From the NCBI GenBank assembly GCA_937920635.1, contig CAKZUE010000021.1:1-64000 (forward strand): 64,000 nucleotides of DNA, read 5' to 3'. Below the pieces are notes generated by a model. The model ran no database searches. It had not been told where the DNA came from and saw nothing but the letters and a program-made list of their open reading frames with translations. Both the position numbers and the translations under genes were made by a program. Shown piece by piece: positions 1 to 64,000 of this stretch. Numbering within the stretch: position 1 is the stretch's first letter; the number at the start of each line of letters is the position of its first letter. This DNA is from an uncultured Bryobacteraceae bacterium. GTDB taxonomy: Bacteria > Acidobacteriota > Terriglobia > Bryobacterales > Bryobacteraceae.

Positions 1-84
1 GCGCCGGAGGGAAGAGGCGGGCGGTCTGAGAGGTTGATGTTGGATTCGGGAAAGAGTCTGCATCGACCTTCAGGAGGCTGCCGC

Positions 85-1254
85 CACGAATCGGGTAAGC
101 AGCATTTTCGCCCAGTTGTTGCCATTCATCCCGCGGGCCGAGTTCGCTTCTCGCCGTGCACGAGCACAACGCCGGGCGCCACGCGCGCGGCTTCCCCTGC
201 TGGACCCGAGCTGGTGGCGATGCTGTTCTGTCGCCTGGGGCGCGCGCAGTCGCTCGGCGAGATTGAGGGAGGGCTGGCAGCCAGCGAGGGCAAGCTGCAA
301 CACCTGGGCGTGAAGACGCCGCCAAAGCGCTCGACTTGTGGCTACGCCAACGCTCACCGGCCCTGGCAGGTGTTTCAGACGGTGTTCACTCGCCTCTACG
401 GGCGGTTCTCGGCCGAGACCTGGCGACATGGCCGGCGCTGATTCCGCCACAAGCTGCTCCAGCCTGGTCGCGACGCTGATTCCGCTCTGCATCGGCCTGT
501 TTGACTGGGCTTGAATCCCGGCGCAGCCAGAGGGCGGTGCAGCTGCATCGGGTGCTGGATCACGACGGCTGGCTGCCGCAGTTCGCCGGGGTCACGCCGG
601 GCAAGACGGCTGGCATCGAGGTGGCGCGCACGCTTCGGTTCGAGCCCGGGACGCTGCTGGTGTTGGACCGCGGCTATCAGGATTCCGCGTGGTGGATGGA
701 GCTGAGGCGGCGGGGCGTGCCCTTCCTCACGCGGATCGAAGACAACGCCGAGTATGGAGTGGTCGAGCAGCGGCCGGCGCGCCCGCCCGCGCGGCATGGT
801 GCGGGACGAGGTCCTCCTGCTGGTGCGGCTCGAGCAGCGGCAGAAGCCGGAGGCGCTGATGCGGCGGATCGAGGTGGAGGGAGAGGACGGCGGGACGGTC
901 GTATTCGTCACCAACCACCTGAGGCGTTCGGCGGCGACAGTGGCGGCGGTGTACCGCGGGCGGTGGCAGATCGAGCTGCTGTTGAAAGCGCTGAAGCAGA
1001 CGCTGCGGATCAAGACGTTTCCAGGCACAAGCGCCAATGCGGTGCTGATCCAGATTTGGACAGCATGGAGTGCGATGCTGCTGGTGAGATGCCTGCAGAT
1101 GCGCAGCCGGCACGGATGGAACTTGTCGAATCTGGCGGCGCTGCTGAGGCAGCAGCTGTTTGTCTACCGGGACTTCGAGCGGTGGCTGGATCACCTGTCT
1201 GAGCCGCCGCCACAGCCGCCCGGGGCCGAGCCACTGGCGTTTGAGTGGATCTGA
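85..1254 (+). pseudogene. IS4-family (DDE) transposase, disrupted by several frameshifts
   Basis: Transposase-like segments lie in different frames: 'VAMLFCRLGRAQSLGEIEGGLAASEGKLQHLGV' and 'YANAHRPWQVFQTVF' (frame of ORF 34..441), 'AVQLHRVLDHDGWLPQFAGVTPGK...LLVLDRGYQDSAWW' (ORF 501..1202), and 'YRGRWQIELLLKALKQTLRIKTFPGTSANAVLIQIWTA' (ORF 754..1254), the IS4 Y-(2)-R-(3)-E-(6)-K region. No single ORF spans the gene. 5' limit uncertain. Confidence 0.85.
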
Positions 1255-1825
1255 TTTGGACAGCAAACGGGATTTGCCTCGGGCGGTCTGGTTTGAAAGT
1301 ATCGCCCGGACCATCAGCTAAGGCCTTTGCATTCAGTCCGTCTTAAAGCCGCCAGAGGCTGAATTGGACAACAGTGGCGCGTCACAGAGAAAATCTTACA
1401 TGCTTGCGGCTGTGTTCTCAGCTGATCTCATATGCACTCCCGTAGTTTCTGTCAGGAGTGTTTGCACGTCGGCAGCGAAAAATGCTCAGAGAAAGGCCTG
1501 GGCGTCTGGCTGGCAAAAACCTAATGTGACCAGGTCAGGCGGGTGGATGGCCTGGAAGCGATATTCCCTCAGGCGAACTGCCTTCGGCGCGTGAATCTCA
1601 CCACCGGCACCGGTGTGAAGACACTGACCACAGAAGGCCGCCGAGACCGCCCGCCGCCGGCGGGTCCGGAGGCGGCTCTTCACCCTGGAGAGCAAACGGT
1701 CGGGACCGGTAACCTGCGGCGCGGCGGGCTGCGCCGTTGCCAAGTGGCATATCAATTCCTTTTCTTCCCGGGCGAGGATGCGATAGAGTATGTGCCAGCA
1801 GGAGTCCAAAGGAGTCATCCCAGCC

Positions 1826-3133
1826 ATGAACCGCCGCTATTTTCTGATGAGCGCCGCCGCCGGCACCGCCTCGCGCGTTGCGGCGCTGGCGAGCGCCAAC
1901 GACACGATCCGCGTGGCCGTCGTCGGCCTGCGCGGGCAGGGCAACAGCCACATCCGCGCCTACCAGAGAATGCCCAACGTGCAAATCGCCGCGCTGGTTG
2001 ATGTTGATGAATCGATTCTCGACCGCCGCCTGGGCGAGGTGGAGAAGGAAACGGGCAGGAAGCCGGACCGCTACGTCGACATCCGGAAGATGCTCGAGGA
2101 CGAGTCGATCGACTGCGTGTCGATCGCCACGCCGAACCACAATCACACGCTTCAGACGATCTGGTCGCTCCAGGCGGGCAAGCATGTCTACATTGAGAAG
2201 CCATGCTCGCATAATATTTTCGAATCGCGTCAGATCGTGGCCGCGGCGAAGAAGCATGGCAAGTGCGTGCAGCACGGTGTGCAGGCCCATTCGACGGAAG
2301 GCCTTCAGGAGGCCAAGAAGCAGATCGATGAGGGCATCATCGGCGACGTTTACATGGCGCGCGGGCTGTGCTTCAAGTGGCGCGACACGATCGGCCGCGC
2401 CAAGGAAGAGCCTGTGCCCGCGGGCGTGCACTATGACCTGTGGCTCGGCCCCGCGCCCGAGAGGCCTTTCACGCGGAACCGGTTCCATTACAACTGGCAC
2501 TGGTTCTGGGACTACGGCAACGGCGACTTCGGCAACCAGGGCATCCATGAAGTCGACATCTGCCGCTGGCTGCTCGACGTGAAGCTTCCCACCCAAGTCA
2601 GCGCCATGGGCGGGCACTTCATGTTCGACGACGACCAGGAGACGCCGAACGTGCTGGTGGCGACCTACGAGTTCGACGTTGCGGGCAAGAAGAAGTTCAT
2701 GAGCTTCGAGGTGCGCCACTGGATGACGAACAACGAAGCCGGCATTGGCGAACGGCCTGGCGGCGGCGGAGGCGGCAACACGGTCGGCAATATCTTCTAC
2801 GGGTCGAAAGGCTACATGGCCATCGACGGCTACGACACCTACAAGGTGTTCCTTGGGAGGAAGGCGGAGCCGGGCCCGTCAAAAAAGGCAGGCGGCTCGC
2901 ACCACGCCAACTTCATAGAAGCCGTGCGCGCGGGCAAACCCGAGATGCTGAACGGGCAGATCGAGGAGGGCGCCATCAGTTGCACGCTGATGCACCTGGC
3001 CAACATCAGCTACCGCGTGGGGCGCAGCCTGAAGATCGATCCCCGGACGGGCGACATCCTCGGCGACGCTGAAGCCACCGCGCTGATGAAGCGGCAGTAC
3101 CGGAAACCCTTCGTGGTGCCGGACAAGGTCTAA
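1826..3133 (+). CDS. Gfo/Idh/MocA family oxidoreductase with Tat-type signal peptide
   Basis: MNRRYFLMSAAAG signal followed by Rossmann motif 'IRVAVVGLRGQGNSHIRAYQRMPNVQIAALVDVDE' and 'YIEKPCSHN' typical of GFO_IDH_MocA. Start set at the internal ATG (1826) rather than ORF start 1790. Confidence 0.88.
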   Translation: MNRRYFLMSAAAGTASRVAALASANDTIRVAVVGLRGQGNSHIRAYQRMPNVQIAALVDVDESILDRRLGEVEKETGRKPDRYVDIRKMLEDESIDCVSIATPNHNHTLQTIWSLQAGKHVYIEKPCSHNIFESRQIVAAAKKHGKCVQHGVQAHSTEGLQEAKKQIDEGIIGDVYMARGLCFKWRDTIGRAKEEPVPAGVHYDLWLGPAPERPFTRNRFHYNWHWFWDYGNGDFGNQGIHEVDICRWLLDVKLPTQVSAMGGHFMFDDDQETPNVLVATYEFDVAGKKKFMSFEVRHWMTNNEAGIGERPGGGGGGNTVGNIFYGSKGYMAIDGYDTYKVFLGRKAEPGPSKKAGGSHHANFIEAVRAGKPEMLNGQIEEGAISCTLMHLANISYRVGRSLKIDPRTGDILGDAEATALMKRQYRKPFVVPDKV

Positions 3134-3160
3134 CCGGCGCAGCGCTGTAGTGTGAATCGT

Positions 3161-3200
3161 GCCGGGCGGCGCGGCTGAAGCGCGCCGTCCGGCGTTTTTC
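3161..3200 (+). terminator. Rho-independent terminator downstream of the Gfo/Idh gene
   Basis: 13-bp stem gccgggcggcgcg / cgcgccgtccggc (one G-U) with 7-nt loop, followed by gtttttcgttt; 27 nt after the stop codon. Confidence 0.8.
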
Positions 3201-3322
3201 GTTTGTCCAGGTGCGGCCGTACGGAAAGGACGCGCCCGCATCCGGCGCGGGCCAGGCCGGTGCGATGGCTTCCTCCCACAAAAACCATGCCTATGAGGGA
3301 CGAGGGCTGCAAGATCTGATGG

Positions 3323-3930
3323 ATGCAGGCGCGCGCTTGGTTGCTGGCTCGCTCTGTTGCTGCTGGCGCTGGCGGCAGGCGCCGGGCAGCCGCGGTTCAA
3401 AGAGCATGAAAAGCGTGTGCGGCAGGTGGTTTCCGTCCCCTCTCTGGCGGCGTTTTGGGACTTCACGCTCCGCGCGGACGGGCAGGGCGGCCGGTTTCTG
3501 GCGCGCCGCGGAAATGCGCCGGCCGGCTGGCCGCTCGACGCGGTGAATTATGTGCGCCAATACTGGGCCGAAGGGCGCGAAGCTGCCTATGAAGATATTC
3601 CTCTTCTTGGCCACGGCCCCTTTGGCAATGTGGTGTATTTTCGGAAAGAAACGCATCCGAATTTCCGCCGCACGCTGTCGCTTCCCCGCGACGCATTTCA
3701 CGGCTCGGCGATCGATGTCGGGGGGCCGGGCCAGCCGGTCTCCATGGTGGTGTGGATGATCCGCGAAGACGGCGCCCACGCCATCGCCGGCATCTGGCAT
3801 GAGTGAACAGACTTGAAAGACCGCTCGAAGCCCGCTGCGGTGGTGCAGCCCGGACGCCGGCAGTACGCGCTGTTTGCAGGCCTCGCCGCAAACAGCGGCG
3901 CTGCCGCGTGGTGCGGTTTGAGGATGCGGT
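3323..3930 (+). pseudogene. Decayed exported hypothetical protein (probable 5' frameshift, in-frame TGA, lost 3' end)
   Basis: ORF 3357..3806 has protein-like composition ('FWDFTLRADGQGGRFLARRGNAPAGWPLDAVNYVRQYW...'). It lacks a good start but an in-phase signal-peptide-like segment lies in frame 2 (MQARAWLLARS...). After the TGA at 3804-3806 the same frame continues 'TDLKDRSKPAAVVQPGRRQYALFAGLAANSGAAA' before becoming low complexity. Confidence 0.55.
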
Positions 3931-4084
3931 GTTGGTGGTGGCTGGGGCCCAATTGGGCCGCTTGGTCGCGCCGTTGGCGCTCCCGCGCGGCTCGGATGCG
4001 GCTTTGGCGCTGCCGCGCGGTGCGGCTGTTTATGCGGGGCTGTGTCGGTGTTATCCGGTTTCGCGAATCTGTTAGCATGCCCGC

Positions 4085-5590
4085 ATGAACCGAAGAGGTT
4101 TTCTTGGCGCCGGCCTGACGGCTGCGGGCTTCGCCGCCGAGCCGCCGTTTCCCAAGCGCAACATCGTGCTGTTTGTCGCCGACGATCACTCCCCGGACAT
4201 GGGCTGTTACGGCAACAACGTGATCCGCACGCCCAACATGGACCGCCTGGCCAGGGAGGGAACCCGCTTTTCGCACGCCTTCTGCACCACCGCAAGCTGT
4301 TCGGCCAGCCGTTCCGTGATCCTCACCGGCCTGCACAACCACGCCAACGGGCAGTACGGGCACCAGCACCACTACCACAAGTTCAGCAGCTTCGACAACA
4401 TCGTTTCGCTGCCCGTGTACCTGCACCATGCCGGCTACCGCACGGCGCGCTGCGGCAAGTACCACGTGGCGCCGGAGGCGGTCTACCCGTTCGGCAACAT
4501 GATCGCAGGACCCGGCCGCAACCCTGTCCAGATGGCGGAGAACTGCCGCGGCTTCATAGAACAAAACTCCGACAGGCCGTTTTTTCTCTATTTCTGCACC
4601 GACGACCCCCACCGCTCCGGCAGCTTCGCCGACGAGCTGCCGCACAGGCCCAACCGATTCGGCAACCCCGCTCCCGGCGCGCCGGGCTACAGGGGCGTGA
4701 CGGAATCGAGTTACGACCCGCGCGAGGTCCGCGTGCCGGGCTTCCTGCCCGACACGCCGGCTGCGCGGGCTGAGCTCGCCCAGTATTACCAGTCGATCTC
4801 GCGCATCGACCAGGGCGTCGGCCGGCTGACGCAGATCCTGCGCGAGAGCGGCAAGCTGGACGACACGCTTTTCCTCTACATTTCCGACCACGGCATCGCC
4901 ATGCCCAACGCCAAGACAACGCTCTATGAAGGCGGAATGCTTTCCCCGTGCGTCATGCGGGATCCGTATGCCGCGGCGCGCGGCGTCGTCAACAACGCGA
5001 TGATCAGTTGGACCGATTTGACACCCACAATCCTCGACTTTGCGGGTGTGCTCGACCGCGAAACCGGAACGGTGAAAAAAGAAATTCTGGACCGGATCCC
5101 GCCCAATAAAGCCCGCAGCGACCCGCAGACGACGCAGGACGTGCGGCGGGGCGGATTTCACGGGCGCTCGTTCTTATCGCTGGCGGGCCAGGAGTCGGGG
5201 CAGGGCTGGGACGCCGTCTACGCCTCGCACACGTTTCACGAAATCCAGATGTACTATCCCATGCGCGTGGTGCGCGAGCGGCGCTACAAGCTGATCTGGA
5301 ACATCGCCCACCGGCTGCCCTTTCCCTTCGCCAGCGACCTGTGGGCCTCGCCCACCTGGCAGGCGCAGTACCGGCAGGGCATGGACGCGCCGTACGGTCC
5401 ACGCGCGGTGCGGGACTACATCTACCGCGCACAGTTCGAGCTCTTCGATCTCGAAAACGATCCCTTTGAGCGCCATAATCTCGCGGAAAACCCGAAATAT
5501 GCCGCCCTGCTGGGGGAAATGAAGGACAAATTGCGGGCGTTCCAGAAGCGCACCGCCGATCCGTGGATTCTGAAGTGGGAATACGAATAG
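4085..5590 (+). CDS. Sulfatase (arylsulfatase / N-sulfoglucosamine sulfohydrolase-like), Tat signal
   Basis: MNRRGFLGAGLTAAG signal; 'NIVLFVADDHSPDMGCYGNNVIRTPNMDRLAREGTRFSHAFCTTASCSASRSVILTG' contains the sulfatase C-x-[AP]-x-R formylglycine motif (CSASR); 'ISDHG' metal site. Confidence 0.9.
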   Translation: MNRRGFLGAGLTAAGFAAEPPFPKRNIVLFVADDHSPDMGCYGNNVIRTPNMDRLAREGTRFSHAFCTTASCSASRSVILTGLHNHANGQYGHQHHYHKFSSFDNIVSLPVYLHHAGYRTARCGKYHVAPEAVYPFGNMIAGPGRNPVQMAENCRGFIEQNSDRPFFLYFCTDDPHRSGSFADELPHRPNRFGNPAPGAPGYRGVTESSYDPREVRVPGFLPDTPAARAELAQYYQSISRIDQGVGRLTQILRESGKLDDTLFLYISDHGIAMPNAKTTLYEGGMLSPCVMRDPYAAARGVVNNAMISWTDLTPTILDFAGVLDRETGTVKKEILDRIPPNKARSDPQTTQDVRRGGFHGRSFLSLAGQESGQGWDAVYASHTFHEIQMYYPMRVVRERRYKLIWNIAHRLPFPFASDLWASPTWQAQYRQGMDAPYGPRAVRDYIYRAQFELFDLENDPFERHNLAENPKYAALLGEMKDKLRAFQKRTADPWILKWEYE

Positions 5591-6043
5591 GCGGCACTGG
5601 CGGTCCGTGGCGCGGCGCGGGGTTCGGCCAGTTTCTGGAGGAGTGGCTCTTCAGCTTTTTTCAAGTGAAAATCATCGAACCACGCGGCGCAGGGCTCTCT
5701 CTAAAAAAACGATATGGCACTGCGGCGCGCCGTGCGGGGTCAAATCCTGATCTTGGCGCGGGATGAACGAGCGGTTGTTTTCACAATAACGTCACACAGG
5801 GCGGGGAGAGTGGCGGGAGTGCGGTTCCCATCGACAAGGCTCTGCGCCGTGATGAAGTGCGGACGCACGGGTCCAAGGCAGGACTGTTCCCGATCCACTG
5901 TTTTCAGTTGCGGCAGCCGGCGGAAAAGCTTCCACGCGGGGAGCGGGAAATCACCCGGATCGATGGCGTAAACCTTCCGGCGAAGCCGCCGTCTAGGAAG
6001 CGAGGCTCTCCAGGATGGGGCTGCCGGAAGGAGACGAAGCGAT

Positions 6044-8650
6044 ATGCCGGGAACGAGGGCGCCGAGGAAATTCATTGGCAGGACGGCGGTTCTGAGCAGC
6101 GCCGCCGTGAGTGTGTTGGTGCTGGCGTGCGCCACGCAAGCGAGGGGTTTTATGAAACCCGCCGAAGCGTGGGGGCAGACTTTTTTTGCCCGGGCGGGCA
6201 GTCCGGGCGAGGGGCGGCTCGCTGATAGTGAAGGAGGCGCCAGCCTTGCGGATCGGGCGGCGCAGCGCGGCTTGCGGAGGCGGAGGGAGGAGCCGACTTC
6301 TCCGAAGGTCTCCGTGCGTCCCGGACCGGCGGGCGGCCTGCTGCGGGCCACGACCACGCACGACGGGCTCGAGCGTGTCTATTACATCCATTTTCCGCGT
6401 AATTCCCAGAGGAAAACCCCAAAGCCGGCGGTTCTGATTCTGCACGGGGGAGGCGGGGCGGATGCGCCGACCATGGCGTCGCGCACAGGCATGAACGAGA
6501 TCGCCGACCGCGAGAACTTCCTGGCGGTCTATCCACAGGGGATCGATGGCCAGTGGAATGACGGGAGGGGCAAGACCTTCCGGCGCGCGAAAGACAATAC
6601 GCAAATCGACGATGTCGGCTTTCTTCGTGCGGTCATCGAGCGTTTGACGGCCGAGCACGCTGCCGATCCGGACCGCATCTATGTCATGGGGTTGTCCAAT
6701 GGCGGCATGATGACCCACCGTCTCGGGATCGAACTCGGCCAGCGTCTGGCAGGGATTGCCGCCATCATCGCCAACCTGCCGGTGAATCTGGCGGCGCAGC
6801 GGCCGGCCGATAGCCCCGCGGTGCTGATCATGAACGGCACGGCGGACCCCATGATGCCGTGGAACGGGGGGCCGGTCCGCGTTTTAGGGCAGGAATATGG
6901 CGAGGTTTTGTCGACGAATGAGACGGTTCTCTTCTGGACGCGGGCGGCGCAGCTTCCTTCAAAACCGAAGACTGAAAAAATCGAGGACCGAAACAAGAGG
7001 GACGGTTCCACGGTGGAGGTGGATACATTTTCTGCGGCGGGAAATCCCAGGGAGGTGATCCTGTACCGGATTGTGGGCGGCGGGCACCAATTGCCCGGCG
7101 GCAATACGCCCGACCGGCCGCAATTGCTCGGCCCGAAGAACATGGACATCCACGGATCGGAGGAAGCCTGGGCCTTCTTCCGGCGGCACCGGCTGCAAGA
7201 CCGGCATGGCGCCAACGCCCTGCCGTCCGGGGCTGCCGTTCCGGCCCCCCGGGGTGCGGAAGGACCGGCATCTTCGCCCATGGTTCACACGGCCCTGGCG
7301 GGATTGGATCCGTCCATGCCGTTTTTGCGCCGAAGCGGAACTGCTGCCCGCGCCGCCACGGCGCCTTGGCGCCCGCAAGTGAAACAGGTCGGTGATCCGG
7401 CGGTGAGTTATCTGAACGTGGAGATGACGGGCGATGGGCGCTACATGGTCTGGTTCGAGGGCACAGCGGGCGGTTCCGACGCGGGAATCGTCTGGCACTG
7501 CGGCATCGACCCCTCCACCGGGGATCTGATTCCGCCCGATGGACGCGGTTTTCGGGCGTTTGAATCCACGTCGTGGGCCAGGGCCAACCCCGGCCTGGAC
7601 TCCTTGGGGGTTTATTATGTCGGGGCTGACCGGCAGGGGAGGCTGATCCTGGTGCGCCCAGAGGGGCCGGCGCAGGGCAGGGTCTCCGCTCTGCCCATAC
7701 CCGCCGATCCCTTGCGGCGCGCCATCTATCCCACCGTGCTGCCGGATCGCAGGGGCGGGGCCGTTCTCTTTATCCGGAACGAGAAGAACCCCGGCGCAGG
7801 CACCAGAGCCAATGGCAACTCGTGGGTGGAGCTGCAATGGGCGAGCCTCTCCAACCCCGGTCCAGTGCAGGTTGTGGAGCGGCAGCCGACCCCACCTTTT
7901 GGCTTCGCCCCCATGGATACCGGCTTCGTGCGATGGATGCGCCACCGCATGATCATGACCTTCGGCGGGAACTCCCCTGGCGGCCGCAAAGTGAAGGTGC
8001 GGGGTTACGACGCGGACAATCCCCGGTCGGGCGCCTTCGATCTGATCGATAACGGCCACACCCATATTGATCCATATCCGGCCCTGTTCGGCGGCTACGA
8101 ATACATCTTTGCCGGCATCGACGCCACGGCCGAGAGTTTTGTCTACCGCCGTCCCGCGCACAGCCCCGCCAGTGCTCCCTTTGAACTGCTTCACCGCCTC
8201 ACGCCTCCTGAGAGTTCCCTGCGCCAGCCGAGCCTCGCCCAGTCGCACGAGCCGTTTGAAATCCTCGGGCGGCTGTTCACGGTCTATCAGGTGAATGACC
8301 AGGGGCGGGGGTTCTTTGACACCACGTTCCAGAACAATGGCGAAATCTGGCTGGCTGACCTGACCGCCCAGCCTCCGCGCCAATGGCGGATTGCGCCTGA
8401 GGTTTCCGGGCCAGCCGCCGAGCCTGAGCCTCTGGTCACGCCCTTCGGCGCGTGGGTGTTCTACAATCGGCCCCTGCAGAATTCCTCGGGTGCCGGCGGG
8501 GATGAGGACAGGCGGAGGAGCCCGGTGCGAGGCCCCCGCCCCTTGGGGAGGCTGCGGGGAGAACGGGTTCAGGCGGACATGGATGTGCCCTCGCAGTCGA
8601 TGCGGTTCGGACTGTTCCGGGCGGATTTGCCGCCGGAAGCGGTTCGTTGA
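6044..8650 (+). CDS. PHB depolymerase/LpqC-like alpha/beta-hydrolase with a long C-terminal extension of unknown function
   Basis: 'AVLILHGGGGADAPTM...NFLAVYPQGIDGQWNDGRG...DDVGFLRAVIERL...DRIYVMGLSNGGMMTHRL' (GxSxG-type nucleophile elbow) in the N-terminal half; about 450 aa after residue ~410 resemble a repetitive WD40/TolB-like region. Start codon uncertain. Confidence 0.75.
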   Translation: MPGTRAPRKFIGRTAVLSSAAVSVLVLACATQARGFMKPAEAWGQTFFARAGSPGEGRLADSEGGASLADRAAQRGLRRRREEPTSPKVSVRPGPAGGLLRATTTHDGLERVYYIHFPRNSQRKTPKPAVLILHGGGGADAPTMASRTGMNEIADRENFLAVYPQGIDGQWNDGRGKTFRRAKDNTQIDDVGFLRAVIERLTAEHAADPDRIYVMGLSNGGMMTHRLGIELGQRLAGIAAIIANLPVNLAAQRPADSPAVLIMNGTADPMMPWNGGPVRVLGQEYGEVLSTNETVLFWTRAAQLPSKPKTEKIEDRNKRDGSTVEVDTFSAAGNPREVILYRIVGGGHQLPGGNTPDRPQLLGPKNMDIHGSEEAWAFFRRHRLQDRHGANALPSGAAVPAPRGAEGPASSPMVHTALAGLDPSMPFLRRSGTAARAATAPWRPQVKQVGDPAVSYLNVEMTGDGRYMVWFEGTAGGSDAGIVWHCGIDPSTGDLIPPDGRGFRAFESTSWARANPGLDSLGVYYVGADRQGRLILVRPEGPAQGRVSALPIPADPLRRAIYPTVLPDRRGGAVLFIRNEKNPGAGTRANGNSWVELQWASLSNPGPVQVVERQPTPPFGFAPMDTGFVRWMRHRMIMTFGGNSPGGRKVKVRGYDADNPRSGAFDLIDNGHTHIDPYPALFGGYEYIFAGIDATAESFVYRRPAHSPASAPFELLHRLTPPESSLRQPSLAQSHEPFEILGRLFTVYQVNDQGRGFFDTTFQNNGEIWLADLTAQPPRQWRIAPEVSGPAAEPEPLVTPFGAWVFYNRPLQNSSGAGGDEDRRRSPVRGPRPLGRLRGERVQADMDVPSQSMRFGLFRADLPPEAVR

Positions 8651-8657
8651 TCCCGGC

Positions 8658-8695
8658 GGGAAAAAGGGGACAGGAACACAATTCCCCTTTTCCCC
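8658..8695. repeat. REP-like or terminator-like inverted repeat
   Basis: gggaaaaagggga-caggaacacaa-ttccccttttcccc; near-perfect stem 8 nt after the preceding stop codon, no terminal T tract. Confidence 0.5.
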
Positions 8696-9138
8696 ACCCC
8701 GCCCCGGCAAAGGGCCGAGCCTACGGCGGCGCCGAAGGCCCGCGAGACCGAGCCACGATGAGCCTGCGGGCGACCAGCAGGGATGAAAACCGGCCGGGTC
8801 CTCCCTTCCTGCCTCGTGCGTCGAGCAGTCGGAGTCAGCAATCCTCGCGCAATCACTTGCGGGGTGATTCCCAAGGAGGGGGCCCGGGGGCAGGCTGTTT
8901 CAAGGCTTGAGCTGAGCGCGGCTCTCGTGCCGGCCCTGGAGGGCGGGTTCTAGTGCCGTGCGGGCGGCTGCATGGTCGACTGCGGCCGCAGACTTCACAG
9001 ATGCCTCATGCTCCTGGCCTCGGTCCAATTTTCGTTGCCAGGGCCACCTGGATTGCGGCTGTCGAGGTGTGCCAAGGGCGTATCGGCTCGCCTGTAACAT
9101 GAAGTCTGGCGATGGGTTGTGGGCCAAGGGAGAAAAAT

Positions 9139-9208
9139 GGCCGACTGCCGGAGGAGGAAGCAGTCGGCCTGTGTTGGAGGAGGAGATACTTCAGATATCT
9201 CTGCCTCC
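9139..9208 (+). promoter_or_regulatory. Tandem hairpins with GGA-rich segments upstream of the membrane protein/Tad operon
   Basis: Hairpin 1: ggccgactgc-cggaggaggaa-gcagtcggcc (perfect 10 bp, loop CGGAGGAGGAA). Hairpin 2: ggagg..gagata-cttcaga-tatctc..cctcc (9176-9208). Confidence 0.35.
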
Positions 9209-9369
9209 TATTGTGCCCCGGCGACCGTCTGGACGCAAGAGGGAACCGAGTGTCCCAGAACATTATTTTCTTGTCATCGAGCTTCCATCACCCCTCGGGC
9301 GGGGGCAGAACCGGGTTTGAGGCGCCGTGCCGACATTTTTAGCGAGTGCCCTAAACGCCCGCGCGCCCC

Positions 9370-11058
9370 TTGCCGATGGACAGGGTGGCAGGGAATTGGA
9401 TGGGACAGCCACCGGTGACAATGCAGGCAACAGAAGCCATTGCTGCGCGGGGCGCGACCGCGCGCGAGCGGCTGGATGTCGCACCACGGGCCTGGTGGCG
9501 GCGGTGGCTTCAGCCGTCGCTGTTCGACATCTTTCTGATCGCCGTTCCTTTCTGGTTTTTCAGCCTGGCCGATGGGGGGCTTGGGCTGTTGCTGGCCGAC
9601 GGGGACACCGGCTGGCACATCCGGACGGGAGAGTGGATTCTGGAGCAGGGAAGCTTCGTCTATCGGGATCTGTTCTCATTCACCAAGCCGGGAGAGCCGT
9701 GGTTCGCCTGGGAGTGGTTGTCGGACGTCCTGTTCGCGTGGCTCCACCAGGCAGGCGGGTTGCAGGCGCTGGCTGTGTTCGGGATGGTGGCCGGCGTGGC
9801 GTTCTGCGGGCTGGTGTTCCGGCATATGCTCTGGCAGGGGGCCAATCTGTGGATCGCCCTGCCGCTGGCGTTCGTGAGCTTTGGCTCGGCCACGATGCAC
9901 CTGCTCGCCCGGCCGCATCTATTCACGATGGTCCTGCTGCCAGCGGCCGCCTGGTGGATTGAAGCGGACCGGCGCCGCCCCAGCCGCTCGATCTGGCTGC
10001 TGGTTGCGCTGGCGGTTCTGTGGGCGAACCTGCACGGGGGATGGCCGGCGCTGATCGTCATGCTGGGATTGACGGCGGCGGGAGTGGCGGCGGAGGAGGC
10101 GGCCGGGGCGCGGCGCTGGAGGCTGGCGGCGCGTTACGCGGCGCTGGGCGGGCTGTGCCTGGCGGCGGCGCTGATCAACCCCTACGGGTGGAAGCTGCAC
10201 GCGCACATTTTTGGATACCTCCAGGCGGATCATATCCGCAACCTGGTGGGAGAGTTCCGGGCGCCGTCGTTCCGTGGCGAGCCGATGCTGCACTATGAGC
10301 TGGCGCTGCTGGCCGCGGTGGCGGCCAGCGGAGTGATGATCGCCCGCCGGCAATTCGTGGCGCCCCTGTGGATTCTGTTCTGGGCGCACGCCTCTTTGCA
10401 GTCGGCCCGGCACATCCCGTTGTTTGCTGGCGTGGCGCTGCCTTTTGTGGCGGCCGAACTGCAGCGCGTCTGGGATGCGTGGTCCAGCCGGGCGGGGCGG
10501 CGTTCGGCTCCGGCGCTGCTGAGCGGGCTGGCAGAGGAGGCCGCGCCTCAGTTGCGCCGGATGAGCGCGCTGCCCGCGGTGCTGTTGGCTCTCGTAGTTC
10601 TGCGCGTGCTGCCGGTCGCCCATTTCACCGATTTCCCGGAAGCCCGGTTTCCGACGGCCATGGTGGCGCGGCATGCGTCCCTGCTGGCCGGCGCCCGGAT
10701 CTACACGCAGGATCAGTGGGCCGACTATCTGATCTACCGGGAGTGGCCGAAGCTCAGGGTGTTCTTCGACGGCCGGAGCGATTTCTATGGGGAAGAGATC
10801 GCCAGGGAGTATCTCCGGGCGATGGACGGCTCGCCCGGCTGGGACAGGGTGCTGGAAAAATACCGCTTTGACACCGTGCTCGTGCCGCCGCGTGCGTCGC
10901 TGGCCAGCCTGCTCAAGATCAGTGCCGGCTGGCAGATGGTGGACGACGACGGCCAGGCGGTCCTGTTCCGGAGGCGCGGGCCGGTTTCGCAACAGGCGTC
11001 AGCACGGCTTGCCGGCAACTGCGCGAATTGCGCAGCTCGCCCTAATGAAATCCGATGA
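9370..11058 (+). CDS. Multi-pass membrane protein, GT-C glycosyltransferase-like
   Basis: Many hydrophobic segments; 'LADGDTGWHIRTGEWILEQGSFVYRDLFSFTKPGEPWFAWEWLSDVLFAWL' is typical of GT-C/ArnT-like membrane proteins; soluble C-terminus 'RVFFDGRSDFYG'. Confidence 0.7.
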   Translation: MPMDRVAGNWMGQPPVTMQATEAIAARGATARERLDVAPRAWWRRWLQPSLFDIFLIAVPFWFFSLADGGLGLLLADGDTGWHIRTGEWILEQGSFVYRDLFSFTKPGEPWFAWEWLSDVLFAWLHQAGGLQALAVFGMVAGVAFCGLVFRHMLWQGANLWIALPLAFVSFGSATMHLLARPHLFTMVLLPAAAWWIEADRRRPSRSIWLLVALAVLWANLHGGWPALIVMLGLTAAGVAAEEAAGARRWRLAARYAALGGLCLAAALINPYGWKLHAHIFGYLQADHIRNLVGEFRAPSFRGEPMLHYELALLAAVAASGVMIARRQFVAPLWILFWAHASLQSARHIPLFAGVALPFVAAELQRVWDAWSSRAGRRSAPALLSGLAEEAAPQLRRMSALPAVLLALVVLRVLPVAHFTDFPEARFPTAMVARHASLLAGARIYTQDQWADYLIYREWPKLRVFFDGRSDFYGEEIAREYLRAMDGSPGWDRVLEKYRFDTVLVPPRASLASLLKISAGWQMVDDDGQAVLFRRRGPVSQQASARLAGNCANCAARPNEIR

Positions 11059-11087
11059 CACTGCCGAAAGACAAAGAGGAGACCGGG

Positions 11088-11321
11088 ATGTCGGCAGCAG
11101 GACAGGATCAGCCCATGCGCCGCGGCCAAGCTCCAGGGCCGGATGCGGCTGCCGGAGATGTCGGCTGGCGGATGCCGGGCGGCGAGGATCTGCTGAAGTT
11201 CGCGCTGTCGGCGGGGCTGGTCGCGGGCGCCTGGTGGATGGAAACGCGGCCGGAGCCAGAGGCGCCCGGCCCATCGGAGGATTCGTGCACGGCTTGTGCC
11301 GGTCCGGGAGGGAAGCCATGA
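11088..11321 (+). CDS. Small hypothetical protein with one hydrophobic segment
   Basis: ATG preceded by aaagaggag; contains 'LLKFALSAGLVAGAWWM'; sits between the membrane protein and cpaB. Confidence 0.45.
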   Translation: MSAAGQDQPMRRGQAPGPDAAAGDVGWRMPGGEDLLKFALSAGLVAGAWWMETRPEPEAPGPSEDSCTACAGPGGKP

Positions 11322-11417
11322 CGGCGTCCCGGATCCGGCCGTCCGCTGGCTCTCCGGGTGTGCGGCCTGGAGGCCGTGCCTGTCCAGATCGTGAGGCAGT
11401 TGAATGGAGGCTTTTCC

Positions 11418-12362
11418 ATGGATCGTAGGTTCCTGACACTTCTTGCAGTCAGCCTCGTCTTCGCGCTCGTGGTCAGCGCGGTCTTTTACTCGATGACCTC
11501 GAAAGCGGGCAGTCAGCCGAAGAAGGCGGAGGCCTTGGAGATGAAAGACGTTGTTGTCGCCGCGCGCCCGCTTGCAGTGGGCCTGACGGTGAAGGCCGGC
11601 GACGTGAAAGTCCTGAAAGTGCCTGCACAGGCGTTCCCCAAGGGGGGCTTCAGCAAGCCCGAGGACGTGCTGGACCGCCCCGTAGTGGCCAATATCCTGG
11701 CCGACGAGCCGATTCTGGAAGGACGGCTGGCGCAGCGGGGCAGCGGCGTCGGGCTGGCGCCGATCATTCCGGTGGGCATGCGGGCCGTGACCGTGCGCGT
11801 CAATGATGTGGTTGGCGTGGCCGGGTTCGTGCTGCCGGGCATGCGGGTGGACGTGCTCATCACGGGCAATCCTCCGGGCAACCGCACCACCGTGACGAAG
11901 ACGATCCTGCAGAACATTCTCGTTCTGTCGGCCGGCAAGACCCTCCAGACCGATTCCTCGGGCAAGCCCGTCGACGCGCCCAACGTGACCCTGCTGGTGA
12001 CACCGCAACAGGCCGAGCTCCTGACCCTGGCCGGCAACGAAGGACGGATCCAGCTGGTGCTCCGCAACGGCGGCGACCAGAACATCGAGAAAACCGCCGG
12101 ACTCAACCTGGCCGCCATTTACGGCAAGCACGCCAGGCTGGTGGCTGCCGATGAGCCGGCAGGCCCGCCGGAGGAGGACTTTGATGAAGTGAACCCACGC
12201 CGCCGCGCTCCCCAGCGGACGCCGGTTGTTGTGGCGCCGCCTCCGCCTCCGCCCCCGCCGGCGCCCGCGCCGGACCAGATCATCACCATCCGCGGCGTGG
12301 AGAAGAAGGTGGAGACGTTCCAGACGATGAAGCCCGCACAGGACACAGGGAGGAACCCGTGA
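11418..12362 (+). CDS. cpaB: Flp pilus assembly protein CpaB/RcpC
   Basis: 'VVVAARPLAVGLTVKAGDVKVLKVPAQAFPKGGFSKPEDVLDRPVVANILADEPILEGRLA...IPVGMRAVTVRVNDVVGVAGFVLPGMRVDVL' (SAF/RcpC pattern); Pro-rich C-terminal linker; followed by cpaC. Confidence 0.93.
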   Translation: MDRRFLTLLAVSLVFALVVSAVFYSMTSKAGSQPKKAEALEMKDVVVAARPLAVGLTVKAGDVKVLKVPAQAFPKGGFSKPEDVLDRPVVANILADEPILEGRLAQRGSGVGLAPIIPVGMRAVTVRVNDVVGVAGFVLPGMRVDVLITGNPPGNRTTVTKTILQNILVLSAGKTLQTDSSGKPVDAPNVTLLVTPQQAELLTLAGNEGRIQLVLRNGGDQNIEKTAGLNLAAIYGKHARLVAADEPAGPPEEDFDEVNPRRRAPQRTPVVVAPPPPPPPPAPAPDQIITIRGVEKKVETFQTMKPAQDTGRNP

Positions 12363-13795
12363 AACGCCAGTCTAGTATTCGTCTTTGGACCGCACTTCCG
12401 TTGGCGGCTTGCGCCTTGCTTGTCCAGCCCTTGCCCGCCTGGGGGCAGAAAGGAGCGGAGGAGATCCGCGTCACGCTGGGCCGCAGCGTCGTGATCGACT
12501 ACCCGGAAGACGTCAGCCGGATCTCGACCTCCAACCCCGACGTCGTGGATTACGTGCCCGTGTCGACCCGCGAGATCCTGCTGCACGCTCGCGGAGTCGG
12601 CTCGGCCACCCTCGTCGTGTGGGCCAAGTCCGGCCAGCGAAACTTCTACAACGTCAACGTGGAGATGAACCTGGAGCCTCTCCGCAAGCTGTTGCGCGAG
12701 ACCTTCCCCGGCGAGGACATCCAGGTTTCGGCCGCGCGCGATTCGATCTCGCTCAACGGGACCGTCTCCTCGCAGTCTGTCGCCGACAGAGCCACGGCGC
12801 TGCTGCAAGGCGTGACGAAGAACGTTGTCAACAACCTTCACGCCAGGCCGGCGCCGGTCGACAAGCAGATCCTGCTGCGGGTGAAGTTCGCCGAACTGAA
12901 CCGCAACCAGCTCCAGCAGTTCGGCCTCAATCTGATCTCCACCGGAGCGGCCAACACGCCGGGCGTCGTCAGCACGGGGCAGTTCTCTCCGCCGCGGCCA
13001 GCCAACCTGCAAGGCGTCATTCCCGGCACCATCGAGGGCACCACCAGCCAGTTCACCTTGTCCGACGCGTTGAACGTATTCGCCTTCCGGCCAGACCTCA
13101 ACCTGGCGGCCACCATGCGCGCGCTCCAGCAGCAGGGTTTTCTCCAGATCCTGGCCGAGCCCAACCTGTTGACGAGCAACGGCAAGGAGGCCAGCTTCCT
13201 GGTGGGCGGCGAGTTTCCCGTCCCGGTGCTGCAGGGCGGCGCGAATGCCGGCGCGGTCACGGTGCAGTTCCGCGAGTTTGGCATCCGGCTCAACTTCACG
13301 CCGACGCTGACCGAGAACGGCACGTTGAAGATGCATGTCAAGCCCGAGGTTTCGACCATCGACATCTCCAACGCGATCACCCTGAGCGGCTTCACCATCC
13401 CCGCTCTGGCGACGCGCCGCGTGGAGTCCAACATCGAACTGGGGCCCGGCCAGAGCTTCGTGATCGGAGGGCTGATCGACGACCGGACGACGGAGAACAT
13501 GAGCCGGATCCCCGGCCTGGCCAGCATTCCGCTGCTGGGCGCGCTGTTCCGCAGCCGCAGCGAGAACCGCAGCAAGTCGGAGCTGGTCGTGCTGGTCACG
13601 CCTGAAATCGTGGAGCCGATGTCGGCCTCGGATCCGAAGCTGCTTCCGCACCTTCCGTTCGGTGTCATGCCGCCTGCGATGGCGCCGGAAGGCATGCCGG
13701 GTTCGTCAAACACAGGTGCAGGAGCGGCCGGACCGAAGCCAGCTCCGGCAGAGCGCCGGAAGGACCTGACGAAGGCCGTGGGCAGATCCCGCTGA
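12359..13795 (+). CDS. cpaC: Flp pilus outer-membrane secretin CpaC/RcpA (BON plus secretin domains)
   Basis: 'IRVTLGRSVVIDYPEDVSRISTSNPDVVDYVPVSTREILLHARGVGSATLVVW' N-terminal domain; 'LAEPNLLTSNGKEASFLVGGEFPVPV' and 'VPGLASIPLLGALFRS'-like secretin signature (IPGLASIPLLGALFRS). ATGA-type overlap with cpaB. Confidence 0.94.
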   Translation: MKRQSSIRLWTALPLAACALLVQPLPAWGQKGAEEIRVTLGRSVVIDYPEDVSRISTSNPDVVDYVPVSTREILLHARGVGSATLVVWAKSGQRNFYNVNVEMNLEPLRKLLRETFPGEDIQVSAARDSISLNGTVSSQSVADRATALLQGVTKNVVNNLHARPAPVDKQILLRVKFAELNRNQLQQFGLNLISTGAANTPGVVSTGQFSPPRPANLQGVIPGTIEGTTSQFTLSDALNVFAFRPDLNLAATMRALQQQGFLQILAEPNLLTSNGKEASFLVGGEFPVPVLQGGANAGAVTVQFREFGIRLNFTPTLTENGTLKMHVKPEVSTIDISNAITLSGFTIPALATRRVESNIELGPGQSFVIGGLIDDRTTENMSRIPGLASIPLLGALFRSRSENRSKSELVVLVTPEIVEPMSASDPKLLPHLPFGVMPPAMAPEGMPGSSNTGAGAAGPKPAPAERRKDLTKAVGRSR

Positions 13796-13818
13796 CCCGG
13801 CAGGGAACTGGAGGATAC

Positions 13819-15030
13819 GTGATGCACGGCGTCGCGGGCGCCCGCGAGCAGGTCCTGACTGCGGTTCTGGTCGCACCGGACAGGGGCCTGGCACAGCAGT
13901 TCCGTGATGCGGCGGCCGGGCCGAAGGTCTTCGAAATCCTGGCGGAGCTGAAGGAGTACGTCGCGCCGCCAACGCTGGAAATGCGGCTGCGGCAGATTCA
14001 GCCCGATTTGCTCCTCATCGATCTGGCGTCGGATTTCGAAACCGCCGCCGGGCTGATTCGAGCGGCTTCCGGTGTGCAGCCGCCCGTCCAGGTGATCGGT
14101 CTGCACTACAAGCCTGATCCGGAAGTAGTCATCCGCTGCTTCCGGATCGGCGCGTCGGAATTCCTTGCATCGCCGTTCGAGGCGGACGCCCAGCGTGAGG
14201 CTGCGGCCAGAATCCGCCGCCTCCGGGCCCCTGAGCCCGGGCGCCAGCAGGAGGCGGGGACCCTGATCGCCCTCGCGCCAACCAAGCCCGGCTCAGGAGC
14301 GTCGACCGTTTCCACGCAGGCCGCCTTCGCGCTGAAGCGGCTCACCGGGCGCCGTGTGCTCCTTGTCGACCTGGACGTCGTCAGCGGTTCGATTGCCTTC
14401 CACCTCAAGCTTCGCCCTACCTACTCGGTCCTCGACGCCATCGAGCGGTCCTCCCGGCTCGACCCGGGGGCCTGGTCGGCGCTCGCCGTGCAAGCTGGAG
14501 GCATCGACGTGCTCGCCGCGCCGGAGCAGCCGGTTTCAGATGAGCTGGACGCCAACGGCCTGCACGATGTGTTCGAGTACAGCCGCATGATGTACGACTG
14601 GGTGGTGGTCGACCTGCCCTCCGTCTTTCACCCGCACAGCCTGCGGGCGCTGTCCGAGGCCGACACGGCGCTGCTGGTTTCGACGGCTGACCTGGTCAGT
14701 CTCCATATGGCCCGCCGCGCGGTGGGCCTGCTCACGCATCTTGGCTTCAGCCGCGACCGCTTCCAGATGGTGGTGAACCGCCTGGACCGTGGCGCCGGCC
14801 TGTCGGTGGGGGACATGGAGAAGATCTTCAGTTGCTCCGTGCTGGCGACGTTGCCGGAGGATCCGCAGCCGGTTCACAGGACGGTGACGCGCGTCGAACC
14901 GCTGACCGGCGACTGCGAGCTGGGCCGGGCGCTGGAGCAGATGGTCAAGAAAATACAACTCCTCGCGGCGCCTGCCGCCCGGCCGAAAGGCCCCGCGGCC
15001 GACAGCCGCGCCGTGGCGGCGGAATTGTGA
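13819..15030 (+). CDS. cpaE: CpaE/TadZ-like pilus localisation ATPase (receiver-like N-terminus plus MinD-like domain)
   Basis: 'TLIALAPTKPGSGASTVSTQAAFALKRLTGRRVLLVDLDVVSGSIAFHL...YDWVVVDLPSVF' MinD/ParA fold with atypical Walker A; operon position. Confidence 0.85.
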   Translation: MMHGVAGAREQVLTAVLVAPDRGLAQQFRDAAAGPKVFEILAELKEYVAPPTLEMRLRQIQPDLLLIDLASDFETAAGLIRAASGVQPPVQVIGLHYKPDPEVVIRCFRIGASEFLASPFEADAQREAAARIRRLRAPEPGRQQEAGTLIALAPTKPGSGASTVSTQAAFALKRLTGRRVLLVDLDVVSGSIAFHLKLRPTYSVLDAIERSSRLDPGAWSALAVQAGGIDVLAAPEQPVSDELDANGLHDVFEYSRMMYDWVVVDLPSVFHPHSLRALSEADTALLVSTADLVSLHMARRAVGLLTHLGFSRDRFQMVVNRLDRGAGLSVGDMEKIFSCSVLATLPEDPQPVHRTVTRVEPLTGDCELGRALEQMVKKIQLLAAPAARPKGPAADSRAVAAEL

Positions 15031-15122
15031 CGGGGAAGCCTGAAGTTTTGCCCGGCGCCGTCCGATCAGTAGGCAGTGGGCCGCTTCTGGCCCGCGCGGT
15101 GTTGAGGTAGGAGCAAGGCTCG

Positions 15123-16484
15123 ATGATTCCGAACCTGGAGCAGAAACCGGTCCCGCAGCTGAGCTGGGAGCAGCGCCTGCTGAAAAGCACGGGCAGGCCG
15201 AAAACGGCGCTGAAGCCGGAGTATCAGGAGCTGAAATTCACACTCCATCGCAAGCTCCTCGACAAGATCAATCTCGAGGCGCTGGCGACGATCGACAACC
15301 AGCGCGTCCGCGCCGAGGTCCGCCAGGCGCTGATTTCGCTGATCGACGGCGAGCCGACGCTGCTCAGCGCGCTCGAGAAACAGCAGATCTGCGACGAGGT
15401 GCTCGACGAGGTGTTCGGCCTTGGACCGCTCGAGCCGCTGCTGCAGGATCCCACGATCTCCGACATCCTGGTCAACGGCAGCAAGCAGGTCTATGTGGAG
15501 CGCAAGGGCGTGCTGGAGCTGACCAGCGTGACGTTCCGCGACGACGCCCATCTGCTGCGGATCATCGACAAGATTGTGAGCCAGGTGGGCCGCCGGGTGG
15601 ATGAATCCAACCCGATGGTGGACGCCCGCCTGCTCGACGGCAGCCGCGTCAACGCCATCATTCCGCCGCTGGCGCTGGACGGACCGGTGATGTCGATCCG
15701 CCGCTTCACCCAGGACAAGCTCATGCCGGCCGATCTGGTCGAGCGCAAGGCGATGACGCGCGGCATGATGGAGCTGCTGGAGGCGGCCGTCAAGGCGCGG
15801 CTGAACATCATCATCATCGGCGGCACCGGCGCCGGCAAGACGACGCTGCTCAATGCGCTGTCCTTCTTCATCAACCCGAAGGAGCGCATCGTCACCATTG
15901 AAGACGCGGCCGAACTGCAGTTGAAGCAGCCCCACGTGGTGCGGCTGGAGACGCGCCCGCCCAACCTGGAAGGCCACGGCGCGGTGCGCCAGCGCGAACT
16001 GCTGATCAACAGCCTCCGCATGCGCCCCGACCGCATCGTGGTGGGCGAGGTGCGCGGCCCGGAAGCGCTGGACATGTTGCAGGCCATGAACACCGGCCAC
16101 GACGGCTCCCTCACGACCATTCACGCCAACTCCCCGCGCGACGGAATCAGCCGCCTGGAAGTGATGGTTTCCATGGCCAACGCCAGCATGCAATTGATCT
16201 CCATCCGCCAGCAGATCGCCAGCGCGGTGCACCTCCTCGTGCAGGCGGCGCGCTTCAGCGACGGCTCCCGGCGGGTGACCAACGTCACCGAGGTGACCGG
16301 AATGGAGGGAGAGATCGTGACCCTGCAGGACATCTTCGTTTTCGAGAGGCGCGGGCTTTCGCCCGAAGGGCGCGTGCTGGGCCGTTTCGCTGCCACCGGC
16401 ATCCGGCCGAAGTTTTACGAGAAACTCCTGGCGGCAGGCATCCGCCTGCGGCCCGACATCTTCGACGAAGTCGAGGAGGTCTGA
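15123..16484 (+). CDS. cpaF: Type II/IV secretion ATPase CpaF/TadA
   Basis: '[56 protein letters not shown]...[40 protein letters not shown]'. Confidence 0.97.
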
Positions 16485-16485
16485 C

Positions 16486-17475
16486 ATGACCGGTTTCCTT
16501 GTTCTGTTCTTCATCGTTTGGGGAGGCGTGCTGGGCCTCTGGCTGCTGCTGGGGCGCAGGGCCCAGACCGCCGGCGCGGAAAAGATCACGACACGCGTGC
16601 TCGGGCTGCCGGAAAAGAGCCAGAAGAAGACCAAGGCTGCCGGCAAATCAGCTCACGCCCCGCTGATTGCCGTGGAGGACCAGACCACGGGCCGCGTCGT
16701 GTTGCGGATCATCCGCCGGCTGGAGCTCCATGACCGTTTGCAGAAGCTGATCGAGCAGGCGGGTCTGAAATGGAAGGTGGCCCGGCTCGTGCACTCCTGC
16801 CTGGCCTTGTTCCTGGTGGGGTTCTGGCTGTCCTGGGGCCTGCTGCCCACCCAGTACCGCGCGGCGGCGTTTCTCGTGGGCGTCGCCGCAGGCGCCCTGC
16901 CTTTGCTCTATCTTGTCTCGAAGCGCCGGGGGCGGCTCCACAAGTTCGAGGAGCAGTTCCCGGACAGCCTCGAATTCATGGCCCGTTCCATGCGGGCGGG
17001 CCACGCTTTCTCCGTTTCGCTCGAGATGCTGCACCGCGAGTTCCAGGAGCCGCTTGCCGGGGAATTCCGCCGGGTCTTCGAGGAGCACAATCTGGGCATG
17101 CCGCTCGACCTCGCCCTGCAAAAGCTCGGCCAGCGGGTGCCGTCGCTCGATGTCCACTTCTTCGTTTCCGCCGTGCTGCTGCAAAAGCGTACGGGCGGCA
17201 ACCTCGCCGAAATCCTCGACAAGCTGGCGTACGTGATCCGGGAACGCTTCAAGCTGCGCGGCAAGATCCGCGCCATCAGCGCGCACGGACGCATGACGGG
17301 TCTGGCTCTCACGCTGATTCCGATCGGCGTGGCAGCCATGATGTTCGTCGTCAATCCGGACTATGTCACCTTCTTCGTGCGCGAGGAGGTCGGCAACCTG
17401 ATGATGGCCGGCGCCATCGCGCTGCAACTGGTGGGGTACGCGATCATCCGCAAGATCGTCAACATCGAGATCTGA
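16486..17475 (+). CDS. tadB: Tad pilus inner-membrane protein TadB (T2SSF)
   Basis: T2SSF-like 'FEEQFPDSLEFMARSMRAGHAFSVSLEMLHREFQEPLAGEFRRVFEEHNLGMPLDLALQKLGQRVPSLDVHFFVSAVLLQKRTGGNLAEILDKLAYVIRERFKLRGKI'. Confidence 0.95.
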   Translation: MTGFLVLFFIVWGGVLGLWLLLGRRAQTAGAEKITTRVLGLPEKSQKKTKAAGKSAHAPLIAVEDQTTGRVVLRIIRRLELHDRLQKLIEQAGLKWKVARLVHSCLALFLVGFWLSWGLLPTQYRAAAFLVGVAAGALPLLYLVSKRRGRLHKFEEQFPDSLEFMARSMRAGHAFSVSLEMLHREFQEPLAGEFRRVFEEHNLGMPLDLALQKLGQRVPSLDVHFFVSAVLLQKRTGGNLAEILDKLAYVIRERFKLRGKIRAISAHGRMTGLALTLIPIGVAAMMFVVNPDYVTFFVREEVGNLMMAGAIALQLVGYAIIRKIVNIEI

Positions 17476-17494
17476 GACAAGGGAGCGCCAGGCA

Positions 17495-18415
17495 ATGATG
17501 TCCATATTTTTCACAGTCCTGGTTTTCTTCACCGTCGCCCTGGGAGTGGCTTTGGTCGGGATGCGGCTCTGGGTGCGGCCGCAGGAATACATCGAGCGCG
17601 TCACCGGCGTGGTGGCCGAACCGGAGGAGACGCCGACGCATCCGAGCCTGATCTTCCGGGATCTGCTCAACCGGCTGGGCTCGATGGTGCCGGCCTCGCC
17701 CAAAGATATGACGGTGATGCAGCGCCGGCTGGTGCGGGCCGGCTTGCGCGGCCAGAACTCCCTGAAGCTGCTCTATGGCGCCAAGCTGGTTCTCGGCATC
17801 GGCCTGCCTGTCGTCATGACCATCGTGGTTTGGGGCTCGGCCTCGGAGATGTTCAACAAGCTGGCCGCCGTGGCGGCTGCGGCAGGGGTCGGATTCTTTG
17901 GGCCGAACGAGTACGTCAATTGGATGAGCCGGCGGCGGCAGCGCGAAATCCGCCGCGGCCTGCCCAATGCGCTCGACCTGCTGGTGGTGTGCGTGGAAAG
18001 CGGCCTGGGACTGGACCAGGCCATCGTGCAGGTGGCCAAGGAACTCGAGCACGCTCACCCGGAGATCAGCGAAGAATTCGCCATGGTCAATATCGAACTG
18101 AAGGCCGGCAAGCGGCGCGCCGAAGCTCTTCGAAACCTCGCCGAGCGCACCGCCGTCGACGACCTGAAAAAGCTTGTCGCCGTGTTGATCCAGGCGGACC
18201 GCTTCGGCACCGGCGTCGCCCAAAGCCTCCGCGCCCACGCCGATTTCATGCGCGTGCAGGCCAGACAGACGGCCGAGGAGAAGGCCGCCAAGCTGGGCGT
18301 CAAGCTGGTATTCCCGATTTTCTTCTGCATCCTGCCGTCGCTATTCGTGGTCACGGTGGGACCAGTGGCTGTGAAGATCGTCCGGGAGTTGATCCCGATG
18401 ATGACCGGAATCTGA
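17495..18415 (+). CDS. tadC: Tad pilus inner-membrane protein TadC (T2SSF)
   Basis: 'RGLPNALDLLVVCVESGLGLDQAIVQVAKELEHAHPEISEEFAMVNIELKAGKRRAEALRNLAERTAVDDLKKLVAVLIQADRFGTGVAQSLRAHADFMR'. Confidence 0.95.
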   Translation: MMSIFFTVLVFFTVALGVALVGMRLWVRPQEYIERVTGVVAEPEETPTHPSLIFRDLLNRLGSMVPASPKDMTVMQRRLVRAGLRGQNSLKLLYGAKLVLGIGLPVVMTIVVWGSASEMFNKLAAVAAAAGVGFFGPNEYVNWMSRRRQREIRRGLPNALDLLVVCVESGLGLDQAIVQVAKELEHAHPEISEEFAMVNIELKAGKRRAEALRNLAERTAVDDLKKLVAVLIQADRFGTGVAQSLRAHADFMRVQARQTAEEKAAKLGVKLVFPIFFCILPSLFVVTVGPVAVKIVRELIPMMTGI

Positions 18416-18489
18416 GCCGGCAGCGCGGAGCCGGCTTGGAACAATGATCGTCGAAATCCGCGGCTTTGAAGGGAAAGGAGAAACACTTC

Positions 18490-18591
18490 ATGGATAGCAA
18501 CTCGCTCGTCCGTATCGTTTGTGCGGTGCTCGCGGTGGTTCTGCTGGCTGCCATCATCATGCGCCGCAGGAATCGCAACGCCGAAGACTAA
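18490..18591 (+). CDS. 33-aa single-TM micro-protein at the end of the Tad operon (not in the supplied ORF track)
   Basis: AAGGAG at 18475-18480, 9 nt before ATG; translation MDSNSLVRIVCAVLAVVLLAAIIMRRRNRNAED*: short polar N-terminus, ~17-residue hydrophobic stretch, basic C-terminal anchor. Confidence 0.6.
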   Translation: MDSNSLVRIVCAVLAVVLLAAIIMRRRNRNAED

Positions 18592-19242
18592 ACGCCACAC
18601 CAGCAAGCCGGGATCCGGGGCGGGAGAGGCCTTCTTCACGCCTCCCCCGTCCCACAACCCGTCCGAAAGCGGCCCTGGATCGCGGCCCCGCTGCAGCGGG
18701 GGCTCCTGTCAAAGGTGTCTGGCAGGGTGCGGCAATCCTTGTGCCAGCCGCGGCGCCGCAAGCCGCCTCCACCAGCCAGCAGCCGTAAGCCGCACGACGC
18801 GCTCCATCATGAGCGGCCAGCCACAGCACCGGCGCACTCCACGCCTGGCGGCCCAGCCCGCCGCGGTGCTGCGCGAGCCCGCCGCACCCGGTTGCCGCGA
18901 AGGCGCTCCGCTTCGCCTCCGCCCCCGGCCGGGCAACGGCCGCAACGCGCCGGTGGCAGCATCCCTGCAGCGTGCCGGCCGTTACACCCCGAGCCTCGTC
19001 TGTACACGCCTCGCCCAGGCGCCCTCCCGTGCAGGAACGGCTGCTCCGGGCGGCATGGAAATGCCCCGCTGGCTCCCGTCACCCAGCCGGATCAGCTTTC
19101 GCTCGCCAGCGCCAGTGCCGCTGTGGCCGGAGCTGCCCTCCGCGCACGCGAGTGCCTGCTCTTCACCTTGTTTTTGCGTCCGCGTCCTGCCCGCCGGCGC
19201 GTATGATAGTAACTGCCCCAGGCCGGCAGACGGATATCCGGT

Positions 19243-19554
19243 ATGAGCAACATCGGCTTCTTGTTCACAGTCGGACTTCTTGGCGCCACAGTCTGGCTGG
19301 CTGTCACCCGCCTCCGTCTGCGCCTTGACAACAATTGGCCGCTTGTTTACTATTTCGCTGCTGTTGTCTATCTGAATACCTATCCTTTGACCCTGAACCC
19401 TTACGTGGCCTACGTCGCCGTCATCTGCGCTCTTCTTCTCCGATTCGAGTTTCTCAGCGAGCGGCTTGTCGCCCTTGTCCGGATCATCGAAATCGTCGCT
19501 TTGGCCCACATGGGCTGGACGCTCTTCGGCATCCTTTGGCGGGAAATCCGCTAG
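19243..19554 (+). CDS. Small multi-pass membrane protein of unknown function
   Basis: 103 aa, three or four hydrophobic segments; TATGAT at 19202-19207 upstream. Confidence 0.6.
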   Translation: MSNIGFLFTVGLLGATVWLAVTRLRLRLDNNWPLVYYFAAVVYLNTYPLTLNPYVAYVAVICALLLRFEFLSERLVALVRIIEIVALAHMGWTLFGILWREIR

Positions 19555-19755
19555 CGCCTCGCTTCTCGCCCGCCGCCTGGCCGTCTCTCCCCCAGGCCCG
19601 TTTCCAGTCTTCCAGTCCTCCTCCCGCCCGCCGTGTTTCCAACAACGACGCCACACACCGCAGTGTCTGCCCTGGCGGGAGCCGCAGGCAACCATATCCC
19701 AGCGCGAACCCTTCGGGCCCTGACACACTGAACTCGCGATAGAATAAGACCCATC

Positions 19756-22296
19756 ATGAGGGGCATTGCTGGGCTGTTCATCTGCGGCTGCGCACTCATC
19801 CTTCCGGCGCAGACACCCGCCGACTTCCGGCGAGATGTCGAGCCGATCCTGGCCAGACGCTGCGCGCCATGCCACAACGCTTCGCTCTCGCAAAACGGAG
19901 TCCGGTTCGACGACCGCCAGGCGGCTCTCGCCGGCGGCTACTCCGGTCCGGTTATCGTTCCCGGAAATCCGGATGCCTCGAAGCTGATCCTGCGTGTTAC
20001 CGCCGCGGACAAGAAGCTGCGGATGCCTCCTGCCGGACCGCCGCTGACGCCCGCGGAAATCGCCGTCCTCCGGAGCTGGATTCAGGACGGCGCCCGCTGG
20101 CCGGAGGAGCACTCAGTCAAGCAGGCCGATATTGGCCCTCAAGCGGCTTCTTCGAATCAGCACTGGTCTTTCCGGCCCATCGTGCGGCCGGGCCCTCCCG
20201 ACGTCACGCTGCGCTCCTGGGTGTCCAATCCGATCGACCGTTTCATTCTGGCGCGGCTGGAACGGGAGGGCCTCGCTCCATCTCCGGAAGCCCCCAAGGC
20301 CACGCTGCTCCGCCGGCTCTCGCTCGATCTGACGGGCTTGCCTCCCACGCCAGAAGAGATCCGCGCCTTTCTTGCCGACTCGCGTCCTGACGCATACGAG
20401 CACGCCGTCGACCGGCTGCTTTCGTCTCCGCACTACGCCGAACAGCGGGCGCGTGCATGGCTCGACGCCGCCCGATACGGCGACAGCGACGGACTGGAGA
20501 AAGACCTCGTGCGTCCATGGGCCTGGCGCTGGCGCCAGTGGGTGATCGAAGCCTTCCACAAAGACATGCCGTTCGACCAGTTCACCATCGAGCAGCTGGC
20601 CGGGGACCTTCTCCCGGGCGCCACGATCGAACAACGCATCGCCACCGGGTTCCACCGCAACACGCTCACCAACCGCGAGGGTGGCACAGACCCCGAAGAG
20701 AGCCGGTTCGAGCAGCTCGTCAACCGTGCCAACACGACGGCTACAACGTGGCTGGGGCTCACCGCGGGCTGCGCCCAGTGCCACGACCACAAATACGATC
20801 CGCTGAAGCAGAAGGAATACTACCAGCTCCTCGCCTTCTTTCAGCGCAGCGAGGAAACCAATATCGATGCGCCGCTGCCGGGAGAGTTCGGCGAATGGAT
20901 GCGGCGGCGCCCCGAATATCTGGAGAAGCGCGCTGCGCTGGTCCGCGAATTCGACGTCGAAGCGTTGCAGGAAGAGTGGGAAGAGAAAATCCGCTGGACA
21001 ATGGACAACCCCGGGAAAGACCCCGACTGGGATTTTGCCGTCTCCAACAGCCGGCCCATGCTCGACCGGTTTGAATATCTGCTGAGAAAAGGCAGGAAAA
21101 ACCGGACGGAAAAAGAAAATGAGGCGGTCTTTTACTGGTTCGTTCGGAACCCCGGGCCGCTGAAGCCGGGCCGCGACATCGACAGGATCCGCTGCCTGGC
21201 CGAATTCCGGCGCCGCCTCGACAATCTGGACCGCGAGTACCCCCGGCTTTCGCAGGCGATGGCGATGTTCGAGCTGGAGAATCCGCCGCAAGCCTACATC
21301 GCGCTCAAGGGCGACTTCCGCGCCCGCGGCCTTCCCGTGGAGCCCGATGTTCCCGCCTTCCTTCCGCCCCTGCCCAAAGATGCGCCCCGCAACCGCCTGA
21401 CACTGGCGCGATGGATTGTTTCGAGCGAGAATCCCCTGACGGCGCGCGTTGTCGTGAACCGGATCTGGCAGGAGTTCTTCGGCAAGGGCCTTGTGAAAAC
21501 CAGCGAGGATTTCGGCACGCAGGGAGAGCCTCCGTCCCATCCGGAGCTGCTGGACTGGCTGGCATCGGAGTTCCGCGAAAACGGCTGGAGCGTCAAGCGA
21601 CTGGTGCGTCTCATCGTCACCTCCTCCACATACCGGCAGAGCTCCCATGTGCGCCGCGACCTCATCGACAAGGATCCCGAGAATACATTGCTGGCGCGGC
21701 AGTCACGTCTGCGGCTGCCGGCGGAAAACATCCGGGACGCGGCGCTGGCGGCTGCCGGCCTGCTCAACACGCAGTTAGGCGGGCCGAGCGTTCGGCCGCC
21801 TCAGCCCAAGGGAGTCGCCGAACTCGGCTATGCCAACAGCGTGAAGTGGTTGGATGACGAAGGGCCAGCCCGCTACCGGCGCGGCCTGTACATTCACTTC
21901 CAGCGCACGGCGCCGTATCCGATGCTGGTAAATTTTGATGCGCCGGATTCGTTCACCTCCTGCGCCCGCCGGCGCCGCTCGAACTCGCCATTGCAGGCGC
22001 TGAATCTGCTCAACGATCCCGTCTTCTTCGAAGCTGCGCAGTCTCTGGCCCTGCGGCTGCTGCGCGAAGCTCCTCCGGACCAGCGCATCGACCACGCGTT
22101 CCTGTTGGCTCTGGGCCGGCCGCCATCCGGCCGCGAGCGCGAGCGCATGGAGCGCTTTCTTCAGCAGCATTCAGCCGCCCTGCAAACGCGCAGCGGTCAG
22201 GCGCAGTCGCTGCTTCCGCTCGATCCCGGTCAGGCCGCCTGGGCCAGCGCGGCGCGGGCGCTGCTCAACCTGGAAGAGTTCATCACCCGGGAGTAG
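19756..22296 (+). CDS. PSCyt1 (cytochrome c-like) / DUF1549 / DUF1553 protein
   Basis: 'RRDVEPILARRCAPCHNASLSQNGVRFDDRQAAL', second CxxCH 'GCAQCHDHKYDPLKQKEYYQLLAFFQ', 'PLTARVVVNRIWQEFFGKGLVKTSEDFGTQGEPPSHPELLDWLASEF'. Confidence 0.93.
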   Translation: MRGIAGLFICGCALILPAQTPADFRRDVEPILARRCAPCHNASLSQNGVRFDDRQAALAGGYSGPVIVPGNPDASKLILRVTAADKKLRMPPAGPPLTPAEIAVLRSWIQDGARWPEEHSVKQADIGPQAASSNQHWSFRPIVRPGPPDVTLRSWVSNPIDRFILARLEREGLAPSPEAPKATLLRRLSLDLTGLPPTPEEIRAFLADSRPDAYEHAVDRLLSSPHYAEQRARAWLDAARYGDSDGLEKDLVRPWAWRWRQWVIEAFHKDMPFDQFTIEQLAGDLLPGATIEQRIATGFHRNTLTNREGGTDPEESRFEQLVNRANTTATTWLGLTAGCAQCHDHKYDPLKQKEYYQLLAFFQRSEETNIDAPLPGEFGEWMRRRPEYLEKRAALVREFDVEALQEEWEEKIRWTMDNPGKDPDWDFAVSNSRPMLDRFEYLLRKGRKNRTEKENEAVFYWFVRNPGPLKPGRDIDRIRCLAEFRRRLDNLDREYPRLSQAMAMFELENPPQAYIALKGDFRARGLPVEPDVPAFLPPLPKDAPRNRLTLARWIVSSENPLTARVVVNRIWQEFFGKGLVKTSEDFGTQGEPPSHPELLDWLASEFRENGWSVKRLVRLIVTSSTYRQSSHVRRDLIDKDPENTLLARQSRLRLPAENIRDAALAAAGLLNTQLGGPSVRPPQPKGVAELGYANSVKWLDDEGPARYRRGLYIHFQRTAPYPMLVNFDAPDSFTSCARRRRSNSPLQALNLLNDPVFFEAAQSLALRLLREAPPDQRIDHAFLLALGRPPSGRERERMERFLQQHSAALQTRSGQAQSLLPLDPGQAAWASAARALLNLEEFITRE

Positions 22297-22305
22297 ATAC
22301 GCACC

Positions 22306-23736
22306 ATGAATCCACACGAGTACCGCTCGCTTCTGCGCCGCCGCCGGTTCCTGAAAGAAGTGGCCTGCGGCATCGGCATGATGGGGTTGGCCGACCTGCT
22401 CGCCGCAGATAACCAGGGCTCAGGTGCGGCCAATCCGCTGGCTCCGAAAGCGCCGCACTTTCCCGGCAAGGCGAAGAACGTGATCTTCATGTTCATGGAA
22501 GGCGCTCCCAGCCAGATGGATCTTTACGATCCGAAACCGGCTCTGCAAAAATACGCCGGGCAACCGTTGCCGGAGTCGCTCGCCTCGCAATTGCGCCTGG
22601 CATTCACAAAAAAAGACGCCAAAATTCTCCCAAGTCCGAGACTTTTCCGTCCACACGGCCAAAGCGGAATCGAATTTTCCGACTACATCCCCCACATCGC
22701 CTCGTGCGCCGACGATCTGTGCCTGGTCCGGTCCATGCAGACCGACGCCTTCAACCACCACCCCGGCCAGGCTCTGCTATTCACCGGCTCCATCCAGCTG
22801 GGCCGGCCTACCATGGGCGCATGGGTTTTGTACGGGCTTGGCAGTGAATCGAAAAACCTTCCCGGCTTCGTCGTGCTCAGCTCCGGAGTCGGCACGAGCG
22901 GTGGCGCTTCCAACTTTTCCAGCGGCTTTCTTCCCTCGCATTACCAGGGCACGCTTTTCCGAAATTCCGGCGACCCGATTCTGTATCTCTCGAACCCTGA
23001 AGGCGTGTCTCCAGAAACGCAACGAGAGACGCTCGATCTGATCGGCGATCTGAACCGCGAGCATCTGGCCGAAACGGGCGATGAGGAAATCGTCTCCCGC
23101 ATCGCCAATTACGAACTTGCCTGGCGCATGCAGTCCGCCGCTCCGGAGCTGGCCGATCTTTCCGGCGAGCCGCCGCACATCCGCGAGATGTACGGCCTCG
23201 ACGATCCGGTCACCCGGCAGTTCGCCACCAACTGCATCTTTGCGCGCCGGCTGGTCGAGCGGGGCGTCCGTTTCATCCTGATGATGGATGCCAGTTGGGA
23301 TCAGCACACGTATCTCAACCGGGACCTGAAAAAGAACTGCAATCGTACGGACAAGCCCACGGCAGCCCTCATCAGGGACCTGAAACAACGTGGGCTTCTC
23401 GATTCCACCCTGGTGGTCTGGGGCGGCGAGTTCGGCCGCACTCCCATCGTGGAAATCCGCAATACCGCCGACCCGGAAAACGCCGGCCGCGACCACCACC
23501 CGCTGGCCTACTCCATGTGGCTGGCCGGCGGAGGCATCCGCGGCGGACAGGTGATCGGAAAGACCGACGATCTCGGCTTCAGCGTTGTGGAGGATCCGGT
23601 CCACGTGCATGATCTGCAAGCCACGATCCTGCACTGCCTGGGCTTCGACCACACGCGCCTGACTTACAGGCACATGGGCAGAGACTTCCGTCTCACGGAC
23701 GTGCACGGCGAGGTGGTGAAAAAAATGCTGGCCTGA
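22306..23736 (+). CDS. DUF1501 domain-containing protein (sulfatase-fold, Tat-exported)
   Basis: 'RRRRFLKEVACGIGMMGLADLLAA' signal, 'VIFMFMEGAPSQMDLYDPKPAL', 'LVVWGGEFGRTP'; immediate partner of the DUF1549/1553 gene. Confidence 0.93.
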   Translation: MNPHEYRSLLRRRRFLKEVACGIGMMGLADLLAADNQGSGAANPLAPKAPHFPGKAKNVIFMFMEGAPSQMDLYDPKPALQKYAGQPLPESLASQLRLAFTKKDAKILPSPRLFRPHGQSGIEFSDYIPHIASCADDLCLVRSMQTDAFNHHPGQALLFTGSIQLGRPTMGAWVLYGLGSESKNLPGFVVLSSGVGTSGGASNFSSGFLPSHYQGTLFRNSGDPILYLSNPEGVSPETQRETLDLIGDLNREHLAETGDEEIVSRIANYELAWRMQSAAPELADLSGEPPHIREMYGLDDPVTRQFATNCIFARRLVERGVRFILMMDASWDQHTYLNRDLKKNCNRTDKPTAALIRDLKQRGLLDSTLVVWGGEFGRTPIVEIRNTADPENAGRDHHPLAYSMWLAGGGIRGGQVIGKTDDLGFSVVEDPVHVHDLQATILHCLGFDHTRLTYRHMGRDFRLTDVHGEVVKKMLA

Positions 23737-23742
23737 TACGGA

Positions 23743-24537
23743 TCAAATCAGGCGGAATTCAAACAGGTGCTCATCGGAAGCCGCGAACACGTCAGCCGGC
23801 AGCGGCTCGCGCAGGCGGTACTCTGCGCGTCCGTCAATGATGACGGAAGCGCTGTCGTGAAAGGCCAGAGTCCCGCGGCCCGGCGTGGCGCGCGTGATGC
23901 CCTGAAGAGCGTCGATGAGGACCGGCCGCGACAGCGGCGCTGTCACGCGGTAGCCGCCCGGATCGTTCATGTCATGCACAGCGGCCCGGTAGTGCTCGAA
24001 GATGCGCACGCCCAGCTCCAGATCCGGCCGCCGTTCGCCGTGGAATTGCAGGGCCTGCACCAGCAGGCTCTCGCGCAGGTCCTCGCGCGAGCGGGGCTTG
24101 CCCACCTGCCGCCCCCCGGCGCTGAAGATGAGGTCCCGGTTGATGAAGTACGGCTTGATGTCGACCACCGGCGTTCCGTCGAGAAAATCCAGCCGGTCCA
24201 CATCCAGCCTCCTGCCTTCGCGACGCAGCAGACGCGCCGCGGTCAGCCCGACCGGATTGGGACGCGCCGGTGAGCGGACGGCGAACACTCCGTGCAATCC
24301 CTCTGGTCCCGGATCAGAAACGCCGCGCGGGGTCACCTGAAGCACGTCCCGCTCGGACCCGCCCTGCACCAGCCATCCCAGCACCCAGATGTGCGTGTGT
24401 TTCTCGATGCGGTGCAGCGCCGGTTCGTATTCCGGAAAGATCTCAATGCTTGCAGGAACGCCCCACACCGGCATCTCTTTCCGCACGCGGACGCCGCAGT
24501 GGACCGCCCCGACAGGCTTCAGCTCCCACTCCGTCAT
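23743..24537 (-). CDS. TrmO/TsaA-family tRNA m6t6A37 methyltransferase fused to an FmdE-like C-terminal domain
   Basis: N-terminal 'LKPVGAVHCGVRVR...IEIFPEYEPALHRIEKHTHIWVLGWL...GVFAVRSPARPNPVGLTAARLL...LDFLDGTPVVDIKPYF' (TrmO); C-terminal 'ALQFHGERRPDLELGVRIFEHY...VLIDALQGITRATPGRGTLAFHDSA' parallels FmdE HGHxCPGLxLG and CxVDAIQxxTGCTxGKGNLxFxD. Confidence 0.82.
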   Translation of the reverse strand: MTEWELKPVGAVHCGVRVRKEMPVWGVPASIEIFPEYEPALHRIEKHTHIWVLGWLVQGGSERDVLQVTPRGVSDPGPEGLHGVFAVRSPARPNPVGLTAARLLRREGRRLDVDRLDFLDGTPVVDIKPYFINRDLIFSAGGRQVGKPRSREDLRESLLVQALQFHGERRPDLELGVRIFEHYRAAVHDMNDPGGYRVTAPLSRPVLIDALQGITRATPGRGTLAFHDSASVIIDGRAEYRLREPLPADVFAASDEHLFEFRLI

Positions 24538-24540
24538 GCG

Positions 24541-24831
24541 CTACAGTCCCGCCGGCTTCACGGAGAGCTCGTTGACGACGTTCTTCACGCCCTTCACTTT
24601 CCGTGTGAGCTTGTCCGCCTTCCTCTTGGCCTTTTCAGAACGGACCACGCCCTTCAAGGTCACGATTCCATCTTTCACGGTGATGTCCAGCGCTCCGCCG
24701 CGGACATCGGGATCGCCCGCCAGGCGGCGCCGCACGAGATCGTAGATCTGATCGTCGCCGGAAGCCTGCTGGAATGCCGCCGCGGAGAGGACGGTGAAAC
24801 AGATGATGAGAACCAGGGCCACAACTCGCAT
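24541..24831 (-). CDS. Secreted BON-domain protein
   Basis: Internal ATG gives MRVVALVLIICFTVLSAAAFQQ signal peptide then 'DDQIYDLVRRRLAGDPDVRGGALDITVKDGIVTLKGVVRSEKAKRKADKLTRKVKGVKNVVNELSV' (BON). Confidence 0.85.
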   Translation of the reverse strand: MRVVALVLIICFTVLSAAAFQQASGDDQIYDLVRRRLAGDPDVRGGALDITVKDGIVTLKGVVRSEKAKRKADKLTRKVKGVKNVVNELSVKPAGL

Positions 24832-25059
24832 AAGACACCCTCTCCACAATAAGGGATTTCGCAGAACCCCGTGAAGTGACACGGATGAAGAGGCATCCCT
24901 CCCGGCCCAAGCGGCTCCGCCTGGCGTCAGGGGGCAGCCCCGCGGGCAGTCCCAGCCGGCGGGGCCGAGGTCCGGCCTGCGGCTGAAGCCGCGCCCGTCA
25001 GCGGACCGGCGCCCGGCTCCCGCGTGCATGTGGGGGCGAGATGGCCGCTAAAACTGCCG

Positions 25060-25986
25060 CTAGGCTGCCAGCGCCTTGTCGATGCGGCTGACGGTGTCGT
25101 CGACTTCCGCTTCGCTCAGCATGCCGATCGTGATGGCATCCACCAGTCCGTTCTGGAATACGAACCGCAGCGAGGCGTCGCGCTGCTCCGGCGTGTTGAT
25201 CCGTCCGGCGCCGAAAATCTTCATGCCGATGATGCCCTTGCCGGCCGCCTTCGCCTGCTTGAGATACGGAACCACTTCCTCGACGGAGGCGTCCATGTGT
25301 GCCGCCTTGCCAACATGATTGATGCGCGCCAAAATCACATCCACCCACGGCGAGGAGCACGCAATCTTGAGCGCGCCGAAATCGTGGCAGGAGACGCCAA
25401 CCGCTTTGACAACTCCCCGGGCCTTCAGCTCATTCAGTTCATCCATGCCGCGCGCGAAATCCTGCGTCCAGCGGTCATCCATCATGCAGTGCAGCAGAAC
25501 GATTTCGAGAAAATCCGTGTTCATTTCCTTTCGGAAGCGGTCGACTTCCGCCTTCGCGCCGCCGGAGTAGGAATTCCAGAATTCGGACCGGGGCCAGATC
25601 TTCGACATCACCGTGTACTTTTCGCGCGGCACTCCGCTCAACGCGCGGCGCAAGTACTGGTGCGATCCATAAAGATCCGCCGTATCCATGAAAGTTACGC
25701 CGAGGTCGATGTCGCGCCGGACGAGCGACGTGAAGGTCTGCATTCCCATGCGGGTGTGCTCGCTCGAGCGCGCGCCGCCGTTGAAGCCTGTGCCCTGCGC
25801 CAGTCTCGTGACGCGGACGCCGCTCTTGCCGAGCGTGACCCATTCGGCTGCCTTCGACGGCGCGCTGGCGCCCGCAGGTGTTGAAGACACCGAGGCGGCT
25901 GCCGCCATGCTTCCCAGGACGGAGGCGAACTGCCGGCGGTTTACCGAGGTTGATGCGCACCGGCCATGATTACGCGAGTCGTTCAT
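25060..25986 (-). CDS. Aldo/keto reductase family protein with Tat-type leader
   Basis: 'VNRRQFASVLGSMAAAA' leader; 'FNGGARSS..DIDLGVTFMDTADLYGSHQYLRRALSGVPREKYTVMSK' AKR pattern. Start at internal ATG. Confidence 0.87.
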   Translation of the reverse strand: MNDSRNHGRCASTSVNRRQFASVLGSMAAAASVSSTPAGASAPSKAAEWVTLGKSGVRVTRLAQGTGFNGGARSSEHTRMGMQTFTSLVRRDIDLGVTFMDTADLYGSHQYLRRALSGVPREKYTVMSKIWPRSEFWNSYSGGAKAEVDRFRKEMNTDFLEIVLLHCMMDDRWTQDFARGMDELNELKARGVVKAVGVSCHDFGALKIACSSPWVDVILARINHVGKAAHMDASVEEVVPYLKQAKAAGKGIIGMKIFGAGRINTPEQRDASLRFVFQNGLVDAITIGMLSEAEVDDTVSRIDKALAA

Positions 25987-26098
25987 CGTCAGGCTCCCTC
26001 TGTGTGATTTCTTCTTCTGCGCGGATCCACCGCACGGGTACAGATATCTTATCAACTGCGCCATGACGGCGGGGCACGGCGCGGGGACTAGCGCCGTT

Positions 26099-28753
26099 TC
26101 ACTCCGGACTGATGTAAATCTCGTACCAGAGCGTGGCGCCTGACTCGCCGATCCGGAACCGCGCCTTGCCTTCGAAGTCCTCCACCGGAACACCGGCGAA
26201 CCGGTTCCCATCCGCGTCGAGCGCCCACACGGCGACGCGCCACGGCGAGACAGGAAGAGTGATCGTGGCGGGGATTGTCTCGATCAAGGCAGGGGCGCGG
26301 CCCCAATTGCGCCCAACCGAATTGCGCTGCTGGTTCTTCCAGATCTGGCCGGTGTTCTCGTGATCCCCGGTCGCCACGATCACGCCCCAAGCCTCGCCGC
26401 CTGTGAGCGATCCGCCCTCCCGCGCTGTGATCGCGATCGTCGACCATCCCTGGCGTGTCCGGCCGGGTTCAATGATGACGCCGTCGAGATCAAAAGTGCG
26501 TCCATCGGAGAATCCCACAACCGCCTTCGTCGGCGGCGTGTTCACAGTGAGCACGCCGCGTCCCGCTTCGGTCAGATCCCACACCACCTGCCCGTTGTCC
26601 GAAGCGTAGACCGGCCCCTCGGGGGCGGCGGGCATCTCGTCCAGCCCCTCGGCCTCATCCCCGATGGAAAGCGCGACGCGCGACACCAGTCCCAGCGTGG
26701 CGGGCACGCCGATGCTGGAACCGTCGCCGATGCGCCACTGGCGTCCCTGATTCACCACTGCGTCCAGCTCCGTCTCCCGGTCAAAGCGGATCACGTGCTC
26801 TCCGGCAGCGGGCATGACGTCACCCCGGCGGAAAAGAGATGCGGCCACCAGGGAATTGGCCAGCTTGCCGGGATTGCCTGCTGTGTCGAAAAAGCCGGTC
26901 ACATATTCGTCCATGCCAGTGGGATATTCAAAAAACCAGATGCCATCCCAATCCTGCAAAGCGCCGTAGGCGGCTATAAAGAGTGGCATTTCCGTGGAAT
27001 AGGTGTTCGGCGAGGGATGCTGATATTCGGTCACATTGTGGGGTTTGCCCTTCACGCGCTGGCGGGCGATCCCCGCCAGTGTCGAACCTGCGGGGTTGTT
27101 GACCATGGAGACGTTGTCTACGGTCCAGTTGTCCGGGTTCCAGTCCTGTCCGGAGGGGAACTGCGGGTGTTGCCAGTAGGCGTGCGAGTCGATCGCGTCC
27201 ATCGCGGCCTGAGTGTTCGGCGGACTGTTGGCGATGATGGTAGCGAACACGATGCCGCGGTAGCCGAGATCTTCCTTCACGTACCGCCGCATCTCCTCCC
27301 AATATTTCCTCTCAAGGTCCAGCGCGAAACGAACCCAATCCCGGCGCTGCCCGAGAGTAGCGCCTGCGCCCGCGCGCGCCACGTTGGGCACGTTGCCGCC
27401 TTCCAGGCTCGTCCCTTCAGGCAGCACGCCGATCTGGCCGCCTTCGCGGAATTCCACCTGCGCGATCCAGACCTGTGCCGTCCGGTCTCCGAAACCGTTG
27501 AAGTTGATTCGTGCGTTGGACTCGGTCACGGTGCTCTGGAACGTGATCGAATACTGCCGCCATTCCGTGCCGAGCACAGCGGAAATGGACGGCGCCAGGC
27601 TCGCCCAGTCCGTGTGGGCGCGCTGCAGCCCTGCGTTGACCTGGATCGCGCTCGCCGCCCGGGCCCAAAAGCGCAACGTATAGATCTTGCCGGATTCGAC
27701 GGCGATCCGCGACTGGTTGAACTGCACGTGCCAGCTCGCCCCGCCCGGCGTCTGCACCTCGATCAGCAGCGCCGGTCCGCCCCGGAACTCGTTCGACACC
27801 GAGGCCACCGCCCTGGCGCCCTGGTGGCACTCGATGGTCCATTGAAGTCCGCTTGTCCAGCAACCTCCCGTCCAGCCAGATGCTGTGACCGAAAAATCAC
27901 CATTCAGCAGAAGATTCGGCCCGAATTCCTGGTCGACAACGCCCCAGCCCTGCTTCAGCGCCTCGGTGGACTCGTATTTTGTCCGAAGCCATTCATTCCA
28001 CTTGGCCTGCAAGTCGCGGCGGTAGCGCTCCGGCATGGAATCGGTTACGCCTTCGAACCACTTCTGCACCAGGCCGTTTTCATTCATGATTTCGACAAAA
28101 GCGACGGCAGGATCCCGCGCCAGCGGCGTGTCGCCGCGATACGGATTTGGCGCCGTCAGCAGGTTTCGTGCGTGTTCCTTGTGCAGTTCAAGCGCCGTAT
28201 CGTTGAAGAAACCGAGGATATGCTGGTCTTTCCACCCCATCCGGGAAATTTCATCGCCCAGGCCGTCCGTGCGCTGGAATTCACGGCTGACCAGCAGATT
28301 GATATTGGAATAAATCCCGTTTTCAGCGAGCTTCGCAACAAAATAGTGCAGGCGGTCGAGCCGCTCCGGCGACAATTCCCGGGACGTGCCCTTTGAATAG
28401 TCAATCAGGACGCGGCTCTTGTCCCACGGCGCTTCCAGGTGATGAAAACGGACGCTGTTGAATCCGAACCGCGCCAGGCGCGCCGCGTGGGCTTCCGCGC
28501 GCACGGCATCGGGGAAGGCTGTTGCCGCGCCGACATTGACTCCCAGGAAGCGGATGCGCCGCCCGTCAGCCACGTAATGGCCGTCTTGGCTGACCTCGAC
28601 CCAGGGAGAGTCCGTGGCGATGGCCTGATTCCAGCCGGCGAAACTTGTGATGTTCGGGTCCGCGCCGAACCAGGCCAGGCGGAACGGCTCCAGGCCGCCG
28701 CCCTGTCCGAGCAGCACGCCGGCGCAGCAGACGAAGGAGAGCAAGAGACGCAT
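26099..28753 (-). CDS. Glycoside hydrolase (GH5/GH-A-like) with internal carbohydrate-binding-like module, secreted
   Basis: Signal MRLLLSFVCCAGVLLGQ; 'FLGVNVGAATAFPDAVRAEAHAARLARFGFNSVRFHHLEAPWDKS' typical of TIM-barrel GHs; 'NLLLNGDFSVTASGWTGG...' CBM4/9-like module. Confidence 0.78.
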   Translation of the reverse strand: MRLLLSFVCCAGVLLGQGGGLEPFRLAWFGADPNITSFAGWNQAIATDSPWVEVSQDGHYVADGRRIRFLGVNVGAATAFPDAVRAEAHAARLARFGFNSVRFHHLEAPWDKSRVLIDYSKGTSRELSPERLDRLHYFVAKLAENGIYSNINLLVSREFQRTDGLGDEISRMGWKDQHILGFFNDTALELHKEHARNLLTAPNPYRGDTPLARDPAVAFVEIMNENGLVQKWFEGVTDSMPERYRRDLQAKWNEWLRTKYESTEALKQGWGVVDQEFGPNLLLNGDFSVTASGWTGGCWTSGLQWTIECHQGARAVASVSNEFRGGPALLIEVQTPGGASWHVQFNQSRIAVESGKIYTLRFWARAASAIQVNAGLQRAHTDWASLAPSISAVLGTEWRQYSITFQSTVTESNARINFNGFGDRTAQVWIAQVEFREGGQIGVLPEGTSLEGGNVPNVARAGAGATLGQRRDWVRFALDLERKYWEEMRRYVKEDLGYRGIVFATIIANSPPNTQAAMDAIDSHAYWQHPQFPSGQDWNPDNWTVDNVSMVNNPAGSTLAGIARQRVKGKPHNVTEYQHPSPNTYSTEMPLFIAAYGALQDWDGIWFFEYPTGMDEYVTGFFDTAGNPGKLANSLVAASLFRRGDVMPAAGEHVIRFDRETELDAVVNQGRQWRIGDGSSIGVPATLGLVSRVALSIGDEAEGLDEMPAAPEGPVYASDNGQVVWDLTEAGRGVLTVNTPPTKAVVGFSDGRTFDLDGVIIEPGRTRQGWSTIAITAREGGSLTGGEAWGVIVATGDHENTGQIWKNQQRNSVGRNWGRAPALIETIPATITLPVSPWRVAVWALDADGNRFAGVPVEDFEGKARFRIGESGATLWYEIYISPE

Positions 28754-28816
28754 ATACCCTCAACTCCAACAGTGATTTTACGATGATGAGCGGGCCAATC
28801 CAAGCGAGCGTTCACC

Positions 28817-29788
28817 TCAGGATGCCAGGTACTCCCGGATCATGCGGATGTTCTCCGGCGGCGTTTCCAGCGGCAGGCACCCGGTGCCCATCAGGCAATT
28901 CGGCCTTCCGGCGGCGATGGCGAGGATGCGGTCCACTTCGGCGAGGATCGCGGCGCGGTCGGAGCAAGCGACGATGCGCGGATCCATGTTGATCCGCACG
29001 GCGACATGCGGGTGTGTGGCGCACAACCGGTCGACGAACCGCTGCTGATCGGTTTCCACATTGCACACGACATAATTGGTGCCGGTGGAGAGCAGATCGT
29101 CGAGGATCTTCACCGTGTCGCCGCCGAGGATGCAGGGCGAGGCGAGTCCTGTGATCTCGCGGGTCACCTCCAGAGCCCGCCTGAGCGCAGGCAGTTCCAC
29201 CGTGCGGAACTGCCGGGGCGAAATCAGGGGCGGGGCGGCGGCGGACTCGAAGAAGGCGATTTTCAATCCCGCATCGCGAATGGCGCGGATGAACACCGCC
29301 TGATTTTCCGCAAGGCGCAGCAGCAGGCGGCGTGCGTCGTCCGGCCTTTCGGCAACCGCGGCGCACACGTTCTCGATGCCCAGCAGGTTGATGGCGATGG
29401 AGAAGGGGCCTGACACCGGAATTCTCACTTCGGCTTCCGGCAACTCAGCCTGGAGGCGGCGGCCGACTCCGATCACCATGGCGATGCGGCCGTCGCGCGA
29501 CGGGTCAAATGGCGGGAGCGCCAGCGCATCGTCGAGCGCGCCGATGAGCGGCTCGGCGATGGCGGGGATCGAGTCTTCACCCGTCGGCGCCACGACCCGC
29601 GCCCCGTAGGCTTCAGCCTCGAGATTATAGATGTCGATCCCCACCACGATGGGCGTGTGGCGGTAGGCGAGCCATGCATCCCGGTGGCCGCGGAACATCT
29701 TTTCAGCGTCGCGGGACGCTTCCCATGGACTACAGCCGGCCCAGCGCGCCGCGTGCTCATAGATGGAGGGATTGAAAGGGATCCGCAT
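28817..29788 (-). CDS. Uroporphyrinogen decarboxylase (URO-D) superfamily protein, possibly a corrinoid-linked methyltransferase
   Basis: 'IPVSGPFSIAINLLGIENVCAAVAERPDDARRLLLRLAENQAVFIRAIRDAGLKIAFFESAAAPPLISPRQFRTVELPALRRALE' and 'CILGGDTVKILDDLLSTGTNYVVCNVETD'. Confidence 0.8.
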   Translation of the reverse strand: MRIPFNPSIYEHAARWAGCSPWEASRDAEKMFRGHRDAWLAYRHTPIVVGIDIYNLEAEAYGARVVAPTGEDSIPAIAEPLIGALDDALALPPFDPSRDGRIAMVIGVGRRLQAELPEAEVRIPVSGPFSIAINLLGIENVCAAVAERPDDARRLLLRLAENQAVFIRAIRDAGLKIAFFESAAAPPLISPRQFRTVELPALRRALEVTREITGLASPCILGGDTVKILDDLLSTGTNYVVCNVETDQQRFVDRLCATHPHVAVRINMDPRIVACSDRAAILAEVDRILAIAAGRPNCLMGTGCLPLETPPENIRMIREYLAS

Positions 29789-29949
29789 ATCCGGTTTCCT
29801 TCTCGATTGGATCACAGCCGCCGGCGCGCCGGGAGCGAGCCGGACGCGGGAGGAGGCGGCCGGCAGGCTTCGCCCGCCTCCCGCGCCGCGCTTGCGCCGC
29901 GAATCTTTGAACAAACCGCCCCGGCCGGGCGTTATTCTCAGGTGGAGCC

Positions 29950-30687
29950 ATGACACAACCCGCTTCTGATCAACCGTTGACCGAGATCCAGCGGATTTCG
30001 GGCGTGTTTACTGAGCCTTCCGGTGTCTTCGCCGATATTGCCCGCAACGGGCGGTGGTGGATCGTCGCCGTCGTCCTCATCCTGCTCAATGTCGTCGCGA
30101 TCTCCGCCATGGTGCAGCGTGTGGGGTATGACCTGATGATCGAGAAAGCCCTCGAGCAGAGCCGTCGGGTGCAGGAGATGAGCCCCGAACAGCGCGCCCA
30201 AGTGTACGAATCGCAGCGGCAATTCATGCCCATCGCCATGAGGGTCTTTCCGCCGGTGGCGATCCTGGGCGGAATGCTGGTGGTAGCGGCGGCGCTGCTG
30301 TTCTCCTACCGCTTCCTGCTGGATGCCGATGTCAAATACAAGGAAGTGCTGAACATCACCGCGTACGCCTATCTGCCGCCGGCCATCGCCGCCAACCTGA
30401 TGTTTTTCGCGCTGCTCTACCTGAAGCCGCCTGACGAGTTTGACATGGAGTCGGCGGGAGGGCTCAGCGTGGGCTCGTTCCTGTCGCGCGATACGGCTGC
30501 CTGGCTGCGCAGCCTCGCCAATTCGCTTGACCTGTTTACGATCTGGACGATCGTGCTCATTGCCACCGGCTTCACGGCGCTGTGCGGAGCGCGCAAGATG
30601 CCGTTCGGGCGCTCTGTGTGGGGCGTGCTCGCGCCGTGGCTGGTGTATGTGCTCGGCAAGATGGGCTTCGCGGCGCTCACCGGATGA
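29950..30687 (+). CDS. Yip1-like integral membrane protein
   Basis: 'ISGVFTEPSGVFADIARNGRWWIVAVVLILL' N-terminal pattern and five or so TM segments. Confidence 0.65.
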   Translation: MTQPASDQPLTEIQRISGVFTEPSGVFADIARNGRWWIVAVVLILLNVVAISAMVQRVGYDLMIEKALEQSRRVQEMSPEQRAQVYESQRQFMPIAMRVFPPVAILGGMLVVAAALLFSYRFLLDADVKYKEVLNITAYAYLPPAIAANLMFFALLYLKPPDEFDMESAGGLSVGSFLSRDTAAWLRSLANSLDLFTIWTIVLIATGFTALCGARKMPFGRSVWGVLAPWLVYVLGKMGFAALTG

Positions 30688-30740
30688 CTTCGTGATGCTG
30701 CGCCTGTCACCGCGCCTGCGGCTACACTGGTAGCAGGCAG

Positions 30741-31391
30741 ATGGCGCTGGTGATTTTCGATCTCGACGGCACGCTGGTGGACTCCGTCGAGGATCTCTGT
30801 AATTCAGTGAATGCGGCGCGCGGCTACATGGGGCTGCCGCCGCTGCCTCACGGCGTGGTCGCTTCTTACGTCGGCAACGGCGCGCCGGTGTTGATCCGCC
30901 GGGCCATGGGGCCAGATGCCACCGAACAGCAGATCGATGAGGCGCTCGCTTTTTTCCTGAGCTACTACCGCGAGCATATGCTCGATCACACGCGTCCTTA
31001 CCCGGGGGTGGTGGAAACGCTGGAATCGCTCCATTCCCGGGGTATCAGGATGGCGGTGCTGACCAACAAACCGCAAAGGTTCTCGCGCGATATGTGCGCG
31101 GGGCTTGGGCTGTCGCAGTACTTTTTCCAGATCTACGGTGGCAACAGCTTCGAGCAGAAGAAGCCCGACCCGGTGGGAATCCGGACGCTGATCGAAGAGG
31201 CGAAGGCGCGGCCCCGCGAAACATGGATGGTGGGCGATTCCGCCACGGATGTGCTCACGGCGCGTAATGCTGGTGTCCACAGCGTAGGCGTCACCTACGG
31301 TATCAATCCCGATTCGCTCAAGGAGGCGCCGCCCGACTTCCTCATCCACTCCATGAGCGAGCTTCCCGCGCTGCTCGAACGGAATCGCTGA
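30741..31391 (+). CDS. gph: HAD phosphatase, phosphoglycolate phosphatase-like
   Basis: 'LVIFDLDGTLVDSVEDLCNSVNAARGYMGLPPLPHGVVASYVGNGAPVLIRRAM', 'VLTNKPQRFSRDMC', 'MVGDSATDVLTARNAGVHSVGVTYG'. Confidence 0.9.
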   Translation: MALVIFDLDGTLVDSVEDLCNSVNAARGYMGLPPLPHGVVASYVGNGAPVLIRRAMGPDATEQQIDEALAFFLSYYREHMLDHTRPYPGVVETLESLHSRGIRMAVLTNKPQRFSRDMCAGLGLSQYFFQIYGGNSFEQKKPDPVGIRTLIEEAKARPRETWMVGDSATDVLTARNAGVHSVGVTYGINPDSLKEAPPDFLIHSMSELPALLERNR

Positions 31392-31400
31392 GGGCTTCAC

Positions 31401-33446
31401 TTATCCGATCCATTTCGCCAGCCGCTCCCGGTGGCGCGAGTACAGGTAAGACGCCGCCACCAGCAGCAGGCCGAGCCCGACAAACGCGGCGCTGCGGAAC
31501 AGCCGTCCCAGTTGCCACACGTCGATCAGGTACAGTTTGACGATCACCGAGCAAAGAGCCACGAGGCCCAGCACGCGGTCGAGCCGCGCCCGCCGCGCCA
31601 CGCCCAGCGCCACGAGCGCAAGACCGTAGCCCGCCAATACGAGAGAGAAAGCCACGATCGAAGCGCTGCCGACATCCTCCGCCGCCGCTGTGCGCTGGAT
31701 CTGCCCGAGGATCTCGAGCTGCACCGCCGCCAGCAAGGTGGCGTGCCCCGCAATGTAGGCTGCGGCGGCCAGGGCGCGAGGCAGGAGCAGCAGGGCGCTG
31801 ATCCAGCAGCCGAGCGCCGCCCACAGCATGACGAAAAAGCGCGTGTTGACGAACAGGGTTTCCACCGCCGCTGCCGCATCTATGGCGGCAACGCGCCCAA
31901 TGCCCAGCAGCAACACGCCTGCCGCGATCCAGTGCGGCAGGCGCGCCCGGAACCGCGATGCCAGGAACGCCACCAGCACCGCCTCAAGACTCCACGCGAC
32001 ACTGATGCGCCACGCGCCGAACTGGATAGGAATCGCCAGCGTCAGAAACGCCGCCGACAGTACGCCTGACAACAGCGCCAGCGGCTCCACGCGGCGCGCC
32101 GCCCATGCCGAGCCGGCAAACACCGCCGCCGCAAGAAAGGTAAACGCCCCTGTCCATGCATGGCGCTCCGGTTCGAGCAGCGCATACGATGAGGCGTACC
32201 AGGCCACCGCGTTTGCCGCGTAGACCAACGACACGGTCCAGTTCCGCGCACCCTCCTCCGGCTGGAGCTCCCACAGTTGCCATCCGTGGATGAACGCAAA
32301 CCCCGCCGCGATGCCCGAAAGGCACGTCCAGAAACCTTCTCCCGCGCCCGGCGCGCCGGCATGGATCCAATACGGGAGCCAGAAACCGAGCGCCGCCGCC
32401 GCCGTCATATTCCGGAATAAACCGGCTGCGGCCAGCGGCAGCAATGCCGCGAACAGCAGCGCCGGATCCGGCCGGAAGACAAAACCAATGCTCAGCCCTG
32501 CGCCCACATGCGCCAGTTGCCGCACGGCGCGCGACGGCGAGAAGCAGAACAGCACATAAGCGCAGAGCGGGAAGAACACGGCCGGCGCGCGTTTGGCCGC
32601 TTCGAAATGATTCTCGAACCATGCTGCATAAATCGCCGCTCCCGCGAAAAACGCCAGCCATTCCGCTGCGGCCCAGCCACGCGCGCGCCGCACCCACACG
32701 GCTGCGGCGGTCAGCAGCAACAAATACGGGAACAGAATCCACGGCGCGTCGCGGCCGGTAGAAAGTACCAGCGGCGTCAAAAAGCCGCCGATCAGCGAGA
32801 GCACTGCAATTGGCGCTGCATCGTATCGGAGCGCCAGCCACGCACCCACTGCCGTGACCAGCACCATCGCCAGAAATGAAAGCGCTACGGGTGTGAGCTG
32901 GTAGAAGCCATACGCCGCATAGCAGGCCACATAGAGGATGCTGACGCCGAGCGCCGTGATGCCCATCGAGAAGATGCGCTGGCCTGCTTTGTGCAGGCGC
33001 TCCGCCACGATCAGCGCCGCCAGGCCAGCCATGACACCCATCGCCACGCGCATCCACGGCCCGATCCATTCGTTGTCAATGGCGTACTTGAACAAAAACG
33101 CCACGCCCAGCACCAGCGTGATGACGCCGATCCGGTTCAGCCAGGCGAGCCCGAGCGAGTTCTCCATTGATGCCATGGCAGGGGGCGCAGGTTGCGTGTC
33201 TGGAAGGAACGCCGGCTGCGGTTCAGCGGTCTCACCAGCGGGCGGAGGCTCGATGGCCTCTTCTGTTGCCTGGGGCGTCCAGGGTTCCGGCGCCGGCCAG
33301 GGCGGCGGCGGCGGCGGCGTGGCGGCGGGCCGCTCGATCAGGTTCAACCGTGCCTCGAGTTGATCCAGGCGGCTGCTCAATCTGGCCAGCGCTTTCGAGA
33401 TGGCGTCCAGGCGTTCCTGAATCGGGTTCGTCTCGTCGCTCGGCAT
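31401..33446 (-). CDS. DUF2339 multi-pass membrane protein
   Basis: N-terminal coiled coil and Pro-rich linker, 'ENSLGLAWLNRIGVITLVLGVAFLFKYAIDNEWIGPWMRVAMGVMAGLAALIVAERLHKAG' typical of DUF2339; many TMs. Confidence 0.88.
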   Translation of the reverse strand: MPSDETNPIQERLDAISKALARLSSRLDQLEARLNLIERPAATPPPPPPWPAPEPWTPQATEEAIEPPPAGETAEPQPAFLPDTQPAPPAMASMENSLGLAWLNRIGVITLVLGVAFLFKYAIDNEWIGPWMRVAMGVMAGLAALIVAERLHKAGQRIFSMGITALGVSILYVACYAAYGFYQLTPVALSFLAMVLVTAVGAWLALRYDAAPIAVLSLIGGFLTPLVLSTGRDAPWILFPYLLLLTAAAVWVRRARGWAAAEWLAFFAGAAIYAAWFENHFEAAKRAPAVFFPLCAYVLFCFSPSRAVRQLAHVGAGLSIGFVFRPDPALLFAALLPLAAAGLFRNMTAAAALGFWLPYWIHAGAPGAGEGFWTCLSGIAAGFAFIHGWQLWELQPEEGARNWTVSLVYAANAVAWYASSYALLEPERHAWTGAFTFLAAAVFAGSAWAARRVEPLALLSGVLSAAFLTLAIPIQFGAWRISVAWSLEAVLVAFLASRFRARLPHWIAAGVLLLGIGRVAAIDAAAAVETLFVNTRFFVMLWAALGCWISALLLLPRALAAAAYIAGHATLLAAVQLEILGQIQRTAAAEDVGSASIVAFSLVLAGYGLALVALGVARRARLDRVLGLVALCSVIVKLYLIDVWQLGRLFRSAAFVGLGLLLVAASYLYSRHRERLAKWIG

Positions 33447-33617
33447 GACGCTCTCCTCCAGAGTGCGCGGGTGCGCGGCTGACTTGTTCTCCGGCAGGTT
33501 AGCACGCCGCCATGCCGTGCTGGAGCGCTGCGGGCCTTCGGCCCGGGCTGGTTCGCCGCCCGCTACCGCCGGGCCCGGTTCTGCCGCGCTGCTGTTCACG
33601 CATTGCGGGCGCAGTCT

Positions 33618-35645
33618 TCAAGACTGTTGCCGCAGCAGGTGCGCCCGCAGCGCCGCCAGCAGCGCTGGCAGCGCGGATTCCAGATAGAAATGGCCGCCCG
33701 GGAATTCGGCGCGTTCAAAGTGGGCGGTGGTCTGCTCGCGCCAGGCATCGAGGTGCGCCGAAGTGACATTCGGATCCGCGTCGCCGCCGTAGGCGAAGAT
33801 GGGCACATCGAGCGGCGGCTCCGGTACATAGGCGTAGTGGCGGTACAGGCGCGCGTCGGCCAGCAGCGCCGGCAGCGCCAGCTTGAGCAGTTCGGGCTGG
33901 TTCAGCACGCTTGGCGGGAATCCCTCCAGGCGCCGCAATTCTTCGATGAAGTCGCGCAGGGACGGTTCGGGCGGCGGAACATGGTTCAGGCGGAACTGCG
34001 GAGCGCGCGCGCCGGAGACGTGCAGCGAGCGCGGAAGCGGCAGCCCGGCCCGGCGCAGCGCGCGCGTCAGTTCGAAAGCGATGCCCGCGCCCATGGAGTG
34101 TCCGAAGAAGGCGTACGGCGCGTTGAGGAACGGCCGGATCTGTTCGAGCAGCGCCTCGACCAGCGGCTGCATCCGCTCGAACGGGGGCTCCGATGCGCGC
34201 GATTCTCGCCCCGGCAGCCGCACCGGAACCACGAACGCCGCCTGCGCCAGCGGTTCGCTCCAGGCGCGGTAAGGAAGCGCGCCGCCGCCCGCCCAGGGAA
34301 AACAAAACAGCCGGAGCCTGTTTTCTGGCGCCGAGTGGATGGTGGTGAACCACGGGTGCGTGAGCGCAGGCTTGCCGGAGGCTTTTCGCGCAAGGCGCAG
34401 CGCGAGCAGCCGCCGCTTCTCCTCGCTGAGCAGAGGGCGAGGCGAGCCCGCCGTCGCCGCCTTTCTGGGCTTTTTCAGCAGGTCGAGCAGCGCATGTTCG
34501 AACGGCTCCACGGAGATCGACGCCGCATAGTCGAGAGCGGCGCGGCGGCTGGCGGCGGCGATCTCCTCCCAGTGGGCGCGGTCCGAGCTCAGCCGCTCCA
34601 GAATTCTTTGCCATGGCGCCACATCCTGCGGCGGCACCTCGGCCACCGGCACCATCGAAGCGTCCAGCGACGGCTGATAGCGCACGATCGGATTCACCCG
34701 CACCAGATACGGCACGCCCAGCTTGGCCTCGTGCAGCCCCCCGACGTCGGACGCCACCACCGGCACGCCGCGGCTCATCGCTTCCAGCACGATGCGCGAG
34801 CGCGCCTCCGCCCACACCGATGGAACCAGCATCACTCGCGTGCGGCGCAGCAGGTCGTCGATGTTGTCCACCCGCGGCAGCAACGTGATGTTCGGCACGC
34901 TTCGCAGCAGTTCCAGTTCCGCAGGGGTCGTGCCCCACGTCGGAATGGCGGCGAACTGCAATTGCGGCATCCGCCTGGCCAGTTCGAGGAAGATCGTGAT
35001 GCCCTTCACCGCGCAGGGATTCACCATCGAAACGAACTCGTTGTCGAAACGCCCCAGCAACGGGAACTCGGACCCCGGCTCCAGCAACGAGATGGGCACG
35101 TGAATCGCATCCAGCCCGCTCCACTCGCGCACATAGCCCGCCACGTAGTGGCTGACGCCGATGATCAGATCCGCCTGACGCAGGTTCTCCGTCTTGGCTG
35201 CGCTCACCATGGAGCTGTCCGGTCCGAACGGCACGGCGATGGTGGCGCGCACCAGATACACCACCCGGGCGCGCGGGTGGCGCACTGCCAGATCAAACAG
35301 GATCTGCCCCGGGTCGTCCGTGGAGGTGACGATAATGTCCGGGTCGAAGAAATCGACGCAGGACTGGAAGAACTGGCGCAGGTGCGGGCTTCGGGTCAGC
35401 ACGCGCACCTGCACGCCATTCAGGTCATATGCGAGGCTGTCAGCGTCCTCGCTTGTCCGGATCGAACGCGCGGCGAGTTCCTGCTTCAGTTCCGCATGCG
35501 AATTTTCGGAGAATTCGGGAACTCGCGTGACCACCAGCACGCTGTGCCCGCGCGCCGCCAATGCTTCCATCAACAGCCGGTTGCTTTTGTCGCCGCCGCC
35601 CAGGGCAGGGAAGTAGGTCGAGTTGTGGGCCAGCAGGACCTTCAT
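33618..35645 (-). CDS. GT4-type glycosyltransferase fused to a type II (NRPS/PKS) thioesterase domain
   Basis: N-terminal 'MKVLLAHNSTYFPALGGGDKSNRLLMEALAARGHSVLVVTR...TWGTTPAELELLRSVPNITLLPRVDNIDDLLRRTRVMLVPSVWAEARSRIVLEAMSRGVPVVASDVGGL'; C-terminal 'LRLFCFPWAGGGALPYRAWSEPLAQAAFVVPVRLPGRESR...YAFFGHSMGAGIAFELTRAL...GGDADPNV...FPGGHFYL' (TE with GHSMG). Confidence 0.92.
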   Translation of the reverse strand: MKVLLAHNSTYFPALGGGDKSNRLLMEALAARGHSVLVVTRVPEFSENSHAELKQELAARSIRTSEDADSLAYDLNGVQVRVLTRSPHLRQFFQSCVDFFDPDIIVTSTDDPGQILFDLAVRHPRARVVYLVRATIAVPFGPDSSMVSAAKTENLRQADLIIGVSHYVAGYVREWSGLDAIHVPISLLEPGSEFPLLGRFDNEFVSMVNPCAVKGITIFLELARRMPQLQFAAIPTWGTTPAELELLRSVPNITLLPRVDNIDDLLRRTRVMLVPSVWAEARSRIVLEAMSRGVPVVASDVGGLHEAKLGVPYLVRVNPIVRYQPSLDASMVPVAEVPPQDVAPWQRILERLSSDRAHWEEIAAASRRAALDYAASISVEPFEHALLDLLKKPRKAATAGSPRPLLSEEKRRLLALRLARKASGKPALTHPWFTTIHSAPENRLRLFCFPWAGGGALPYRAWSEPLAQAAFVVPVRLPGRESRASEPPFERMQPLVEALLEQIRPFLNAPYAFFGHSMGAGIAFELTRALRRAGLPLPRSLHVSGARAPQFRLNHVPPPEPSLRDFIEELRRLEGFPPSVLNQPELLKLALPALLADARLYRHYAYVPEPPLDVPIFAYGGDADPNVTSAHLDAWREQTTAHFERAEFPGGHFYLESALPALLAALRAHLLRQQS

Positions 35646-36853
35646 TGCGGGCGCCGCCTTTTCCGGAGCTCGCGCAGCAGCAGCGCCCGGCGCGCCTCGT
35701 CCAGCGGCTTCTTCTCGATGGCGGGCTGCGCGGGGGCGATGGGTTCGGCCGGCGCCGGCAGGGATTCCAGCAGTTTGCCAAAGGCATCCGGATCGATGGA
35801 AGAGACGAATGCCCGCGCAGCCTGCCGCGACCGCGCACTCTCCGCCCAATACTCGTCCTCATCCTCCAGCAGGCGCCGCAGCGCCGAAACCCAGGGTTCG
35901 ATGTCCTGCGGCGGCAGCATGGGGCGCGGCATATGCGCGGCGTCGAACTCCATCCGGTAGCCCTGCACGGGACGCACGGGGATGACGTAGCGGGTGCCGC
36001 GCTTGGCTTCGCACAGGCCGCCCGAGTCGGAGGAGATGACAGGAATCGCGCGCAGCATCGCCTCCATGACGATCAGCCCGAACCCTTCGTACCAGAGCGA
36101 GGGCATCAACAGCACCGAGCAGCGCCGCAGCGCGTCTTCGATGTCGGCCACGTTCTCGAGCAGCGAGACGTTGGGCAGCGCTGCCATCGCCGCCTCGTCC
36201 TCGGGCGTGGTGCCCCATCCCCGCAGGGCTTCGAACCGGACCTCCGGCAAAAGACGCGCCAGTTCAAGAAATATGGAAATTCCTTTGGCCGCGCAAGGGT
36301 TGATCATCAACACAGATTTGCGGGAGAAATCGGCCAGATCCGGCCAGGGCGGTTGGCCGTAAATCGGCGGATGGATCACTGCCGCTTCCCGCCCCAGGTG
36401 GGTCTGCACGTAAGCGGCCATGTGGCGTCCGATCACGACAACCGCCGCCGCCCCGCGCACGAGGTCTGCCGCGGGCGGGTCCGGATGCCAGGACTCGGGA
36501 CCGAAAGGCAGGAATTGCGGCGTGTGCGCGAGGTACACGAGCCGCCCGGGCGCCGTGCGAGCGGCTTCGCGCAGCAGCGTGTGAGAGAGGTCCTCGCTCG
36601 ATACCAGCACCCAATTGGGCTGCGTCTCCCGGATCAGCCTGCCCAGTTCTCCAGCGTGGAGCGAAAGCGACGGGACGGCGTGGATCCGGATGCCGCCGGA
36701 CGACGACACGCGCGGCTGCACGTCCGGCGACGATGCGGCGACGGTGCAGTGGTGTCCCGTTGCCGCCAGCCGCCGGAGCCATGCCAGGTTGGAGCGCGTG
36801 GATCCGCCCCGCGGGGGATCGTAGGAGGCGTTGGAAGCCAGCAGCAGCCGCAC
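35642..36853 (-). CDS. GT4-type glycosyltransferase
   Basis: 'MRLLLASNASYDPPRGGSTRSNLAWLRRLAATGHHCTV...VADIEDALRRCSVLLMPSLWYEGFGLIVMEAMLRAIPVISSDSGGLCEAKRG'; GTG start 2 nt after the upstream TAG; ATGA overlap with the next gene. Confidence 0.9.
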   Translation of the reverse strand: MRLLLASNASYDPPRGGSTRSNLAWLRRLAATGHHCTVAASSPDVQPRVSSSGGIRIHAVPSLSLHAGELGRLIRETQPNWVLVSSEDLSHTLLREAARTAPGRLVYLAHTPQFLPFGPESWHPDPPAADLVRGAAAVVVIGRHMAAYVQTHLGREAAVIHPPIYGQPPWPDLADFSRKSVLMINPCAAKGISIFLELARLLPEVRFEALRGWGTTPEDEAAMAALPNVSLLENVADIEDALRRCSVLLMPSLWYEGFGLIVMEAMLRAIPVISSDSGGLCEAKRGTRYVIPVRPVQGYRMEFDAAHMPRPMLPPQDIEPWVSALRRLLEDEDEYWAESARSRQAARAFVSSIDPDAFGKLLESLPAPAEPIAPAQPAIEKKPLDEARRALLLRELRKRRRPQ

Positions 36854-36855
36854 CG

Positions 36856-38982
36856 CTACTCCTCCTGTTGCATCTCGCGTTCGAGCAGTGCGCGCACTTC
36901 CTCGTCGGAAAGATTGGCGATCTCCGCCAGCAGCGCTTCGTATTCTTCCGGGTCGGCAGCGCCGAGCCGGCGGGCGTCGATCAGTGCCGCCAGCGAGCCG
37001 AGTGTCAGCGAGCCGGAGTAGACGTCATCGACGGCCAGCTCCACGCCGAATTCTTCCTTGACGCGCATCAGCAGCAGCACCGCCAGCAGCGAGTGTCCTC
37101 CCAGATCGAAGAAATTGGCATCGGAATTCAGAATAGGTTTTTGCAGAATCCCGGCCCAGATACGTGCCAGTTTTTCTTCGGTTTCAGAGGAAAAGGCCCG
37201 CCCGGTGGAAGCGCCCTGCGCCTCCGCCGCCTCGCGCCGCGACGCCGTCAGGATCTCCGCTGGGGTGCGCAGAGACCGGGCGATCTCGGCATACCCGCTG
37301 AAGCTGCGCGCAGCGGCGCGGATGGAAGCCGTTTCCCGCGGCGCGGCGGGCTGCAAGGAGGCGGGCGACCACCGCAACGTCTGGAGTTCCACCGCCGGGA
37401 AGCGGAATACCAGTCCCCCATTGTCCTCGTGCACCTGGCCGAAAGGGATGGATTCGAGGAACGCCCGCGCCGGCGCGTTGCGCGCCGTTGGAGTCAACGG
37501 CACCGTCACCGTATAGACGCCCTCGTCGAGAGCCAGTTCAGCGAGCCGCGCCAGGATCCGGTGCTCGACTCCGCGCCCCAGCACGCGGCAGGAGAGCATC
37601 AGCGCTTCGACGAACATTTCGTTGAGCCGCGTGAAAACAATCACCAGTCCCGTGAGTCCGTATTCTCCGAAGCGGTCGCTTACTTCTACGGTGAAGATCC
37701 GCACGCCGGGCGTCTGTTCCAGCGCCGCCAGTTCCGCCTCCGTGCGCCGGATGGTTGTGGTGTTGAACTGGTTGGTGCGCTGCGTGAGTTGCGCCGCGCG
37801 GGGCAGCCGCTCCGGCGCCAGGGGCTGCACGTCCACGCGGAGATTCAGCGAGGCGATGAATTCTTCCAGCGATGAGGCTGATTGCGCCGCCCGGGAGAAT
37901 TCGAGCGACTGCGCCATCAGCTCCGACCGCCGCCTGTCTTCTTCCGTCACGGACGGATGATCGAAAGCCCAGATGTGTGCCAGAAATTCCGGCAGATCCT
38001 CCAGATCCGAAGGCAATGCGATGGAGAGCACCTCCGGCGCCGATGAGGACACCTCGGCGCACTCCTTGGGGTTGTCGTCGAGGAAGATGAACGACTCCAG
38101 CCCCAGATTCAGCTCCGCGCCCAGCGAGGCGAGGTTCACCGGTTTCGGATTCCAGTCGATGCGCCAGGCGGCGAAATGCTCCAGCCGCAGCGGAAACTCG
38201 GGGTGCGCGTTGAAGGTCTCCAGCACGTCGCTGAAGTTGTTCTTGGAAGCGATCGCCAGCAGCATCCCCGCTTCGCGCTGCCGCAGCAGGAACTCCTGAA
38301 GATGCCGCCGCGGGGGATCGAGCACGACGCCTCCCGGACCGTCTTCCCCGCAGATGCCCCGCCAGAGCGTATTGTCCAGATCCACCGCCACCACTTTGTA
38401 AGGCGGCATCGACAATGTATGCGCCCGGCGGACGACGGCCGTCGCCAGGGCGGCGAACATCTCCTCCGTGTAGGGAATGCGCGCGATCTCCGCCGCCCGC
38501 GCATCATGCATCTGTGTGACCGGATACAAGGCGAGCCATTCTGAGTAGGGCAGGAAATGGAGCCCGGGTTGCGCGGCCAGCGCGCTGCGGAGCGCCGCTT
38601 CCGCCTCCGCCGCCGGCGCATTCTCCTCCTGCGGGCATAACACGAACAGGAGCGGAACGGTGAGCCGCGGCAAAGCCGAACGGACGGCGTCCGCCAGTTG
38701 GCCCGCATTGGCGATGGCTGCTTCCGCTATCAGAGAGCCATCCGTGCGCATCTGGGCCAGGTCGGAAGTCCGCAGCAGGATGACGTTCACGCCGCGGCGG
38801 TTGGAGGAGAAGACCGAGCCCGGATCCAGCAGCGTCTGGACGATCTGATTGTACGGGGCGTAAGCCGTCTCAAGGGGCATCTTCAGCCGGCGCGCCCAGA
38901 ATTGCAGAAAGGGTTCGATGGGTTCCGCCGTGAACGATGCGGCGATCGCGATGTGAAAAGGTTCCGAGGAGTGCGAAGTCAC
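36856..38982 (-). CDS. FkbH-like HAD-IIIC protein with C-terminal acyl/peptidyl carrier domain
   Basis: 'YKVVAVDLDNTLWRGICGEDG', 'LAIASKNNFSDVLETFNAHPEFPLRLEHFAAWRIDWNPKPVNLASLGAELNLGLESFIFLDDNPKECAEV', 'QRTNQFNTTTIRRTEAEL' (FkbH); C-terminal 'IWAGILQKPILNSDANFFDLGGHSLLAVLLLMRVKEEFGVELAVDDVYSGSLTLGSLAALI' (carrier domain, GGHS). Confidence 0.94.
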   Translation of the reverse strand: MTSHSSEPFHIAIAASFTAEPIEPFLQFWARRLKMPLETAYAPYNQIVQTLLDPGSVFSSNRRGVNVILLRTSDLAQMRTDGSLIAEAAIANAGQLADAVRSALPRLTVPLLFVLCPQEENAPAAEAEAALRSALAAQPGLHFLPYSEWLALYPVTQMHDARAAEIARIPYTEEMFAALATAVVRRAHTLSMPPYKVVAVDLDNTLWRGICGEDGPGGVVLDPPRRHLQEFLLRQREAGMLLAIASKNNFSDVLETFNAHPEFPLRLEHFAAWRIDWNPKPVNLASLGAELNLGLESFIFLDDNPKECAEVSSSAPEVLSIALPSDLEDLPEFLAHIWAFDHPSVTEEDRRRSELMAQSLEFSRAAQSASSLEEFIASLNLRVDVQPLAPERLPRAAQLTQRTNQFNTTTIRRTEAELAALEQTPGVRIFTVEVSDRFGEYGLTGLVIVFTRLNEMFVEALMLSCRVLGRGVEHRILARLAELALDEGVYTVTVPLTPTARNAPARAFLESIPFGQVHEDNGGLVFRFPAVELQTLRWSPASLQPAAPRETASIRAAARSFSGYAEIARSLRTPAEILTASRREAAEAQGASTGRAFSSETEEKLARIWAGILQKPILNSDANFFDLGGHSLLAVLLLMRVKEEFGVELAVDDVYSGSLTLGSLAALIDARRLGAADPEEYEALLAEIANLSDEEVRALLEREMQQEE

Positions 38983-39076
38983 TTCAATGCGGCCGAAACA
39001 GGATGAAAAGATAATGTTGCAAGCATGGGCCCGCCGCCGGAGGAGGCCAGCCTTCTTTCATTGTAGCGGCCCCAGC

Positions 39077-40540
39077 CTACTCGAGCGGACGGAACCAGAT
39101 GTTGCGGAAGCGCATGGTGGTGTCCGGAGCGCCCGGGAATCCCGAGTGGTCCTGCAACAGCAGCGGTCCCGGCTCGCACATCGCGCGCCGGAAGCGCAGC
39201 GGGGCATGGTCCTGAACCAGCACGCCATTCAGCAACACCGTGACCGTGGCGGGTTCGACCTCCTGCCCGCGCGCATTGCAGACTGGCGCGTGATAGACGA
39301 TGTCGTAGGAAGACCACTCGCCGGGCTTGCGGGCGGCGTTGACCAGCGGCGGATGCTGGCCGTACACCGCGCCCAAGGTTCCGGTGGCGTAGGTCGGGTT
39401 CTGGTAGCTGTCCAGGATCTGGATTTCCGTGATTTTCTGCAAATAGACGCCAGAATTCCCCTTTAATTGCCCTTTTTGATCCGGCATTTCCGGCACCAGA
39501 AACTCCAGGTGGATCTGCGCGGACCGGAATTGCGCGCGCGAAACGGCGTCGCCCGCGCCCGTGCGGCAGGCCATTTCCCGGTTCTCGATCCGGCAGCCCG
39601 TGGGAGAGCCGTCCGGGCGGGTCCACGCGTCGAGGCTCGATCCGTCGAACAAGACCACCGCGTCGGAAGGCGGATCGCCGCTGGTTTTTCCCGGCGTCAC
39701 GGCGCGCGGCTCGGCCTGCGGCGGTTTGCCCCCTTCTGCCAGTTCGGGCGGCGCCGGCAGGGTGACATCTCCTGTCGCGGCCCACTCCGCGCCCCGCGTG
39801 AACGTCGTCACGAACACGGGCGTCTTCACTGCCGGGCCATCATGGCCGAGCGCGGTGACGAAGACGCGCCCGCTGCCGTAATTCACGGTCCATAGGATCG
39901 GGTGGTCCAGCCCGTCTCCCGGCGTCGGCTGCTTCGCCTTGCCCTGATAGAGCTTGTGATCGTCCCAGGCGGTGGCGAGCACGTGATAGGAATCCGCAGG
40001 CTGCCATTTCAGGTTCGCGTAGAGTTCGTCGTCCGGCTGCGTGAGCTTCGCGCGCAGCCCTCGCGTCACGGGATGGTTGCGGTCGCGGATGTCGAGATGG
40101 AAGGTGTGGGCGGGCGAGTGGTGGCCCTGATTCGGGCGCCAATTGCCGGCGCACAGCTTCTCGAACTCGGGCCAGTCCGGAAACGCGGCGATCGTGAAAT
40201 GGAAGACCACGAGCCCCTTCCCGGCACGCACGAAATCAAGCAGAGCCCCGCGCGTGCGCTCCGGCCAGGCGAACGCCGGATCACGGGCGCCGTAATAATT
40301 CAGCACCACCAGATCGTAGCCCTCCAGCGTTTCCGGCCCCGCGCCGCGGAAGTCTTCCGTCACGCGAACTTCGAAACGGCCCGTGTCTTCCAGCGCCTTG
40401 CGCAGCAGCGGCGAAACGATGCGCCAGTCGTGGCCGCCGATCACGCCGCCGGTTACCAGCAGCGCCCGGATCTTCGGCGGCGCGGCCGGGGGCTGCGCCA
40501 AGCCGGGCAACAGGAAAAGCAACAGTGCAAGCGCGCGCAT
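39077..40540 (-). CDS. ThuA-like plus DUF1080 (3-keto-disaccharide hydrolase/LamG-like) secreted protein
   Basis: '[40 protein letters not shown]...[10 protein letters not shown]' (ThuA) then '[31 protein letters not shown]...[60 protein letters not shown]' (DUF1080). Start at internal ATG 40540. Confidence 0.92.
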
Positions 40541-40636
40541 GGTTCGATCTGCCTCCGCACCCATTCTACGGGCGCGGCGGCGCTCCGTGTTGATACAATC
40601 GCCAATTTCAGACTGTTGACGGAGACGCAATCCATC

Positions 40637-42001
40637 ATGAGCGACGAGACCAAATACGTTCTGGACGAGAGCCGCCTGCCGAAGTTCTGGTACAACATCG
40701 CAGCCGACCTGCCTGCTCCCCCTCCTCCCGTCCTGCACCCGGCCACCCAGCAGCCGGTGACGCCCGCCGACCTGGAAGTGATCTTCCCAATGAGCCTCAT
40801 CGCGCAGGAGGTCTCCACGGAGCGCGAGGTCGAGATCCCGAAGCCCGTGCGCGACATCTACCGGCTGTGGCGGCCCACGCCGCTGTACCGTGCGCGGCGG
40901 CTGGAGAAGGCCCTGGATACGCCGGCCCGCATCTATTACAAGTATGAGGGCGTCAGCCCGGCCGGCTCGCACAAGCCGAATACCGCCGTCGCGCAGGCTT
41001 TCTACAACAAGGAAGCCGGCGTGCGGCGCATCGTGACTGAAACCGGCGCCGGCCAGTGGGGCTCGTCGCTGGCGCTGGCGGGTGCGATGCTCGGCCTTCA
41101 GATCGAAGTCTTCATGGTCCGCGTCAGCTACCAGCAGAAGCCGTACCGGCGCGCGCTGATGGAGAGCTATGGCGCGCGCTGCGTGCCCTCTCCCTCCACG
41201 GAAACCGCCAGCGGCAGGGCGATCCTGGAACAGCGCCCGGATCACCCCGGCAGCCTCGGCATCGCCATTTCGGAGGCTGTCGAAGTCGCGGCGCAGAGTG
41301 CCGACACCAAGTACGCCCTGGGCAGCGTGCTGAATCATGTGCTGCTGCACCAGACCGTGATCGGTGAAGAAGCCATCGAACAGCTTGCCATGGCGGGGGA
41401 CGAGCCCGACGTGGTGGTGGGCTGCACTGGCGGCGGTTCGAACTTCGCCGGCATCACGTTCCCGTTCCTGGGCCGTATGCTGCGCGGCGGCAGAAAGATG
41501 CGCATCGTCGCTATCGAGCCTGCGGCGTGCCCGTCGCTGACGCGCGGCAAATACGCCTATGACTTTGGAGACACCGCCCATCTCACGCCGCTGGTCAAGA
41601 TGCACACCCTTGGCAGCACGTTCACGCCTCCCGGCTTCCACGCCGGCGGGCTGCGCTACCACGGCATGGCGCCGATGGTCAGCCACTGCAAGCAGCTCGG
41701 GCTGCTGGAAGCGAAGGCGTATCCGCAATTGAGCTGTTTCGAAGCCGGCGTCCTGTTCGCCCGCACCGAAGGCATCATGCCCGCGCCGGAGGCCAACCAT
41801 GCCGTGCGCGGCGCCATCGACGAGGCGCTGCGGTGCAAGCAGGAGGGCCGTAGCGAGGCGATTCTGTTCAACCTCTGCGGCCACGGCCACTTCGATATGC
41901 AGGCCTACATGGACTACTTCGCCGGCAAGCTCGTCGATCAGCAGTATGACGAGAGCGAGCTGGCCATGGCTCTGGCCGGCCTGCCTTCCGTCAACGCCTG
42001 A
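40637..42001 (+). CDS. trpB2: TrpB-like pyridoxal-phosphate enzyme (tryptophan synthase beta chain 2 type)
   Basis: '[76 protein letters not shown]' with PLP lysine context and '[22 protein letters not shown]' characteristic of TrpB2. Confidence 0.95.
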
Positions 42002-42102
42002 TTCTCACAACGGTTTCCAGCTTTCGGCCGCAGTGTGCGGGTGTACAATTAAGAGAACCGGGGCTCCAGATCCGAGTTTCCGAGATAGAAAGAGAGTGTC
42101 CG

Positions 42103-43746
42103 ATGATTGTCCACCCGAAGGGCCCCAAGGCCCGCGTTCTGCTCACCAGTGTTTTCGGACCGTACGCGCAAGACGACGAGTACGGCAGCCGTTCGATCAA
42201 TCCGATGGAGCTGTACCACAACCAGGTGACGCGGGCGCAGGGTCCGTACTCGCTGCGGATGTTCCACCGCTCCTGGGGCATCATGTTCATCCAGGCCAAT
42301 CTTGAGAACCCTTCGACGGTGCTCGACTTCCCCACCAAAGAACGCTTCGAGCAGGAACTGCGCGACCACGAGTACGACGTTGTCGGCATCAGCTCGATCA
42401 TCGTGAACGTCGGCAAGGTGCGCGAGATGTGCAAAATCGTGCGCCGCGTGTCGCCGAAGTCGGTCATTGTCGTGGGCGGCCATGTCGCGGCAATCCCCGG
42501 GCTGGAGCACATGATCGACGCCGACCACATCGTCAAAGGCGAAGGCGTGCGCTGGATGCGAGAGTTTCTCGGGCAGGATCCGCGCCAGAAAGTGGAGCAC
42601 CCGCTGATTGCATCGGGCTTCGGCCACCGTGTGATGGGGCTCAAGCTGCCCGGCAATCTCGGCTCGACGGCGGCGACAATCATCCCTTCGGTGGGCTGCC
42701 CGATGGGCTGCGACTTCTGCACGACGTCCGCGTTCTTCGGCGGCAAGGGAAATTTCATCAACTTTTTCGAGACAGGGCGCGAAATTTACGAGGCGATGGA
42801 AAAAGCCGAGCGCGCTTTCAAATACAAGTCTTTCTTCGTCATGGACGAGAATTTCCTGCTGCACCGGAAGCGCGCCATGGAGCTGCTGGACTGCATGAAG
42901 CAGGGCGGCAAGAGCTGGGATCTGTACGTCTTCTCTTCGGCCAACGCGATCCGGAAATACAGCATGGAGGAGCTGGTGGAACTCGGCATCTCCTGGGTGT
43001 GGATGGGGCTGGAATCGCCTCAAAGCGGCTACGCCAAGCTCGCCGGCTCGGACACGCTCAGTCTGGTGCGCGACCTGCGCAGCCACGGCATCCGCGTGCT
43101 CGGTTCCACGATCGTGGGCATGCATCACCACACGCCGCAGAACATCGGCGAAGAAATCGACTACGCGTGCAGCCACGAAACCGACTTCCATCAGTTCATG
43201 CTGTACACGCCGCTGCCTGGAACGCCGCTGCATCAGCGGATGAAGCAGGAAGGCACGCTCATCGACGTGGATCTGGCCGACGTCCACGGGCAGTACAAGT
43301 TCAACTGGGTTCACCCGCACATCAGCCGGGACGAGTCCAAGAAATTCCTCGACTGGGCCTTCTGGCGTGACTTCGAGCTCAACGGTCCGTCCCTCTACCG
43401 CATTTGCCGCACCACGCTGGAGGGTGTGAAGAAATACCGCTTCTACCCTGACCTGCGCGTGCGCGAGCGGTTTGACCGGGAAGCCCTGGCGCTGAGGACC
43501 TCCTACGCCGCCGTGTTATGGGCGATGGAGCGGCACATGCGCAAGAAGAACGCCGAGATCGCCCAGCGCGTGCGCGAGCTGCGGGAAGACATCCGCCGCG
43601 AGTGCGGTTCGCTTGCCGCCGCCGTGGGCGCCGCTCTGGGGCCGCTCATGCTCTGGCTGACGAAGCGCGAAGAGAAGAAACTCGAAAAAGGCGTCGCCTA
43701 CGAGCCGCAGACGTTCATCGAACGCCGCAATTGGGCCGGAGCGTAG
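42103..43746 (+). CDS. Radical SAM protein with N-terminal B12-binding-like domain
   Basis: 'YDVVGISSIIVNVGKVREMCKIVRRVSPKSVIVVGGHVAAIPG' (B12-binding-like), 'IIPSVGCPMGCDFCTTSAFFGGKG' (CxxxCxxC), 'GLESPQSGYAKLAGSDT', 'MLYTPLPGTPLHQRM'. Confidence 0.92.
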   Translation: MIVHPKGPKARVLLTSVFGPYAQDDEYGSRSINPMELYHNQVTRAQGPYSLRMFHRSWGIMFIQANLENPSTVLDFPTKERFEQELRDHEYDVVGISSIIVNVGKVREMCKIVRRVSPKSVIVVGGHVAAIPGLEHMIDADHIVKGEGVRWMREFLGQDPRQKVEHPLIASGFGHRVMGLKLPGNLGSTAATIIPSVGCPMGCDFCTTSAFFGGKGNFINFFETGREIYEAMEKAERAFKYKSFFVMDENFLLHRKRAMELLDCMKQGGKSWDLYVFSSANAIRKYSMEELVELGISWVWMGLESPQSGYAKLAGSDTLSLVRDLRSHGIRVLGSTIVGMHHHTPQNIGEEIDYACSHETDFHQFMLYTPLPGTPLHQRMKQEGTLIDVDLADVHGQYKFNWVHPHISRDESKKFLDWAFWRDFELNGPSLYRICRTTLEGVKKYRFYPDLRVRERFDREALALRTSYAAVLWAMERHMRKKNAEIAQRVRELREDIRRECGSLAAAVGAALGPLMLWLTKREEKKLEKGVAYEPQTFIERRNWAGA

Positions 43747-43758
43747 CCGCCCTTTTGC

Positions 43759-44964
43759 TCACAACGCCGCCAGCCTGCGGTGGAACAACAGCAGCCATGC
43801 CGCCGCGCAGGTGAGCAGAATTCCGCACGCGCCCACGACAAGGGAGATGCCGAAAACCGGCACAAGCGCGCCCACGGCGAGGCTTCCGAGCGGCATCCCG
43901 CCGCGGAACGCGATGTTGTAAAGGCTCATCACGCGCCCCCGCATCTCGTCCGTCGCGATCAGTTGCACCAGCGAGCTGAGCAGCGCGAAGCAGCCGATCA
44001 GCGCCATCCCGCCGAAAAACACGAACACAAGGCTCAGCCGGAAATCGCGCGAAAACGCGAACAGGCTTTCGAAGACGCCTAGCAGGATCAGCCCGATCAG
44101 GGCGTCCCGCCCCAGATGCGGTCTGCGCCCGCGCGCCGCCACCAGCAGCGCGCCCGTGATCGCTCCGGCTGCTTCCGTGGCCAGAAGCATGGTGTAGGTG
44201 GCCTCATTGCCTCCGAACACGTCTCGGGCGAACACGGGCAGGAACACGAGGATCGGAATCCCGAGGAAGGTGCACACGAAAGCCACCCAGATCAGGGGCA
44301 ACATCCCCGGGCGGCTGCGGATGAATCCAAGCCCCTGCTTCATCGAATCGACGACGGACTCGGCGGCGGCAGCAGGCACATAGCGGACGTGGATCAGCAA
44401 CAGCGATGTGATCACGGCGGCGTAAGAGAGGCCGTTCAGCCCGAAGCACCACGCTGCTCCCAGGTGCGTCAGCGCCAGCCCGCCAACCACTGGACCGATC
44501 ACGCGCGCCAGGTTGAACTGGATCGAGTTCATCGCGATCGCATTGGGCAGGTGGTCGCGCGGCACGAGCGATGGAATCAGCGATTGATACGCCGGTGCGC
44601 CGAACGCCTGAGCCGTGCCAACGATGAAAGACAGCGTCAGAATGTGCCAGACCCGCGCGTAGCCAAAAGCGAACAGGCCGGCCAGCGCGAACGCGCACGC
44701 CATCTGCACGAACTGCGACCCGACCAGCAGCCGCCTCCGGTCGACCCGGTCGGCGGCGACGCCCGCCACCAGCGCCAGCAGAAAGATCGGGATCTCGCCT
44801 AGAAAGCTGTCCAGCCCCAGGTAGAAGGCGGAGCCGGACAGTTGGAGAACCAACCAGCTCTGCGCGAGCTTCTGCATCCAGGTGCCGATGCTCGACACGA
44901 ACGCCCCCGACCACATCAGCCGGAAGTCGCGGTAGTGAAAAGCGGAAAAGAGGCGGCGGAGCAA
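43759..44964 (-). CDS. MFS transporter (EntS/MFS_3-like)
   Basis: 'RRLFSAFHYRDFRLMWSGAFVSSIGTWMQKLAQSWLVLQLSGSAFYLGLDSFLGEIPIFLLALVAGVAADRVDRRRLLVGSQ'; 12 hydrophobic segments. Confidence 0.92.
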   Translation of the reverse strand: MLRRLFSAFHYRDFRLMWSGAFVSSIGTWMQKLAQSWLVLQLSGSAFYLGLDSFLGEIPIFLLALVAGVAADRVDRRRLLVGSQFVQMACAFALAGLFAFGYARVWHILTLSFIVGTAQAFGAPAYQSLIPSLVPRDHLPNAIAMNSIQFNLARVIGPVVGGLALTHLGAAWCFGLNGLSYAAVITSLLLIHVRYVPAAAAESVVDSMKQGLGFIRSRPGMLPLIWVAFVCTFLGIPILVFLPVFARDVFGGNEATYTMLLATEAAGAITGALLVAARGRRPHLGRDALIGLILLGVFESLFAFSRDFRLSLVFVFFGGMALIGCFALLSSLVQLIATDEMRGRVMSLYNIAFRGGMPLGSLAVGALVPVFGISLVVGACGILLTCAAAWLLLFHRRLAAL

Positions 44965-44977
44965 AGCTTGCGTTCCG

Positions 44978-45355
44978 TCAGGGCAGCGGTGAAGGGCGAG
45001 AGATCAGATGAAGCAGATTGCCGTCGAGGTCGGTAAAAAACAGCAGGCGGTTGCCCGAGAGGTTCAAGGGCTCGGAAACAATCTTCACGCCCCGCTGTTT
45101 CAGATCTTCCACCGCCTGGTCGAAGTCGGCTACCATTACAGCGAGATGCCGGATGCCGGGCGTCTTCATCTGCGCCAGCAGCGGCTCGCCTTCGCTGGGG
45201 ATGATTTCCAGCATCGCTCCGTTGGGCGCTTTGACGAAGTAGTTGCCGCTGTACTCGTGGTTGATGCGGAATCCGAGCGTATCCACATACCATTGCGCCA
45301 GCCGCTGCGGATGGGGCGAAGCGATCGCCGTGTGCTCAAGTCCCGTGTAGAGCAT
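44978..45355 (-). CDS. VOC (glyoxalase-like) family protein
   Basis: 'MLYTGLEHTAIASPHPQRLAQWYVDTLGFRINHEY...GIRHLAVMVADFDQAVEDLKQRGVKI...FTDLDGNLLHLI'. Confidence 0.92.
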   Translation of the reverse strand: MLYTGLEHTAIASPHPQRLAQWYVDTLGFRINHEYSGNYFVKAPNGAMLEIIPSEGEPLLAQMKTPGIRHLAVMVADFDQAVEDLKQRGVKIVSEPLNLSGNRLLFFTDLDGNLLHLISRPSPLP

Positions 45356-45485
45356 ACATTCCGGAGTCTAGCAGGGCAGCCGCGCGTGGTGTTGCCTCGC
45401 AATTTGCACCCTTGCAGCCCCGGGCTCCCCCTTGCAGCAATGGTATGATCGAGCACGCGAAGTCATTCAGGTAGGTGTCAAGCCT

Positions 45486-46637
45486 ATGATGAAGCCGCGG
45501 CGTATGCAGGTCAGAAACTTCGGACCAGTTCAGGAAGCTGACGTCGAGCTGGGCGATCTTACCGTCTTTGTTGGGCCTCAGGCTGCCGGAAAGAGCCTTT
45601 TCTTGCAGCTACTGAAGTTGCTTGTCGACCGTCCGAGCATTGTTCCTGAGTTGAGAAGGAACAACATCAGATGGGGCAGTGAGCCCGCCGAGTTCTTCCG
45701 AATTTACTTCGGAGAAGGGCTCGGCGAGGTTTGGTCGGAGCAGACAGAAGTCCTTATGGATGACAGACCCAGGCGCCGGGATGTCATTGCAAGCGCCAAC
45801 GTCAAGGAATCTCCACCGAGAGTTTTCTACATTCCGGCGCAACGAGTCATGACATTGCGGGACGGTCTGACGCATCCGTTTTCTGACTTTCGTGCCGGCG
45901 ATCCATTCGTCGTCAAATTTTTCAGCGAGAATATTCATCGACTTGTGCAAACCGAGTTCGTGACGCGGGATCAGCTGTTTCCTGCTGAAGGCAGGATGAA
46001 TGCCACGCTGCGGGCGGCGCTTGCCCAAGCCCTGTTCGGTTCTTTCAGGCTCCAGCTCGACCGGCGAGAAGCCCAGAGGAAGCTCGTCCTGCAGAGCGCC
46101 AGCGCTACGCTTCCCTTTATGAATTGGTCCGCCGGGCAGAGGGAATTTGCGCCTTTGCTGCTTGGGTTGCTATGGCTGATGCCTTCAGGACGAGTTGCCC
46201 GGAAAGAGAATATCGAGATTATTGTGATCGAAGAGCCCGAGATGGGGTTGCATCCTAAGGCGATCTCTTCCTTCCTGCTCATCGTTCTGGAGCTGCTTCG
46301 GCGGGGTTACCGTGTCTGCCTTTCAACACACTCTCCGCATGTTCTCGATGTGGTCTGGGCGCTGGGTATTCTCCAACAGCACAAGTCCCGGCCGAGCTCT
46401 GTCATAAAACTCTTCGAGATCGAAAGTGATCCATTCGTCCAGAAAATCGCCCGCGCAGCCTTGGAGAAAAGTCTTAAGACGTATTTCTTTCCCATAGACG
46501 GCCCCGTGCGCGATATTTCCTCCCTGGATCCCGCAGATGATGACGAAGAGGTCAGGGGCTGGGGTGGTCTCACTTCCTTTTCAGCCAGAATTGGAGACGT
46601 CGTTGCGGACGTCGTGGCCAGGGGCGGACGGCAATGA
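45486..46637 (+). CDS. AAA15/AAA21-like (OLD-type) ATPase without TOPRIM domain
   Basis: 'MKPRRMQVRNFGPVQEADVELGDLTVFVGPQAAGKSLFLQLLKLL' (Walker A), 'WSAGQREFAPLLLGLLWL' (signature-like), 'EIIVIEEPEMGLHPKAISSFLLIVLELLRRGYRVCLSTHSPHVLDVVW' (Walker B, H-loop). Confidence 0.9.
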   Translation: MMKPRRMQVRNFGPVQEADVELGDLTVFVGPQAAGKSLFLQLLKLLVDRPSIVPELRRNNIRWGSEPAEFFRIYFGEGLGEVWSEQTEVLMDDRPRRRDVIASANVKESPPRVFYIPAQRVMTLRDGLTHPFSDFRAGDPFVVKFFSENIHRLVQTEFVTRDQLFPAEGRMNATLRAALAQALFGSFRLQLDRREAQRKLVLQSASATLPFMNWSAGQREFAPLLLGLLWLMPSGRVARKENIEIIVIEEPEMGLHPKAISSFLLIVLELLRRGYRVCLSTHSPHVLDVVWALGILQQHKSRPSSVIKLFEIESDPFVQKIARAALEKSLKTYFFPIDGPVRDISSLDPADDDEEVRGWGGLTSFSARIGDVVADVVARGGRQ

Positions 46638-47107
46638 GTTTGCTGGAGACGTGCCTTGTCCGCGGATGCGGCATCGAGACCCCTTCGGTTTGCGAGGGAA
46701 AACAGGCGTTGGCCTCGGAACATGGACGTGTCGTAGAAGCGGCCCGAGGCTGGCGCTTCGCAAAGTCCATCAATCTGGATCAGGCCTTGCGCAGACGCTT
46801 CCCGAACGACAGCCGGTGGGATTACGGCGTCGAACTGAAGGCCCCGAATAGAAGCCCGCGGATTGACTGGATTGAGGTCCATCCAGCATCTTCCAGCGAA
46901 GTGGAAACCATGATCCAGAAGAAGAAATGGCTGATCTCCCTTCTCGAACGTGCCGGCTCCTGTCCGCTGCCTGCGAGCACGAACCTGCACTGGCTGGCAA
47001 CAGGTGGCGTGCACATTGATGCTCAGCGCCGCCGGAGGCTCCAGGCCGCAGGTTTGAGGATGCCCGAGAAAACCTTGAGACTGCCCATCTCGCGTGACAA
47101 GGCCTAA
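46634..47107 (+). CDS. 157-aa protein of unknown function translationally coupled to the AAA ATPase
   Basis: ATGA overlap with the ATPase stop (46634-46637); 'RWDYGVELKAPNRSPRIDWIEVHPASSSEVETMIQKKKWLISLLERA'. Confidence 0.72.
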   Translation: MSLLETCLVRGCGIETPSVCEGKQALASEHGRVVEAARGWRFAKSINLDQALRRRFPNDSRWDYGVELKAPNRSPRIDWIEVHPASSSEVETMIQKKKWLISLLERAGSCPLPASTNLHWLATGGVHIDAQRRRRLQAAGLRMPEKTLRLPISRDKA

Positions 47108-47142
47108 TCGCGGCTGGTATGATTCCGGCAAGGCTCACACCC

Positions 47143-48651
47143 ATGCTCACCCGACGAGGAGTTCTGGCAGGAGCGCCGGCGGTGTTGCGCGGCGCGGCGG
47201 CGCAAGCGTCCCGGCGGCGCAACGTCATTTTCATCCTGAGCGACGACCACCGCTACGATGCCATGGGCTTCCTGAAGGCGCAGCCCTGGCTGCGCACGCC
47301 GCAGATGGACCGCATGGCCGCGGAAGGCGTGCATTTCCCCAACGCTTTCGTCACCACCGCGTTGTGCAGTCCGAGCCGCGCCACCATCCTGACGGGCGTC
47401 TACGCCCACCGCCACCGCATCGTCGACAACAACACCGCCATCCCGCAGGGCACCGTCTTCTTCCCCTCCTATCTGCAAAAGGCCGGCTACAGGACGGCGT
47501 TCATCGGCAAGTGGCACATGGGCCATGAGGGCGACGATCCCCAGCCGGGCTTCGACCACTGGATCAGCTTCCGCGGCCAGGGCACTTACAACCCCAGCGC
47601 AAACGGCCTGAACATCAACGGCAGGCGCGTCCCGCAGAAGGGCTACATCACGGATGAACTCACCGATTATGCGCTCCAGTGGCTGGACTCGGTGCCGAAA
47701 AGCCAGCCGTATTTCCTGTACCTCTCGCACAAGGCCGTGCATGCGGAGTTCTCCCCCGCGCCGCGCCACAAAGGCATGTACAAGGAAGCCCAATTCATTT
47801 ATCCGAAAACCATGGCCGCCTCGGGCGAGTACGCTCAGGGCCGTCCGATGTGGGTGCAGAACCAGCGCAACTCCTGGCACGGCGTCGACTACCCCTATCA
47901 CAGCGACCTCGACGTGGGCGAGTATTACAAGCGTTACGCCGAAACGCTGATGGGTGTCGACGACTGCATCGGGCGCGTGCTCGATGCGCTGAAGGCGCGC
48001 GGCGAGCTCGACTCCACGCTGGTCATTTACATGGGCGACAACGGCTTCGCCTTTGGCGAGCACGGGCTCATCGACAAGCGCACCGCTTACGAAGAATCCA
48101 TGCGCGTGCCGCTGCTGGCGCGCTGTCCGGAACTGTTCGGCGGCGGCCGCAGAGTGGATCAGGTCGTCGCCAATCTCGACATCATGCCCACGGTGCTGGA
48201 AGCGTGCGGCGCTCCGGCCCCCGGCGGCATCGACGGCGCGAGCTGGCTGCGCCTGCTGCGGGGCGAGAGCGCCGGATGGCGCAGCGAACTGCTGTATGAG
48301 TACTACTGGGAGCGCAACTTCCCGCACACGCCCACCATCCACGCCCTGCGTACTGACCGTTACAAGTTCGTGCGCGTGCACGGGTTGTGGGATCTCGACG
48401 AACTGTACGACCTGAAGGAAGATCCGCTGGAGAGCCGCAATCTGATTCTCGAGCCCGAGCACCGCAGTACAGCCGAGCAATTGCGGGCGCGCCTCTGGAA
48501 GGTTCTCGAGGACACCGGCGGCATGTACATTCCGCTCCAGCCGGACCGGGGCCCGCAGATGAACCTGCGCCACCCGGACCGCTCCAGAGCCGCGGAATTT
48601 CCAGAACAGCTCAAACCGCGGCTGAAGCGTGCCGAGCCGGTGCACCGCTGA
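47143..48651 (+). CDS. Sulfatase (CSPSR type), Tat/Sec leader
   Basis: 'RRNVIFILSDDHRYDAMGFLKAQPWLRTPQMDRMAAEGVHFPNAFVTTALCSPSRATILTGVYAHRH', 'VIYMGDNGFAFGEHGLIDKRTAYEESMRVPLLAR'. Start placed at MLTRRGVLAG because the ORF-track ATG (47119) lies inside a TATGAT -10-like element. Confidence 0.93.
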   Translation: MLTRRGVLAGAPAVLRGAAAQASRRRNVIFILSDDHRYDAMGFLKAQPWLRTPQMDRMAAEGVHFPNAFVTTALCSPSRATILTGVYAHRHRIVDNNTAIPQGTVFFPSYLQKAGYRTAFIGKWHMGHEGDDPQPGFDHWISFRGQGTYNPSANGLNINGRRVPQKGYITDELTDYALQWLDSVPKSQPYFLYLSHKAVHAEFSPAPRHKGMYKEAQFIYPKTMAASGEYAQGRPMWVQNQRNSWHGVDYPYHSDLDVGEYYKRYAETLMGVDDCIGRVLDALKARGELDSTLVIYMGDNGFAFGEHGLIDKRTAYEESMRVPLLARCPELFGGGRRVDQVVANLDIMPTVLEACGAPAPGGIDGASWLRLLRGESAGWRSELLYEYYWERNFPHTPTIHALRTDRYKFVRVHGLWDLDELYDLKEDPLESRNLILEPEHRSTAEQLRARLWKVLEDTGGMYIPLQPDRGPQMNLRHPDRSRAAEFPEQLKPRLKRAEPVHR

Positions 48652-48697
48652 TCAGCGCCCCCTGGCTGCCGCACCGCGAAACGCTAAACTGAACAAC

Positions 48698-49222
48698 ATG
48701 GATCTGAAGGGCAAGCGTATTGCCATCTTTGTCGATCAGCAGTACCAGGAGATGGAGGTCTGGTATCCCTATTTCCGTCTGATCGAAGCCGGCGCGGAGG
48801 CGCACTTCATCGCCGCGGAGGCGCCGAAAAGCTATCCGTCAAAGACAGGCTATCCTTGCGTTTCGCACAAATCGTACGGCGCGGTGCGCGCGGCAGACTA
48901 CGACGGCGTGATCGTGCCGGGCGGCTTTGCGCCGGACTTCATCCGGCGGCATCCGGCATCCAGCCATTTCATTGCGGAACTCAACGCTCAGGGCAAGCTG
49001 GTGGCCGCCATCTGCCACGGTCTCTGGTGCCTGTGTTCGGCTGACGTTTTACGCGGCAGGCGCTGCACGTCGTTCTTTGCCATCAAAGACGACGTCGTCC
49101 ATGCGGGCGGACAGTGGGAGGATAGTGAAGTGGTGGTAGACGGCAACCTGGTCTCTTCGCGGAAGCCCGAAGACCTGCCTGCCTTCATGAAAGCCTGCAT
49201 GCGGGTGCTGGCGGGCTGCTGA
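48698..49222 (+). CDS. DJ-1/PfpI family protein
   Basis: 'KRIAIFVDQQYQEMEVWYPYFRLIEAGAEAHFIAAE', 'DGVIVPGGFAPDFIRRHPASSHFIAELNAQGKLVAAICHGLWCL' (nucleophile Cys). Confidence 0.93.
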   Translation: MDLKGKRIAIFVDQQYQEMEVWYPYFRLIEAGAEAHFIAAEAPKSYPSKTGYPCVSHKSYGAVRAADYDGVIVPGGFAPDFIRRHPASSHFIAELNAQGKLVAAICHGLWCLCSADVLRGRRCTSFFAIKDDVVHAGGQWEDSEVVVDGNLVSSRKPEDLPAFMKACMRVLAGC

Positions 49223-49228
49223 AGGATC

Positions 49229-50158
49229 ATGGCGGCGTCGGCAGCCATCTCCGTGCGGGGCCTGCGGAAGTTGTACGGGGACTTCGAGGCCGTGCGCGGC
49301 ATCGACTTTGAAGTCGCTGCGGGCGAGATCTTCGGACTGCTGGGGCCGAACGGGGCAGGCAAGACAACCACGGTCGAGATCCTCGAAGGCTTGCGGCAGC
49401 GCAGCGCCGGCGAGGTTTCCGTCCTTGGTTTTGATCCGGAGAAGGAAACCGCAGCGGTGAAAGACCGGATCGGCGTCGCGCTGCAATCCACCAATCTGCC
49501 CGAGAAAATGAAAGTCCACGAGGCCGCGGAGCTGTTCTCCGCGTTCTACACCCGCTCGGTGGCCGTGGACGATCTGCTGAAGCAGCTTCAGATCTGGGAC
49601 AAGCGGAACGCTTTCTACAGCACGCTCTCCGGCGGCCAGAAACAGCGGCTTGCACTGGCTCTCGCCCTGGTCAACGATCCGGAACTCGTGTTTCTCGACG
49701 AGCCGACCACTGGCCTGGATCCGCAGGTGAGGCTCGAGATCCACTCGCTGATCAGCCGGCTTAAGGAACAGCGCAAGACCGTGCTTCTGACCACCCATTA
49801 CATCGAAGAGGCGGAGCGCTTGTGCGACCGCGTGGCCATCATCGACGAGGGCCGCATCGTCGCCTTGGGCAGCCCGAGGGAATTGCAGGAGCGCGTGCTG
49901 GGCCATGCCCGCGTGGAAGTCGCAGCCTCGCAGCCGATGCCGGAGCAGTTGCCGGATTCGTGGCAGGGGGAGGTGGCGGCGGTGTTCAGCGAGGGGCGCA
50001 AGAAGCTGGCGGCGTCGGCTGCAAAACCGGCGCGAGTCATCGTCGAGCTGGTGAAGTGGCTCGAAAGCGCGGGCGTGGAAATAGAAGATCTTCACATCAA
50101 ACGCCCGACGCTGGAGGACGTCTTCCTCGAATTGACGGGCAAGAGCCTGAGGGAGTAG
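49229..50158 (+). CDS. ABC-2 type exporter ATP-binding protein
   Basis: 'LLGPNGAGKTTTVEILEGLRQRSAGEVSVLG', 'LSGGQKQRLALALALVNDPELVFLDEPTTGLDPQ', 'LTTHYIEEAERLCDRVAIIDEGRIVALGSP'. Confidence 0.97.
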   Translation: MAASAAISVRGLRKLYGDFEAVRGIDFEVAAGEIFGLLGPNGAGKTTTVEILEGLRQRSAGEVSVLGFDPEKETAAVKDRIGVALQSTNLPEKMKVHEAAELFSAFYTRSVAVDDLLKQLQIWDKRNAFYSTLSGGQKQRLALALALVNDPELVFLDEPTTGLDPQVRLEIHSLISRLKEQRKTVLLTTHYIEEAERLCDRVAIIDEGRIVALGSPRELQERVLGHARVEVAASQPMPEQLPDSWQGEVAAVFSEGRKKLAASAAKPARVIVELVKWLESAGVEIEDLHIKRPTLEDVFLELTGKSLRE

Positions 50159-50160
50159 CC

Positions 50161-51927
50161 GTGCGTCTGCGCGCTTACGCCGCCTATATCAAGATCACGC
50201 TGAAGCTGACGCTGCGCGACCGCGTCGTGCTGTTCTTCAATTACCTGATGCCCCTGCTTTTCTTTGTCGCCTTCGGCGAGGGGCTCGGGGCGGGAACAAG
50301 CCCGGGCTCGATGTCGCAGACGGTGAGCATGGTGCTGATGTTCGGCGTTCTGGGCACGGGCTTCTTCGGCGGCGGCATCCGCGCCACAATGGACCGGGAA
50401 GCCGGCATCCTGCGCCGTTTCAAAGTGGCGCCCATTTCGCCGGCACCCCTGCTGGTGGCCTCTCTGGTCACCGGATGGGCGGTGTTTCTCCCGTCCGTGT
50501 TTCTCTTCCTCGCCCTGGCGCGATGGCGTTACGGCTGGGACCAGCCGCTGAATCTGGCCTCGCTGCTGCTGGTCGTCAGCGTGGGAGTGATGGCGTTCCG
50601 CAGCATGGGGCTCATCATCGCCTCGGTCGTCAACAGCATGCAGGAGAGCCAGATCATTGCGCAGTTGCTCTACATGCCCATGCTGCTGCTGTCCGGCGCC
50701 ACGATCCCGTTGCCGATTCTGCCGGAGTGGCTCCAGAAGCTGGCGCAGTTTCTGCCGGCTACCCACCTCTACCTGGGGACGCAGGGCATCCTGGTGCGGG
50801 GAGAAACGGCTTGGGACAACCGGACGGCTGTGATGGCCATGGCCGTTGCTGTGGCCGCAGGGTTGCTCGTGAGCATCAAGCTGTTCCGATGGGAGAAGGA
50901 CGAGAAGGTCAAACCGGCGGCCAAGCTCTGGCTGATCGGGGTGCTGGCGCCGTTCGTGCTGTTGGGCGCCTGGCAGTATTACGACAGACAGAACGACCGG
51001 AAGCTGCGCATCCTGGAGCGGCAATCGCGCCGTTCGCAGACGTGGCTCATCCGCGACGTGCGAATCTTCACCGGGGACGGCGCGGTCATCGAGCGCGGCG
51101 GCGTGCTTGTCCGCAACAGCCGCATCGAACGCGTCTATGACGGCGCCACGCCGGAGCCGAAAGCGGTGCGGGCTGAGCTCGTCGAGGCAGGCGGAAGAAC
51201 GCTGCTGCCGGCGCTGATCGACTCCGGGATCGTGCTAATCAGCCAGGATGGAAAAGGCCCGGCGTCCGGCGTGGAGGGCTTCTTCCGCGGATATCTCTAC
51301 TGCGGCGTGGGAGCCCTGCACGTGATGCGGGATCCGCTCGGCGTGGCGGAAGACCTTCGCAAGAGGGTGGATGAGGGTGAGTTGCTGGGGCCGGAACTCC
51401 TGCCCGGCGGTCCCGTGGAAGCGTTCAGCCTGACGGCTGCGCAGGCAGCTGCGGGGGATCCGGCGGTTCTGCGGCACGACCTGGCCCAGCAGTTTTTCCC
51501 CGCAGCGTACCTTCAGGGCCTGGCTGTGTCTGCCGGGGCGCGGCCGCGCTCGCCGCAGGCGCTTCCGGCTGCCACTGCGAGGCTGCAGGAAATGTGGAGG
51601 AGCGGCCGGTTGCCTGTTCCCAGCGGCGCGGCCGCGGGCCTGCTCCAGCTGCACGGCCCCGGCCTCGTCCATGAGCTGGCCCTTTGGGTGGAGGCCGGCA
51701 TCCCGGCACGGGAGGCGCTGCGGGCCGCGACGGCCCTGGCCGCCGCACGCGCCGGCGCGGACAGCCGGCTCGGCAGGGTGCGCCAGGGGATGGACGCGAC
51801 GCTGCTGGTGGTCGACGGCAACCCCCTCGAAGACATCCGCGCCCTCAGCCGCATTCACAGCGTTTTCGTGCGCGGGGAGCGCATCGCCCGTGGCGAGCTG
51901 GCCAAAGAGAACAAAAACGCCCATTAA
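50161..51927 (+). CDS. ABC-2 permease fused to a C-terminal amidohydrolase-like (imidazolonepropionase-like) domain with lost metal ligands
   Basis: GTG start 2 nt after ATPase stop; 'DRVVLFFNYLMPLLFFVAFGEGLG...GIRATMDREAGILRRFKVAPISPAPLLVASLVTGWAVFLPSVFLF...QIIAQLLYMPMLLLSGATIPL'; then 'TWLIRDVRIFTGDGAVIERGGVLVRNSRIERVYDG...AGGRTLLPALIDSGIVL...LALWVEAGIPAREALRAATALAAARAGADSRLGRVRQGMDATLLVVDGNPLEDIRALSRIHSVFVRGERI'. Confidence 0.9.
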   Translation: MRLRAYAAYIKITLKLTLRDRVVLFFNYLMPLLFFVAFGEGLGAGTSPGSMSQTVSMVLMFGVLGTGFFGGGIRATMDREAGILRRFKVAPISPAPLLVASLVTGWAVFLPSVFLFLALARWRYGWDQPLNLASLLLVVSVGVMAFRSMGLIIASVVNSMQESQIIAQLLYMPMLLLSGATIPLPILPEWLQKLAQFLPATHLYLGTQGILVRGETAWDNRTAVMAMAVAVAAGLLVSIKLFRWEKDEKVKPAAKLWLIGVLAPFVLLGAWQYYDRQNDRKLRILERQSRRSQTWLIRDVRIFTGDGAVIERGGVLVRNSRIERVYDGATPEPKAVRAELVEAGGRTLLPALIDSGIVLISQDGKGPASGVEGFFRGYLYCGVGALHVMRDPLGVAEDLRKRVDEGELLGPELLPGGPVEAFSLTAAQAAAGDPAVLRHDLAQQFFPAAYLQGLAVSAGARPRSPQALPAATARLQEMWRSGRLPVPSGAAAGLLQLHGPGLVHELALWVEAGIPAREALRAATALAAARAGADSRLGRVRQGMDATLLVVDGNPLEDIRALSRIHSVFVRGERIARGELAKENKNAH

Positions 51928-51936
51928 AGTTTTAAA

Positions 51937-51979
51937 CAAAAAAGCCCCCGGAAGCCGGGCTCAGGGTCGGCTTCCGGGG
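51937..51979 (-). terminator. Rho-independent terminator for the ftsK transcript
   Basis: Perfect 11-bp stem ccccggaagcc / ggcttccgggg; on the minus strand followed by gc-TTTTTTGTTT; 25 nt past the ftsK stop. Confidence 0.88.
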
Positions 51980-52003
51980 TGCTCAAGCGTTTCAGCGCAA
52001 AAC

Positions 52004-54385
52004 TCAGTCCAGGCCCGCCGCGCCGCCGGGCTCGTCCAGCCACTCCGGCCGGCGCAGCACATCCCGCGGCCTCGCGCCATCCGGCGGGCCGATGATCTTT
52101 TCCTTCTCCATGCGGTCCAGCAGGCGCGCAGCCCTGCCGTAGCCGATGCGCAGGCGGCGCTGGAGAATCGATGTCGACGCCTTTCCTACCTGGCAGACGA
52201 TGCGCACTGCTTCCACATACAGGGGATCGTCGTAGCTGTCGGCTTCGTCTTCGCCCGCTTCCTCGTCATCGGACGGTGGGGCCAGCAGGTAGCTCTGGTC
52301 ATAGTCCGGCTGCGCCTGGCTGCGCCAGAAGTCCACCACTTCCGTGATCTCGCCTTCGGTGACGAAGGCGCCGTGGATGCGGATCAGCCGCGACGAGCCC
52401 GGCGGCAGGAACAGCATGTCGCCTTTCCCAAGCAGGTGCTCTGCGCCCATCACGTCCAGCACCGTGCGCGAGTCCACGCGCGTGGCCACGCGGAAGCTGA
52501 TCCGCGCCGGGAAGTTCGCTTTGATCAGGCCGGTGATCACGTCCACGCTGGGCCGCTGCGTGGCCAGCACCAGATGCATGCCCACGGCGCGCGCCATCTG
52601 CGCCAGCCGGATCACGGATTCCTCGACGCCCGCCCGCTCCAGCATCATCAGATCGGCCAGCTCGTCGATCACGATCAGAATGTAAGGCAGCGGCTTCTCG
52701 GGCTCGGCCGCTTCCGCGCCCTGCTGCTCGTCGAACAGCGACAGCGGCCGGTCGTTCAGCTCGCGGATCCGCTTGTTGAACTGCTCGATGTTGCGCACGC
52801 CGTAGGACGCGAGCAGCTTCAGGCGGCGCTCCATCTCGAAGACCGCGTTGCGCAGCGCGTTGACGGCCTTCTTCGGCTCGATGATCACCGGCGTCAGCAG
52901 ATGCGGGATGCCGTCGTAGATGCCGAGCTCGACCCGCTTGGGATCGATCAGGATCATCCGCACTTCATCAGGCGTCGACTTGTACAGCACGCTCATGATG
53001 AGCGTGTTCAGCATCACGCTCTTGCCGCTGCCGGTGGAGCCGGCAATGAGCAGGTGCGGCATTTTTTCGAGTTCCGCGATCCGGATGTGGCCGGTGATGT
53101 CCTTGCCCATCGCGATCGTCAGCCGCGACGGCGCGTCGGCGAAGTCGTCCGACTCGAGAATCTGGCGCAGGCTGATCGTCTCTCGGCGCGTGTTGGGCAC
53201 CTCGATGCCGACAGTCGGCCGGCCGGGGATGCGCTCGATCAGGATCGACTCGGCCTGGAGGCCCAGGCAGAGATCTTCGCTCAGCGTTGTAATCTTCGAG
53301 ATCTTCACCCCCGCATCGGGCTTGAACTCGAATGTCGTCACCACAGGGCCGGGATTGATCTGGACCACGTTGCCATAGACGTTGAATTCTTCCAGCTTGC
53401 CCCGGATGCGCGCGGCGATTTCCTTGAGTTCCTCCGAATCGTACCCTTCCCGCTCCGGCGGCGCGTTGAGCAGGCGCGTGGGCGGCAGCCGGTAGAAGGC
53501 GCGCCGCGGCGAATCCTCCCTGGGCGCGCGCCTGGACTTCGAGACAGGTGCGGGCGCCGGCTCTTCCATGGGCCGGATCGGGATGTCTTCGACGGCGTCA
53601 GCCGCGGGAGCCGCCTCGGGCTGGCGGGCCTCCGGTTCGACGATCGGCGGCGCCGGAGGCTCCGGAGGAAGGATGTCGGCGGCTGCCTGCAAGTCAGCCG
53701 TGAGTCCGTTCGGGGACACGGCAATGGCCGAGCCGGCGGCGGCAGCAGCAGCCCGGCGCATCCCCGGTTCCGCTGTGCCTGCTTCTTCGGACTTCGGCCC
53801 GGCGAGTTGCGGCGCGCGCCGCCATCTAGGCAACACCGGCAGAAGCTTGCCCTCCACTGCCGCCGCCAGCCGCTCCACTGAGAATGAGGAGATCAGGTAG
53901 AGAGAAAGAAGCGCCGTGAGAAACAGGAAAATGGCTGCGCCCAGGGTGTTGAGAATGGCTTCCAGCGATGACGCTGCCAGGAAGCCGAAGAGACCGCCGG
54001 CGGCGAAGGGAAATGAATACAGTTGTCCGGCTCGCGCCAGTTCCAGTCCCGCCGCCGCCGACCACACGAGCATTCCGTAGCCTGCCAGCCGGACGATTGG
54101 CGAAGACAGCGGGCGGCGGCGCAGCCAGTTGAGGCCGATCCAGAACAGCAGCAACGGCGCCAGCCAGGCTGCCAGACCGACTGATTGGAACAGCAGATCG
54201 GCGGCGTAGGCGCCGATGACTCCGATCTTGTTGGAGGCCGGTTGCCTGCCCGTCGCCGTGTTCCAGGATGGATCCAGCGGGTCGAACGATGCCAGCGCGA
54301 ACAGCACCGAAGCGCAGAAGGCCAGGCACACGAAGCCAGCAAATTCCTTCAGACGCGGGAAAGGTGATGGCTGAACCGTGTTCAT
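52004..54385 (-). CDS. ftsK: DNA translocase FtsK/SpoIIIE
   Basis: '[80 protein letters not shown]', '[15 protein letters not shown]', C-terminal gamma wHTH '[43 protein letters not shown]'; N-terminal TMs. Confidence 0.97.
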
Positions 54386-55209
54386 TCCGCCAGCCGGCGG
54401 AAAAAAGCCAGAGCGAGTATCAGTATACCAAAGACTATCCGGTATGCAACAAAAAACCGCAATGTCCGCCCGCGCAGAAACCGCAGGAACCAGGCGATCA
54501 CCGCGCATCCGGTGGCTGCGCTGACCGCCATCGCGCTATAAAACACAGCGCGCTCGCCCTCCGGGATGCCGCCGGCACGGTAGAGATCGAGGAAGGCATC
54601 TGCCGCCGCGGCAGCGATGGCTGGCGTCCCAAGCAGGAACGAAAAGCGCGCCGCAGCGGCGCGGTCCAGCCCGCGGAACAGCCCCGCGACCAGCGTGATC
54701 CCGCTGCGGGAAGTGCCGGGAACAACAGCCAAAGCCTGCGCCGCGCCGATGGCGAGGGCGTCCGTCCAGGTGACATCAGCGACTGTGCGGCTGAACCGCG
54801 CCCTGCGCTCGGCCCACCCCATCAGCAGCCCAACCAGGATCAGCATCGTGCCAATCACCCACGGCGTCCGGAAGACCGTCTCCGCCGCATCCTTCAGCAG
54901 CAGCCCCGCGATGCCGACCGGCAGCGTGCCCGCAGCCAGCATCCACAACATCCGGCGCGGGAAGTCGCCCTGTGCCGTTGCGCCTCTCGCCAGCCCGAAG
55001 CCTTCCAGCACGATTTGCTTCCATTCCCTGGCGAAGTAGATCAGCACTCCCAGCAGCGTGCCGAAGTGCAGGGCGATGTCGAACGCCAGCCCCTGGTCTT
55101 TCCACCCCAGGAGCCATGGCGCCAGAGCCAGATGGGCCGAACTGCTGATGGGGAGAAACTCGGTGAGACCCTGGATCACCGCAAGAAGCACTGCCTGATG
55201 GATGGGCAT
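54382..55209 (-). CDS. uppP: Undecaprenyl-diphosphatase UppP/BacA
   Basis: '[59 protein letters not shown]' and '[37 protein letters not shown]'; ATGA overlap with ftsK. Confidence 0.96.
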
Positions 55210-55222
55210 AATGGAAAAGGAC

Positions 55223-56674
55223 ATGGTAGCGCAGCTTGCGCCGCCGCCGTTTATGACAAACACAAAAATCATCGCCACGCTCGGACCCGCCACGGGCAGT
55301 GCGGAAATGATCCGGCGGCTGATCGAAGCCGGCGTGGATGTCTTCCGCCTCAACGCCTCTCACGGTACGCCTGAGTGGCGCGCGGAGATGGTGCGCCTGG
55401 TGCGCGCCGAGAGTGCGGATGCGGCGTTTCCCGTCGGGATTCTGCTCGACTTGCAGGGGCCGAAAATCCGCTTGGGCCGGTTCGAGGGCGGCTCGGCGCT
55501 TTTGGAAGAAGGATCGGAATTTGTCATCACCACCGAGGAAATCGAAGGCGATTCCACCGCCGCGTCGACCACTTACAAGGACTTTGCCCGCGACGTCAAG
55601 CCGGGCGACCGCGTGCTGCTGGCCGATGGCGCGCTCGAACTGAAGGTTCTGGACGCCGACGGCGTCAAGGCGCGCTGCCGCGTCGTGCGCGGCGGCGTCG
55701 TCTCCGACAGAAAAGGGATCAACCTGCCGGGCGCGCAGCTTTCCACGCCCTCGCTGACCCGGCGGGACATGGAGACCTTGCAGGAAGGGCTGGAATCCGG
55801 CATCGATCTGGTGGCGCTGTCATTCGTCCGGCGCTCCTCCGACATCCTCCGGCTGCGCCTATTCCTGGAAGAGAAAGGCGCGAATCTTCCGATCATCGCG
55901 AAAATCGAAAAACCTGAGGCCGTGGAGAACCTCAAGGACATTCTCGCCGAGACCGATGGAGTGATGGTGGCCCGGGGCGATCTGGGCGTGGAATGCCCGA
56001 TGGAAAAGGTGCCCTTCATTCAGAAATCCATCATCGAGCAGGCGCGCCGCGCGGGGAAATTCGTGATCACGGCCACGCAAATGCTCGAGTCGATGATCGA
56101 GAACCCATTTCCCACCCGGGCCGAGGTCAGCGACGTCGCCAACGCCATCTACGACGGCACCGACGCCGTCATGCTCAGCGGCGAGACCTCGGTAGGCAAG
56201 TACCCGGTGGAAGCCGTGCGCCTGATGGACCGCACGGCGTATGAAGCGGAGCTCTCGCTGGGCCGCCTCGGCTTCCGCGAGCTGCCCCGCCGTGATTCGG
56301 TCACTCACGCCGAAATTGTCGCCGACGCTGCCTTCCACGCCGCACGGCTCGCCGGCGCTCAGGCCATCGTCGTTTTTTCGGCTTCAGGCGCCTCAGCGAG
56401 GCTCGTCGCCCGCTACCGCCCGCCGGTTCCCATCTTCACCTTCACCCCCTCAGCCACCGCGGCGCGGGCGCTCTCGGTCGTTTACGGCGTGCAGGCGATC
56501 CCGCAGCCGCACGTCTCCTCCACCGACGAAATGATGGCTCTCATGGACCGCGTGCTGCTCGATCGCGGCCTGGTCAAGCCCCGCGACGCCGTTGTCTTCG
56601 TCGCCGGACAACCGATCGGCCGCCCTGGCACCACCAACATGATGAAGCTCCACCGCGTCGGCGAAGCCGTCTGA
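55223..56674 (+). CDS. pyk: Pyruvate kinase
   Basis: '[40 protein letters not shown]', '[86 protein letters not shown]'. Start could be 55253. Confidence 0.95.
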
Positions 56675-56745
56675 CGCCCATTCCCTATTCGCGGCTCTTG
56701 CGGCGCCCAACTCTGCCACAATGTGATTTCGCCAGGACAAGCCGC

Positions 56746-57270
56746 ATGACGCCCCTGCATCCCTACATCGAATCCGTGCTGGCGGCGATGGTTCTTATCG
56801 CCGCCTTCACAGACCTGAAGCGCCGCGAGATCCCCAACTGGCTGTCGCTGGGAGGCATCGCGGCGGGCATCGCCCTGAACACCGGGCTGGCGGGCTGGAC
56901 GGGCCTTAAAACAGCCGGCGCGGGACTGGGCCTGGCCGCCCTGATCTTCATCCCGCTGTTCATCATGCGCTGGCTCGGCGGCGGCGACGTCAAGATCATG
57001 GGCGCCATCGGCGCGCTCGCCGGCCCTCAGTATATGATCGTGATTTTTGTTTTTGACGCGATCCTGGGCGGCATTGCCGCTCTCGTGCTGGTCGTTGTCC
57101 GCGGCCGGCTGCGGAAAACGCTCCGGAACATTCCCCGCATGTTCCGTTTGAAACGCGACAGCGAACTCGAGGCGGGCGGCGAGAAGTCCCTGGGCCTGCC
57201 GCGCGCCGTCACCATCGCGGCGGCCACCTTGCTCGTGCTGTGGGGCGCTACTCGAGCACCGGCAGGATGA
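56746..57270 (+). CDS. cpaA: Prepilin peptidase CpaA/TadV (A24 family)
   Basis: 'FTDLKRREIPNWLSLGGIAAG' and 'LGGGDVKIMGAIGALAGP' (A24 catalytic Asp motifs, GGGDVK). Confidence 0.9.
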   Translation: MTPLHPYIESVLAAMVLIAAFTDLKRREIPNWLSLGGIAAGIALNTGLAGWTGLKTAGAGLGLAALIFIPLFIMRWLGGGDVKIMGAIGALAGPQYMIVIFVFDAILGGIAALVLVVVRGRLRKTLRNIPRMFRLKRDSELEAGGEKSLGLPRAVTIAAATLLVLWGATRAPAG

Positions 57271-59152
57271 CCGCGCTCGCCGCCTGCCTCGTGCGGTAGA
57301 CGCGGTGCGTCGCCTTGATGAAATCGGCGGCGCGGGCTTCATGGATCCGCACGAACTTCTGCGGGTTGCGGTCCGCCAGCGGGAACCATGAGCTCTGCAC
57401 GTGGATCATGATCCGGTGGCCGCGCCGGAAGGTGTGGAACACGTCCGGCAGTTCGAACTCCACCACTTCCACCCTGCCCGGCGTGAACGGCGTTGGCTTG
57501 TCGAAGCCCGTGCGGAAGCGCCCGCGGAACGGCTCGCCGCGCACCAGCATCTGATAGCCGCCCATCCGGACCTGCTTTGGATTCGGCTGCGGATCGGGCG
57601 CGTCGTTCGGAAAGACGTCGATCAGCTTCACCACCCAGTCGGCGTCCGTGCCCGTCGTGGAGACGTGCAGCACGGCCTTCAACGGGCCGGCGATCCGCGT
57701 GTCCTGCTCGAGCGGCTCCGTCTGGTAGACCAGCACGTCGGGCCGTGTGGATGCGAACCGCTGGTCGTCGGTCATGTAGTCGTAGTTCATGCCGCGGTCG
57801 ATGTAGGGCAGGAAGGGCACGGGGCGGTTCGGATCCGACAGATACTCGTCGAAACCTTCAGCGGCCGCAGGAGCCTCCGTCGACAGCCGTCCTTCTTCGC
57901 GGAAATAGAACGTCCGCTTGCGCGCCTCCCTGGGGGGCCACGCGTCCATGCGGTGCCATTCATTGCGGCCCGTTTCAAAGACGAACGCTTCGGGCAATGG
58001 CCGCGCGGGGCTCTCGCCCTTCAGGTGCTGCGCGAAGAACGGATATTCGATTTCGTCCTGGAAGAACTTCGACGTGTTCACGGCGAAGCTGATGTTGCCC
58101 AGCGACGTGCCGTCGGAACGCGCCCAGCCCCCGTGGCTCCACGGGCCTTCCACCAGCATGTTCACCGCGCCCGGATTCTGCTTCTCGGCGGATTCATACA
58201 GGCGCAGCGGCCCGAACACATCCTCGGCGTCGAACCAGCCGCCGACGGTCAGCATCGCGGGCTTCAGATTCGTCACATATTGCCGGAGATCGCGCGCCTT
58301 CCAGTAATCACTATAGGTATCGTTCTCGAGCAACTCGCGCCAGAATTTCACCTGCCCTTTGAAAAACTTCTCGTCATAGTTCGCCAGCGGTCCGGCGGAG
58401 AGGTGGAAGGTGTAGGCGTCGGGGCCGTCAATTTCGAACCGTGAACCCGCCAGCAGCGCCTCCGAAGGCTGCGGCCGTCCGAACGCGCCGAGAAAATTGA
58501 ACGCATGCGCCAGGAACAGCACTCCATTGTGGCGGAAATCGTCGCCGATGAACCAGTTGATCACCGGCGCCTGCGGAGACACGGCTTTCAGCGCCGGGTG
58601 CGCGTCGATGGCGCCCATGGCCGCATAAAATCCGGGGTACGAGATGCCCCACATGCCGGCGCGTCCGTTGTTGCCGCCGATGTTCTTCACCAGCCAGTCG
58701 ATGGTGTCGTAGGTGTCGGACGACTCATCGACATCCGTTTTCGACTTCTTGTTGGGAATATGCGGCCTCACATGGATGAACTCGCCCTCGCTGCGGCCGC
58801 GCCCGCGCACGTCCTGATAAGCGAAGATAAATCCGTCGCGCATGAACTTTTCGCTCGCCGGTCCGAGGCTCATGCGGTAATTGTCGATCCCGTACGGGGC
58901 CACCGAATACGGCGTCCGCAGCAGCAGGATGGGATAGGTGCGGCTCCGGTCCTTGGGCGTGTAGATCGAAGTGAACAGCCGCACGCCGTCGCGCATCGGG
59001 ATCAGCACCTCGTGCTTGGTGTAGTGCTGGCGGATGTACGCCGCCCGCTCGGCAGCCTGCGGCGGCAACTGCGGCGGGGCCACGGTGCGCGGCTGCGCCG
59101 CCAGCATGAGCGGGACAAGCAGGGCAAGAAGAAATCGCCGGGTGATCATCAC
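57248..59152 (-). CDS. CocE/NonD family hydrolase (X-Pro dipeptidyl-peptidase S15-like), secreted
   Basis: 'HEVLIPMRDGVRLFTSIYTPKDRSRTYPILLLRTPYSVAPYGID...FAYQDVRGRGRSEGEF...DTIDWLVKNIGGNNGRAGMWGISYPGFYAAMGAIDAHPALKAVSPQAP'. Confidence 0.94.
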   Translation of the reverse strand: MMITRRFLLALLVPLMLAAQPRTVAPPQLPPQAAERAAYIRQHYTKHEVLIPMRDGVRLFTSIYTPKDRSRTYPILLLRTPYSVAPYGIDNYRMSLGPASEKFMRDGFIFAYQDVRGRGRSEGEFIHVRPHIPNKKSKTDVDESSDTYDTIDWLVKNIGGNNGRAGMWGISYPGFYAAMGAIDAHPALKAVSPQAPVINWFIGDDFRHNGVLFLAHAFNFLGAFGRPQPSEALLAGSRFEIDGPDAYTFHLSAGPLANYDEKFFKGQVKFWRELLENDTYSDYWKARDLRQYVTNLKPAMLTVGGWFDAEDVFGPLRLYESAEKQNPGAVNMLVEGPWSHGGWARSDGTSLGNISFAVNTSKFFQDEIEYPFFAQHLKGESPARPLPEAFVFETGRNEWHRMDAWPPREARKRTFYFREEGRLSTEAPAAAEGFDEYLSDPNRPVPFLPYIDRGMNYDYMTDDQRFASTRPDVLVYQTEPLEQDTRIAGPLKAVLHVSTTGTDADWVVKLIDVFPNDAPDPQPNPKQVRMGGYQMLVRGEPFRGRFRTGFDKPTPFTPGRVEVVEFELPDVFHTFRRGHRIMIHVQSSWFPLADRNPQKFVRIHEARAADFIKATHRVYRTRQAASAVILPVLE

Positions 59153-59161
59153 AAATCCCTC

Positions 59162-59767
59162 TTATCTGAACAGGAGAAACAGGCGCATCGCGCCCGCGTA
59201 ACTGGCCTCCACCATCCACCGGCCCAGGCCGGTGGAAAACATCAGCACAAGCAGCAGAATGAATCCGAAGCGCGCCAGCTCGAGATAAACCGCCACGGGA
59301 ATGCGCGCGGCGATCAGGATTTTCGAGCCATCCAGCGGCGGAATGGGGATCATGTTGAACAGCGCCAGAAACAGGCTGATGAACGCCGCCCGGAACAGGA
59401 TCTCTACTCCAGACGGCCACATCACCGCAATCGCCGCCAGCACCAACGCGAACACCACGTTGCTTGCCGGTCCGGCAAGCGCCACCGCCAGCAGCCCGTT
59501 GGCCCCGCCGCGCAGCTTGGACGGATTCGTGTTCACGGCCTTGCCCCAGCCGAAAAAGACGCCGCCGAACAGCGAAGATACCAGCGGCACGAACACCGTG
59601 CCCATCCAGTCCACGTGCGCCAGGGGATTGAGAGTCACGCGCCCTTCCAGCCGCGGCGTGTCATCGCCCAGCCGGTCCGCCACAAACGCGTGGGCGAACT
59701 CGTGCGGCGTTGTCAGAATCCAGAAAATGGTCACGTTCAGCAGCGCCTGCGTGAAGTCGAGCTGCAT
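59162..59767 (-). CDS. Site-2 protease family (M50) membrane metalloprotease
   Basis: From ATG 59767: 'MQLDFTQALLNVTIFWILTTPHEFAHAFVADRLGDDTPRLEGRVTLNPLAHVDWMGT' (HExxH) and 'FNMIPIPPLDGSKIL' (NPDG-like). The longer ORF to 60523 is antisense/other-frame to the S9 peptidase. Confidence 0.92.
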   Translation of the reverse strand: MQLDFTQALLNVTIFWILTTPHEFAHAFVADRLGDDTPRLEGRVTLNPLAHVDWMGTVFVPLVSSLFGGVFFGWGKAVNTNPSKLRGGANGLLAVALAGPASNVVFALVLAAIAVMWPSGVEILFRAAFISLFLALFNMIPIPPLDGSKILIAARIPVAVYLELARFGFILLLVLMFSTGLGRWMVEASYAGAMRLFLLFR

Positions 59768-61773
59768 CAGTTGTCCTTCACCCGGTACTTTTCGAACCAC
59801 GCCAGCAGGTAAAGCTGCTGCATCAACTGATGCGACGGGCGCCTCCAGCCGTGGAACTCCTCCGGCACGCGCACCAGCAGCGTCTCCTTTTTCAGCAGTT
59901 TCAGCGCCCGGTAATACTCTTCGCTCTGCGAAATCGGCGTGCGCAGGTCCGCCTCGCCCGTCATGACCATCGTTGGCGTCGTCACGTTGGCCACATAGTG
60001 CAGCGGCGAGCGCACCGCGTACTCCATCGGATCCTCCCACGGCTTCTTGCGGAACTGGTCGTACCACATCACACCGTCGGTGGTGCCGACGAAACTGTGC
60101 CAGTTGATCACCGGACGCATGGAGACCGCCGCGCGGAAACGGTTCGTGTGGCCCACGATCCACGCCGTCAGCACGCCCCCGCCGCTGCCGCCGCAGACAA
60201 AGAGATTGCGCTCGTCGATGAAGCCCTTTTTCAATGCGGCATCGACTCCCGCCATCAGATCGTCGTAGTCCTTGCCCGGATACGCCAGGTGGATCCCGTT
60301 GACGAAGTCCTGCCCGTAGCCTGTGCTGCCGCGCGGATTCGAGTACAGCACGGCATAGCCGTTGGCGGCGAAGTTCTGCCACGCCCAGTTGAAGGCCACG
60401 CTGTACATGGACCACGGCCCGCCGTGGATGTACAGCACCAGCGGGTACTTTCGATTGGGATCGAAGTTCACCGGCTTCACCAGCCAGCCCTGGATCTTGA
60501 ACCCGTCCGGTCCGTCCCACCACATCTCTTCCACTTCGCCGAGAGCCCGGTCCTCGAGCACGTCCTGGTTCACGTCCAGAATCTTCGTCACCACATTGCC
60601 GCGGATGTGCACCAGCGACGAGGGCTCATGGAACGCAGACCGCACGGCGGCGACGTCGCCGCTCTTCGCCAGAGAAGCCTGCGAAATGACGTGCGCGCCA
60701 TCGGTCACCTTGCGCGGCGCGCCGTTCAGAGGCAGGAAGTAGAGGTTCGCCGTGCCCTTCTCCTCCATGGTGAAAAACACGCCGGACCCGTCGGCGCTCC
60801 AGTGCAGCTCGCCCGGTCCCGAGGGAAGGTTGCCCGCCCACAGGCGCTTTTGTCCGCCCTCGCTGTCCATCAGGTAGATGGAGGGCAAATGATACGTCAG
60901 CAGCTTGTCATCGAACCCCGTGTAGGCGATCCACTTGCCGTGCGGCTTCGGATTCGTGTCCGGCCCCTTGCGGTCCGTGAGCTGGCGGATGTTGCCCGTG
61001 GCCACATCGAGCGCGTAAATCTCGGTGTCGTTGCGCAGATACTCGGCATCGGGCTTGCGGATGCCGCTGAAGTAGATGGTCTTCCCATCGGGCGACCATT
61101 GCGGATCGCGGTGATTGTACTTGCCTGAAGTGATCTGCCTGGCCGTGCCGCCGGTGAAGGCATCCACCACGAAGATGTGCGACCAGCCCTTCGGCACGGG
61201 GCCGATGCCGTCGCTGGCCCACGACAGCCGGTCGACGATCACGGCGGGCTTGGCCCACTGCGCGCCCTCGGGCCGCTTCGGCAGCTTGATCGGCAGAATC
61301 GGATCTTCGTCGGGCACGGTCACAGTGAAGGCGATCTTCTTCCCGTCCGGCGACCAGCGGATCTGCGAAGGCGCCTTCTCGACCCGCGTCAGTTGCGCCA
61401 CCTCGCGCGTGTCCGCCCACATCACATGGATCTGCGTCGTGCCGTCGCGGTCGCTCAGGAATGCAATGCGCTTCCCGTCGGGCGACCACACGGGCGAGGA
61501 ATCGCGCCACGGTCCGGAGGTGAGCTCGCGCAGCTTCGCGCCCGCAGGGTCCGTCCATCCGGTGATCAGCCACAGATTGTTCCGCTGCTGATCTTTGATC
61601 CGGTCGACAAATCCGCGCGCGAAGACGATCGCCTTGCCATCCGGCGATATGGCGGGACTGGAGACGCTCTCCATGTCGAACAGCGTCTCGGACTCGAGCC
61701 CTTTTTTCTCTTGGGCGGGAAGACTGACGAGCACCGCCAGCGTAAGGAACACCAGTGAGCCGGTTCGTGACAT
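59767..61773 (-). CDS. S9 family peptidase (prolyl oligopeptidase/acylaminoacyl peptidase-like)
   Basis: TolB-like propeller segments plus 'YPLVLYIHGGPWSMYSVAFNWAWQNFAANGYAVLYSNPRGSTGYGQDF...LFVCGGSGGGVLTAWIVGHTNRFRAAVSMRPVINW' (GxSxG). Confidence 0.94.
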   Translation of the reverse strand: MSRTGSLVFLTLAVLVSLPAQEKKGLESETLFDMESVSSPAISPDGKAIVFARGFVDRIKDQQRNNLWLITGWTDPAGAKLRELTSGPWRDSSPVWSPDGKRIAFLSDRDGTTQIHVMWADTREVAQLTRVEKAPSQIRWSPDGKKIAFTVTVPDEDPILPIKLPKRPEGAQWAKPAVIVDRLSWASDGIGPVPKGWSHIFVVDAFTGGTARQITSGKYNHRDPQWSPDGKTIYFSGIRKPDAEYLRNDTEIYALDVATGNIRQLTDRKGPDTNPKPHGKWIAYTGFDDKLLTYHLPSIYLMDSEGGQKRLWAGNLPSGPGELHWSADGSGVFFTMEEKGTANLYFLPLNGAPRKVTDGAHVISQASLAKSGDVAAVRSAFHEPSSLVHIRGNVVTKILDVNQDVLEDRALGEVEEMWWDGPDGFKIQGWLVKPVNFDPNRKYPLVLYIHGGPWSMYSVAFNWAWQNFAANGYAVLYSNPRGSTGYGQDFVNGIHLAYPGKDYDDLMAGVDAALKKGFIDERNLFVCGGSGGGVLTAWIVGHTNRFRAAVSMRPVINWHSFVGTTDGVMWYDQFRKKPWEDPMEYAVRSPLHYVANVTTPTMVMTGEADLRTPISQSEEYYRALKLLKKETLLVRVPEEFHGWRRPSHQLMQQLYLLAWFEKYRVKDN

Positions 61774-61867
61774 AACCTCATGCTACACGTCAGGCGCGCG
61801 AGGTGATGAAACAGACTTCGGTATCCGTTTCGGGCGCCCCGCGGCGCTGCGGCATCGTGTGTGGCGC

Positions 61868-63931
61868 TTACTTCGCTGTCCTCGCGAACCCCAGCTCTTC
61901 CAGCACGCGCGTGGCGCCGTAAACCGACCGCAGGGCTTCAATGATGCCGCTCGAAGCCACATGGACGCAGCGCTCGCCGCGGTCCATGCCGTAGACGAAG
62001 CGGTTGTGCATCGCCTCGTAATTGGAATCGAACACGATGCCGGTCACCTCGCCGCGCGTGTTCACCGTCGGCGAGCCGGAGTTGCCGCCGATGATGTCCG
62101 CGGTGGAGACGAAATTGAACGGCGTCTTCAGCTTCAGCGCAGACTTCCGCTCCAGCCACTTCGCCGGCAGTTTGTAGGGATCCTCTCCGGTGGCGCGCCG
62201 GTACAGCCCGTCGAAGTCCGTCGCCCACCGCACCGGCTGCCCCTGCGCGTTGCGGTATCCCTGCACCGCGCCGAACGACAGCCGCAGCGAGCCCGTCGCG
62301 TCCGGATAGACCGACGTGCCATACAGCGTGAACCGCGCCCGCGCAATGCGCGATGACGCATCGCGGATCACCGGGTCGAACTCCTCGTCAAACACCTTCC
62401 GGATGGCGCGCGCATGCGGGTCGATCAGCCGCACCAGGCGGATCATCCCGTCTTCAGAGCTCTTCACCGCCGCGGCGTCAGCCGCCAGCCGCTTCCGCTC
62501 GCCCACATCGTGCAGCATCGAGCTCGACACGTACTCGCGCGCGGCGTCAGCCGGAGTCCTGCCATCCAGGATCTGACGGACCACGGGATGCGCCGCGCCC
62601 AGCTCCGCCGAGAGCAGCTCGAACCACTTCTGGAGCATCAGCGCTTCCAGTTCCGGCGTCACCGGCGTCTGCGCGAACAGCCGCAGCTCGAGCGACGGCA
62701 GCGCGGCATCGCTGTACTCGCGCAGCCGCTCGGCGTTCGGCTTCGCGCGCTCTTCCGCAAGCCGGTAAAGATGGCGCGCGTAGGTGAACATGTCGCACAG
62801 GATGGCGCCGTTTTCGAGAAGATACTCCGCCGAGCGCGGACGCCATTTCTGATACGCCGCCGCCACCTGCTCGAAGGCGTCTCCCAGCGCCTCTCTGGCT
62901 CTGGGATTTGCGGCTGCGGCGGCGCGGAACTGTTCCTCGCTCTGGCGCTTGGCTTCCATCAGCCACGCCTCGCGCATGCCCTTCAGTTCGCCGTCCCGCA
63001 CCTTGTAAGAGTTCTCGGCGCCGAACAGTTTGTCGCGGGCCACGCGGTGATTCTCCTCGCTCTTCGCGCCGTATTCCTTCAGCGCCTGGATGATGGCGGA
63101 GAGGTTGCGCAGCGTGCGCGGATAACTCACGTCGCGCAGGAATTCCAGTTGCGCCAGCGTGATGAAGCGGTCTGTCGAGCCGGGATGGCCGCTCACCAGC
63201 GCCAGTTCGCCCTCGCGCGGCCCGCTCTTCGACCATTTCAGGTAATTCGGCGTCGCCGCCGGCTTGCCGTCCTCGTACGCGCGCAAGAACGTGATGTCCA
63301 GACAGAAGCGCGGGTAGGTGAAGTTGTCCGGATCGCCGCCGAAGAAGGCGATCGCCTCTTCCGGCGCGAACACCAGCCGCACATCGGTGTACTTCTTGTA
63401 GCGGTAGAGATGGTAGAGCGCGCCCGAGTACAGCGTCACCACCGTGCAGGCGCCGCCGTTACGGTCCATGCATTCTTTCTCGATGGTGTTCATCGCCGCC
63501 TGCCGCTGCGCGGCGGCTTTCGGATCGGAGGGAGGCGCGGTGACCGATTTGTTCACGCGCTCCGTGACGTCTTCGATCTCCAGCAGCACCTGCACCTCCA
63601 GCCCCGGGCACTTCAGTTCCTGGTCCGGCGTTTCGGCGTAGAAGCCGTCGCGCATGTAGTTGTGCTCTTTCGAACTCACGTTCTGGATGCAGCGCGACGC
63701 GACGTGATGGTTGGTGAAGATGAGTCCGTTCGGGGAAACGAAGGATCCGGAGCCGCCGCCGAATCGGACCGACGAGAGCCGGAGATGATCGAGAAACTCT
63801 TTCGATGGCTGGAAGCGGTGCCTGGATGCCAGTTGCGCTTCGGGGATCGCGTTGAACAGCCACAGACCCTCGTCGGCGCGGACGAGGCTGACAGCCAGCA
63901 GGGCGAAGAGGAACAACCTGGTTCGTTTCAT
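61868..63931 (-). CDS. S46 family peptidase (DPP7/DPP11-like), secreted
   Basis: 'DEGLWLFNAIPEAQLASRHRFQPSKEFLDHLRLSSVRFGGGSGSFVSPNGLIFTNHHVASRCIQNVSSKEHNYMRDGFYA' and 'FVSTADIIGGNSGSPTVNTRGEVTGIVFDSNYEAM'. Start at internal ATG 63931. Confidence 0.95.
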   Translation of the reverse strand: MKRTRLFLFALLAVSLVRADEGLWLFNAIPEAQLASRHRFQPSKEFLDHLRLSSVRFGGGSGSFVSPNGLIFTNHHVASRCIQNVSSKEHNYMRDGFYAETPDQELKCPGLEVQVLLEIEDVTERVNKSVTAPPSDPKAAAQRQAAMNTIEKECMDRNGGACTVVTLYSGALYHLYRYKKYTDVRLVFAPEEAIAFFGGDPDNFTYPRFCLDITFLRAYEDGKPAATPNYLKWSKSGPREGELALVSGHPGSTDRFITLAQLEFLRDVSYPRTLRNLSAIIQALKEYGAKSEENHRVARDKLFGAENSYKVRDGELKGMREAWLMEAKRQSEEQFRAAAAANPRAREALGDAFEQVAAAYQKWRPRSAEYLLENGAILCDMFTYARHLYRLAEERAKPNAERLREYSDAALPSLELRLFAQTPVTPELEALMLQKWFELLSAELGAAHPVVRQILDGRTPADAAREYVSSSMLHDVGERKRLAADAAAVKSSEDGMIRLVRLIDPHARAIRKVFDEEFDPVIRDASSRIARARFTLYGTSVYPDATGSLRLSFGAVQGYRNAQGQPVRWATDFDGLYRRATGEDPYKLPAKWLERKSALKLKTPFNFVSTADIIGGNSGSPTVNTRGEVTGIVFDSNYEAMHNRFVYGMDRGERCVHVASSGIIEALRSVYGATRVLEELGFARTAK

Positions 63932-64000
63932 TCGGGAATGCCTTTCCTTCTCAGGATAGCGGGGTGTGAATTCCATCCGGGCGCCGCAGTGTCGGACAAT

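Follow-up and report, generated by a model that had tools for sequence, protein, structure and literature searches.

A conserved FkbH-carrier protein, glycosyltransferase and glycosyltransferase-thioesterase operon in Bryobacteraceae and its possible role in carrier-dependent glycosylation of glycerate

The loading of a glyceryl unit from 1,3-bisphosphoglycerate by FkbH proteins is accepted chemistry, and the usual role of an FkbH protein with its carrier (ACP) is the supply of glyceryl- or methoxymalonyl-ACP (PMC7489565). What could such a protein do in an operon that otherwise encodes two glycosyltransferases (GTs) and a thioesterase (TE)? The question is raised by a 64,000-nucleotide stretch of contig CAKZUE010000021.1 from an uncultured Bryobacteraceae bacterium, called the window here. 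The relevant features are as follows.

36856..38982, minus strand: FkbH-ACP protein, 708 aa, with an N-terminal domain, a HAD-IIIC phosphatase, a GNAT-like domain and a carrier domain
37441..38400, minus strand: FkbH domain, residues 195-514 (TIGR01686, alignments)
36979..37176, minus strand: carrier (PP-binding) domain, residues 603-668, serine 631 in LGGHSL (PP-binding profile)
35642..36853, minus strand: GT4a, 403 aa, EX7E motif E256/E264, starting 2 nt past the FkbH-ACP stop
33618..35645, minus strand: GT4b-thioesterase fusion (GT4b-TE), 675 aa, in ATGA overlap with the GT4a stop
34476..35645, minus strand: GT4b domain, about residues 1-390, EX7E motif E280/E288 (profile, alignment, fold)
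33642..34313, minus strand: type II-like thioesterase domain, residues 445-668, triad S517/D624/H652 (PF00975, RifR alignment, fold)
43759..44964, minus strand: EntS-like MFS_3 exporter, a possible partner whose membership is inferred

The three genes are a translationally coupled operon. Read on the minus strand, the FkbH-ACP stop and the GT4a start lie in GAG TAG CG GTG CGG, with a 2-nt gap and a GTG start, and the GT4a stop and the GT4b-TE start overlap as ATGA in CGC AATGAAG. The coordinates and tight coupling given in the preliminary description were borne out, and the profile matches agree with its assignment of an FkbH protein with a GGHS carrier, a GT4, and a GT4 joined to a GHSMG thioesterase. 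A promoter and terminator scan gave no signal above chance. The FkbH domain scores 297 bits against TIGR01686 (curated cut-off 146.65) and contains both the HAD D-x-D-x-T motif and the SCR cysteine. The carrier domain matches PF00550 with 55 bits over residues 603-668, including GGHSL. The predicted fold of the FkbH-ACP protein resembles BF1531 (3slr) and a GNAT fold. The residues D201, D203, T205, C465 (of SCR) and S631 are invariant in the FkbH-ACP alignment (17 orthologues); the carrier serine and the HAD active site, which had been marked for inspection, are thus intact.

GT4a and GT4b are both GT4 domains with an ordinary GT-B fold, resembling MshA, BshA and PimA, and with the EX7E motif of retaining enzymes. 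The thioesterase domain matches PF00975 with 149 bits over residues 445-668 and carries GHSMG. It aligns with RifR at E=8e-45, its fold matches BorB, RifR and RedJ, and the GxSxG, D and H of the triad occupy the RifR positions. The catalytic residues of GT4a, GT4b and the TE are invariant in the alignments. RifR-type TEs are frequently editing enzymes. Since the domain belongs to the type II class of RifR, BorB and RedJ, hydrolytic release would fit better than acyl transfer. It differs from those enzymes in being fused behind a GT4 domain, never stand-alone in the window or the aligned relatives, and in belonging to a genome without a PKS or NRPS to edit.

A search for synteny outside PKS/NRPS clusters, suggested at the outset, gave the complete order FkbH-ACP, GT4a, GT4b-TE in 64 of 80 related loci, with variable flanks and strong co-occurrence of the genes. 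The loci come nearly all from Bryobacterales (Acidobacteriota) of soil and freshwater; the genome scan used patterns of the family's own GT4b-TE, and few candidates were scored per genome in the phylum-wide search, so that distant versions in other phyla may escape. The dN/dS of the trio is 0.10-0.20. The kept order, together with this selection, argues that the arrangement is beyond chance. In the family of the window, FkbH is present in all 23 genomes with GT4b-TE and in 1 of the 14 genomes lacking it; in that single genome (G036), condensation domains share the contig with FkbH. These comparisons give good support to FkbH-ACP, GT4a and GT4b-TE as one unit.

Several variants among relatives, like the Streptomyces plasmid cluster described below, count in favour of the assembly-line reading that we propose. 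In 19 loci, spread over several tree branches, a single protein combines GT4a with GT4b-TE. In two loci (L094 and L110) a FAAL-ACP-C portion precedes FkbH-ACP, followed by GT4a and GT4b-TE, and KS or A/C modules of the NRPS/PKS kind were found only there. In L124, a related GT4 forms the N-terminus of a GT4-C-A-PCP-C-A-PCP-TE protein, and L130 encodes FkbH-ACP-TE as one protein. Some larger candidates were rejected. Apparent giant FkbH-GT-GT-TE fusions in L036/L077 (1530 aa) and L106 (1333 aa) arise from N-terminal extensions out of the FkbH frame, the true fusion being GT4a-GT4b-TE alone; an ACP-GT4a fusion occurs in no locus. The 2571-aa open reading frame of L128 is a gene-caller artefact.

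The preliminary description had stated that KS, A and C domains are absent, which is true at the locus and can be extended to the genome. In the 4.15 Mb, 98% complete assembly, a genome-wide search found no condensation domain and one ketosynthase match, a FabF-sized open frame of 428 aa. Condensation domains are likewise absent from four genus mates and from 16 of the 23 genomes with the trio. No FkbG/I/J/K-like genes occur in the operon, and no dehydrogenases, O-methyltransferase or FabH-like enzyme, as expected for methoxymalonyl-ACP or tetronate formation, were found in it or among its near neighbours. Therefore, the familiar role of FkbH-ACP as a supply cassette, here for a PKS or NRPS encoded at another site, is extremely improbable as an explanation of the operon, and the window genome contradicts it as far as the 98% complete assembly reaches.

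Our proposal is that the three genes specify a thiotemplate mini assembly line that stands alone and makes a small glycosylated glycerate; on the sequence evidence we give this reading about an even chance. A PPTase would convert the carrier domain at the C-terminus of FkbH-ACP to its holo form. The FkbH domain would take glyceryl from 1,3-bisphosphoglycerate with removal of phosphate and load it via C465 onto S631. Glycerate as the probable substrate is taken over from the FkbH family, and other C3 acids may suit some FkbH proteins. GT4a and then GT4b would glycosylate the glyceryl, still bound to the carrier, at its hydroxyl group(s), with the second sugar attached to the first or to the other glyceryl hydroxyl. 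The TE domain fused to GT4b would hydrolyse the thioester to free the product, which the EntS-like MFS pump may export in many species. In the two species with FAAL-ACP-C before FkbH-ACP, the glyceryl would be acylated first, giving an acylated glycoside. It is somewhat short of an even bet that the two GT4s act as elongation steps on a carrier-tethered acyl group, that a glycosyl-glycerate is then set free by the TE fused to the last GT, and that KS, A and C domains play no part anywhere. The GTs could also form free glycerate glycosides after release or use a lipid or glycan acceptor.

The neighbours of the trio bear on this proposal. In 14 loci the next gene downstream, in the same orientation, encodes an Sfp-type PPTase. 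On the other hand, the only PPTase detectable in the window genome and the four genus mates is AcpS. PCP-like carriers are not the usual targets of AcpS, so that this finding is in tension with the required holo-carrier. The EntS-like MFS exporter lies 5 kb upstream of the trio in the genus of the window and adjoins it in many loci of other genera. The MFS proteins beside the trio in those genera are only 22-30% identical to that of the window; therefore, the association is suggestive and no proof of one orthologous exporter. The recurrence of the PPTase, the EntS-like MFS and, in two loci, FAAL-ACP-C as partners speaks for a small molecule that is set free, more than for a decorated glycan. 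A co-association with GFO/IDH/MocA and 3-keto-disaccharide hydrolase genes was set aside as evidence, since both families are widespread in the group.

Decoration of a glycan or glycolipid was the reading of the preliminary description, in which the GTs would assemble a short glycan, either on a lipid or on a free acceptor, and the ACP-bound glyceryl would reach the sugar through acyl transfer by the TE. A conserved, dedicated carrier unit outside PKS/NRPS clusters, as it foresaw, was found. The fusion of TE to GT, the ordinary GT4 folds, and an Aquisphaera plasmid on which exopolysaccharide genes surround the FkbH protein are in its favour. However, the transfer of a C3 unit onto a glycan sits poorly with the changing flanks. 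No polymerase, flippase/ABC exporter or sugar-phosphate transferase was found among the recurrent flanking clusters inspected, and no conserved surface-polysaccharide gene was seen among these neighbours. The TE is akin to type II hydrolases. To judge by the FAAL-ACP-C front end and by the GT4-NRPS fusion, glyceryl and GT have their place in assembly lines. Glycan decoration is therefore possible but less favoured than the mini assembly line, and we consider it rather unlikely.

Glycosylation after release has a similarly low probability. Here FkbH-ACP and the TE would yield free (or acylated) glycerate or another acid, the GTs would act in solution, and the linkage of the genes would reflect co-regulation only. 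L130, which encodes FkbH-ACP-TE as one protein without a GT in it, and G033, in which FkbH and GT4b-TE lie on separate contigs, agree with this. Glucosylglycerate, which shares the predicted product class of glycosylated glycerate, is made elsewhere from free 3-phosphoglycerate by the synthase GpgS and the phosphatase GpgP, with no carrier protein and a GT of a different family from GT4. Nevertheless, with free glycerate available, carrier loading followed by mere hydrolysis would be a waste; moreover, the GT-TE fusion sets release after or together with glycosylation, and a GT4 is joined to NRPS modules in L124. That the operon is what remains, without function, of a once larger FAAL-C-FkbH NRPS cluster is very improbable. 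L094 and L110, which have the larger form, are the first branch of the GT4b tree, but they lie inside the GT4a tree; with this disagreement there is no clear case for the FAAL-C form as ancestral, and the low dN/dS and invariant active sites oppose decay.

The closest known systems include the FAAL-ACP-C-FkbH-T loading modules of vioprolide and corramycin assembly, in which this architecture esterifies glycerate (PMC10099666, PMC8949500). They likewise place a carrier after FkbH for glycerate loading, and their full FAAL-ACP-C-FkbH-ACP order is shared by L094 and L110. In contrast, the window protein lacks FAAL-ACP-C, and two GT4s and a TE replace the A-domain modules. The tetronate and methoxymalonyl-ACP systems have an FkbH domain with the same HAD motif and SCR cysteine, which likewise works with a carrier, whereas their ACP is stand-alone and that of the window is fused to FkbH; their FabH-like enzyme, dehydrogenases, O-methyltransferase and PKS have no counterpart here. 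In the banyaside/suomilide pathway, BslA is an FkbH loading module for glycerate, and a step after release of the peptide has been proposed for the glycosyltransferase BslX (PMC13122637); the window unit differs in having no peptide module. An uncharacterised plasmid cluster of Streptomyces sp. NBC_00441 (NZ_CP107920.1, 70-95 kb) combines an FkbH-ACP (38% over 92%), a related GT4 (39%), a TE, an ACP and an MFS. Its parts are separate genes, however, including a stand-alone TE, and are accompanied by a condensation protein, GT1s, GH38 and NDP-sugar genes.

Each part is thus known singly. A literature search, in which subscription journals and preprints were mostly outside reach, found no described system that combines FkbH-ACP, two GT4s and a TE in a unit standing alone. 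Since most Bryobacteraceae genomes bearing the trio lack a condensation domain, search rules that demand a KS, A or C domain likely miss the unit. Should the GTs act on the carrier, glycosidic bonds would join C-C, amide and ester bonds among those made by assembly-line logic. The proposal also provides a testable candidate product for a widespread and poorly cultured soil group. If it is true, small glycosides of a so far undescribed class would be produced throughout a bacterial family by carrier-tethered glycosylation.

The preliminary description of three coupled minus-strand genes was borne out, both in their junctions (TAG-CG-GTG and ATGA) and in their domains:

36856-38982, minus strand, FkbH protein with a carrier domain (FkbH-ACP, 708 aa)
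35642-36853, minus strand, first glycosyltransferase (GT4a, 403 aa)
33618-35645, minus strand, second glycosyltransferase fused to a thioesterase (GT4b-TE, 675 aa)

With 297 bits against TIGR01686, the FkbH protein counts as a full-length member of its family, and its C-terminus is a PCP-like carrier domain. The RifR triad is present in the TE domain. The predicted structures are consistent with this: FkbH is BF1531 (3slr)-like, followed by a GNAT-like fold and carrier helices, and GT4b-TE consists of a GT-B fold, a helical linker and a BorB/RifR/RedJ thioesterase. Since mean pLDDT for GT4b-TE is 83-86 and pTM about 0.6, its domain folds are reliable and their mutual arrangement is unreliable. 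A ThuA plus 3-keto-disaccharide hydrolase protein (39077-40500, minus strand) ends 94 nt upstream of FkbH, and similar genes lie directly upstream of FkbH in the related loci L052, L115, and L123.

The trio is very probably a dedicated carrier-dependent unit. When 60 relatives were searched, GT4b-TE was present in 23 genomes of the window's family, and FkbH accompanied it in 23/23. Among 14 family members without GT4b-TE, FkbH was found in one, with condensation domains on the same contig (genome G036). In another relative (G033), FkbH and GT4b-TE lie on separate contigs (C82 and C102), both nonetheless retained. Scanning 85,462 species genomes turned up 89 loci, almost all of them named as Bryobacterales, Solibacter or Acidobacteria. 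L044, L114, and L122 are titled Arcobacter, Phycisphaerales, and Nevskia soli, yet the operon they carry is otherwise one of Bryobacterales; these records are probably misnamed or misbinned.

The order FkbH, ACP, GT4a, GT4b, TE on one strand was seen in 64 of the 80 loci kept. Contig ends truncate many of the remaining 16, and genuine variants account for a few (e.g. L116, L117, L121, L093, L103). At L116:7716-12194 and L117:4121-6254, GT4b paralogues without TE precede an FkbM-type methyltransferase gene; L116 has FkbH-ACP and lacks GT4a. The genes flanking the trio differ between lineages. Within the genus, dN/dS is 0.12-0.20 for GT4a and FkbH and 0.10-0.12 for GT4b-TE. Among the invariant residues are D201, D203, and C465 in FkbH, S631 in ACP, E256 and E264 in GT4a, E280 and E288 in GT4b, and S517, D624, and H652 in TE. 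In the tree, a single fully supported branch divides the GT4a clade from the GT4b clade, each of them undivided, and therefore both paralogues are old and both were retained. A GT4a-GT4b-TE fusion is found in 19 loci across several branches.

The assembly, whose contig 21 carries the window, is 4.15 Mb and 98% complete. It holds one FkbH and a single, FabF-sized ketosynthase match; a genome-wide search found no condensation domain, nor was one found in any of four genus mates. PCP-like carriers usually require an Sfp-type PPTase. One group of relatives has such a gene next to the operon; in 14 loci it is co-directional with TE and lies downstream of it, in most cases overlapping the TE match or at a distance of no more than about 150 bp. 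In the window's genus, none was found by profile or sequence search. The only PPTase match of the window genome is AcpS, a relative's Sfp-type query gave no match there, and the four genus mates have one PF01648 match apiece. Either AcpS serves the window's carrier or its PPTase is too divergent for detection. A D-2-hydroxyacid dehydrogenase gene, near no single named subfamily, is downstream in 9 loci. In many loci the trio has an MFS gene of the EntS-like class as its immediate neighbour, in convergent or divergent orientation; in the window's genus such a gene is 5 kb away.

Related clusters occur outside Bryobacterales. In another Acidobacteriota family (L124, 8654-18561), a GT2 gene precedes a 2963-aa GT4-C-A-PCP-C-A-PCP-TE protein, so that a glycosyltransferase domain, 38-40% identical to GT4a/GT4b, heads an NRPS. 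L130:6055-8988 encodes FkbH-ACP-TE as a single 977-aa protein adjoining a small VOC-like gene. An uncharacterised plasmid cluster of Streptomyces sp. NBC_00441 (L126:650-19908) gathers FkbH-ACP, ACP, GT4, GT1s, and TE with a condensation protein, a GH38 mannosidase, an MFS pump, and NDP-sugar genes; NBC_00209 holds a near copy (matches H2/H18). These three clusters separately support a shared kind of pathway for FkbH-ACP, this GT4 type, and TE. A Niveispirillum GT4 (L127:9992-13229), 34-35% identical, adjoins an ATP-grasp plus GNAT protein; FkbH is absent from its surroundings.

In the best reading, FkbH would load glyceryl on S631 of the carrier, GT4a and GT4b would transfer sugars, and TE would release the product. 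The proposed loading matches what is established for the FkbH family (PMC7489565). The product is probably a small glycosylated glycerate or acyl-glycerate. The preliminary description had instead proposed that glyceryl may be moved onto a glycan, which appears unlikely. Sugar transfer could also follow only after product release, an improbable order. Transfer to glyceryl still bound to the carrier is a possible, if tentative, course; three things point to it: GT is fused to TE, GT is fused to NRPS, and there is no other use for the carrier.

At L094 (3093-8666) and L110 (3231-8684), a FAAL-ACP-C-FkbH-ACP protein of 1817-1857 aa comes first, directly upstream of GT4a and GT4b-TE. Vioprolide and corramycin are reported to have the same architecture, with a fatty acid joined to glycerate through an ester bond (PMC10099666, PMC8949500). 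The arrangement at the two loci is likely an acyl-glycerate glycoside pathway. Because they place this front end before it, the trio is a usable assembly-line tail, which in most species is the complete line.
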